Below, piece by piece: positions 1 through 39,277 of a stretch of DNA of 39,277 nt. The stretch spans positions 1 through 39,277 of the forward strand of contig JAUROD010000055.1 in the NCBI GenBank assembly GCA_030835845.1, given 5' to 3'. Both the position numbers and the translations under genes were made by a program. A model generated the notes under the pieces. The model made no database searches. It was not told where the DNA came from and saw only the letters and a program-made list of their open reading frames with translations. The stretch is from Flavobacteriaceae bacterium. Its GTDB lineage: Bacteria; Bacteroidota; Bacteroidia; Flavobacteriales; Flavobacteriaceae. Every line of letters begins with the position of its first letter. Positions within the stretch are counted from its first letter, which is position 1.

Positions 1-850
1 AAGGCAATTCATTGTATCCAGTATCGAATTTAATCAGCGAAAGAGATTCTTTGGGTAGCCCTGGAGCTTGTTGGAAATTCATATTTGAATTGTATCCTGT
101 ACTGACAGAAATTCCATATTCTGGACGAATGGAAAAATCTTTTAAAATAATATTGACCACACCTCCGGTAAAATCAGCATTTAGGTTTGCACTAGCCGAT
201 TTTGAGACGATTATGTTGTCCAATAAATTGGTAGGAAAAATATCCAATTGAAGTGTATTTTTGTCAGGATCAAGCCCGGGAATTTCTAATCCACCAAGCA
301 GTGTTTTAGAATATCGGTCTCCAAGACCCCTTACATAGACAAACTTTCCTCCTTGTACAGATACCCCTGGAATTCGCTTTATTGCAGAAGCAAGGTTGCT
401 ATCTCCCGATTTTTTTATCGATTGAGAAGAAAGCCCATCAATTAGGTTTACCGATCTTTTTTGGATGGTCAATACAGAGGCTTCCGTATTGTCTCTAGCC
501 GAAGTGGTTACTACAACTTCATCAAGTGAATCAGAAACAGGTAAAAGAACCACATCAATTGAAATTTCAGTGTCTGCCCCTAGAACGACATCCTCCACAA
601 TTTTAGTGGCATATCCCACAAATGAAAACTCCATGATATACGTTCCCTGAACAGCATCAAAGAAGTAGTTTCCATCAAAATCAGAAGTAGCTCCACTGAG
701 GTAGGCTCCCTCAGAAGTCTTTAAAACAATATTGGCAAATGGAAGAGGTTCGTTAAAATCCCCATCAATAACTTTACCAGAAATAACAGATTGTGCCACA
801 ACTGGAAGAGAAAAAACAAAGACGAGAGCTAAAAAAAATATATTTTTCAT
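1..850 (-). CDS. TonB-dependent outer-membrane receptor, N-terminal part (cut by window edge)
   Basis: The reading frame is open from an ATG at 848-850 to the left edge (about 283 residues). It begins with a signal peptide ending near VVAQS. A carboxypeptidase-regulatory-like (CarboxypepD_reg) beta-sandwich follows at about residues 22-105, with the typical DFDGNYFF and FVGYATK motifs. A TonB-box-like DEVVVTTSA stretch precedes the start of a plug domain with VYVRGLGDRYS and NLLDNIIVSKS. The VYVRGLGDRYS signature belongs to the general TonB receptor type rather than to SusC, which usually has an LYVVDG-like motif; the barrel lies outside the window. It sits 66 bp downstream of a surface beta-helix lipoprotein on the same strand and is probably co-transcribed, with a terminator-like hairpin between. 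The substrate cannot be told from this part. Confidence 0.93.
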   Translation of the reverse strand, partial: MKNIFFLALVFVFSLPVVAQSVISGKVIDGDFNEPLPFANIVLKTSEGAYLSGATSDFDGNYFFDAVQGTYIMEFSFVGYATKIVEDVVLGADTEISIDVVLLPVSDSLDEVVVTTSARDNTEASVLTIQKRSVNLIDGLSSQSIKKSGDSNLASAIKRIPGVSVQGGKFVYVRGLGDRYSKTLLGGLEIPGLDPDKNTLQLDIFPTNLLDNIIVSKSASANLNADFTGGVVNIILKDFSIRPEYGISVSTGYNSNMNFQQAPGLPKESLSLIKFDTGYNELP

Positions 851-860
851 AAAGAGAAAA

Positions 861-885
861 ATGTCCCCCACCGAAGGGAGGACAT
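861..885 (-). terminator. Terminator-like hairpin between lipoprotein and receptor genes
   Basis: On the minus strand the sequence reads ATGTCCTCCC, a short TTCGG loop, then TGGGGGACAT, giving a stem of about nine pairs with one G-T pair. A T-rich tract (TTTTTCTCTTT) follows directly. It lies after the stop of the beta-helix lipoprotein and ends about 10 nt before the receptor start codon. It could be a partial terminator or attenuator that lowers receptor expression relative to the lipoprotein, or an RNA 3'-end stabiliser. The structure is seen in the sequence; the function is inferred. Confidence 0.6.
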
Positions 886-916
886 TTAGGGTTTTATTAA
901 TACCTATATGTAAGAA

Positions 917-2194
917 TTACTTTCCTGAGAAATAAAGTGTCCATGCAAAAACAGATTCATCAGCTCCTGTGTTAGCAGCTTGTTCTGAAACAACTTCAGC
1001 CCAACTTGATGCATCCGAAACAGTTCCATCAATGATTGTAAGTAAGCTGTCTGTAGTTACAAAATCAAATTCATTGAATATAAGAGCATTGGAAACTTTA
1101 GAAGCACCAGCACCTGCATAGGTGTCAAGGTCAATCGCTTCAATTGTAGTTCCTGCATTAAATCCTTTGAAAACAATATTGCTATTCAATCCAGTTGCAT
1201 CACTTTTCCAAGTTCCGTACTGATTGGTGTCTTCTTGTACACTGTTTCCATAGACAGTTATGTTTTTTAGGGTGTATTCACCAGAAATAACACCGGTTGA
1301 ATCTTCCGTTCCATCAACTTCAAATGCACCGTCTGTCATTGTGTCTAAAATAATTACAGCATTGCTGATTGTACCACGGTAGCCTTCGTCAATATCAATT
1401 GAATCATCACCGTTGTTGTAGATCATAAGGTTGGTTACGTTTACAGATCCACCAAATATTTCAATACCGTCATCCTGACTACCTATAATTTCTATGTTTT
1501 CAACAGTTGTTCCGTGTCCAACACCACCAAGAGTAAGCCCCTGTAATTCGTTTCCTCCTCCAATTTCTTGTCCAGAGTGTCTGATAGAAACATATTCAAT
1601 ACGACCAGAATTATCAGCATCGTTTGACCCACCATATGTAGTCCAATCAAAACCTTCTGCAATTCCTTCGATATCGTCTTTACCACCATCTTCACCGACA
1701 ACAGCTTTACCAAGTACTACAATAGATCCCCAACGTCCCATATCAGTAGGTAGACGGTTTGGAGAAATACCATTGTCAGCATAAGTAATTTGATCTGCAA
1801 TGTCAGTAAAAATAATTGGTCTTTCAGCAGTTCCCACCGCATTGATGCGTCCACCAGCAGCAACAACAAGTACAGTTGCGTCAACACCAACACCATCTTC
1901 TGCTTTAACAATTGTTCCCGCTTCGATGTTTAATACACCACCTTCACGAACAACAATTTTACCATTCATGATCCAAATTTTGTCATTTGTCCAAGTAGTA
2001 GAACCATCAATAAAAGTGATCCCTCCATCTATACCAACAGTTTCAGTAGCCGATGTGTTGTTTTTTGAAGCAGCTAAGGTAGCGTCCACAATTGCTTGAA
2101 TTTGAGAAGCAGGAATTTCAATGTATTCAACTTCTTTTTGACAAGCAGTAAAAATTAGTGTTAAAACTAAAAGCAAAGAATAATTTTTTTTCAT
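917..2194 (-). CDS. Surface lipoprotein with right-handed parallel beta-helix
   Basis: This is a 425-residue protein with a lipoprotein signal (lipobox IFTAC, Cys18). The residues after the cysteine, QKEVE, resemble the Lys/Glu lipoprotein export signal described in Bacteroidota, so display on the cell surface is likely. From about residue 60 it shows short repeating strands with Gly, Asn and Asp turns (for example GGVLNIEAGTIVKAE and VTNLMIYNNGDDSIDIDEG), typical of a parallel beta-helix. Asp-rich loops suggest calcium binding. It is the first gene of a unit with the TonB receptor at 1-850. By position it may be that receptor's outer-surface binding partner, filling the role SusD plays for SusC, but no SusD fold is present. 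The ligand is unknown. Such proteins are sometimes mislabelled as transporters in databases; nothing in the sequence supports that. Confidence 0.85.
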   Translation of the reverse strand: MKKNYSLLLVLTLIFTACQKEVEYIEIPASQIQAIVDATLAASKNNTSATETVGIDGGITFIDGSTTWTNDKIWIMNGKIVVREGGVLNIEAGTIVKAEDGVGVDATVLVVAAGGRINAVGTAERPIIFTDIADQITYADNGISPNRLPTDMGRWGSIVVLGKAVVGEDGGKDDIEGIAEGFDWTTYGGSNDADNSGRIEYVSIRHSGQEIGGGNELQGLTLGGVGHGTTVENIEIIGSQDDGIEIFGGSVNVTNLMIYNNGDDSIDIDEGYRGTISNAVIILDTMTDGAFEVDGTEDSTGVISGEYTLKNITVYGNSVQEDTNQYGTWKSDATGLNSNIVFKGFNAGTTIEAIDLDTYAGAGASKVSNALIFNEFDFVTTDSLLTIIDGTVSDASSWAEVVSEQAANTGADESVFAWTLYFSGK

Positions 2195-2217
2195 TTTTAT
2201 TTTATTTGATTACGAGG

Positions 2218-2225
2218 CAAAAATA
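2218..2225 (-). promoter_or_regulatory. -7 box (TATTTTTG) for the lipoprotein/receptor unit
   Basis: The minus-strand sequence TATTTTTG matches the Bacteroidota -7 consensus TAnnTTTG exactly and lies 23 nt before the lipoprotein start codon. No clear TTTG -33 element was found at the usual 19-nt spacing, so the assignment rests on the -7 box and its position alone. Confidence 0.5.
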
Positions 2226-2373
2226 TCTTATTAAACAAGCCGTTATTTTAGCTAAAGGTTAAACTCTTTATGTGCTGTTTTACCAAAGTGTTAATTATTG
2301 ATTTAATTCCTTTACACTAAATTAATATTAGCTCGATACCGCTTTGTTTTATTACCTTTACAAAAAAGTAAGA

Positions 2374-3690
2374 ATGAATTGGGAAAGCCTTTTATCGCTA
2401 AAACGACATGGCGATTTAACAAAACGTATCCGAAAAGAACAAGATGAAACCCGTCTTGGTTTTGAAGTGGATTACGACCGTATAGTTTTTTCGTCCTCTT
2501 TCCGTTCCTTACAAGATAAAACGCAAGTAATTCCGTTTTCAAAAACTGATTTTGTACATACTAGACTTACCCATAGTCTTGAGGTTTCAGTTGTTGCAAG
2601 AAGTTTAGGAAGATTGGCAGGAACAGAACTCTTAAAACGTCATCCACACCTAAGAGGAGTTCACGGTTTTCAAGCCAATGATTTTGGTGCTATTGTTGCC
2701 GCTGCAGCTTTGGCTCACGATATCGGAAATCCTCCTTTTGGTCATAGTGGTGAAAAAGCAATTGGTCATTTTTTTGCGGAGGGAAAAGGGAAGGTGTATA
2801 AAAGTAAATTAACTCCTCCTGAATACGAAGACTTATGTAGTTTTGAAGGAAATGCAAATGGATTTAAAATTTTAACAGAAAGTATCGAAGGAACACCCGG
2901 AGGATTACGCTTAAGCTATGCGACTCTTGGTGCGTATATGAAATACCCAAAACCATCGCTGCCCATTCGTCCTAGCTCACACGTAGCGGACAAAAAATTT
3001 GGCTATTTTCAGTCTGAAAATCAATTCTACAATGAATTGGTCAATGAACTCGGACTAAATACATCAAAACGAACCAACCGACACCCTCTGGCTTATTTAG
3101 TTGAAGCAGCAGACGATATTTGCTATACAATTATTGATTTTGAAGATGGTATAAACCTTGGCTGGATTCCTGAAGATTATGCCCTTGAATATTTGATAAA
3201 ACTTGTTCAAGATTCAATGGACACCAAAAAATATGCACAACTTAACTTTACTTCACAACGAATGAGTTATTTACGTGCATTGGCAATCAATAGTTTAATT
3301 CAAGATGCAGTACGTTTGTTTTTAGCAAATGAAAAAGAAATTATGGATGGCACCTTTCTCCATGCGCTCTTAGATAAAAGCAAGTATAAAGCTCAAATGG
3401 ACGATATCATTGCAATCAGTGTAGAAAAAGTGTATCAATCCGATGAAGTACTCCAAAAAGAGATTGTCGGATATAAAGTAATTTCTACCTTGCTCAATGC
3501 CTTTACTACAGCAGCAGTAAATGCATTTAATGGGCAAACCAATGCCTATGATGTCTTGGTACTTAGATTGGTGCCAGAAGGTGTTCCAATGCTTGATGAC
3601 TCATTTTATAAAACACTTCTCAATGCAAGTTGTTTTGTTGCTAGTCTTTCTGATGGAAAGGCAATGGAACTTGCAAGAAAAATGAAATAG
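2374..3690 (+). CDS. dgt: Deoxyguanosinetriphosphate triphosphohydrolase (dGTPase)
   Basis: This HD-superfamily hydrolase converts dGTP (or other dNTPs) to the nucleoside and tripolyphosphate and takes part in dNTP pool control. The metal-binding HD residues are visible: His67 in HTRLTHS, His115-Asp116 in LAHDIGNPPFGHSG, and Asp247/248 in EAADDICY. The N-terminal motif SSFRSLQDKTQV and the R-L-T-H motif are typical of the Dgt family. I chose the ATG at 2374 (MNWESLL, 438 residues). A TTG ten codons upstream is in frame but adds only an unconserved-looking tail. It is followed 1 bp later by the metallophosphoesterase gene, so the two are very likely co-transcribed. A weak -7-like TACCTTTA lies at 2353-2360. 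Confidence 0.95.
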   Translation: MNWESLLSLKRHGDLTKRIRKEQDETRLGFEVDYDRIVFSSSFRSLQDKTQVIPFSKTDFVHTRLTHSLEVSVVARSLGRLAGTELLKRHPHLRGVHGFQANDFGAIVAAAALAHDIGNPPFGHSGEKAIGHFFAEGKGKVYKSKLTPPEYEDLCSFEGNANGFKILTESIEGTPGGLRLSYATLGAYMKYPKPSLPIRPSSHVADKKFGYFQSENQFYNELVNELGLNTSKRTNRHPLAYLVEAADDICYTIIDFEDGINLGWIPEDYALEYLIKLVQDSMDTKKYAQLNFTSQRMSYLRALAINSLIQDAVRLFLANEKEIMDGTFLHALLDKSKYKAQMDDIIAISVEKVYQSDEVLQKEIVGYKVISTLLNAFTTAAVNAFNGQTNAYDVLVLRLVPEGVPMLDDSFYKTLLNASCFVASLSDGKAMELARKMK

Positions 3691-3691
3691 T

Positions 3692-4924
3692 ATGTGGATA
3701 CGTTGGTTGTTTTTTATCCTTTTTTTCTCACTTATTGAATACTATGCCTTCCAAGCAATTCGTACACTAGGATTGAATAGATTCTTGACCGCTTTGTATT
3801 GGATAGTTTCGTTGTTGATTTTCGGAAATTTCATTTATCATACCCTTAACTTTTCCCGCTCAACAGGATTTACTCATGCGATTAGTTATGCGATTGGTGC
3901 TTTTCTAGCACTAACACTTTTTCAGTTGGTAATCGTTTTTTTCCTTTTGTTCGAAGATATTATTCGTATCCCTCAAGCCCTTTATCGGTTTTTTGTTTCC
4001 CCCGAATACGGTGATTTTTTACCCCAGCGAAGAAAGTTTTTATCTCAAATGGCAGTTGCTTTAGCAGCCCTTCCTTTTGCCTCCCTTCTTATCGGGATGA
4101 TCAAAGGGAAATACAACTATAAAGTACTGCACTATGCCCTGGAATTTGATGATTTACCAGAAGCTTTTGACGGGTTTACACTGACTCAAATCTCAGATAT
4201 TCACAGTGGTAGTTTTGACAATGCCAAAAAAGTAGCTTACGGAGTAGATTTAATCAACGCACAAAAATCAGATGTCATTTTATTTACAGGAGATATTGTA
4301 AACAATAAAGCAAGTGAACTGGTGCCTTGGAAGTCCATCTTTTCAAAATTGGAAGCCCCTCAGGGTAAATATTCAGTACTTGGAAACCACGACTATGGGG
4401 ACTATACGGAATGGCCAACCGAAAAAGACAAAGAAAATAATCTTGCAGATTTGATTAAAATGCAGGAAGAAATGGGCTTTCGGGTATTGTTAAATGAGAC
4501 TCATTTTTTTGAAAAAGAAGGTGCACGAATAGCATTGATAGGTGTTGAAAATTGGGGAAAAGGAGGATTTAAAAAGTCAGGTGATTTGGTTCAAGCAAGT
4601 AAAGAAGTAAATTTGGATGATTTTAAAATTTTGATGTCTCACGACCCTTCTCATTGGGAAGCAAAAGTGTTGCCGCATCCCTATACATATCACTTGACCT
4701 TAAGTGGTCATACCCATGGAATGCAATTTGGAATTGAAATACCAGGATGGATCAAATGGAGTCCAGTGAAATGGCGCTATAAACAATGGGCAGGACTTTA
4801 TCAAGAAAAAGAACAGTGGATCAATGTGAATCGCGGTTTTGGGTTTTTAGGGTATCCCGGTCGCGTTGGAATATGGCCTGAAATAACAGTGATTACGTTA
4901 AAGCGGTCTAATTCTGAAGTTTAA
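3692..4924 (+). CDS. Membrane-anchored metallophosphoesterase (YkuE/YaeI-like)
   Basis: This 410-residue protein has three hydrophobic helices in the first 90 residues (about 2-22, 31-52 and 62-92). A twin-arginine-like motif, RRKFL (113-117), precedes a fourth hydrophobic stretch (about 119-136). The C-terminal part is a calcineurin-like phosphoesterase domain with all five metal motifs: SDIHSG (168-173), FTGDIVNN, LGNHDYGD, LMSHDPSHW and GHTHGMQ. The family cleaves phosphomonoesters or phosphodiesters. Relatives such as Bacillus YkuE act outside the membrane, and some hydrolyse UDP-diacylglucosamine-like lipids. The exact substrate here is unknown. It starts 1 bp after dgt, so the two genes form an operon. 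The arrangement suggests the catalytic domain is moved to the periplasm. Confidence 0.9.
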   Translation: MWIRWLFFILFFSLIEYYAFQAIRTLGLNRFLTALYWIVSLLIFGNFIYHTLNFSRSTGFTHAISYAIGAFLALTLFQLVIVFFLLFEDIIRIPQALYRFFVSPEYGDFLPQRRKFLSQMAVALAALPFASLLIGMIKGKYNYKVLHYALEFDDLPEAFDGFTLTQISDIHSGSFDNAKKVAYGVDLINAQKSDVILFTGDIVNNKASELVPWKSIFSKLEAPQGKYSVLGNHDYGDYTEWPTEKDKENNLADLIKMQEEMGFRVLLNETHFFEKEGARIALIGVENWGKGGFKKSGDLVQASKEVNLDDFKILMSHDPSHWEAKVLPHPYTYHLTLSGHTHGMQFGIEIPGWIKWSPVKWRYKQWAGLYQEKEQWINVNRGFGFLGYPGRVGIWPEITVITLKRSNSEV

Positions 4925-4966
4925 GTAAAAAAAACTACCTTAGCATTAAACTAAACAAGGCAAACT

Positions 4967-5266
4967 ATGTCAAAATTTGGTGAACTAATTGACGGCACCT
5001 CCCCATTGCTACTCGTTTTCTTTGAAGAAAATGAGTCCCTCCAAGAAGAATTTCATCCTGTACTAAAAGATGTAGCTGCGGCTATGGGGGATCAAGGAAA
5101 GGTAATCAAGATTGAAATTTCTAAAAACGCTAAGCTCGTTGAAGCACTTCGAGTCAAAGTCATCCCCACACTTATGATCTATAAAATGGGAGAAATGGTT
5201 TGGCGACAAAGTGGAGAACAAGATGCCAATACGCTTATTGGTTTAATGAATGAATACGTAGATTAA
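4967..5266 (+). CDS. Thioredoxin-fold protein lacking active-site cysteines
   Basis: This is a 99-residue cytoplasmic protein with a thioredoxin-like pattern: LLLVFFEENESLQ where thioredoxin has its strand and active site, VIKIEISKNAKLVEALRVK in the middle, then IPTLMIYKMGE with the conserved cis-proline (IPT) and a final helix. No cysteine is present anywhere, so it cannot be a disulfide reductase. It may be an adaptor or chaperone-like member of the superfamily. It lies 42 bp after the metallophosphoesterase gene on the same strand. A TACCTTAG sequence at 4936-4943 could give it its own start. Its stop codon overlaps the stop of the convergent DUF2723 gene. Confidence 0.85.
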   Translation: MSKFGELIDGTSPLLLVFFEENESLQEEFHPVLKDVAAAMGDQGKVIKIEISKNAKLVEALRVKVIPTLMIYKMGEMVWRQSGEQDANTLIGLMNEYVD

Positions 5267-8200
5267 TTTTCTATTAGTTCATTAAACAGTGCCAATTCCT
5301 TTATTGCACCATAAACTCTTTGCTCCATTGAATCACGTTGGGTCTGATCGTCATATAGATTTACGTAAAGCAAAATTCTCCTAAACCCATTGACTTCATC
5401 CATAATTCGATCCTCCAATTGAATTTGTCTGCTTTCTGTCAAAGATGAAATCATTTCAATTCGCTCTTCATATACTTGTGCAATATTTCCAGCCAATCGC
5501 CTTGCTTCTTCCTTTACTCCACCTAGATAAAGCCCTTCAACAAATTCTACTTGAGCGGTATAATAGTCGTATTGTCCATAGAGAAAAGAAAAATCCTGAC
5601 TAAAAAATCTAAATTCTTGAATGTATTTTGCAAGAACTTCTTGGTCTTTGTTGTCCATCACAGACTCAACCAAAGTACGATAGCGTTCAACCTCAGTAAG
5701 AATTTCTTCTCCCAAGCTATATTGTAAATTGAGGGATAAACTAGCAAAATAATTGAGTTGACTTTGGTGTTTTTTTGCCACCTTTTCAAGAATTATGCGA
5801 GCCTTTTCTTTTTGTCCAATTCGGTAATAATTGTCAATAAAAGGAGTCAATAAACTGTAAAATCCAAAGAAATCGATAGGCATTTTTTCAATGGCTAAAT
5901 CCATTATTTCAGCAGCTTTATCGTCTTTTCCCTCGTCAATTAATACCTCCGCTAGTCGTACCATATTCGAACGGTACGAAATACTGTTTTTTCGTGTCTC
6001 AGGATCGTGATAAATAGATGGACTTTGCGAATTTCCCCATTCAAATTCCTTGACAATATCATACATCAAATCTGCATCAAGCCTACCCATTAGATAAGGG
6101 TTTGAAGGGTTTAATGGAGTTTTTATTGGAACCAATTTATACACCAGTCCATCCAATTGAAGATATTCTTTCATCCAAATATATTCTGCATCAGAATAAC
6201 TTCCTCCTGTAAAGTAAATAGGACGTTCCCAGTCATTATTCGCAAGAATATCAAGCATCATGATTTGGTTTTTTGTAATTCCACTGGTCGGTAAATCAAT
6301 ATCGATATAAGGGACAATTAATTCACGATCACGTTCTTTTACAATTCCATTTTTAATCACATTTTCAATATTTACAGGAACACGAATCTTATTTGTAGGG
6401 TAAAATACCATGTCTTGTGTTCCCTGAGGATACAAACTAGGATCACTCCCAGATTGCTCAATTAAATTTTTGTATTTGGTTCGCGGATGATCACTGGCTA
6501 CCCAATTCATAAAGTCTTTAATGTCCCAACGTAATGAATCAATTAAAGGTTCATATTTGATATAATCACGAATTCCATAGGCATATAAATCATGAGTCAG
6601 TTGTGACGGTATTGGCTCACTAGTATACGTTTTCCGCTTCATTTGATCGATATACCAATCCGTTGCGAGTAAACTTGAATTAATCGGCCTTACGTCTGTT
6701 CTATACCCCTCAATATCTTGAGCATACCAGAGTGCAAATGTATCGTTGTCTCCAATTGTAAAAATCATTGCCCCCACATCTTTTTGAATTGAACTGAGGT
6801 ATGATTTAGAAATTGATTGCGCTGTATATCGATCTGACCTGTCGTGATCATCCCAATTTTGATAAGCCATTAGTAGGGGAACTGAAACCATACACAATCC
6901 GATAACCAGATAATTCGACCACTTTGATTGCCCTCTTTTTTTCAGTTCTACACACAATGAATACGCACCTAACCCAATCCAAATTGCAAATACATAGAAC
7001 GAACCAACCAGTGCATAATCCCTTTCACGAGGTTCAAAAGGACGTTCGTTGAGATATACTTTAAGGGCTAAACCAGTAAACAGAAAAAACAACAGTAGCA
7101 CCCAAAAACGCTTTTTGTCTTGCTGATACAAAAAGAAAAATCCTAGTAATCCAAGAATAAATGGAAGGAAGTAATAGGTGTTTCTCGCTTTGTTGTTTTT
7201 AGCATCATCACTTAGCTGAGATTGATTGCCTAGACGAATTTGATCAATAAATGGAATACCACTAATCCAATTTCCATGGAGGATGTCGTAATTTCCTTGA
7301 ATATCGTCTTGTCTTCCAACAAAATTCCACATGAAATAACGGACATACATATAGTCAACCTGATAGACAAAAAAGTAGTTTAAGTTGGATAAAAAGGAAG
7401 GTTTTTCAATTTCGATAAACCGAGCCATTTGTTTGTAGAATTGGTGGTAATCTTCTCCTGTTAATTCGTTTTGCTCGGCTTCTTGTCTAAACTCCAAAAC
7501 GCGCTGACGAAGTTCTTCACTATTTTTATATTCAGGACGGATACTAAAAGTGAGAGGCTGTGTAAAATTGATGTAATTGGCTGCGTGTTCAGAACTCCAT
7601 AGGCGAGGTAAAATCCCCTTGTGCTTACTATTTGCATTGATTCGCGCATCTTTCCAAGGATTGACAATGTCATATCGCCTTGTTTTTTTATTTCTTTCGT
7701 ATTTGGGTTTGTCGTCAATATAGGGCTCAAGTTCATCCTGTCCAGCGTACATATCAGAAAACATAGGACCATAAAAAAGCTTGGTCTCAGGATACTGCTC
7801 AAGATTGTAGTATGCAAGTAATTGTCTTGCATCAGAGGGTGAATTTTCGTTAATAACAGTATTGGCATTTGCTCGTATTGGCAACATAATCCAACACGAA
7901 AAACCAAGAAGAATAAACAACACACTGAGAATACCAGTGTTGAGGTTGATGTATTTCCTTTTACGGGTATAACGTAAACTCAAATAGAAAAATAAGACAA
8001 AAACAAGACCAGTAATCAATGTACCACTGTTAAATGGTAAATGTAATTCGTTGACAAAAAAGACTTCCATTTCACCAAAAAATCCAAGTATGGAAGGGAG
8101 CAATAGCTTGAAAATAAAAAGTAAAACAGCAACAGAGAGTACATTCGCCCAGAGGAAATTTTTTAGGGTGACTTTGGGGGTATTTTTAAAATAATAGATC

Positions 8201-8814
8201 ATTCCAATTGCAGGAATGGTTAACAGCCCCATAAAGTGGACGCCAAAGGAAAGACCAATTACAAAAGCAATCAATAAAAGCCATCGATCACCACGAGCTG
8301 TATTCATTTCGTTTTCCCATTTTAAGGCAAGCCAAAAAAGCAAGGATAATATGGCTGTAGCCATGGCATACACTTCTGCTTCAACAGCGTTAAACCAAAA
8401 GCTATCAGAAAAACAAAATGCCAATGCACCAACAGTAGCACTTCCTAAAAATCCAACAGCATCATGAACGTTAGAAATTTTTTCAAAAACAGGAAGTTTC
8501 TTTAAAAGTAATGTGAGTGATAAGAAAAGGAAAAGGATGGTTAATGCACTAGAAAAAACAGACATCATATTTACCATCAAAGCAATCTTTTCCGGACCTG
8601 AAGCAAAAAGAGCAAAAAAAGCACCCATCATTTGGAAGAAAGGAGCACCAGGAGGGTGACCAATTTGTAATTTTGCTGAGGTAGCAATGTATTCCCCCGC
8701 ATCCCAAAAGCTAGCTGTGGGTTCAATAGTTAAAAAATAGGTGAGAAAGGCTGTGCTAAAAACTCCAGCTGCAGTGAGGCGAGTCCATAGCGTAAGTTGT
8801 TGGTTAGTCATCAT
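5263..8814 (-). CDS. DUF2723 / TMEM260-like polytopic protein, probable glycosyltransferase
   Basis: This is an 1183-residue membrane protein. The N-terminal 330 or so residues and a second block around 550-640 are strongly hydrophobic with many membrane helices. The conserved first-loop motif SFWDAGEYIATSAKLQIGHP (36-53) is the hallmark of Pfam DUF2723, which resembles the catalytic Asp/Glu loop of dolichol-phosphate-mannose-type GT-C transferases. The C-terminal third is soluble with helix pairs resembling TPR repeats, probably periplasmic. The family includes human TMEM260, shown to be a protein O-mannosyltransferase. In Bacteroidota, related proteins are linked to protein O-glycosylation; for this protein that is inference. 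It is probably co-transcribed with the asparaginase-like gene 50 bp upstream. Its stop codon overlaps that of the convergent gene (shared TTAA, 5263-5266). Confidence 0.88.
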   Translation of the reverse strand: MMTNQQLTLWTRLTAAGVFSTAFLTYFLTIEPTASFWDAGEYIATSAKLQIGHPPGAPFFQMMGAFFALFASGPEKIALMVNMMSVFSSALTILFLFLSLTLLLKKLPVFEKISNVHDAVGFLGSATVGALAFCFSDSFWFNAVEAEVYAMATAILSLLFWLALKWENEMNTARGDRWLLLIAFVIGLSFGVHFMGLLTIPAIGMIYYFKNTPKVTLKNFLWANVLSVAVLLFIFKLLLPSILGFFGEMEVFFVNELHLPFNSGTLITGLVFVLFFYLSLRYTRKRKYINLNTGILSVLFILLGFSCWIMLPIRANANTVINENSPSDARQLLAYYNLEQYPETKLFYGPMFSDMYAGQDELEPYIDDKPKYERNKKTRRYDIVNPWKDARINANSKHKGILPRLWSSEHAANYINFTQPLTFSIRPEYKNSEELRQRVLEFRQEAEQNELTGEDYHQFYKQMARFIEIEKPSFLSNLNYFFVYQVDYMYVRYFMWNFVGRQDDIQGNYDILHGNWISGIPFIDQIRLGNQSQLSDDAKNNKARNTYYFLPFILGLLGFFFLYQQDKKRFWVLLLFFLFTGLALKVYLNERPFEPRERDYALVGSFYVFAIWIGLGAYSLCVELKKRGQSKWSNYLVIGLCMVSVPLLMAYQNWDDHDRSDRYTAQSISKSYLSSIQKDVGAMIFTIGDNDTFALWYAQDIEGYRTDVRPINSSLLATDWYIDQMKRKTYTSEPIPSQLTHDLYAYGIRDYIKYEPLIDSLRWDIKDFMNWVASDHPRTKYKNLIEQSGSDPSLYPQGTQDMVFYPTNKIRVPVNIENVIKNGIVKERDRELIVPYIDIDLPTSGITKNQIMMLDILANNDWERPIYFTGGSYSDAEYIWMKEYLQLDGLVYKLVPIKTPLNPSNPYLMGRLDADLMYDIVKEFEWGNSQSPSIYHDPETRKNSISYRSNMVRLAEVLIDEGKDDKAAEIMDLAIEKMPIDFFGFYSLLTPFIDNYYRIGQKEKARIILEKVAKKHQSQLNYFASLSLNLQYSLGEEILTEVERYRTLVESVMDNKDQEVLAKYIQEFRFFSQDFSFLYGQYDYYTAQVEFVEGLYLGGVKEEARRLAGNIAQVYEERIEMISSLTESRQIQLEDRIMDEVNGFRRILLYVNLYDDQTQRDSMEQRVYGAIKELALFNELIEN

Positions 8815-8864
8815 AGCACGAATTTACATAAATTGAAACGAACTTCTTTTGGTTTTAACAAAGA

Positions 8865-9353
8865 CTATGAAATTCTTTCAAAGACACCTTCATCTGTGTT
8901 TTTCTTTACCTTGTTCCACAAGAAATACTCCCCTTGCATGGTAATATAAACTTCAGGAGCGAGTGTTTGAGCAAACGATAGGGCACACCCTAAATTAAAA
9001 AATCCATCAGAAGAACTTCCAAAAGCATAAGGAATCATTGCACCTGTCAAAATAATTGTCTTGTTGAGTTTTAATTGGGCAAGGTGTGAGGCTGTTTCTA
9101 CCATTCGATCTGTTCCGTGGGTAATCACAATTGATTTAACTGTGCTTTTTTTACATGCTTCACTAATCCGATCAAGATCATTGGGGGTTAGCTCTAAACT
9201 ATCTTTTAGCATCAGGGGTTTAATATCTACATCCAAATGACAACGACTACGTTCCAACATCTTGGGAATATGAGTGTGTTCAAAAAATAATTTTCCACTG
9301 ACGTGATCGTAGGTTTTATCAAAGGTTCCGCCTGTAACAAGTAGTAATATCAT
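8865..9353 (-). CDS. Single-domain asparaginase-family protein
   Basis: This 162-residue protein matches only the N-terminal domain of type I/II L-asparaginases, which are normally about 330 residues. It keeps the first threonine motif (VTGGTFDKTY, Thr10) and the second catalytic motif (ITHGTDRM, Thr81-Asp82), plus TGAMIPYAFGSSSDG. The C-terminal domain, which completes the active site in dimers of the classical enzyme, is absent. The 50 bp before the next gene hold no remnant, so this is a genuine short form rather than a frameshift. Similar short asparaginase-domain proteins are found in many Bacteroidota and gamma-proteobacteria. Hydrolysis of asparagine is possible but unproven; a different amide substrate could also fit. 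It is transcribed away from the tRNA-Gln gene and towards the DUF2723 gene. Confidence 0.88.
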   Translation of the reverse strand: MILLLVTGGTFDKTYDHVSGKLFFEHTHIPKMLERSRCHLDVDIKPLMLKDSLELTPNDLDRISEACKKSTVKSIVITHGTDRMVETASHLAQLKLNKTIILTGAMIPYAFGSSSDGFFNLGCALSFAQTLAPEVYITMQGEYFLWNKVKKNTDEGVFERIS

Positions 9354-9426
9354 TGGTAAAGTTTTTAATCGAAGCGAAAGCTAATTAATTTTACGGATTA
9401 ATTTTAGTAAAAATTAAAAGTTTGCT

Positions 9427-9434
9427 TAAATTTG
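9427..9434 (+). promoter_or_regulatory. Promoter -7 box (TAAATTTG) of tRNA-Gln
   Basis: TAAATTTG matches TAnnTTTG exactly and ends 10 nt before the first base of the tRNA, which is the expected distance for transcription starting close to the tRNA 5' end. A weak -33 candidate (TTAG, 9404-9407) sits at 19-nt spacing. Confidence 0.7.
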
Positions 9435-9444
9435 CCACCGCTAA

Positions 9445-9517
9445 TGGCCCATGGTGTAACTGGCAACACGTCTGATTTTGGTTCAGAAGAGTCTAGGTTC
9501 GAGCCCTAGTGGGCCAA
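9445..9517 (+). tRNA. tRNA-Gln (anticodon UUG)
   Basis: The acceptor stem TGGCCCA pairs perfectly with TGGGCCA (9510-9516), and A9517 is the discriminator base. The anticodon stem TCTGA/TCAGA encloses the seven-base loop TTTTGGT, which gives anticodon TTG. The T arm CTAGG-TTCGAGC-CCTAG is perfect, with the standard TTCGA loop start. No 3' CCA is encoded, so it must be added enzymatically. It is a single tRNA unit with its own promoter and terminator. Confidence 0.97.
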
Positions 9518-9521
9518 CAAA

Positions 9522-9546
9522 ACCCTCCCAAACGGAGGGTTTTTTT
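9522..9546 (+). terminator. Intrinsic terminator after tRNA-Gln
   Basis: The inverted repeat ACCCTCC / GGAGGGT with loop CAAAC is followed directly by seven T residues. It begins 5 nt after the tRNA and ends transcription before the downstream beta-helix gene. Confidence 0.92.
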
Positions 9547-9607
9547 ATGCTTAATTGTCTCATTTTTAGTTAAAATGTGTAATTTAAAGCCATAAATCTT
9601 ACAAATC

Positions 9608-10885
9608 ATGAAAAAAAGAATCCTGCTCTTTTTAATAGCATTGGCAATTACGGTGCTTTATTTTACTACAAAACAAAGCCTCCCCAACTATTCCCCAACA
9701 CGTGATTATCTTGATATTGAAGAGCAATTGATAGAACAATTTATACGCGCAAAGGATAGTTCAGTTATTGAGCTTCCTGAGGGACACTTTCTGTTTTCTC
9801 AATCCTTAAGTCTTGACAATAAATCCCATATAACACTTCGTGGTAAAGGAATGGACAAGACTGTGCTCTCCTTTAAAGGTCAAACCTCAGGAGCTGAAGG
9901 GATTAAAATTACAAATAGCTCAAATATCGTTTTAGAAGATTTTGCTATCGAAGATGCTGTGGGCGATAACTTAAAAATAAGTGATTCAGATTCTGTCGTA
10001 ATCAGACGTCTTCGCTCTGCTTGGACAGGTGAAGTATCTGTGCAAAATGGCGCCTATGCCCTTTATCCAGTTTTATCCACCAATGTGATTATTGAGGAAT
10101 GTGAAGCAATTGGATCTTCAGATGCTGGAATATACGTGGGTCAGTCTGACAATGTTATTATTCGAAACAACAAAGCCTTTTACAATGTTGCTGGAATCGA
10201 AAGTGAAAATAGTACTAGAGTCGAAATTTATGGAAATGAGGCTTTTGAAAATACAAGTGGTCTACTTATTTTTAATTTACCAGGATTGACTAAATACGGA
10301 AGTCAAGTAAATGCTTACAACAATAAAATCTACAACAACAACCTCCCCAATTTTGCAGTTAAGGGATCTATTGTTAGTGCAGTGCCAAAAGGAGCAGGTG
10401 TAGTCATTATGGCGACTAAAGATGTTTCTTTTGCGAACAATATTGTAGAGAATCATAAAACAGTAAACCTCTCGGTTGTGAGTTATGATATTTTTGCTCC
10501 AGATGAAGATCAAGAAATTAGTTATGAATTGACCCAAGAAGCAGAGGCTAGAGGAATCCGACCTATATCGGCTGATTATCGTGAGGACAAAGAATATAAC
10601 CCTTACCCAGGGAGAGTTGTGATTACAAACAATACCTTTACTAATCACTTTATATTCCCCACATTTTCAAACGAATTTGGGATTTTATGGGGATTAAAAA
10701 ATAAATTTAAAATTCCAGATATTGCATACGATGGAATTTTAGAAGATGGAGGAAGTTTACAAGACGAAGCTCACAAAATTTGTATTTATGACAATACTGA
10801 TATCAACTTTGCTTTCCTTGATGCAGCAAATGATTTTGATGGTTTTTCAAATGACTTGTCTGTTTTTGAATGTCGTATGGAATAA
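9608..10885 (+). CDS. Parallel beta-helix protein paired with di-haem cytochrome (TIGR03805-like)
   Basis: This 425-residue exported protein starts with an N-terminal signal or anchor helix (RILLFLIALAITVLYF). Right-handed beta-helix rungs begin at about residue 75: ITLRGKGMDKTVLSFKG, NIVLEDFAIEDAVGDN, NVIIEECEAIGSSDAGIYVG, NVIIRNNKAFYNVAGIES. The pattern resembles NosD, pectin-lyase-like and carbohydrate-binding helices. Together with the next gene it forms a conserved pair that I recall as the TIGR03805/TIGR03806 families; the pairing is widespread in Bacteroidota and Proteobacteria but its function is not established. The next gene starts 5 bp after this stop, so the two are translated from one message. 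No catalytic motif is evident. The protein is probably periplasmic or attached at the inner membrane. Confidence 0.88.
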   Translation: MKKRILLFLIALAITVLYFTTKQSLPNYSPTRDYLDIEEQLIEQFIRAKDSSVIELPEGHFLFSQSLSLDNKSHITLRGKGMDKTVLSFKGQTSGAEGIKITNSSNIVLEDFAIEDAVGDNLKISDSDSVVIRRLRSAWTGEVSVQNGAYALYPVLSTNVIIEECEAIGSSDAGIYVGQSDNVIIRNNKAFYNVAGIESENSTRVEIYGNEAFENTSGLLIFNLPGLTKYGSQVNAYNNKIYNNNLPNFAVKGSIVSAVPKGAGVVIMATKDVSFANNIVENHKTVNLSVVSYDIFAPDEDQEISYELTQEAEARGIRPISADYREDKEYNPYPGRVVITNNTFTNHFIFPTFSNEFGILWGLKNKFKIPDIAYDGILEDGGSLQDEAHKICIYDNTDINFAFLDAANDFDGFSNDLSVFECRME

Positions 10886-10890
10886 TTAAA

Positions 10891-11997
10891 ATGAAGATAA
10901 AAAATTGGGTTTTTGGAGGGTTCGTTAGCTTAACTTTTTTAGTAGGTTGCGGACAAAATGAGGATAAACGAATCGCACCAAAAGCACGAAAAATAAACCT
11001 TGATTTTGAATGGAGTTCTGCTGAATCATCTGCACTTAAAAAATTGTCTGAATATGGTTTTTTTGAAGGAGACCTTGCTGAGTTAACTCCAGTTTCGAAT
11101 GTCTATCCTTATTCAATTAACACTCCTCTTTTTTCTAATTATGCTGAAAAGGAACGCTTTGTTTTTATCCCAACAAAAAAGAAAATAACCTTTAGAGCCA
11201 ATGGACTATTTTCTTTTGAAGAAGGAACAGTCTTGATTAAGAATTTCTATTATCCTGAGGGTTTAACAGATTCGTCAAATTCACGAAAAATAATTGAAAC
11301 ACGCTTGCTCATTCTTGAAAATAAAAACTGGATTCCATTAAATTATGTGTGGAATGAACAACAAACAGAGGCAACTTTAAATTATGTAGGTAAGACAGAA
11401 TTAGTGAATTGGATTGACTCCAATGGAGAAAAGAAGGAGGTTTATTACAAGGTTCCGAACTTAAATCAATGTAAAAATTGCCATAATTCGAACAATACTA
11501 TTGTCCCAATTGGACTTACAGCAGCACAACTTAATAAATACTATAAACCATTGGGAGATAAAATCAATCAATTGGATTATTTCAAAAAAACAGGGGTGCT
11601 ATCAAATTTTACTCATTCTTCTGAGGTCAGCAAAATGCCAGTTTGGAATGATCCAAAAACAGGTAGTGTGGACGAACGAAGTCGTGCTTACCTAGACGCA
11701 AATTGTGCACATTGCCACTCAAGTCAAGGGAGTGCCAAGAATTCTGGTTTGTACTTGGATTATCACGAGAAAGACACTAGGAAAAGAGGGATTTTTAAAC
11801 CTCCAGTGGCTGCTGGAAAAGGATCAGGAAATTTTCAGTATGGAATTGTCCCTGGAAAACCTCAAGAGTCAATTTTCATCTATCGCTTGATAAGTAATGA
11901 TCCTGCTATTCGAATGCCAGAAATTGGAAGATCAATTCCGCATCAAGAAGGAATTTCACTACTGACCACATATATCAAAGAGTTAAAAGAGGAGTAA
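10891..11997 (+). CDS. Di-haem cytochrome c lipoprotein (SO_2930/HNE_0200 family, TIGR03806-like)
   Basis: I chose the ATG at 10891 (MKIKNWVFGGF), giving 368 residues. An upstream in-frame ATG at 10870 lies inside the previous gene and would spoil the signal peptide. The lipobox LVGC gives Cys20 as the lipid anchor. Two haem c attachment motifs are visible, CKNCH at about residue 199 and CAHCH at about 277, the latter in DANCAHCHSSQGSAKN. The region between is a large beta-rich domain typical of the family. The protein is likely a periplasmic electron carrier or sensor working with the beta-helix protein encoded just upstream. The physiological partner and substrate are unknown. It ends 8 nt before a hairpin that serves the opposite strand. 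Confidence 0.9.
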   Translation: MKIKNWVFGGFVSLTFLVGCGQNEDKRIAPKARKINLDFEWSSAESSALKKLSEYGFFEGDLAELTPVSNVYPYSINTPLFSNYAEKERFVFIPTKKKITFRANGLFSFEEGTVLIKNFYYPEGLTDSSNSRKIIETRLLILENKNWIPLNYVWNEQQTEATLNYVGKTELVNWIDSNGEKKEVYYKVPNLNQCKNCHNSNNTIVPIGLTAAQLNKYYKPLGDKINQLDYFKKTGVLSNFTHSSEVSKMPVWNDPKTGSVDERSRAYLDANCAHCHSSQGSAKNSGLYLDYHEKDTRKRGIFKPPVAAGKGSGNFQYGIVPGKPQESIFIYRLISNDPAIRMPEIGRSIPHQEGISLLTTYIKELKEE

Positions 11998-12000
11998 GAA

Positions 12001-12036
12001 AAAAAATCCCCTGTAAACGATTTCTTTTACAGGGAA
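12001..12036 (-). terminator. Terminator of the fnr-DoxX minus-strand unit
   Basis: A nine-base perfect stem (CCCTGTAAA at 12009-12017, TTTACAGGG at 12026-12034) with an eight-base loop is followed, on the minus strand, by eight T residues. It lies about 100 nt after the DoxX-like gene. On the plus strand only AAAAATTT follows, so it is a good terminator for the minus strand only, abutting the end of the cytochrome gene. Confidence 0.8.
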
Positions 12037-12135
12037 AAATTTATTATTCAACTAATTATTGAAACTACACCTTAAAAGTACTGGATTAAGAAAATAAGCG
12101 CTGTTAAAATTCTTGTAATATTTTAAAAAGCAATG

Positions 12136-12510
12136 TTAAAATTCCTTGATAAGGGAAAGAAAAAGGAAAGCGTTCAGTGCAAAGTAAAAAAAGGAAGGGA
12201 AGGATTGTATGACACTGTCCTTTATTTTTATTCGTACACCAAAACCAAGTAGCATAAGTACTGACAGTCCTGCAGTACTGATCATTGAAAGTGGATTCCA
12301 GAAAAAACCGAAAAGAATTCCCAGCCCTCCAACGAGTTGAAGGAAGCCTGTAAGTTTACGAAATTGAGGAAGTCCATAACGTTCAAACTCCGATTTGAAA
12401 TAAGGACCAATAAAGCAACTTATACCAAAGAATATAAAGGAGATAGCAGAAAACAAAAGCAGGTAAAACTCAAGATCCGCAATGATTAAATTTGTAAGTT
12501 CAACTTTCAT
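12136..12510 (-). CDS. DoxX-like small integral membrane protein
   Basis: This 124-residue protein has four hydrophobic segments at about 14-36, 52-70, 76-92 and 103-120, linked by short charged loops. The loop FKSEFERYGLPQFRKLTGFL before helix two and the phrase QLVGGLGILFG are typical of DoxX/DoxD-like four-helix membrane proteins. These proteins are often linked to redox or thiol stress, but the biochemical role of small DoxX proteins is mostly unknown. It follows the ferredoxin-NADP reductase gene by 21 bp on the same strand and shares its terminator, so a role in redox balance is an inference from context. Confidence 0.8.
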   Translation of the reverse strand: MKVELTNLIIADLEFYLLLFSAISFIFFGISCFIGPYFKSEFERYGLPQFRKLTGFLQLVGGLGILFGFFWNPLSMISTAGLSVLMLLGFGVRIKIKDSVIQSFPSFFYFALNAFLFLSLIKEF

Positions 12511-12531
12511 TGAGGAGTTTTTTTATCAGAT

Positions 12532-13548
12532 CTATTCGTCAAAGCCCTGAATACCTTGAACAGTTGTATATTTTAATGTAAATCTTTTTTCAGGGTGAAT
12601 AATTTTATATGCAGTCTGCACAGCAAGAGTCGCCTCGTGAAATCCACACAATATGAGTTTAAGTTTTCCAGGATAGGTATTCACATCACCCACAGCAAAA
12701 ATCCCAGGAACAGTTGTTTGATAATCCAATGTATGGTCAACTTTAATGGCATTTTTTTCAATGTCTAATCCCCAATCTGCAATAGGTCCTAACTTTGGAG
12801 AAAGCCCAAAAAGAGGGAGCCAACAATCAGTATCAAACCAACTATTTTCCTTGCCTTTTTGTTTTATTTCAATAGATTCTAAGTCATTTTGACCTCTTAA
12901 ACCAACAACTTCAGCAAGGGTAAAAAGTTCAATTTTATTTTCTTTTTCGAGTTGTTTTACTTTTTCTAGAGAATCTTTGTGTGCACGAAAAGATTCACTT
13001 CTGTGAATTAAACCGACTTTGCTATTGTTGTGTTCAGCAAAATAAATTGCCCAATCAAGTGCAGAGTCTCCTCCACCTGAAATAAATATTTTTTTCCCAA
13101 GAAAAGTCTCAGGTTCTCTAACCATATATTCGACTCCTCTTTTTTCGAAGGATGCAAGAGAGTCAATCAGTGGTTTGCGAGGTTCAAAACTCCCTAAACC
13201 ACCTGCAATAATAACGACAGGAGCTTGGTGTTTTGTTCCTTCACTAGTGGTCACAATAAAAGAACCATCCTCTTGTTTTTTTATTGTTTCAGCACGTTCA
13301 CCTAATGTAAATGTTGGCTTAAAAGGAGCTGCTTGCTCCATTAAATTATGTACTAATTCTCCTGCCAAAATAGATGGAAAACCAGGAATGTCGTAAATGG
13401 GTTTTTTGGGATAAATTTCAGAAAGTTGACCACCCACTTGCGGAATGGCATCAATCAAATGACACTTTAACTTCATCAGTCCTGCTTCAAAAACAGTAAA
13501 TAACCCTACGGGACCGGCACCAATAATTAATATATCTGTTTTAATCAT
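12532..13548 (-). CDS. Ferredoxin/flavodoxin-NADP(+) reductase, thioredoxin-reductase-like type
   Basis: This 338-residue flavoprotein has the FAD dinucleotide motif GAGPVG at residues 10-15 and an NADPH motif GGGDSALDW near 160. A final FAD motif, GIFAVGDVNTYPGK, is followed by the helix GFHEATLAVQTAY. It has the two-domain layout of thioredoxin reductase but lacks the CxxC redox pair, which places it with YumC-type ferredoxin-NADP reductases of Firmicutes, green sulfur bacteria and Bacteroidota. It would move electrons between NADPH and ferredoxin or flavodoxin in the cytoplasm. I chose ATG 13548 (MIKTDILIIG); an upstream TTG at 13566 is in frame but less likely. No ferredoxin gene is nearby. 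A DoxX-like gene follows 21 bp downstream. Confidence 0.93.
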   Translation of the reverse strand: MIKTDILIIGAGPVGLFTVFEAGLMKLKCHLIDAIPQVGGQLSEIYPKKPIYDIPGFPSILAGELVHNLMEQAAPFKPTFTLGERAETIKKQEDGSFIVTTSEGTKHQAPVVIIAGGLGSFEPRKPLIDSLASFEKRGVEYMVREPETFLGKKIFISGGGDSALDWAIYFAEHNNSKVGLIHRSESFRAHKDSLEKVKQLEKENKIELFTLAEVVGLRGQNDLESIEIKQKGKENSWFDTDCWLPLFGLSPKLGPIADWGLDIEKNAIKVDHTLDYQTTVPGIFAVGDVNTYPGKLKLILCGFHEATLAVQTAYKIIHPEKRFTLKYTTVQGIQGFDE

Positions 13549-13611
13549 AAGAAAATTACGTTGCAAAGGTCGGTACTATTGGGCAATTTTACTAATCTTA
13601 TTTCATAAGAT

Positions 13612-13646
13612 AAAAAGGGCATGTAGCTTAACTACACACCCTTTTT
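13612..13646 (-). terminator. Terminator of metY (symmetrical hairpin)
   Basis: AAAAAGGG (13612-13619) pairs with CCCTTTTT (13639-13646), and an inner TGTAG/CTACA stem surrounds the loop CTTAA, separated by a two-base mismatch. It lies 22 nt after the metY stop and its A/T flanks suit termination on either strand; the minus strand is the relevant one here. Confidence 0.85.
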
Positions 13647-13668
13647 CAATCACGTCTTAAAAGATTAA

Positions 13669-14934
13669 TTAAAATGCCTGTTTCAAATCTCTTTTCAGAT
13701 CCTCAATATCCTCTAATCCAATTGAAAGTCGAATAAGATCTTGACTCACTCCGGTTTCCAATTGTTCTGAAACACTTAGTTGTTGATGCGTTGTACTCGC
13801 AGGATGAATTATCAATGATTTTGAATCCCCAATATTTGCCAATAATGAAAATAAAGAAGTCTGATTCACAGCTTTTTTAGCAGTGTCAAACCCACCTTTA
13901 AGACCAAAAGTAACAATACCACTTTGTCCTTCAGGTAAGTATTTTTTTGCAAGATGATTGTATTTACTTGACTCAAGTCCGGGATAATTAACCCATGCTA
14001 CTTCATTTTGATTGCTCAACCACTGAGCAATTTCAAGTGCATTTTGTGAGTGTTGTTTTAGTCTAACTTTAAGCGTTTCAAGCCCTTGAATGATTTGAAA
14101 GCTATTAAATGGACTAATAGCAGCACCAAAGTCACGTAGTCCTTCAATCCTTACCTTGGCGATGAATGCAGCAGGACCTAATGCCTCATGATAGACCAAA
14201 CCGTGATAGCCTGGAGAGGGTTCAGTAAATTCAGGAAACAATCCATTGCCATAGTCAAACGTCCCTGCATCGATTATAACACCTCCCATAGCTGTTCCGT
14301 TCCCATTAATGAACTTTGTCAAGGAATGAATAACAATGTTTGCTCCATGTTTTATCGGATTCAATAGCGCGGGCGTTGCTACTGTATTATCAACAATAAA
14401 GGGAACTTTAGCCTTTTTAGCTTCATTTGAAATTGCGTCCAAATCAAGTACATCAAGTTTCGGATTTCCAAGTGATTCAGCAAAAAATGCTCTCGTGTTT
14501 TCTTGTACTGCTTCACCAAAATTTTCTGGTTTATCAGGATCGACAAAAGTCGTCGTAATCCCCAACCTTGGTAAGGTTACATTTAGTAAATTATAAGTAC
14601 CACCGTATAAGCTATTGGATGCTACAATATGATCACCTGCTTTTAAAAGCACCATTAAAGTTGTTGCAATTGCTGCAGTTCCTGAAGCAGTAGTTACCGC
14701 TGCAATACCTGACTCAAGTGATGCTAGACGCTGTTCTAACACATCGTTTGTGGGGTTGTTTAAACGCGTGTAAATATAACCGGGCTCAGCAAGTGAAAAT
14801 AAATTTGCTGCATGATCTACATCGTCAAATACATAAGCAGTTGATTGGTAAATTGGAACGGCACGTGTACCTTGTGTTGATTTTGTGTCGTGTCCCGAGT
14901 GAAGGGCTTTTGTTGCAAAATGATTGTCATCCAT
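13669..14934 (-). CDS. metY: O-acetylhomoserine (thiol)-lyase / homocysteine synthase
   Basis: This 421-residue PLP enzyme of the Cys/Met metabolism family makes homocysteine from O-acetylhomoserine and sulfide for methionine synthesis. It has the typical start FATKALHSGHD and the AVPIYQSTAYVFDD motif, YTRLNNPTND (substrate/PLP phosphate), SLYGGTYNLL, Asp182 in FIVDNT (ring nitrogen), and the Schiff-base Lys207 in VIHSLTKFINGNGTAMGG. The length and the NGNGTAMGG segment favour O-acetylhomoserine sulfhydrylase over cystathionine gamma-synthase. Transcription starts from a clear promoter within a large palindrome shared with a divergent Rrf2 regulator, so control by sulfur or Fe-S status is likely (inference). 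A terminator follows. Confidence 0.95.
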   Translation of the reverse strand: MDDNHFATKALHSGHDTKSTQGTRAVPIYQSTAYVFDDVDHAANLFSLAEPGYIYTRLNNPTNDVLEQRLASLESGIAAVTTASGTAAIATTLMVLLKAGDHIVASNSLYGGTYNLLNVTLPRLGITTTFVDPDKPENFGEAVQENTRAFFAESLGNPKLDVLDLDAISNEAKKAKVPFIVDNTVATPALLNPIKHGANIVIHSLTKFINGNGTAMGGVIIDAGTFDYGNGLFPEFTEPSPGYHGLVYHEALGPAAFIAKVRIEGLRDFGAAISPFNSFQIIQGLETLKVRLKQHSQNALEIAQWLSNQNEVAWVNYPGLESSKYNHLAKKYLPEGQSGIVTFGLKGGFDTAKKAVNQTSLFSLLANIGDSKSLIIHPASTTHQQLSVSEQLETGVSQDLIRLSIGLEDIEDLKRDLKQAF

Positions 14935-14966
14935 TAATTCTAGGGGTTAATTTGTTTTAAAGGGGT

Positions 14967-14997
14967 CAAAATTACATGTTTATTTTTAAAAAACAAA
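14967..14997 (-). promoter_or_regulatory. metY promoter (TTTG, 19 nt, TAATTTTG)
   Basis: On the minus strand TTTG (14997-14994) and TAATTTTG (14974-14967) are separated by exactly 19 nt, which matches the Bacteroidota -33/-7 consensus in full. It is 32 nt upstream of the metY start. The -33 element lies inside one arm of the palindrome at 14990-15032, so a protein bound there would block polymerase. Confidence 0.8.
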
Positions 14998-15032
14998 TAA
15001 AACCTATAATGTTTATAGGTTTTATTTGTTTT
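14990..15032. promoter_or_regulatory. Perfect 20-bp-arm palindrome, probable operator between metY and the Rrf2 gene
   Basis: Bases 14990-15009 are the exact inverse complement of 15013-15032, around a 3-nt centre (TGT). The core CCTATAA-TGT-TTATAGG is flanked by AAAACAAATAAAA and its complement. The site sits between two divergent genes and overlaps the metY -33 element. Rrf2 regulators bind as dimers to inverted repeats of about this kind, so autoregulation plus metY control is the natural reading. The symmetry is seen; the binding protein is inferred. Confidence 0.75.
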
Positions 15033-15074
15033 AAAATTTTATTACCTTTAAGCCAGTAAAATCAATTACAAATA

Positions 15075-15485
15075 ATGATTTCAAAAAAATGTAAATATGC
15101 AATCAAAGCATTGCTTTATCTAGCGGACAACCAAGATGATGGACGGTCTATTTTTTCAACAGAGATTGCTCAAATAGAAAATATTCCCCAAAAATTTTTA
15201 GAAACTATTTTACGTGAGCTTCGTAATTTTCGGCTTTTAGAAAGCCGTCGAGGTAAAACAGGAGGATATCGACTAAACAAGAAACCCTCAGAAATTAAAC
15301 TCACTGACTTAATGCGGATGATGGATGGACCTATTGCATTATTACCATGTGTTTCACTCAATTATTATTATCCTTGTGCAGAATGTGATGAATCTCGCTG
15401 TACAATCAAACCAGTGTTCGAAAAAGTACGCGACAGTACGCTTTCTATCCTTGAAAATACAACCATTGAAATGATGCGCAATTAA
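15075..15485 (+). CDS. Rrf2-family transcriptional regulator
   Basis: This 136-residue protein has the Rrf2 winged helix: ISKKCKYAIKALLYLA, ENIPQKFLETILRELRNFRLLESRRGKTGGYRL (recognition helix and wing, about 36-66). The effector region has four cysteines: Cys92, Cys101, Cys104 and Cys109. The layout C-x8-C-x2-C-x4-C differs from the IscR C-x5-C-x5-C spacing but could still hold an Fe-S cluster or sense thiols. The family includes IscR, NsrR and CymR (which controls cysteine metabolism through CysK). Divergent placement from metY over a shared palindrome suggests a role in sulfur amino acid control. A -7-like TACCTTTA lies at 15043-15050, but its -33 spacing is poor. Confidence 0.92.
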   Translation: MISKKCKYAIKALLYLADNQDDGRSIFSTEIAQIENIPQKFLETILRELRNFRLLESRRGKTGGYRLNKKPSEIKLTDLMRMMDGPIALLPCVSLNYYYPCAECDESRCTIKPVFEKVRDSTLSILENTTIEMMRN

Positions 15486-15509
15486 ACGATTAAAACCATT
15501 TTAAAAAGA

Positions 15510-15531
15510 GTGCTATAAGCACAAATTTTTT
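15510..15531 (+). terminator. Short hairpin with T tract after the Rrf2 gene
   Basis: GTGCT-ATA-AGCAC forms a five-pair stem with a three-base loop, followed by AAA and six T residues. It lies 24 nt after the Rrf2 stop. The stem is short and AT-spaced from the T tract, so it is a weak terminator at best. Confidence 0.45.
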
Positions 15532-15587
15532 CGCTAATCCAACACATAGGGTAATCCAAAAAAGTTTTTTTTTAGAAAAATGCATGT

Positions 15588-17051
15588 CTATAGGGCATTA
15601 AAAAAACCTCCCAAAGAATCTTTAAATTGGAATCCTTCAAGTGTTCTATACTTATTTAATTTCTTATGCGCTTCAAGGCCCCAAAGTAAAAATTCCATAA
15701 TAAAATAGCGGTCTTCCTTTTTACATTCGGGAAGATGCTCCTCTACGATTCTTGCCAAATCAGGAATATTATCAAGCAGATCATGGTAGTAATCATCACT
15801 TAAGTTGTCTTCTAAAAAGAGCTCATTATCACTAAAAAACCAGCCTAACACTTTGTCGTAAGGACCTTCTTCATCCTCTTTTTCTAGCTTTTTTATCTCT
15901 GGAAAATAATCAGGAAAAAGTGTTTTAACTGATTGTGAAATTAAGTGATAGGAAATTTGTTCTGCACCCTCTTGTTCTCCTTCATAGACCAATTCAATTT
16001 TCCCATTTATGGCTGGAATTATTCCTAAAAAATCAGACATTCGAATAGTTGTTGATTTTTCACCACTCATCAAAATTCGTCTTTCAGCAGTACTTAAAAG
16101 ATTTTCAAAGGCAGTTATACTCATTCGAGCACTTACCCCACTTTTAGCATCTACAAACTCACTTTTACGTGCTTCAAACCCTATTTGCTCAAGGATGTCC
16201 CTAGCTAGTTCTGGAATATGTATTTTTTCAGCTTTGCTTTGATCCAACACAACCTCTTGAGATGTGATTGCCTTTGCAATGTCTCTACTGTGAGGATAGT
16301 GTGTCAAGATTTGTGAACCAATTCGATCTTTTAATGGAGTAACAATACTTCCTCGATTGGTATAATCTTCAGGGTTTGCAGTAAATACAATTTGTGTTTC
16401 TATGGGTAAACGAAGTTTAAATCCACGTATTTGTATTTCCTTTTCTTGTAAAATTGAAAACAAAGCAACTTGAATACGAGCTTGCAAGTCAGGTAATTCG
16501 TTAAGAACAAAAATACAACGGTGTGCACGAGGAATCATTCCAAAATGAATCACTCTTTCATCCGCATAAGATAATTTAAGATTTGCAGCTTTAATGGGAT
16601 CAACATCACCAATTAAGTCTGCAACTGTCACATCAGGGGTGGCTAATTTTTCAAAAAATCGATTGTTTCTATGCAACCAACTAATTAGTGTATCATCTCC
16701 TTTATCATCAATTAATTCTTTAGCTTCTGTGCTAATTGGAGCCAGTGGATCATCATTAATTTCAGAGCCCATCACTATGGGAATCCATTCGTCTAACAAT
16801 TGTGTCATTTGTCTTGCCAAACGCGTTTTTGCTTGTCCCCTTAGTCCAAGTAAATTAATATTATGACCAGATAATATTGCACGTTCAACATCAGGAATAA
16901 CGGTATTTTCATACCCGATTAATCCATCAAAAGAAGGTTTACCTTCGGCTAATCGAGCTCTTAAATTATCAGCCAATTCAGTCTGAATTGAACGCGATTT
17001 ATAGGAGGTTTTTTTTAGGTCACCTAAGGTGTTTATTTTTTTTATATCCAT
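15588..17051 (-). CDS. MoxR/BchI-like AAA+ ATPase (magnesium-chelatase-type)
   Basis: This 487-residue AAA+ protein has the Walker A motif GLRGQAKT at 69-76. The Walker B region reads CIFVLNELPDLQ, with Asn184 where most members have Asp, followed by Glu185. Sensor 1 is in IVFTANPEDYTNRGS, followed by PLKDRIGSQILTHYP. An insert before Walker B contains DVTVADLIGDVDPIKAA. This layout fits the helix-insert clade holding BchI/ChlI and MoxR. It has no bacteriochlorophyll gene context. The next gene (15 bp away in the same unit) encodes a VWA-domain partner, so the pair probably forms an ATPase/VWA complex that remodels or inserts metal into a client protein. The client is unknown. Labels such as sigma-54 activator would be wrong; no GAFTGA motif is present. 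Confidence 0.85.
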   Translation of the reverse strand: MDIKKINTLGDLKKTSYKSRSIQTELADNLRARLAEGKPSFDGLIGYENTVIPDVERAILSGHNINLLGLRGQAKTRLARQMTQLLDEWIPIVMGSEINDDPLAPISTEAKELIDDKGDDTLISWLHRNNRFFEKLATPDVTVADLIGDVDPIKAANLKLSYADERVIHFGMIPRAHRCIFVLNELPDLQARIQVALFSILQEKEIQIRGFKLRLPIETQIVFTANPEDYTNRGSIVTPLKDRIGSQILTHYPHSRDIAKAITSQEVVLDQSKAEKIHIPELARDILEQIGFEARKSEFVDAKSGVSARMSITAFENLLSTAERRILMSGEKSTTIRMSDFLGIIPAINGKIELVYEGEQEGAEQISYHLISQSVKTLFPDYFPEIKKLEKEDEEGPYDKVLGWFFSDNELFLEDNLSDDYYHDLLDNIPDLARIVEEHLPECKKEDRYFIMEFLLWGLEAHKKLNKYRTLEGFQFKDSLGGFFNAL

Positions 17052-17066
17052 AAGGCAGTAAAGCGT

Positions 17067-18191
17067 TTATTCAAATTTTCTTTTTCTATTTTTTTCATAA
17101 TCCTCAAAAATCATTTCACCCAAGCCTTTTAATCCTGTGAAAAAGGCTTTACCTCGATTTGCTTCGGTAAAGGTTCGAATGAATTGTTGTAAATAGGGAT
17201 CTTGTGCGATCATAAATGTAGTAATGGGGATATTTAGTTTTTTTGCTTGTCTCGCCATCGTATAACATTTTTCAACAATTTGTTCATCTAGTCCAACGCT
17301 ATTTTTATAATAACTACCATCAGGTAATTTTAAACAACTTGGCTTACCATCGGTAATCATGAAAATTTGTTTGTTACTATTTTTTTTCCTTCTTAAAATA
17401 TCCATGGCAAGTTGAAGTCCAGCTACAGTATTTGTGTGAAAAGGTCCTACCTCAAGGTAGGGAATATCTTTTAGGGCTATTGGTCTTGCGTCATTTCCAA
17501 ATACAAGGATATCAAGTGTGTCTTTTGGATAGCGTGTGGTTATAAGTTCAGCAAGTGCCATTGCTACTTTTTTAGCTGGAGTAATTCGATCTTCCCCATA
17601 AAGTATCATACTATGACTGATGTCGATCATAAGCACTGTACTCATTTGTGTTTTGAAGTAACTATTTTCAACCACCAAATCTTCTTGTTGCAATGTAATG
17701 TCGGATCCTGCACTTCGAATCTGAGCATTTTTAAGGCTCTCTGTCAAAGCAATTTTTTCTAATGCATCGCCAAACTGATATGCTTTAAATTCCCCTGTAT
17801 GATCTTCTCCTTGTCCTATTTTGTTTGTCTTATGGTTACCAGAAGAGGATCGTTTGAGTTTTCCAAATATTTGCTTTAGTGCATGCTCGCGAAGTAATTT
17901 TTCTGTTTTGGGAGTTAGTGACATTCCATCCCCTTTTCCTTTTCCTGTTCCCTTAGGTTGGATATAGGCTTTCTGAAGTAAATCTTCAATAAAATCATCA
18001 ATGGTATAATTTTCGTCGGTTAGAACATACTCTTTATCCAACTCACGTAACCAATCAATTGCCTCATCGAAATCTCCTGAGGTATGAGTAATCAATTCTT
18101 TGAATATTTCAAACAGACGCTCAAAAGGACTTTGATCTTTTGCACGGTGTTTTGTAAACCGAATTCCTAAGGAAGTGATTTCATTGTTCAT
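17067..18191 (-). CDS. VWA-domain protein, partner of the AAA+ ATPase
   Basis: This 374-residue protein has a helical N-terminal region (1-75), then a Gly/Lys-rich flexible stretch (GTGKGKGDG, 81-89). The C-terminal von Willebrand A domain starts at about 183, with the MIDAS signature DISHS (190-194), a TNT motif in GPFHTNTVAGL and the ITDGKPS motif that completes metal binding. No signal peptide is present, so it is cytoplasmic. It is the first gene of a two-gene unit with the AAA+ ATPase. The pairing of a MoxR/BchI-type ATPase with a VWA protein (as in BchI-BchD, CbbQ-CbbO, RavA-ViaA) is a recurring chaperone design. Which protein it activates is not clear from the neighbourhood. Confidence 0.87.
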   Translation of the reverse strand: MNNEITSLGIRFTKHRAKDQSPFERLFEIFKELITHTSGDFDEAIDWLRELDKEYVLTDENYTIDDFIEDLLQKAYIQPKGTGKGKGDGMSLTPKTEKLLREHALKQIFGKLKRSSSGNHKTNKIGQGEDHTGEFKAYQFGDALEKIALTESLKNAQIRSAGSDITLQQEDLVVENSYFKTQMSTVLMIDISHSMILYGEDRITPAKKVAMALAELITTRYPKDTLDILVFGNDARPIALKDIPYLEVGPFHTNTVAGLQLAMDILRRKKNSNKQIFMITDGKPSCLKLPDGSYYKNSVGLDEQIVEKCYTMARQAKKLNIPITTFMIAQDPYLQQFIRTFTEANRGKAFFTGLKGLGEMIFEDYEKNRKRKFE

Positions 18192-18306
18192 AGCATCTAA
18201 AATTACTGATTATTTTTTCATTTTAAGAACTTGAATACCCAAATCAATACATAATTTATAGCTTGGTATGCTTTCTTAATTATTTAACAAGGATAAATAG
18301 GGATAC

Positions 18307-18334
18307 AAAAAAACCCACCAGATGGTGGGTTTTT
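18307..18334 (-). terminator. Terminator of the susCD unit
   Basis: ACCCACC (18313-18319) pairs with GGTGGGT (18324-18330) across the loop AGAT. The flanking A and T runs give a T tract on either strand (seven T on the minus strand). It lies about 20 nt after the susD stop codon. Confidence 0.93.
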
Positions 18335-18354
18335 AAGATCATTTAATATAAAGA

Positions 18355-19902
18355 TTAATTCTGATCATCAATAAATGGATTGAATAACAATTCATTTTCT
18401 GGAAGTTCATAAGATAATCTATCATCATTATGTTGGAACGTTTCGCCAGCAAAGTCTAACCAGTTAGCTCCACGAGTTCTACTTTGACGCTGTCTTTTCA
18501 TTAATAGATAAGACTTACCTTCAGCAAAAAGCTCAAGACGTGTTTGGAAAGAAATTTCATCAAGTAAATCTTCACCAGTAAGTGCATCAACATAAGAATG
18601 ATCAGTAATTCGAAGATCAAGAAGAGCTTTTAGACTCTCTTTCGCAACAGCCTCATTTCCACTTTCTGCAGAAGCTTCAGCATGCAATAGGTACATCTCA
18701 GCTACACGCATATAGTGTGCATCAGAATCAACATTTGTTTGTGGACCTGCAAAGCCTTCATAGGCAGTTGGAATATCAGCAGCCCATTCGTTTTGAGCTC
18801 CTTTGTAGTAAAATTTTCCAGCTGGAACTAAATATCCTGCACCGAATTGTGTAAAAGGAAATTGATTCAAACGGATATCATCTTCACGAATTTGAACGTA
18901 AAGACCTAAATCAATAGCTTTTCTGTTTCCTACCGCTGCATACGAGTAGCTAAAGTAGTCCATAAAGCCCCACCATGTGTAAAGTGATGCAAGCTCCTGA
19001 TCAGCAGTTACGTCAATACCCCACATAATTCCAGGATGACTGTTTACATCATTAAATCCACCTACTGCATCAGTACCCCCCAAAACAGCAACTTCTTCAG
19101 CTGTCATGATAGGGTAGTTACCTGAATCTATTACCTTCTTTGCATACTCAGCTGTTTTAGCCCAGTTATTTAACGCACCATAGGTATAAGCTAACCAACC
19201 TCTAACAATGTCTTGGTTGAATTCAATTTTAGAAGATCTTGAAAAACCGTTTAATAGTGTCTCAGCCGTTGTTAAATCAAGTACAGTTTGATCAAAAACT
19301 TGTTGAAGTGTACTCTTTGGTTGCTCTCTTTGTTCAGAGTTGGTGTACAATGGTATAGCATCTTGACTTAAATTTGAAATATCATCTATGTAATAGTGTA
19401 TTAAATAAAAGTAAGCGATACCACGAGCAGCTTTTGCTTGACCAATTGTAAATTTAGAAACATCACTAGTAAGATCAGCTTCATCCCCACCTAAACCATC
19501 GATAACGAGGTTAGAAAGGTTAATTACACGATATAAGTAACGCCAAGCTCCATAGTTAAATCTATCAGAAGGATCAACAGTAGCTGTCAGTTCAGAAAAA
19601 CCAGTTTGACGACCATATGATTTTCCAGTATGAGCTAAATCTCCACTAAGAATATCGGTATTAATGTCATTGATTTTTGTACCAAAATCCTCTTGACCAT
19701 GTCCACCCCCACTACCAAAACGGTAGAATTGTTCATAAATACCTAGGAGTGTCCCTTTAGCGGCAGCAGGATTCACTGCTACAGCCTCACCAACTTGCTC
19801 AGCTGATAATTCAGCTGTCGGGTTGGTTTCTAAAAATTCCTTGTCACATGCATATACAGTAACCAAGGCAGTTAGAAGTAATATTAATTTGTTAGTTTTC
19901 AT
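18355..19902 (-). CDS. SusD/RagB-family nutrient-binding lipoprotein
   Basis: This 515-residue surface lipoprotein has a lipid anchor at Cys19 (VTVYAC), followed by DKEFLE, a start typical of SusD proteins (CDKEFLETNPT). The helical TPR-like core is seen in WRYLYRVINLSNLVIDGL and AKAARGIAYFYLIHYY. The C-terminal SusD part includes HYMRVAEMYLLHAEASAES and the closing RLSYELPENELLFNPFI, which matches the family's usual end. It caps the SusC barrel encoded 9 bp upstream and captures ligand at the cell surface. No glycosidase, peptidase or sigma/anti-sigma pair lies nearby, so the ligand is not predictable from context. Peptides or a sugar polymer processed by enzymes elsewhere are possible. Confidence 0.96.
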   Translation of the reverse strand: MKTNKLILLLTALVTVYACDKEFLETNPTAELSAEQVGEAVAVNPAAAKGTLLGIYEQFYRFGSGGGHGQEDFGTKINDINTDILSGDLAHTGKSYGRQTGFSELTATVDPSDRFNYGAWRYLYRVINLSNLVIDGLGGDEADLTSDVSKFTIGQAKAARGIAYFYLIHYYIDDISNLSQDAIPLYTNSEQREQPKSTLQQVFDQTVLDLTTAETLLNGFSRSSKIEFNQDIVRGWLAYTYGALNNWAKTAEYAKKVIDSGNYPIMTAEEVAVLGGTDAVGGFNDVNSHPGIMWGIDVTADQELASLYTWWGFMDYFSYSYAAVGNRKAIDLGLYVQIREDDIRLNQFPFTQFGAGYLVPAGKFYYKGAQNEWAADIPTAYEGFAGPQTNVDSDAHYMRVAEMYLLHAEASAESGNEAVAKESLKALLDLRITDHSYVDALTGEDLLDEISFQTRLELFAEGKSYLLMKRQRQSRTRGANWLDFAGETFQHNDDRLSYELPENELLFNPFIDDQN

Positions 19903-19911
19903 AATGATTGA

Positions 19912-22900
19912 TTAAAGATTTATGTTAAGACCAAAAACAATAGTAGACAATGGATTATATGTGTACCAGTTAGAGTTACCTGCAATAGCAGTTGACGGGT
20001 TTAATCCTTTTCTCTCTGTTAATAACCAAAGGTTATCTCCAGTGATATAAATGTCTGTTGATTTAACGTTTATTTTAGATAATAATTCTTGTGGAACAGA
20101 GTATCCCAAACGAATATTATTTAAAGCTAAATAATCTGCTTTCTCTAAAAATCGAGTAGATGTAGATGCTTGATTTAATTGCTTTCTTCCATCTTGACGA
20201 GGGATGTCAGTAACATCTCCAGGTGCTTTCCAACGGTTACGAATATCTACGTGGAAGTTATTCGTTCCAAAGTATTCGTTATCCATAAGTTGAGAGTATG
20301 CAAAGTCATAAGCCCAACCACCTAATTGATAATTAAACAACATACTTAATGAAAAACGCTTGTAGTTTGCGTTTAATTTAAAAGCACCTCTTACATCAGG
20401 AATAGCAGTTTTACCAATAAACTGATCAGCAGCATCAGCGTATACTTCAGTAAGATCTTTACCGACTGCACTATTAGGATTTTCATTGATAAACTGTTGT
20501 AATGAAGTAATGATAGTTTCATCTTCATCAAAAGTTCCGTTTGCGTTAGCATCCTCAAAGAAACGCTCCCACTGTGCAGCTCCATTGTCTGGATTTACTC
20601 CTGCATAAACAGGCATGTAGTAGTCATATAATGAACGACCTACTTCGCGAGCATATCTTCCACTTGTGTCAAGCTTTTGTTGCTCACCAGTAGCAGGATC
20701 AAGAGGCATAGCAGTCAATTCATTTTTGAAGCTTTCACCATTGATTCCTAATTCTAAAGAAAAGTCTTTGTTTTTAATTACATCAAAGTTTAAATCAAAT
20801 TCAACCCCTTTGTTTACTAATTCTCCGTCGTTTACATCAAGAGAAGCATATCCTACAGAAGGTCCTACGCTTCTTGAAAAGAACATATCGGTCGTCGTTT
20901 TGTTGTATACTTCAACAGAACCAGACAGAAATCCTCCCATTTCAAACTCAACACCAGCATTAAATTGATTAACACTTTCCCAAGTTAGGTCTTTGTTACC
21001 TTTTGTTGTAAATGCAAGAGAAATATTACCATCAAGGTTATTGATAGAATACGTATTGTATCCTGGGTAGTAACCTACACCTCCAGAGTTACCTGATACA
21101 CCGTAACTAGCTTTTAACTTCAATAAGTCAAACAATGAAGAGTTTGACATGAAATCTTCTTTACTTACAATCCAAGAAGTACCGGCAGACCAGAAATTAC
21201 CCCATTTGTTATTAACGAATCTTGAAGACCCATCTCTGTTAAAAGAAAGATTTACATAATACTTTTTCAAGTAGTTTGCATTTACATTTGCAATTAAACT
21301 CTCTGAAGTCAATGTATCTGTATATCCAGCAGCAGGAGCATTTACTACACCATTTGCAATATTTAAACCATCACTTAATACAAGGTTAGAACGCTCTCCG
21401 TACAAGTAGTTGAATTCGTATGATGTAGCTACATGTGCAAATAAGGCTCCCACACTAAAGTCATTGAAGTCTTTGTTATAACGAAGACCTGTTCTTACAG
21501 TGTAGTTTTTAGTTTCACCTCTACTTCTTGAGATACGACCTCCTTGCCCTTTTGCGGGACTGTAAAAAGGCTCATCTAAGTCAATACCATCATTCATATA
21601 GTATTGGTAAGCAAAGTTGTTTTCAAGGGTTAATCCCTCTGAAAGTTGAATACGAAGATCGTTGTTAAAATTCAACGAATTTCCTTTAGAACGGCTTACA
21701 GCGATTTGTGAATCAGCAACACCATTTGTAGCAAATCCAAATCCACGACCATCTTCAAGACCATAGTCAAATAAATATCCACCGTAGATAGGATCATCAA
21801 TTTTGGCTCCATTTGCATCTCTTCTGTAAAGCGGATAAATTGAAGGAATGTTGTCTATCCACCAGAATTGACTTGAAGATGAACTTCCTGTACCATTATT
21901 ATTGGTCTCACTCTGAGAGTAGTTGATCGATGTATTTAGACGAACAAAGTCAGCAAATTCATTTGTAACAGCAATACGTGCATTTAAACGTTTGAAATCT
22001 GTATTAGCAGCATATCCTTTGTCGTTTACATAACCAAAAGAAGTATAAAGAGAAGAGTTATCACTGCTATTGGAGAAAGTAAGAACTACTTCGTCTCTTG
22101 TTGCAGGTTGAAAAGCAAAATCTCTCCAGTTTTCTGGATTGTAACGTCTTGTTACACCAGGACGAACACTTGCAGTAGCTGGATCAATCAAAGCAGCAAC
22201 GTCAACGTTACCATCTGCAGTTGTTCCTGTATTCCACATGTTGTAGATTGGCGAGATATCTGAAATGTCATCATTATCAGGATGCTCAAATAAGTTTGCA
22301 TTTGCATAAGCAATTGCATCAGCTTGAACTCCCTCATTTTCGATCATACCTCTCTGATAAGCTCCTTCCCAAGCAATACCAATGTATTCTTCAGGAGAAC
22401 GGATATTGTCATATCGAGCAATACCTTCGTAGTTTGATCCTCTCTTAACTTGGATAGATAAGTTATCTCCCGCATCTGTTCCTCTTTTAGTTGTAACAAC
22501 AATTACTCCATTAGAACCACGAGCACCATATAAAGCAGTTGCAGAAGCATCTTTCAATATAGTAATCGACTTAATGTCATTTGGGTTAATGTCGTTAAGA
22601 CTTCCAGAGAATGGAGCGTCATCAACAACATATAAAGGTGCTTGACTACCATTTACAGAACCAAAACCACGAATTCGAATTGTTGATGTTGAACCTGGCT
22701 GACCAGATGTGTTAAATACAGCAACTCCTGGTGCTTCACCAGCAAGAGATTGTGAAAGGTTAGTAAATGATTTTTTTGCGATATTTTCTCCAGCAACCAC
22801 TTTCGCAGAACCTGAGAAAGATTGTTGAGTTGATTCACCAAAACCTGTTACAATTACTTCTTCCAATTCATTTGAAATGGTTAAGGCAACTTGGAAACTA

Positions 22901-23157
22901 TCTTTTCCAGCAACCGCAATTGTTTGAGTTTGATAACCAACAAAACTTACTTCAATTGAAGCATCATCACCAACGGTAATGCTAAAATTTCCATCAAAAT
23001 CCGTGCTCACTCCATTTTGAGTTCCGACTTCAATAATCGTAGCTCCCGGTAAAGGAACACCACTTTGATCAGTAACATTACCTGAAATTGTTTTCTGCGC
23101 AAACCCTAGTTGAAGAGCAAACAGAAAAAATCCTAAAAAACTTAAAATTTGTTTCAT
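19912..23157 (-). CDS. SusC/RagA-family TonB-linked outer-membrane transporter
   Basis: This 1081-residue outer-membrane protein starts with a signal peptide ending at LGFAQ. A CarboxypepD_reg-like domain follows (about 23-95: GVPLPGATIIEVGTQNG, DFDGNFSITV, VSFVGYQTQ). A TonB-box region (ELEEVIVTGFG, 96-106) comes next, then the plug with the SusC signature ALYGARGSNGVIVVTTKRG around 205-228. The rest is a beta barrel of strands with aromatic residues. It imports a large ligand caught by SusD using TonB energy. It lies first in the two-gene unit. A -7 box (TATATTTG) lies 65 nt upstream. The barrel sequence gives no clear ligand class. Confidence 0.97.
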   Translation of the reverse strand: MKQILSFLGFFLFALQLGFAQKTISGNVTDQSGVPLPGATIIEVGTQNGVSTDFDGNFSITVGDDASIEVSFVGYQTQTIAVAGKDSFQVALTISNELEEVIVTGFGESTQQSFSGSAKVVAGENIAKKSFTNLSQSLAGEAPGVAVFNTSGQPGSTSTIRIRGFGSVNGSQAPLYVVDDAPFSGSLNDINPNDIKSITILKDASATALYGARGSNGVIVVTTKRGTDAGDNLSIQVKRGSNYEGIARYDNIRSPEEYIGIAWEGAYQRGMIENEGVQADAIAYANANLFEHPDNDDISDISPIYNMWNTGTTADGNVDVAALIDPATASVRPGVTRRYNPENWRDFAFQPATRDEVVLTFSNSSDNSSLYTSFGYVNDKGYAANTDFKRLNARIAVTNEFADFVRLNTSINYSQSETNNNGTGSSSSSQFWWIDNIPSIYPLYRRDANGAKIDDPIYGGYLFDYGLEDGRGFGFATNGVADSQIAVSRSKGNSLNFNNDLRIQLSEGLTLENNFAYQYYMNDGIDLDEPFYSPAKGQGGRISRSRGETKNYTVRTGLRYNKDFNDFSVGALFAHVATSYEFNYLYGERSNLVLSDGLNIANGVVNAPAAGYTDTLTSESLIANVNANYLKKYYVNLSFNRDGSSRFVNNKWGNFWSAGTSWIVSKEDFMSNSSLFDLLKLKASYGVSGNSGGVGYYPGYNTYSINNLDGNISLAFTTKGNKDLTWESVNQFNAGVEFEMGGFLSGSVEVYNKTTTDMFFSRSVGPSVGYASLDVNDGELVNKGVEFDLNFDVIKNKDFSLELGINGESFKNELTAMPLDPATGEQQKLDTSGRYAREVGRSLYDYYMPVYAGVNPDNGAAQWERFFEDANANGTFDEDETIITSLQQFINENPNSAVGKDLTEVYADAADQFIGKTAIPDVRGAFKLNANYKRFSLSMLFNYQLGGWAYDFAYSQLMDNEYFGTNNFHVDIRNRWKAPGDVTDIPRQDGRKQLNQASTSTRFLEKADYLALNNIRLGYSVPQELLSKINVKSTDIYITGDNLWLLTERKGLNPSTAIAGNSNWYTYNPLSTIVFGLNINL

Positions 23158-23221
23158 ATAAATAGTTAATAAATTAGTCTATTATGGGATTATATCATCA
23201 ATTTGAGAAAACCATATTTTA

Positions 23222-23229
23222 CAAATATA
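23222..23229 (-). promoter_or_regulatory. -7 box (TATATTTG) for susC
   Basis: The minus strand carries TATATTTG, a full match to TAnnTTTG, 65 nt before the susC start codon. The nearest TTTG upstream on that strand (23257-23254) is 24 nt away, longer than the usual spacing, so the promoter may need an activator. Confidence 0.55.
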
Positions 23230-23407
23230 TATTTTTTTTTAAGAAAATTTTAACAAAATCACAAAAATGTTATTTGAGTAATGAAGTGATTTTTACCTAC
23301 TTTTTAATTCCTTATTATTTAATACTTTTAGCTGTTAAATCTTGTAGGTGACAGAATTATATTTATTTTCATAACAAAAAAGCAGAACTAAAAAAAGAAT
23401 CAAGCAC

Positions 23408-23438
23408 TTTTACAAATCATATAAATGTATTATATTTG
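23408..23438 (+). promoter_or_regulatory. Promoter of the rimP-nusA-infB operon
   Basis: TATATTTG (23431-23438) matches the -7 consensus exactly. TTTT (23408-23411) is a three-of-four match to the -33 TTTG at exactly 19-nt spacing. The start of transcription should fall near 23445, giving a leader of about 50 nt. Confidence 0.75.
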
Positions 23439-23464
23439 CGCAACATTCTTAACAATAAACGATT

Positions 23465-23491
23465 GGGAGACATTAGGTCCCCTTTTTTTTT
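23465..23491 (+). terminator. Terminator-like leader hairpin immediately before rimP
   Basis: GGG-A-GAC (23465-23471) pairs with GTC-CCC (23477-23482), with A23468 bulged and loop ATTAG. Nine T residues (23483-23491) follow. The start codon of rimP is at 23494, so the structure lies within the mRNA leader. It has the form of an intrinsic terminator and could attenuate the operon, whose second gene encodes the termination factor NusA. Confidence 0.55.
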
Positions 23492-23493
23492 AA

Positions 23494-23961
23494 ATGGATT
23501 TTAAGGAGCAAGTTGAGCAGTTATTGGCAGAAGCATTGGATGAAACTCCGAGCTTGTTTTTGATTGATTTAACCATTGGTGTAGATCGCAGTATAAGAAT
23601 AACGCTTGATGGTGATCAAGGTGTAAATTTAGCGTCTTGCATGAAAGTCAGCAGGAAGATTGAGCACAGTTTAGATCGTGATACGGCTGATTTTTCATTG
23701 GAGGTTAGTTCTTGTGGAGTTGGATCACCACTTTTTCTAGCGAGACAATTCAAGAATAATTTAAAACGTCGTTTAGAGGTTGTGGATGAAAATGGAAAAG
23801 TTGTTCAAGGCACGTTAGTTGATGCAACTGAAGATGCGTTTACAATTGAATGGAAGGCGAGAGAACCAAAGTCAATTGGAAAAGGAAAAGTGACAGTAAC
23901 AAAAACAAAATTTTTTAAATATGGCGAATTTAAATCCGCCAAAGTATTAGTAACTATTTAA
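23494..23961 (+). CDS. rimP: Ribosome maturation factor RimP
   Basis: This 155-residue protein is needed for maturation of the 30S ribosomal subunit. The N-terminal alpha/beta domain includes LFLIDLTIGVDRSIRITLDGDQGVNLASCMKVSRKIEHSLD, followed by FSLEVSSCGVGSPL, the family motif usually seen as LEVSSPG. The C-terminal SH3-like barrel (about 85-155) includes GTLVDATEDAFTIEW. The position in front of nusA and infB is the conserved order in most bacteria. The gap to nusA is 9 bp. A terminator-like hairpin lies just before the start codon. Confidence 0.95.
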   Translation: MDFKEQVEQLLAEALDETPSLFLIDLTIGVDRSIRITLDGDQGVNLASCMKVSRKIEHSLDRDTADFSLEVSSCGVGSPLFLARQFKNNLKRRLEVVDENGKVVQGTLVDATEDAFTIEWKAREPKSIGKGKVTVTKTKFFKYGEFKSAKVLVTI

Positions 23962-23970
23962 GTATCAAAC

Positions 23971-25203
23971 ATGGAAAATTTAGCATTGATTGATTCGTTT
24001 TCGGAATTTAAGGATGAAAAATTAATCGACCGAGTTACACTAATGGTCATTTTGGAAGAAGTCTTTCGAAATACGTTGAAACGAAAGTTTGGATCAGATG
24101 ATAATTTTGACATCATCATTAACCCAGATAAAGGGGATTTGGAGATTTGGCGAAATCGCATTGTTGTTGCAGACGGTGAGGTGGAGGATGAAAATCAAGA
24201 AATTGAATTGACAGCAGCGCGAAAAATTGAACCTGATTTTGAAGTTGGTGAAGATGTATCCGAAGAAGTTAAATTAATTGATTTGGGTCGTCGCTCAATT
24301 CTATCACTGAGACAAAATCTAATCGCTAAAATTCACGAACACGATTCGACTAACATATTCAAGCAGTTTAAAGAACTTGAAGGAGAATTATATACGGCTG
24401 AGGTACATCACATTAGAAGTAGAGAAGTTATACTATTGGATGATGATGGCAATGAATTAATCTTACCAAAAGATCGTCAAATTGGAGCAGACTTTTACAG
24501 AAAAGGTGACAACGTCCGCGGTATAATTGAATCAGTTGAAATGCGAGGAAATAAACCCAGAATTATTTTTTCTAGAACATCACCAAAATTCTTAGAGAAG
24601 TTGTTTGAGCAAGAAATTCCTGAGGTATTTGATGGCTTAATAAACATCAAAAAAGCAGTTCGAATTCCAGGAGACAAAGCAAAAGTTGCTGTGGATTCAT
24701 ACGATGACCGTATCGACCCAGTTGGTGCATGTGTCGGAATGAAGGGATCTCGTATCCATGGAATTGTTCGTGAACTAGGAAATGAAAATATTGACGTAAT
24801 CAATTACACCAATAATATCCAGTTATTTATAACAAGAGCACTTTCCCCTGCAAAGGTAAATTCCTTGAAAATTGATGAGGAAAACAAAAGAGTTCAAGTG
24901 TTTTTAAATCCAGAAGAAGTATCAAAAGCTATCGGACGTGGTGGAAACAACATACGTTTGGCAGGACAGTTAACAGGATTTGAAATTGATGTGTATCGCG
25001 AAGGAATGGAAGAGGATGTTGAGTTAGCTGAATTTTCTGATGAAATCGATGGTTGGGTAATTGAAGAATTTAAAAAAGTAGGTTTAGATACTGCAAAAAG
25101 TGTCCTTGAACTTGATTTACCTGACTTAATGAAGCGTACAGACCTAGAAGAAGAGACCATTCAAGAGGTCGTTAAAATATTGAAAGAAGAATTTGAAGAA
25201 TAG
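23971..25203 (+). CDS. nusA: Transcription termination/antitermination factor NusA
   Basis: This 410-residue protein binds RNA polymerase and modulates pausing, termination and antitermination. The N-terminal domain (to about 130) carries the polymerase-binding fold, with RRSILSLRQNLIAKI near its end. The S1 domain (about 135-200) includes GELYTAEVHHIRSREVILL. KH1 has DPVGACVGMKGSRIHGIVREL and KH2 has VSKAIGRGGNNIRLAGQLTG (the GxxG loops MKGS and GRGGNN). A short acidic C-terminal helical segment ends the protein. It lacks the two extra acidic repeats found in gamma-proteobacteria, as is normal for the phylum. It is the middle gene of the rimP-nusA-infB operon. Confidence 0.97.
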   Translation: MENLALIDSFSEFKDEKLIDRVTLMVILEEVFRNTLKRKFGSDDNFDIIINPDKGDLEIWRNRIVVADGEVEDENQEIELTAARKIEPDFEVGEDVSEEVKLIDLGRRSILSLRQNLIAKIHEHDSTNIFKQFKELEGELYTAEVHHIRSREVILLDDDGNELILPKDRQIGADFYRKGDNVRGIIESVEMRGNKPRIIFSRTSPKFLEKLFEQEIPEVFDGLINIKKAVRIPGDKAKVAVDSYDDRIDPVGACVGMKGSRIHGIVRELGNENIDVINYTNNIQLFITRALSPAKVNSLKIDEENKRVQVFLNPEEVSKAIGRGGNNIRLAGQLTGFEIDVYREGMEEDVELAEFSDEIDGWVIEEFKKVGLDTAKSVLELDLPDLMKRTDLEEETIQEVVKILKEEFEE

Positions 25204-25248
25204 GAAAAGGGATTATTTTTCTATTTTTGATATCGTATAAACAAATAT

Positions 25249-27927
25249 ATGTCAAACCAACCCACATTGCGTCTAAATAAGGTACTTCGGGAGTTAAATA
25301 TTTCGTTGGATCGTGCAGTTGAATATCTTGCTTCGAAAGGACACGATATTGAAGCTCGTCCGACAACAAAAATAACTCAAGAAGTATATACCATTTTATT
25401 GGATGAATTCGAAACGGATAAATCCAAACGAGATGCTTCTGCCGAAATTAGCGAAGAAAAACGAAAGGAAAAAGAAACCCTTCGTTTGCAACAAGAAAAA
25501 TTGGAGCAAGAGAAAATAGCTAAGGAACAAGCTCAACAGGAGGTTATAAAAGCTCGTGCTGCAGTTCAAAAAGCCAAAGTGGTTGGAAAAATTGACTTAG
25601 CTCAAAAAAAAACAGAGCCGGTTGAGAAAAAAGAAGAGCCCGTTAAAGAAGTAGAGCAACCTAAAGTTGAAAAAGCTCCAGTGGTTGTTGAGAAGGAAGT
25701 CGAAAAAACTCTTGTGAAAGCGAAAGAAAAGCCCGTCGAAAAAGTTACTGAAGTTGTTGAAAAAACTGCTGATGAATCACCCGAAGGCAAGACAATCACT
25801 ACACAATATACAAAACTTACTGGTCCAAAGAAGACAGGTCAAACGATTGACTTGGATAAAATGAAGGCGCAAGAAAAAAGTGTAGAAGAAGCACGAAAGA
25901 AAAAGCGTAAACGAATTAGTAAGGAGTCCCCCAATGCTGGAAGAAATCAAGTTGGACAGGCTTCCAGAAAAGGAGCAAACCGTCCTAAAAATAGACCTGT
26001 AACACCAGCAAAAGTAGAGCCTACCGAAGAAGAAGTTCAAAAGCAAATTAGAGAAACCCTCGAAAAACTCCAAGGGAAAACAAATAAGTCGAAAGGAGCG
26101 AAGTATCGTCGTGATAAACGTGACCAACACCGTCAAAAGTCGGAAGAAGAATTAGCGCAACAAGAAGCAGAAAGCAAGGTTTTAAAAGTTACTGAGTTTA
26201 TCACAGTAGGTGAAATCGCTACGCTCATGGAAATCGGTGGTACTGAAATTATTTCCGCTTGTATGAGTTTAGGAATCATGGTTACAATGAACCAAAGGTT
26301 GGATGCAGAAACGCTAAGTATTGTAGCTGACGAATTTGGTTATCAAGTTGAATTTGTAAAGAGTGATTTAGAAGAAAGCTTTGAAGATGAGTCAGATGAA
26401 AACGTTACTGATCTTGAATTTAGAGCTCCTATTGTTACTGTTATGGGACATGTTGACCACGGAAAAACATCTCTTTTGGATTATATCCGTGAAGAAAATG
26501 TAATCGCTGGAGAATCAGGAGGGATTACCCAACACATTGGTGCGTATTCGGTTACATTAGATAATGGTCAACGAATCGCCTTTTTAGATACTCCAGGTCA
26601 CGAAGCATTTACAGCTATGCGTGCACGTGGAGCACAAGTTACGGACATCGCAATTATTGTCATTGCGGCAGATGATGACATCATGCCTCAAACAAAAGAA
26701 GCAATTAGCCATGCGCAAGCAGCAAGTGTACCTATTGTATTTGCAATCAATAAAGTAGACAAGCAAAATGCTAATCCTGACAAAATTAAGGAAGGTCTTG
26801 CCGGAATGAATTTAATGGTTGAAGATTGGGGTGGAAAAATTCAATCTCAGGATATATCAGCACTTAAAGGTACTGGTGTTAAAGAATTATTAGAAAAAGT
26901 ACTCCTTGAAGCAGAGCTTTTAGAATTAAAGGCAAACCCTAAAAGAAAATCAAAGGGAACTGTTGTTGAAGCATACTTGGATAAAGGTCGTGGATATGTA
27001 TCAACAATTTTGGTTCAAACAGGAACACTACGAATAGGAGACTTTATCTTGGCAGGAAAACATAGTGGAAAAGTTAAGGCCATGTTTGACGAGCGTGGAA
27101 ACGATTTGCAAGAAGCACCCCCATCTACACCTGTCTCTATTTTAGGATTAGATGGAGCACCTCAAGCAGGAGATAACTTTAATGTTTTGGAAGATGAACG
27201 TGAAGCAAAGCAAATCGCTGCCAAACGAACTCAGCTATTACGCGAACAAAATGTTCGTACTCAACGTCACATAACCCTCGACGAAATTGGAAGACGAATT
27301 GCATTAGGAGACTTCAAAGAACTTAACATCATTTTAAAAGGAGATGTGGATGGATCTGTTGAAGCTTTAACGGATTCGTTACAGAAATTATCAACTGAAG
27401 AAATTCAAGTAAACATTATCCACAAAGGTGTTGGCGCAATTACAGAATCTGATGTGCTATTAGCTACAGCATCGGATGCAATCGTAATTGGATTTAATGT
27501 TCGTCCAATGGGCAACGCACGTGCAGTTGCAGATAAAGAAGAAATTGATATCCGTTCTTACTCAATCATTTATGATGCAATAAATGATGTAAAAGACGCA
27601 ATGGAAGGAATGCTTTCTCCGGAAATGAAAGAGGAAATAACCGGTAATGCTGAAATTAGAGAAACATACAAAATCTCTAAAGTTGGTACAATTGCAGGAT
27701 GTATGGTGACAAGTGGTAAAATATACCGCAATTCAGGAGTTCGTATTATCCGTGAGGGAATTGTTCAATACACAGGTAAATTGGATTCTCTTAAGCGTTT
27801 TAAAGACGACGCTAAAGAGGTTGCCAAAGGATATGACTGTGGACTTCAGATTAAAAACTACAACGACATCAGAATTGGTGACATTGTTGAGTGTTTCCAG
27901 GAGGTAGCAGTAAAAAAGAAGCTATAG
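25249..27927 (+). CDS. infB: Translation initiation factor IF-2
   Basis: This 892-residue GTPase places initiator fMet-tRNA on the 30S subunit. The N-terminal IF2_N-like start is LRLNKVLRELNISLDRAVEYL. A long charged, low-complexity Lys/Glu-rich region (about 65-310) follows, rich in VEK and KEE repeats. A second IF2_N module is at about 312-370 (VTEFITVGEIATLMEIGG). The G domain has GHVDHGKT (400-407), DTPGHEAF and NKVD. Domains II to IV end with KKKL. The length is typical of Bacteroidota, where the N-terminal part is long. The stop codon is inside the palindrome CTATAG and overlaps the stop of the convergent SPOR gene. Confidence 0.98.
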   Translation: MSNQPTLRLNKVLRELNISLDRAVEYLASKGHDIEARPTTKITQEVYTILLDEFETDKSKRDASAEISEEKRKEKETLRLQQEKLEQEKIAKEQAQQEVIKARAAVQKAKVVGKIDLAQKKTEPVEKKEEPVKEVEQPKVEKAPVVVEKEVEKTLVKAKEKPVEKVTEVVEKTADESPEGKTITTQYTKLTGPKKTGQTIDLDKMKAQEKSVEEARKKKRKRISKESPNAGRNQVGQASRKGANRPKNRPVTPAKVEPTEEEVQKQIRETLEKLQGKTNKSKGAKYRRDKRDQHRQKSEEELAQQEAESKVLKVTEFITVGEIATLMEIGGTEIISACMSLGIMVTMNQRLDAETLSIVADEFGYQVEFVKSDLEESFEDESDENVTDLEFRAPIVTVMGHVDHGKTSLLDYIREENVIAGESGGITQHIGAYSVTLDNGQRIAFLDTPGHEAFTAMRARGAQVTDIAIIVIAADDDIMPQTKEAISHAQAASVPIVFAINKVDKQNANPDKIKEGLAGMNLMVEDWGGKIQSQDISALKGTGVKELLEKVLLEAELLELKANPKRKSKGTVVEAYLDKGRGYVSTILVQTGTLRIGDFILAGKHSGKVKAMFDERGNDLQEAPPSTPVSILGLDGAPQAGDNFNVLEDEREAKQIAAKRTQLLREQNVRTQRHITLDEIGRRIALGDFKELNIILKGDVDGSVEALTDSLQKLSTEEIQVNIIHKGVGAITESDVLLATASDAIVIGFNVRPMGNARAVADKEEIDIRSYSIIYDAINDVKDAMEGMLSPEMKEEITGNAEIRETYKISKVGTIAGCMVTSGKIYRNSGVRIIREGIVQYTGKLDSLKRFKDDAKEVAKGYDCGLQIKNYNDIRIGDIVECFQEVAVKKKL

Positions 27928-28311
27928 ATTATTAGGCTCTAATATAAATGCATTGGGATATACCTTACGTATTTCTTCAAGCTTTTGGTTGGCTATGTTC
28001 AAGTTTTTAAATCGACCCACACGTACCTTATAATTTGGTGTCTCAAAGGTTAATTCAGTTTCCCAATCAGGGAAATCACCCTTAAATTTGTTTAATACTT
28101 CAGTTACAGCATTGTAATCACCATAATAAAGTTGAATCGCATAGTATTGCGAATTAAATTGCTCTAGATTTAGTTCTTTTTTGCGTTCAAGTAATTTTTG
28201 AACTTTCTCGGGGAGTATTATTTCGGATGTTTTTTCTTGTGACCAAAGCGTTGAACTTGTACCTACAAATACAAAGCTTAAAAACAATCGATACACTAGG
28301 TGTTTTCTCAT
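27922..28311 (-). CDS. Exported SPOR-domain protein
   Basis: This 129-residue protein has an N-terminal signal peptide (RLFLSFVFVGTSSTLWSQ). The C-terminal 75 residues form a SPOR domain: YAIQLYYGDYNAVTEVLNKFKG, then YKVRVGRFKNLNIANQKLEEIRKVYPNAFIL, which carries the family's KVRVGxF pattern. SPOR domains bind denuded septal peptidoglycan in cell-division proteins. It has no other domain, so it probably acts in the periplasm near the septum. It is divergent from the act operon and convergent with infB, with which it shares a stop-codon palindrome. A matching -7 box (TATCTTTG) lies at 28341-28348, 30 nt upstream. Confidence 0.9.
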   Translation of the reverse strand: MRKHLVYRLFLSFVFVGTSSTLWSQEKTSEIILPEKVQKLLERKKELNLEQFNSQYYAIQLYYGDYNAVTEVLNKFKGDFPDWETELTFETPNYKVRVGRFKNLNIANQKLEEIRKVYPNAFILEPNNL

Positions 28312-28340
28312 ATTGCAAAGAAATAAATTTTATTGATTCG

Positions 28341-28348
28341 CAAAGATA
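28341..28348 (-). promoter_or_regulatory. -7 box (TATCTTTG) for the SPOR gene
   Basis: The minus strand reads TATCTTTG, a full TAnnTTTG match, 29 nt before the SPOR-protein start. A -33 TTTG is not obvious at the expected spacing. Confidence 0.5.
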
Positions 28349-28412
28349 AGTTGAACAGAATTAATTTCTTATTTAGACTCATTATAAATTATATAAATGC
28401 GAATCATAACCT

Positions 28413-28443
28413 TTTCCCAAACGGGGTTGATGTGTTATTTTTG
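28413..28443 (+). promoter_or_regulatory. Promoter of the act-cox respiratory operon
   Basis: TATTTTTG (28436-28443) matches the -7 consensus, and TTTC (28413-28416) is a three-of-four -33 match at 19-nt spacing. The predicted leader is about 45 nt. No other strong promoter was found before coxA, and gene gaps are short, which supports one long transcript. Confidence 0.65.
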
Positions 28444-28494
28444 TGGTGGATTTTAGCTATCATTTGATGATCTATATAAATATTTATTACTAGC

Positions 28495-29772
28495 ATGAGG
28501 AAGATATACCTTCGCGCTTTCGCACTACTAAAGAACTTTGCATTTTTGATAGTGCTCACAAACGTTCTTTTTGTCAATGCTCAAGAAGCCGATCCAGTTG
28601 CGGGAAAAAAGTTATTTAATGCCAATTGTGCTGCCTGCCACAAACTCAACAAGAAAGCCGTAGGTCCTGCTCTTAAGGGAGTTTCTGCCAAATACGACAA
28701 AGAATGGCTTTACAGCTGGATAAAAAATAGTTCAGCTATGATTAAAGCTGGAGATGCTCAAGCAGTTGCTATTTGGGAAGAATACAACAAAACTGCAATG
28801 ACTGCATTCCCACAGCTCTCAGATGCAGACATTGATAATATTATCGCATATACCGACTACACTCCACCAGCATCTGCAGCGACTACTTCTCAAGTTGCAG
28901 TTGCTCCTGCACAAGATAGTTTTTCAAATGACATAATTCTTGCTGCACTTGCACTTGTTTTTGCTGTATTGGTAGTGATGCTTTATTTAGTAAATCAAAC
29001 CCTTCACAAAATTGCTGCTGCTCAGGGAGTGGAATTGGTTGCTAAGGTTGAGAAACCAACGCGTAGACCTCTATGGCAAGCGTTTGCTCAAAATCAATTT
29101 TTAGTTCTTATGTCTGTGGTGTTTTTATTGCTTTCCTCAGCATATTTTGCTTATGGGTATTTTATGCAGGTAGGAGTTGACCAAGGATATATGCCAGTTC
29201 AACCGATTCATTATTCTCATAAAATCCATGCTGGGGCGAATCAAATCGAATGTAAATACTGTCACTCGTCAGCACGTGTATCAAAGCATTCAGGAATTCC
29301 ATCACTTAATGTATGTATGAACTGCCATAAAAATATTGCAGAATACAACGGTGAGGAGGATTTAGAAAATGGATATACTAAAGAATTTTATACAAAAGAG
29401 ATTAAAAAATTATATGCTGCAGTAGGTTGGGACGAAGAAAACCAACAGTACACAGGGGAGACTGAGCCAGTAAAATGGGTTCGTATCCACAACTTACCAG
29501 ACTTTGTATATTTCAACCACGCACAACACGTTGAGGTAGGTCAAATTGAATGTCAAAAGTGTCATGGTCCAGTTGAAGAAATGGAAGTGATGTATCAATA
29601 TTCACCACTAACCATGGGATGGTGTATCAATTGTCACCGCGAAACAAATGTCAAGGTAGAAAGCAATGCGTATTATGAAAAAATACACGAGGAGCTATCT
29701 AAGAAATATGGAGTAGAACAACTCACAATCGCTCAAATGGGTGGATTGGAGTGTGGAAAGTGTCACTACTAA
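28495..29772 (+). CDS. actA: Alternative complex III subunit A, multihaem cytochrome c with fused mono-haem domain
   Basis: This 425-residue protein starts with a signal peptide ending at VNAQ. A class I mono-haem cytochrome c domain follows (CAACH, 45-49, with the TAMTAFPQLSD methionine-ligand loop near 100). Two membrane helices follow (about 141-165 and 199-222). The C-terminal domain holds five more haem sites: CKYCH, CMNCH, CQKCH, CINCH and the terminal CGKCHY. Six CxxCH motifs in total compare with the five haems usually given for ActA. The extra N-terminal domain would be tethered in the periplasm and could shuttle electrons to the oxidase encoded downstream. It is the first gene of the act operon and is followed after 27 bp by actB. 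Confidence 0.94.
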   Translation: MRKIYLRAFALLKNFAFLIVLTNVLFVNAQEADPVAGKKLFNANCAACHKLNKKAVGPALKGVSAKYDKEWLYSWIKNSSAMIKAGDAQAVAIWEEYNKTAMTAFPQLSDADIDNIIAYTDYTPPASAATTSQVAVAPAQDSFSNDIILAALALVFAVLVVMLYLVNQTLHKIAAAQGVELVAKVEKPTRRPLWQAFAQNQFLVLMSVVFLLLSSAYFAYGYFMQVGVDQGYMPVQPIHYSHKIHAGANQIECKYCHSSARVSKHSGIPSLNVCMNCHKNIAEYNGEEDLENGYTKEFYTKEIKKLYAAVGWDEENQQYTGETEPVKWVRIHNLPDFVYFNHAQHVEVGQIECQKCHGPVEEMEVMYQYSPLTMGWCINCHRETNVKVESNAYYEKIHEELSKKYGVEQLTIAQMGGLECGKCHY

Positions 29773-29799
29773 TTACGCGTACTAAACATAAAATGTCTT

Positions 29800-32700
29800 A
29801 TGGCAGAAAATAAAACCTATTGGAAAAATACAGAGCAACTAAATTCGGAGTCCCGTTTAGTTGATCAACTCAAGCAAAAAGAATTTGCCGAATACATTCC
29901 AGTAAATGAATTTTTAGGAGATCAAGAAAATTTGGAAGAAAGTAGTGCTTCACGTCGCGACTTTCTCAAGTATGTAGGGTTTAGTACCGCTGCAGCTTCC
30001 TTGGCTGCTTGTGAGGGACCCGTAATAAAATCTGTTCCCTATGTTGTTCAACCCGAACAAATCAGACCTGGAATTGCAAATTATTATGCTACAGCCATTG
30101 CTGATGGATTTGATTTTGGAAGTATTTTGGTTAAAACACGTGAAGGTCGTCCAATCAAAATTGAAAATAATCCTGATGCTCCAGTTCTTGGAGGTGCAAA
30201 TGCGCGTGTTCATGCATCTGTACTTTCTTTATATGATACAAAACGTTTGCAAGGACCTAAAGGAAATGGATCAAACATTTCTTGGGATGATTTCCATCTT
30301 CAAGTAGGAGCTAAATTAAATGCGTTGGCTGCTACGGGTAAAGAAGTTGTTCTTTTAACACAAACTTTTGCTAGCCCAACAACAACTAATATTATCAATG
30401 ACTTTCTAAGTAAGTTTAGCAACGTAAAACACGTAAATTACGATACAGTTGCCTATTCAGATGCAGTTGATGCATTCGAAGCTGCTTATGGAGTTCGTGG
30501 ATTAGCGGACTATGATTTTAGTAAGGCTGACACAATCGTTTCTGTTGGAGCTGATATTCTAGGAGATTGGCAAGGCGGAGGTTATGACAGTGGATATTCT
30601 AAAAAGAGAATCCCTAAAAAAAATCACGGAAAAGCAAGCATGTCGAAACATTTCCAATTTGAAGCCAACATGACTTTGAGTGGAGCTTCGGCTGATATCC
30701 GTGTCCCTGCAACACCATCTGCACAAAAAAACATTCTCGCACACATATATAGATCCCTTACAGGTACGCAAGTTTCTGGAAATTTAAGTTCGGCACACCA
30801 GGCTAGAGTTGAGCAAGCTGTATCAGCTATCAAAACTGCTGGTAAAAACGCAGTGGTTGTAACTGGAATTCATGATTTAGGTGCACAACAAATAGTGCTT
30901 GCAATCAATAATTTTATTGGTAGTGTTGTTATGGATTCTCAAAGCCCTCGATTAATTCGTCAAGAAACCGGTAGTGGAGTAGGTCCCGTAATTGATAGTG
31001 TTATTAATGGTACTTTGGGTGGTTTAATCACAGTAGGTATAAATCCTGTTTATAGCGCATCCAATGGAGCAGCACTTGCAGAAGGAATTAAAAAATTAGA
31101 CCTTTCAGTTGCTTTTAGCATGAAAGAGGATGAAACAGCTTCTGTTTCTCAATACGTTGGAGCATTACCTCACTATCTCGAAAGTTGGGGAGATTATGAA
31201 TTTAAAGCAGGGCATTATGCTTTGGCACAACCAACCATACGCCCATTATTTGATACGCTTCAATTTCAAGATGCTCTTCTAAAGTGGAATGGAAGTAATC
31301 AAAATTACTACGAAGCCATTCAGTCTAACTGGAAATCATCTATATTAGGTAGTGTTTCATGGAATGATGTCTTACATGATGGCTATTTTAGCACATCACA
31401 AAAAAGTAGATCACGATTTAAACAGGCTGATGTTTCATCAGCAGTAGCTCAGCTTTCTTCTGCAAAGGCAGATGGAATTGAACTTGTTTTATATACCAAA
31501 ACAGGAATGGGTGATGGTCAACAATCAAATAATCCTTGGTTACAAGAATTCCCTGACCCAATTACACGAGTTACATGGGATAACTATCTTACTGTAGCAG
31601 CTTCGGATGCACAGGCTCTTGGACTAAAAAATGTAAACGTGGCGAACGGAGCACTTAATGGTAGTTATGCCAACGTTACAGTTGGAGAAACTACATTAAA
31701 AGTTCCTGTTGTTATTCAGCCAGGACAAGCCAAAGGTTCTGTAGGATTAGCACTTGGATACGGAGAGCGTAAAGGTTTACAAGATGAAATGCAAGTAGGA
31801 GTAAATGCTTTTACTTTTTACAATCAAGCTAAAGATGTACAATCAGCTAGTGTAAGTTTAGCAGATGGATTCCACGAATTTGCATGTACTCAGCTTCACA
31901 ATACCCTTATGGGACGTGGTGATATCGTCAAAGAAACCACACTTGAAGTATTTAACACAAAAGATAAATCCTATTGGAATGCGGTACCTATGGTATCAAA
32001 AAACCATATGGAACAGGAAGTGACATCTCCAGAAGTGGATATGTGGCAAGAATTTGACCGTTCAATAGGGCATCATTTTAACTTGTCAATTGATTTAAAT
32101 GCTTGTACAGGATGTGGAGCTTGTGTTATCGCTTGTCATGCGGAAAATAATGTTCCTGTTGTAGGAAAAACAGAAGTTCGTAAATCACGTGATATGCATT
32201 GGTTGCGTATTGATCGTTACTATTCATCTGATGATACTTTTGAAGGTGATTTAGAAACAAAAGAAAACATTTCAGGACTAGGTGATTCATTGACAACATT
32301 TGGACGAATGGAACAAGCGGCAGAGAATCCGCAAGTAACTTTCCAACCAGTAATGTGTCAGCACTGTAATCATGCACCTTGTGAAACTGTTTGTCCAGTT
32401 GCAGCATCTTCACATGGTCGTCAAGGACAAAATCACATGGCCTATAACCGTTGTGTAGGGACGCGTTATTGTGCAAATAACTGCCCTTATAAGGTTCGTC
32501 GTTTTAATTGGTTCTTGTATAACAAAAATGATGAATTTGACTATCATATGAACAATGATTTAGGTCGAATGGTTTTAAACCCTGATGTAGTTGTTCGTTC
32601 TCGAGGAGTGATGGAAAAATGTTCAATGTGTATTCAAAAAACACAAAAAACAATTCTTGATGCAAAACTTGAAGGACGTCAAATTGTAGATGGAGAATTC

Positions 32701-32871
32701 CAAACTGCATGTTCTGCTGCTTGTAGCAATGGAGCAATGGTTTTCGGAGATATAAACGATAAGGAAAGTAAGGTTTCCGAACTCAAAGCAAACGAACGTA
32801 TGTATCACTTGTTGGAACATGTTGGAACAAAGCCCAATGTAATGTACCAAACAAAGGTTAGAAACGTATAA
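29800..32871 (+). CDS. actB: Alternative complex III subunit B, Mo-enzyme-like and iron-sulfur protein
   Basis: This 1023-residue protein combines a molybdopterin-oxidoreductase-like domain, which carries no Mo cofactor in this family, with a C-terminal ferredoxin domain. A twin-arginine motif, SRRDFLKYVGF (51-61), begins unusually far from the N-terminus. It precedes a hydrophobic stretch with the lipobox SLAAC (Cys71), giving a Tat-exported lipoprotein. Iron-sulfur motifs are CTGCGACVIAC at about 767, CQHCNHAPCETVC, the three-cysteine CVGTRYCANNC at about 884, and CSMC with CSAAC. The Thr in CVGTRYC replaces the second Cys of the usual CxxCxxC motif, consistent with a [3Fe-4S] cluster. It passes electrons from the quinol site to the ActA haems. 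Confidence 0.95.
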   Translation: MAENKTYWKNTEQLNSESRLVDQLKQKEFAEYIPVNEFLGDQENLEESSASRRDFLKYVGFSTAAASLAACEGPVIKSVPYVVQPEQIRPGIANYYATAIADGFDFGSILVKTREGRPIKIENNPDAPVLGGANARVHASVLSLYDTKRLQGPKGNGSNISWDDFHLQVGAKLNALAATGKEVVLLTQTFASPTTTNIINDFLSKFSNVKHVNYDTVAYSDAVDAFEAAYGVRGLADYDFSKADTIVSVGADILGDWQGGGYDSGYSKKRIPKKNHGKASMSKHFQFEANMTLSGASADIRVPATPSAQKNILAHIYRSLTGTQVSGNLSSAHQARVEQAVSAIKTAGKNAVVVTGIHDLGAQQIVLAINNFIGSVVMDSQSPRLIRQETGSGVGPVIDSVINGTLGGLITVGINPVYSASNGAALAEGIKKLDLSVAFSMKEDETASVSQYVGALPHYLESWGDYEFKAGHYALAQPTIRPLFDTLQFQDALLKWNGSNQNYYEAIQSNWKSSILGSVSWNDVLHDGYFSTSQKSRSRFKQADVSSAVAQLSSAKADGIELVLYTKTGMGDGQQSNNPWLQEFPDPITRVTWDNYLTVAASDAQALGLKNVNVANGALNGSYANVTVGETTLKVPVVIQPGQAKGSVGLALGYGERKGLQDEMQVGVNAFTFYNQAKDVQSASVSLADGFHEFACTQLHNTLMGRGDIVKETTLEVFNTKDKSYWNAVPMVSKNHMEQEVTSPEVDMWQEFDRSIGHHFNLSIDLNACTGCGACVIACHAENNVPVVGKTEVRKSRDMHWLRIDRYYSSDDTFEGDLETKENISGLGDSLTTFGRMEQAAENPQVTFQPVMCQHCNHAPCETVCPVAASSHGRQGQNHMAYNRCVGTRYCANNCPYKVRRFNWFLYNKNDEFDYHMNNDLGRMVLNPDVVVRSRGVMEKCSMCIQKTQKTILDAKLEGRQIVDGEFQTACSAACSNGAMVFGDINDKESKVSELKANERMYHLLEHVGTKPNVMYQTKVRNV

Positions 32872-32894
32872 TTTAACAGATAAAGCAATCGCAT

Positions 32895-34283
32895 ATGGCC
32901 TCGCATTACGAAGCACCGATTCGAAAACCTCTAGTTACTGGAGATAAATCCTACCACGATGTTACGGTAGATGTTGCCGCACCAGTAGAAGGAAAAGCCA
33001 ACCGCCAATGGTGGATTGTCTTTGGTATTGCATTAACAGCTTTCCTATGGGGAGTTGGATGTATTATTTACACGATTTCAACAGGTATTGGAACCTGGGG
33101 TCTAAACAAAACAGTCGGTTGGGCATGGGATATCACCAACTTCGTTTGGTGGGTTGGAATTGGTCACGCTGGAACTCTAATTTCTGCTGTTCTTCTTTTA
33201 TTCCGTCAAAAATGGCGTATGGCAATTAACCGTTCTGCAGAGGCGATGACAATTTTCTCTGTTATTCAGGCAGGTTTATTCCCTATTATTCACATGGGTA
33301 GACCATGGCTAGCATATTGGGTTCTTCCAATTCCAAACGGATTTGGATCATTATGGGTTAACTTCAATTCACCTTTACTTTGGGATGTATTTGCAATTTC
33401 AACCTATTTATCAGTTTCACTTGTTTTTTGGTGGACAGGTTTACTTCCTGATTTTGCAATGATTCGTGATCGTGCTGTTCGTCCATTCCAAAAGAAAATT
33501 TATTCTCTTTTAAGTTTTGGATGGTCAGGTCGTGCAAAAGATTGGCAGCGTTTTGAAGAAGTTTCCCTTGTTTTAGCTGGATTGGCAACTCCTTTAGTAC
33601 TTTCTGTACACACTATTGTATCTTTTGACTTTGCCACATCGGTTATTCCTGGTTGGCACACGACTATATTCCCTCCATATTTTGTTGCAGGAGCAATTTT
33701 TTCTGGATTTGCAATGGTAAACACTTTATTGATTATCATGCGTAAAGTATCTAATCTAGAGGATTACATAACTGTTCAACATATCGAACTTATGAATATC
33801 GTAATCATGATTACGGGTTCAATTGTTGGAGTAGCCTACATTACCGAGCTTTTCATTGCATGGTACTCTGGTGTGGAATATGAACAATATGCATTTTTGA
33901 ATCGTGCAACTGGTCCTTACTGGTGGGCATATTGGGCAATGATGAGTTGTAATGTATTTTCACCTCAGTTTATGTGGTTCAAAAAATTGAGAACGAGTAT
34001 TATGTTCTCGTTTATAATTTCTATTGTTGTAAATATTGGAATGTGGTTTGAGCGATTTGTCATTATTGTCACCTCACTTCATCGAGATTATCTTCCTTCA
34101 TCTTGGACGATGTTCTCTCCAACATTTGTTGATATTGGAATCTTTATTGGAACAATTGGCTTCTTCTTTGTCCTCTTCTTGTTATACGCACGCACTTTCC
34201 CAGTGATTGCTCAAGCTGAGGTAAAGACAATATTAAAGTCTTCAGGGGAAAAGTATAAAAAATTAAGAGACGCAAATGAGTAA
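32895..34283 (+). CDS. actC: Alternative complex III subunit C, NrfD-like quinol-binding membrane protein
   Basis: This 462-residue NrfD/PsrC-type membrane protein has about ten helices. Early motifs are WWIVFGIALTAFLWGVGC, TNFVWWVGIGHAGTLISAVL and FRQKWRMAINRSAEAMT, which are the conserved start of this family. SVHTIVSFDFATSVIPGWH follows in mid-protein. It lines the quinol oxidation site in the membrane and may carry a proton path, as argued for the paralogous pair ActC/ActF. Its end overlaps the start of actD by 8 bp, which implies coupled translation. Confidence 0.95.
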   Translation: MASHYEAPIRKPLVTGDKSYHDVTVDVAAPVEGKANRQWWIVFGIALTAFLWGVGCIIYTISTGIGTWGLNKTVGWAWDITNFVWWVGIGHAGTLISAVLLLFRQKWRMAINRSAEAMTIFSVIQAGLFPIIHMGRPWLAYWVLPIPNGFGSLWVNFNSPLLWDVFAISTYLSVSLVFWWTGLLPDFAMIRDRAVRPFQKKIYSLLSFGWSGRAKDWQRFEEVSLVLAGLATPLVLSVHTIVSFDFATSVIPGWHTTIFPPYFVAGAIFSGFAMVNTLLIIMRKVSNLEDYITVQHIELMNIVIMITGSIVGVAYITELFIAWYSGVEYEQYAFLNRATGPYWWAYWAMMSCNVFSPQFMWFKKLRTSIMFSFIISIVVNIGMWFERFVIIVTSLHRDYLPSSWTMFSPTFVDIGIFIGTIGFFFVLFLLYARTFPVIAQAEVKTILKSSGEKYKKLRDANE

Positions 34284-34806
34284 TCAAGTAATACACGCCT
34301 TATACGACGACGATGACACGCTATTGGCAGCTGTCAAAGAATTACGTGCAAACAAACATCATATCGAAGAGGTATATAGTCCTTTTCCAGTCCACGGATT
34401 AGACAAGGCATTAGGGTTAGAAGAGACGAGGTTAGCAATTATGGCATTTATATATGGTTGTATCGGTTTCTCGGTAGCCGTAGCAATGATCAATTTTATT
34501 ATGATTGCAGATTGGCCTCAGAATATTGGTGGAAAGCCAAGCTTTAGTTTTTTAGAAAACATGCCTGCTTTTGTACCAGTTATGTTCGAGATGACAGTAT
34601 TTTTTGCCGCTCACTTGATGGTTATTACATTTTATTTAAGAAGTAGATTATGGCCATTTAAGCAAGCTGAAAATCCAAACCCATTAACTACGGATGATAA
34701 GTTTTTGATGGAAATCTCACTCCATGACAACGAAAAAGAACTTCGTACATTATTGAAAAAAACAGGTGCTATTGAGATAAGCATTCCACAAAACACGGAA
34801 GAATAA
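34276..34806 (+). CDS. actD: Alternative complex III subunit D (DUF3341)
   Basis: This 176-residue protein of the DUF3341 family has a cytoplasmic ferredoxin-like N-terminal part (IHALYDDDDTLLAAVKELR, HHIEEVYSPFPVHGLDKALGL, typical for ActD). Two membrane helices follow at about 55-76 and 95-116, then a soluble tail. In the known complex it packs against the NrfD-like subunits. It overlaps actC by 8 bp and its stop overlaps the actE start by 1 bp (TAATG), so expression is tightly coupled. Confidence 0.93.
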   Translation: MSNQVIHALYDDDDTLLAAVKELRANKHHIEEVYSPFPVHGLDKALGLEETRLAIMAFIYGCIGFSVAVAMINFIMIADWPQNIGGKPSFSFLENMPAFVPVMFEMTVFFAAHLMVITFYLRSRLWPFKQAENPNPLTTDDKFLMEISLHDNEKELRTLLKKTGAIEISIPQNTEE

Positions 34807-35357
34807 TGAAGCAGTTAATCCTTTTTTCATTTAGTATTGTTCTTGCATTAAGCTTCGCTTCATGCCAAGATCCTTCTAAACCAAATTATCAATATTTTCC
34901 TAACATGTACGAGCCCGTTGGCTATGAAGCATATGCTGATTCAGATGCCTTTGCTAACGGTATTGAAGCCCAAATTCCAGTTGAGGGATCTATAGCTCGT
35001 GGATGGCAACCTTATGAGTATCCAGATACAAATGAGGGTTATGAAGCAGCAAAATCAAAATTGATTTCTCCATTGGAAAATTCTGAAGTAAATTTAGCAC
35101 AAGGGAAAGCTCTTTATGGAGTATATTGTGCAGTTTGTCATGGAAACAAGGGAGATGGTCAGGGTATTCTCATGACACGTGAGAAATTTTTAGGAGTTCC
35201 CAGTTATAGTGATCGTGAGATTACACAGGGAAGTATCTACCATGTCTTGATGTATGGACGTAATGCTATGGGGTCACATGCAGGACAAGTAAACGAAACA
35301 GAACGCTGGCAGATAGCTCAGCATGTAATGGAACTAAGAACCAAGCTTCTTAACTAA
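34806..35357 (+). CDS. actE: Alternative complex III subunit E, mono-haem cytochrome c lipoprotein
   Basis: This 183-residue lipoprotein has the lipobox SFASC (Cys20). The N-terminal strand NYQYFPNMYEPVGYEAY wraps the complex, as in other ActE proteins. A mono-haem domain has CAVCH (108-112) with GNKGDGQG after it. The distal methionine is likely in VLMYGRNAMGSHAGQV. It is the periplasmic electron exit of ACIII towards the oxidase. Its start overlaps the actD stop and actF follows after 13 bp. Confidence 0.94.
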   Translation: MKQLILFSFSIVLALSFASCQDPSKPNYQYFPNMYEPVGYEAYADSDAFANGIEAQIPVEGSIARGWQPYEYPDTNEGYEAAKSKLISPLENSEVNLAQGKALYGVYCAVCHGNKGDGQGILMTREKFLGVPSYSDREITQGSIYHVLMYGRNAMGSHAGQVNETERWQIAQHVMELRTKLLN

Positions 35358-35370
35358 TATTTAAAAGTCT

Positions 35371-36735
35371 ATGTATACGTTTTCACACAAACTTCGAAAT
35401 TTAGCTTTTACCTTCATGGTTATTGGTTTTATAGGCTTAGTTTATGGCTTTCTAAGTGCACCTAGCACAGTTGAAGAAGCTAAAGCAATGGTAGCAACTG
35501 AGCATTATGGAGAAAATCATGATACTGATGCTGCAACGCATCATGAAGATTCTTCTCATGCTGATCAAACTCATGATAATTCACATCAAAGTGAGGGTCA
35601 TTCGGAATCTTCTGAGCAGGTTCATGACACATCTCATGACGAACATTTGCTTCATCAATTACAAAATAAACCATGGGCTGCACTTTATGTTGCTGCTTTC
35701 TTTTTCTTCATGATTTCACTTGGAGTGTTAGCATTTTATGCGATTAATCGAGCTGCTCAAGCTGGTTGGTCCCCAGTTCTTTTTCGTGTAATGGAAGGGA
35801 TAACAGGATATTTACTTCCCGGTGGAATTATTGTAATTGTAATCCTTGCATTATCAGGTTTGCACTTCAATCACCTCTTTATCTGGATGGATCCAGAAGT
35901 GGTTGCACACGACAAACTTATTGCCGGAAAAACAGGGTTTTTAAATGTGCCTTTTTTTCTAGCACGTGCTATATTTTTCCTTGGAGGATGGACGTTGTAC
36001 CGTTATTTTTCTCGTAAATTTTCATTGGCTCAAGACCAAGCAAACGATAACTCAAACCATGTAAAAAACTTCCGTATTTCAGCTGGTTTTCTAGTTTTTT
36101 ATATTGTCACAGAATCAATTATGTCATGGGACTGGATTATGTCTATTGATCCGCATTGGTTTAGTACACTTTTTGGATGGTATGTATTTGCCAGTATGTT
36201 TGTATCAGGAATTACAGCTATCGCGTTGATATCTATCTATCTCAAATCAAAAGGTTACTTGGAATTTGTAAATGATAGTCACATACACGATCTAGGTAAA
36301 TTTATGTTTGGGGTTAGTATTTTTTGGACATATCTATGGTTTTCACAGTTTATGCTCATTTGGTATTCAAATATCCCCGAAGAGGTAACCTATTTCATTA
36401 CTCGCATTGAAGACTACAATATCACTTTCTTTGGAATGGTAGCAATGAACTTTTTGTTCCCTCTCTTAATATTAATGAATAGTGATTACAAAAGAACAAA
36501 CTACTTTATCATCATGGCTGGAATTGTAATTTTATTGGGACATTATTTAGATGTTTTCAACATGATTATGCCTTCAGCTGTTGGAGATCAGTGGTTTATT
36601 GGAATTCCTGAGATTGGAGGATTTTTATTCTTCCTCGGTTTGTTCCTTTATATCGTATTTACAGAATTAACAAAAGCACCACTTTTAGCCAAGGGAGATC
36701 CTTATATGGGTGAAAGTGAACGTTTTCATTATTAA
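35371..36735 (+). CDS. actF: Alternative complex III subunit F, membrane protein with His-rich insert
   Basis: This 454-residue membrane protein is homologous to ActC in overall role (NrfD-like fold). It has one helix at about 11-30, then a hydrophilic stretch (41-96) with twelve histidines between residues 45 and 95, many in His-Asp/Glu/Ser repeats, then about nine more helices. Family features include WSPVLFRVMEGITGYLLPGG, IMSWDWIMSIDPHWFSTLFG and FMLIWYSNIPEE, which are typical of ActF in Bacteroidota. It contributes to the membrane core and a possible proton path. The His-rich segment could bind metal ions such as Cu or Zn but is of unknown role. coxB starts 20 bp downstream. Confidence 0.94.
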   Translation: MYTFSHKLRNLAFTFMVIGFIGLVYGFLSAPSTVEEAKAMVATEHYGENHDTDAATHHEDSSHADQTHDNSHQSEGHSESSEQVHDTSHDEHLLHQLQNKPWAALYVAAFFFFMISLGVLAFYAINRAAQAGWSPVLFRVMEGITGYLLPGGIIVIVILALSGLHFNHLFIWMDPEVVAHDKLIAGKTGFLNVPFFLARAIFFLGGWTLYRYFSRKFSLAQDQANDNSNHVKNFRISAGFLVFYIVTESIMSWDWIMSIDPHWFSTLFGWYVFASMFVSGITAIALISIYLKSKGYLEFVNDSHIHDLGKFMFGVSIFWTYLWFSQFMLIWYSNIPEEVTYFITRIEDYNITFFGMVAMNFLFPLLILMNSDYKRTNYFIIMAGIVILLGHYLDVFNMIMPSAVGDQWFIGIPEIGGFLFFLGLFLYIVFTELTKAPLLAKGDPYMGESERFHY

Positions 36736-36755
36736 ACCAAATTAGAAAAAGATAA

Positions 36756-37820
36756 ATGACGGCTTTATTAACCTTTACAGTACTCGTTTTAATTGGGATT
36801 TCCATTTGGCAAATTACCAAAATGTTTGAGCTATCTCAAACAGAAAGAAATACCACACAAGTAGCTGACGACAAAGACAATAATACGCAGGGAAAATTGA
36901 TGTTTGCTTTCCTAGTTTTCATCTACGTTCTTACTCTTTATTCTTTTTATGCATGGGGAGATGTTCTACTTCCTGATGCTGCTTCAGAGCATGGTAGTGA
37001 TTACGATAGTTTGATGTGGATTTCATTTGCATTGATTTTCTTTGTTCAAACAATCACCCAAGCATTACTTCATTATTTTGCTTATAAATACCGGGGTGAA
37101 AAAGGCAAAAAAGCACTTTTTTATGCAGACAACAATCGTTTGGAAGCAATTTGGACATTTATACCTGTAATCACTCTTGCGGGACTTATTTTGTATGGTC
37201 TCTACACATGGACAAACATCATGTCTTTTGAAGAAAATGATGAAGCCCTAGTAGTCGAACTTTATGCTCAACAATTCAATTGGAAAGCTAGATATGCAGG
37301 AGAAGATGGAGTTTTAGGGGATGCTAATGTTCGATTTTTACAAGATTTTGAAGGAAAAAACTTAGTTGGTATTGATGCTACTGACCCTAATGGTCTGGAT
37401 GATGTTGTTGTTCAAGAACTACACCTTCCAGTCGGGCGTGAAGTAGTATTTAAAATGCGATCACAAGATGTACTTCATTCTGCATATATGCCACACTTCA
37501 GAGCTCAAATGAACTGTGTGCCAGGGATGATTACTGAGTTTGCATTTACACCAATTACCACAACTGAAGAAATGCGTCAAGATCCTGATATGATTGCAAA
37601 AGTCAAAAAGATCAACAAAATACGTGTTGAAAATAGCAAAGAATTAGTAGCCAATGGTGAAGAAGCCCTTGAACCGTATGTATTTGATTACTTACTTTTA
37701 TGTAACAAAATTTGTGGAGCATCACATTACAATATGCAGATGAAGATTGTAGTTGAAACTCCAGAAGAATATGAAAAATGGATAGCAAATCAACAAACAT
37801 TTGCTCAAGTCATTCAATAA
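36756..37820 (+). CDS. coxB: Cytochrome c oxidase subunit II (CuA)
   Basis: This 354-residue protein has four hydrophobic stretches near the N-terminus (about 3-20, 47-68, 86-108 and 133-151) rather than the usual two. The periplasmic cupredoxin domain binds CuA through His241 (QDVLHSAYMP), Cys316, Cys320, His324 and Met327 in CNKICGASHYNM. Lys318 stands where most subunit II proteins have Glu (CxEIC). About 55 residues (262-312) separate the NCVPGM loop from the CuA cysteines, longer than in canonical enzymes. Similar features occur in Bacteroidota oxidases that associate with ACIII. It accepts electrons from ACIII cytochromes and passes them to CoxA. Confidence 0.95.
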   Translation: MTALLTFTVLVLIGISIWQITKMFELSQTERNTTQVADDKDNNTQGKLMFAFLVFIYVLTLYSFYAWGDVLLPDAASEHGSDYDSLMWISFALIFFVQTITQALLHYFAYKYRGEKGKKALFYADNNRLEAIWTFIPVITLAGLILYGLYTWTNIMSFEENDEALVVELYAQQFNWKARYAGEDGVLGDANVRFLQDFEGKNLVGIDATDPNGLDDVVVQELHLPVGREVVFKMRSQDVLHSAYMPHFRAQMNCVPGMITEFAFTPITTTEEMRQDPDMIAKVKKINKIRVENSKELVANGEEALEPYVFDYLLLCNKICGASHYNMQMKIVVETPEEYEKWIANQQTFAQVIQ

Positions 37821-37840
37821 TTTAAATTAAAAACAAAGAT

Positions 37841-39277
37841 ATGTCAACAGCAGAACACGCACACGAAGAGGACCACGGGCATCATCACAAGGAAACGTTC
37901 ATGACGAAGTACATCTTCAGTCAAGATCACAAAATGATTGCAAAACAATATCTCATAACAGGTCTTTTTATGGGAATCATTGGTATTGCAATGTCATTGC
38001 TTTTCCGAATTCAGTTGGCATGGCCCGAACAATCCTTTACAATTTTTGAAGTTTTATTAGGAAAATGGGCTCCTGAAGGTGTGATGGACCCCAATGTTTA
38101 TCTGGCACTTGTTACCATTCATGGTACAATTATGGTATTTTTTGTACTAACAGCAGGTTTAAGTGGAACGTTTAGTAACCTTCTAATTCCATTACAAATT
38201 GGTGCACGTGATATGGCGTCAGGACTACTAAATATGATCTCATTTTGGTTATTTTTCTTATCCTCTGTCATCATGGTATTTTCATTGTTTGTTGAAGCTG
38301 GACCAGCTGCCGCAGGATGGACAGTTTATCCTCCGTTATCAGCTCTACCTCAAGCTCAACCTGGCTCAGGACTTGGGATGACACTTTGGTTGGTTTCTAT
38401 GGCTATTTTTATTGCATCATCCTTATTAGGTTCACTTAACTATATCGTTACAGTTATTAACCTGAGAACAAAAGGAATGTCAATGTCTCGTTTGCCACTT
38501 ACTATTTGGGCATTTTTTGTGACAGCAATCATTGGAGTTGTTTCTTTCCCTGTACTTTTATCAGCAGCTTTATTATTGATAATGGACAGAAGTTTTGGAA
38601 CTTCATTCTTCCTCTCAGATATTTTTATTCAAGGAGAAGTTTTGCATTATCAAGGAGGTTCACCAGTATTGTATGAACATCTTTTTTGGTTTCTTGGTCA
38701 CCCAGAAGTTTATATTGTATTACTTCCTGCGTTAGGTATCACCTCAGAAATCATTGCTACTAACGCCCGTAAACCGATTTTTGGTTATCGTGCTATGGTT
38801 GCTTCAATACTTGCAATTGCTTTCCTATCAACAATTGTATGGGGGCACCATATGTTCATTTCTGGAATGAATCCTTTCTTAGGTTCTGTATTTACATTTA
38901 CAACACTATTAATTGCTATTCCATCGGCTGTCAAAGCATTTAACTATATTACAACCCTATGGAAAGGTAACCTGCAACTAAATCCGGCAATGTTGTTTTC
39001 TATCGGTTTGGTTTCAACCTTTATATCGGGTGGATTAACGGGAATTATTTTAGGAGATAGCACACTGGATATTAATGTTCACGATACGTATTTTGTTGTT
39101 GCGCATTTCCACCTAGTAATGGGTATTTCAGCCCTTTATGGATTATTTGCAGGGGTCTATCATTGGTTCCCAAAAATGTTTGGTAGAATGCTAAATAAAA
39201 ACCTTGGATATATTCACTTTTGGGTAACTGCTGTTTGTGCTTACGGTGTGTTTTTCCCAATGCACTTTATCGGAATG
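37841..39277 (+). CDS. coxA: Cytochrome c oxidase subunit I (partial, cut by window edge)
   Basis: The frame is open from ATG 37841 to the right edge (479 codons). This is a haem-copper oxidase of type A1: His94 (low-spin haem), His287-Pro-Glu289-Val-Tyr291 (CuB histidine, the proton-channel glutamate and the cross-linked tyrosine), His336-His337 (CuB), and His422/His424 in VVAHFHLVMG (haem a3 and haem a). The N-terminal tail (MSTAEHAHEEDHGHHHKETF) has six histidines in the first 16 residues and probably lies in the cytoplasm. It is the catalytic subunit reducing O2 to water while pumping protons, placed 20 bp after coxB. A C-terminal part of unknown length is missing from the window. Confidence 0.96.
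   Translation, partial: MSTAEHAHEEDHGHHHKETFMTKYIFSQDHKMIAKQYLITGLFMGIIGIAMSLLFRIQLAWPEQSFTIFEVLLGKWAPEGVMDPNVYLALVTIHGTIMVFFVLTAGLSGTFSNLLIPLQIGARDMASGLLNMISFWLFFLSSVIMVFSLFVEAGPAAAGWTVYPPLSALPQAQPGSGLGMTLWLVSMAIFIASSLLGSLNYIVTVINLRTKGMSMSRLPLTIWAFFVTAIIGVVSFPVLLSAALLLIMDRSFGTSFFLSDIFIQGEVLHYQGGSPVLYEHLFWFLGHPEVYIVLLPALGITSEIIATNARKPIFGYRAMVASILAIAFLSTIVWGHHMFISGMNPFLGSVFTFTTLLIAIPSAVKAFNYITTLWKGNLQLNPAMLFSIGLVSTFISGGLTGIILGDSTLDINVHDTYFVVAHFHLVMGISALYGLFAGVYHWFPKMFGRMLNKNLGYIHFWVTAVCAYGVFFPMHFIGM

Follow-up and report, generated by a model that had tools for sequence, protein, structure and literature searches.

A perfect 43-bp palindrome located between metY and the divergent gene of an Rrf2-family regulator in a Flavobacteriaceae genome is probably the operator of this adjacent regulator, which would act as a CymR-like repressor, originally a switch of sulfate assimilation and acting today on metY in a lineage where no cysH was detected. 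The palindrome was analysed within a window of 39,277 nucleotides, that is the whole stretch of contig presented above, and compared with related loci and genomes. Binding by the Rrf2 protein, its sensing of sulfur or Fe-S status and the resulting repression are proposed here from genomic context, the protein being linked to the site by gene neighbourhood. To our knowledge, the control of sulfate assimilation has been little described in Bacteroidota. A literature search combining Rrf2 in Bacteroidetes or Flavobacterium with cysteine or sulfate, which covered titles and abstract openings and few subscription journals, retrieved no description of such a regulator among the papers listed. The combination of a regulator, an operator and fixed operator positions makes the proposal directly testable in flavobacteria.

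The palindrome (14990-15032, without strand) is formed by two 20-bp arms (14990-15009 and 15013-15032) around a TGT centre. An inverted-repeat search of the window bore out the perfect symmetry announced in the preliminary description, with complementarity at 20/20 arm positions and a 3-nt spacer. No other perfect short-loop inverted repeat in the window is as long, the runner-up having an arm of 12, and the longest arms in 60 dinucleotide shuffles reached 9-12 against the 20 observed. Among 29 related loci, an alignable site was found upstream of rrf2 in 24, giving 25 rows with the window; L008, which has no upstream DNA, was excluded together with the more distant L025 and L028-L030, where no comparable core was found upstream of rrf2. 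These near relatives bear the names Candidatus Arcticimaribacter or Flavobacteriaceae or Bacteroidetes bacterium, and a small number of the loci come from more distant organisms. Sites were positioned by their best match to the consensus, and the identical 31-mer of L012 and L027 reduces the site alignment to 24 rows. A 23-25-bp core, ATTCCTATAAA[G/C]TTTATAGGAAT, is kept across the 25 aligned sites (window included), with either divergent unit, metY (n=11) or DUF2061-cysH-cysD (n=14). The motif CCTAT-N7-ATAGG is exact in 20 of them and carries one mismatch in the other 5; CTAT and ATA are present in 25/25 rows, CCTAT in 21, ATAGG in 24 and both complete half-sites in 20. In the window, the core CCTATAA-TGT-TTATAGG (15003-15019) is the sole occurrence of this motif at 0 mismatches. 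With one mismatch allowed, the window holds 3 matches against 0.86 expected and, genome-wide, this short pattern is unspecific, a reversed control being about equally frequent in many genomes (by eye).

The symmetry conserved in the relatives is much shorter than the palindrome itself. Pairing between positions 13-21 bp from the centre averages 4.29/9 in the 24 relatives, against 4.47 predicted from independent columns and 9 in the window, so that these relatives show no symmetry above chance level beyond 12 bp from the centre. This outer symmetry being private to the window, the two dimers or wider footprint previously proposed from the long arms are not needed. The operator predicted from the alignment is about 25 bp long (14999-15023), and the perfect 20-bp symmetry would be an extension of this shorter conserved site specific to the window's genome; it may have arisen by a small number of substitutions in a flank that was similar beforehand, or by a template-switch correction.

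On one side of the palindrome, metY (13669-14934, minus strand) encodes an O-acetylhomoserine/O-acetylserine sulfhydrylase (TIGR01326, 630 bits, cut-off 495) and is followed downstream by a thioredoxin-reductase-like FAD/NAD(P) oxidoreductase gene (12532-13548, minus strand; family-model matches). In 14 near-relative rows the divergent genes are DUF2061, cysH and cysD, with cysN beyond them where the DNA reaches, the family names of these genes being taken from one representative, L016. The orders metY-DUF2061-cysH-cysD in L006 and metY, DUF2061, CysG N-domain and an oxidoreductase of the window's type in L004 suggest that the metY and oxidoreductase genes of the window are what remains of a sulfate-assimilation cluster. 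The window's genome (1.56 Mb, 61 contigs, 84% complete) has a single match to the Rrf2 protein at E<=0.001, and cysH was not detected in this incomplete assembly; the circuit thus appears to be left over from the control of sulfate assimilation and to act at present on metY. In this clade the regulator may therefore outlive its pathway, since rrf2, operator and metY are still found together where cysH is undetected. In the Saprospiraceae locus L025 (3001-4798), the homologue (65%) is followed by a cysteine/cystathionine beta-synthase-type gene, with no palindrome upstream.

On the other side of the palindrome, the gene at 15075-15485 (plus strand) encodes a protein of 136 aa that belongs to the Rrf2 superfamily (PF02082, 115.9 bits, cut-off 30; TIGR00738, 104.5 bits, cut-off 73.3). 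Its AlphaFold2 model (pLDDT 86) displays the winged helix and long C-terminal helix of the Rrf2 fold. Besides Cys 6, it has the four effector-region cysteines reported earlier from the sequence (Cys 92, 101, 104 and 109); model confidence is lowest at residues 91-100 (mean pLDDT 62), in the middle of this region. The pattern C-x8-C-x2-C-x4/5-C is found in 97/99 homologues, the exceptions being L030 (35% identity, three cysteines in the region) and L013. In the latter (L013:3001-3420), an in-frame TAA separates effector cysteines 1 and 2, due to a sequencing error or to a pseudogene, and this sequence was dropped from one alignment for that stop. The near-invariance of the four cysteines makes a ligand site plausible, putatively of the Fe-S or metal type.

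Operator position was evaluated relative to predicted transcription starts. The -7 box TAnnTTTG is described as spanning -12 to -5 (PMC9723704), and each start was placed by this rule 5 nt after the best TAnnTTTG near the site, all starts being predicted in this way. The metY promoter described earlier could be recognised by eye, with TTTG (-33 element, 14997-14994, minus strand), 19 nt and TAATTTTG (-7 box, 14974-14967), giving a start at about 14962 and placing the operator centre at -49. The reported overlap of palindrome and promoter holds for the outer arm, which covers the -33 element, but not for the conserved core (15003-15019), which lies upstream of it. In near relatives, ACAAATA (divergent -33) and CAAAnnTA (-7) are kept at a fixed distance, and in 23/25 rows of the window clade the divergent start places the operator centre at -48 to -50; L020 and L022 are without a full -7 box. 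Other relatives have it at -37 (L092, L094) or -27 (L095). As the site abuts the -33 region, occlusion is the simplest reading, while the constant distance of about -49 also fits activation. On the rrf2 side, a weak -7-like box, TACCTTTA (5/6; 15043-15050, plus strand), would give a start at about 15055 with the operator centre at -44, and the distance to the rrf2 start is scattered in the clade (-35 to -52 for rows having a full box). The mirror arm was discarded as a properly spaced rrf2 -33 element, its TTTG being 14 nt rather than 19 before TACCTTTA (by eye). In many of the loci L097-L119, the rrf2 start codon is preceded, at a distance of a few nt, by a TAnnTTAG-type motif, a placement that suggests a leaderless or near-leaderless rrf2 transcript.

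The association between site and regulator was also surveyed in 19 genomes of the genus, all to be read with the reservation that incomplete genomes make single absences weak. The gene rrf2 was found in 13 genomes, and a profile built on 24 near-relative sites, applied with strict filters, found the site in 13/13 of these, with one strong place per genus genome; the profile comes from mostly the same genomes, so that only the absences are independent. In G018 rrf2 is cut by the contig end, in G009 site and rrf2 are on different contigs, both at ends, and G014 has a site at a contig end and no rrf2. Neither rrf2 nor site was found in G001 (54-aa partial match only), G006, G008, G012 and G016. 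The metY gene is present in 18/19 genomes, and 13 of these 18 loci were examined: the site was present in 4/4 cases where metY is beside rrf2 (or beside the contig end in G014) and in 0/9 where it is located elsewhere (<=2 mismatches, within 260 nt). In G008, metY follows a gene reading as S-adenosylmethionine synthase (by eye). Sulfate assimilation appears patchy in the genus, with cysH detectable in only 8/19 genomes. Each of these 8 has rrf2 or its site (Fisher p 0.045, uncorrected for kinship or completeness), and 6 of the 11 genomes without cysH keep rrf2, including that of the window (G000).

At the level of the family, an Rrf2 homologue (E<=1e-12) was found in 155/199 genomes, and 69 loci were sampled from this longer list (29 supplied by the homologue search and 40 taken as every second row of the listed remainder); two of them, L091 and L093, duplicate the near relatives L020 and L023. 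Matches to CCTAT-N7-ATAGG with <=1 mismatch were accepted in the 260 nt following or the 160 nt preceding rrf2. The site flanks rrf2 in 48/69 loci (42 after, 6 before), or 46/67 without the two repeats, while each of 29 permuted words did so in at most 6 loci, and no site was found inside the 69 rrf2 frames. The preliminary description had expected conservation upstream of orthologous genes, and these 48/69 loci, with the 25 near-relative sites, do not contradict this expectation. A site follows rrf2 in 42/52 loci with a downstream DUF2061, cysH or cysD match (cysH being called in distant loci at 23-28% identity to one reference) and in 0/17 loci without. Its centre relative to the predicted start of this unit is +9 in 30 of the 42 cases and +10 to +13 in 11 others, with a single site placed elsewhere, so that 41/42 sites occupy a repressor position. 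Among the 17 loci without a downstream cys match, 6 have the site before rrf2, with divergent DUF2061-cysH-cysD in L091, L092 and L094 and divergent metY in L093; L095 and L096 are too short to show their divergent genes. The remaining 11 have none, indicating that rrf2 is not generally autoregulated through the CCTAT-N7-ATAGG site. These 11 are part of the 21/69 loci without a site at <=1 mismatch; the other 10 have downstream cys genes, and about 7 of them hold a 2-mismatch version (by eye). Among phylum loci, a site with <=1 mismatch was found beside the homologue in 11/29; five of the 29 loci, including three of the 11 positive ones, repeat genomes already counted, and this tally, made without permuted comparison, does no more than suggest a spread of the operator beyond the family.

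We propose that an Rrf2 dimer would occupy about 25 bp built around CCTAT-N7-ATAGG and would repress when reduced sulfur is plentiful. At most family loci the site lies across the predicted DUF2061-cysH-cysD start, where bound protein would block transcription; in the window clade its place is between the rrf2 promoter and the divergent promoter of metY or of the cys operon, abutting the -33 regions. There, the core being upstream of the metY -33 element, the case for occlusion is weaker than at +9. When the signal, probably perceived through the four-cysteine site with a putative Fe-S cluster or metal, is lost, the operator would be freed, and metY would then be expressed and sulfide fixed into homocysteine.

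Additional targets were searched with a family profile of 34 sites, which matched 24/25 genomes at E<=0.05, a count that is not independent as these genomes supplied many of the profile sites. On the window's genome at E<=1, it did not list the window site, its best match (0.0998) being inside a gene (L190); this failure indicates that the core of the clade is a variant of its own. Other matches were found between two genes in L188 and inside reading frames in L189, L190, L056 and G013 (C2:105895). The profile also reported sites before a 109-aa ferredoxin-like gene in G189, G188 and G024, adjoined in G188 and G024 by a NifU-domain-like gene (L187 by model match, L185 by eye), and before a peroxiredoxin gene in G231. 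The ferredoxin-like name comes from a weak match to an ISC ferredoxin model (30.2 bits, cut-off 132) and inspection by eye, Pfam giving no match. Sites before this gene in eight genera are centred at -51/-52 of the predicted start, 4 with <=1 mismatch and 4 with 2; among the loci concerned (L184, L185, L187, L191-L193, L195, L196 and L199) no -33 element is evident by eye. Their number is equalled by other words, at 2/30 (1 mismatch) and 7/30 (2 mismatches), and the ferredoxin-like region of the window's own genome (L270) has no site with <=2 mismatches. Membership of ferredoxin in the regulon is not proven, the constant distance being its only support; if these sites are real, they represent a second fixed position, perhaps of activation. 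Peroxiredoxin genes may form a redox branch of the regulon. An operator-like site lies upstream of such a gene in L186, and in L029 and L247 a similar peroxiredoxin-type gene (by eye) is directly downstream of the Rrf2 homologue.

These distances raise the alternative of a position-dependent dual regulator, repressing cys genes from +9 and activating, from about -50, metY in the window clade and ferredoxin in other genera. The centre at -48 to -50 in 23/25 near relatives with two gene contexts fits this reading, as do the -51/-52 sites of eight genera, without TTG at -33 by eye. We nevertheless regard it as unlikely, since a single inherited promoter may underlie both the metY and the cys promoters of the clade, which keep TTTG at -33, the ferredoxin sites do not exceed permuted controls in number and may be those of an Rrf2 paralogue, and the -37 and -27 positions (L092, L094, L095) fit repression. 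A broader version, in which the four-cysteine Rrf2 would be a sulfur switch of Flavobacteriaceae, shutting sulfate reduction from +9 and activating ferredoxin or the window clade's metY from about -50, so that the use of electrons and sulfide would be tied to Fe-S status, is unlikely to the same degree.

The site could also belong to a regulator other than the adjacent Rrf2: adjacency is no proof of binding, the site tracks the cys operon rather than rrf2 itself across the family, and many genomes have further Rrf2 matches. This appears improbable, given that, within the genus, neither the 5 genomes lacking rrf2 nor the metY genes located elsewhere have the site, that it remains beside rrf2 despite the change of orientation, and that its CC-N13-GG spacing is that of one CymR site. 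A transcribed hairpin, either a terminator or a riboswitch-like RNA element, deserves hardly any credence, even if a terminator scan reports 14990-15032 as a stem-loop. The palindrome is upstream of both predicted starts, at about 14962 (minus strand) and 15055 (plus strand), between divergent genes, and would be transcribed from neither promoter, a position that argues against such an element; moreover, only the core symmetry is kept in relatives and Rfam at the gathering threshold found only a tRNA in the window.

Structure comparison does not single out one relative, as the top solved structures tie (a Listeria innocua regulator, Z 15.3; B. subtilis CymR, 15.1; IscR, 14.6) and the matches in rows 2-15 are named CymR, IscR, NsrR, RsrR or Rrf2 family (Z 15.1-12.7). 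CymR is the cysteine repressor of Bacillus and Staphylococcus (PMC3828012, PMC2869319). The window protein shares its fold (2y75, Z 15.1, 2.6 A over 124 residues, 29% identity) and, judging from the neighbourhood of the site, may have a role in cysteine and sulfur assimilation comparable with that described for CymR (PMC3828012): the site precedes DUF2061, cysH and cysD or metY, a putative CymR-like regulon. Its CC-N13-GG spacing is also that of one B. subtilis cysK site (PMC11487621), thin evidence as the literature consulted provided this single CymR site and no printed consensus. Conversely, the protein scores 71.1 bits against the CymR equivalog NF047409 (cut-off 195), and its family conserves four cysteines where the aligned B. 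subtilis CymR has none. Tyr-137 of CymR has been modelled against CysK (PMC11487621); no conserved C-terminal residue corresponds to it among 95 full-length homologues, which argues weakly against a CymR-type corepression through a CysK complex. The earlier idea of a sulfur circuit analogous to but distinct from CymR accordingly stands for the association of the site with rrf2 and sulfur genes and for the distinction, and is to be amended for metY: across the family the site is mainly at the promoter of the rrf2-adjacent sulfate-assimilation operon, and metY is a local client, with no site at the metY genes examined away from rrf2 in the genus (0/9).

With IscR the protein shares the fold (4hf2, Z 14.6) and, as with NsrR, RirA, RsrR and RisR, a cysteine cluster in the effector region, of which a three-cysteine class has been described (PMC9973013). 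It differs in that four cysteines spaced x8, x2 and x4/5 are found here, the score against the IscR equivalog TIGR02010 is 55.9 bits (cut-off 207.6) and the main predicted target is sulfate assimilation rather than isc or suf. SifR, a quinone sensor of Streptococcus, has a comparable near-palindromic 19-bp operator, TGTAA-N9-TTACA (PMC9218516), but differs by its half-site, its single-thiol sensing and its catechol and iron-uptake targets. As the curated models designate neither CymR nor IscR, we classify the protein as an Rrf2 regulator of putative CymR-like action with an IscR-like cysteine region.
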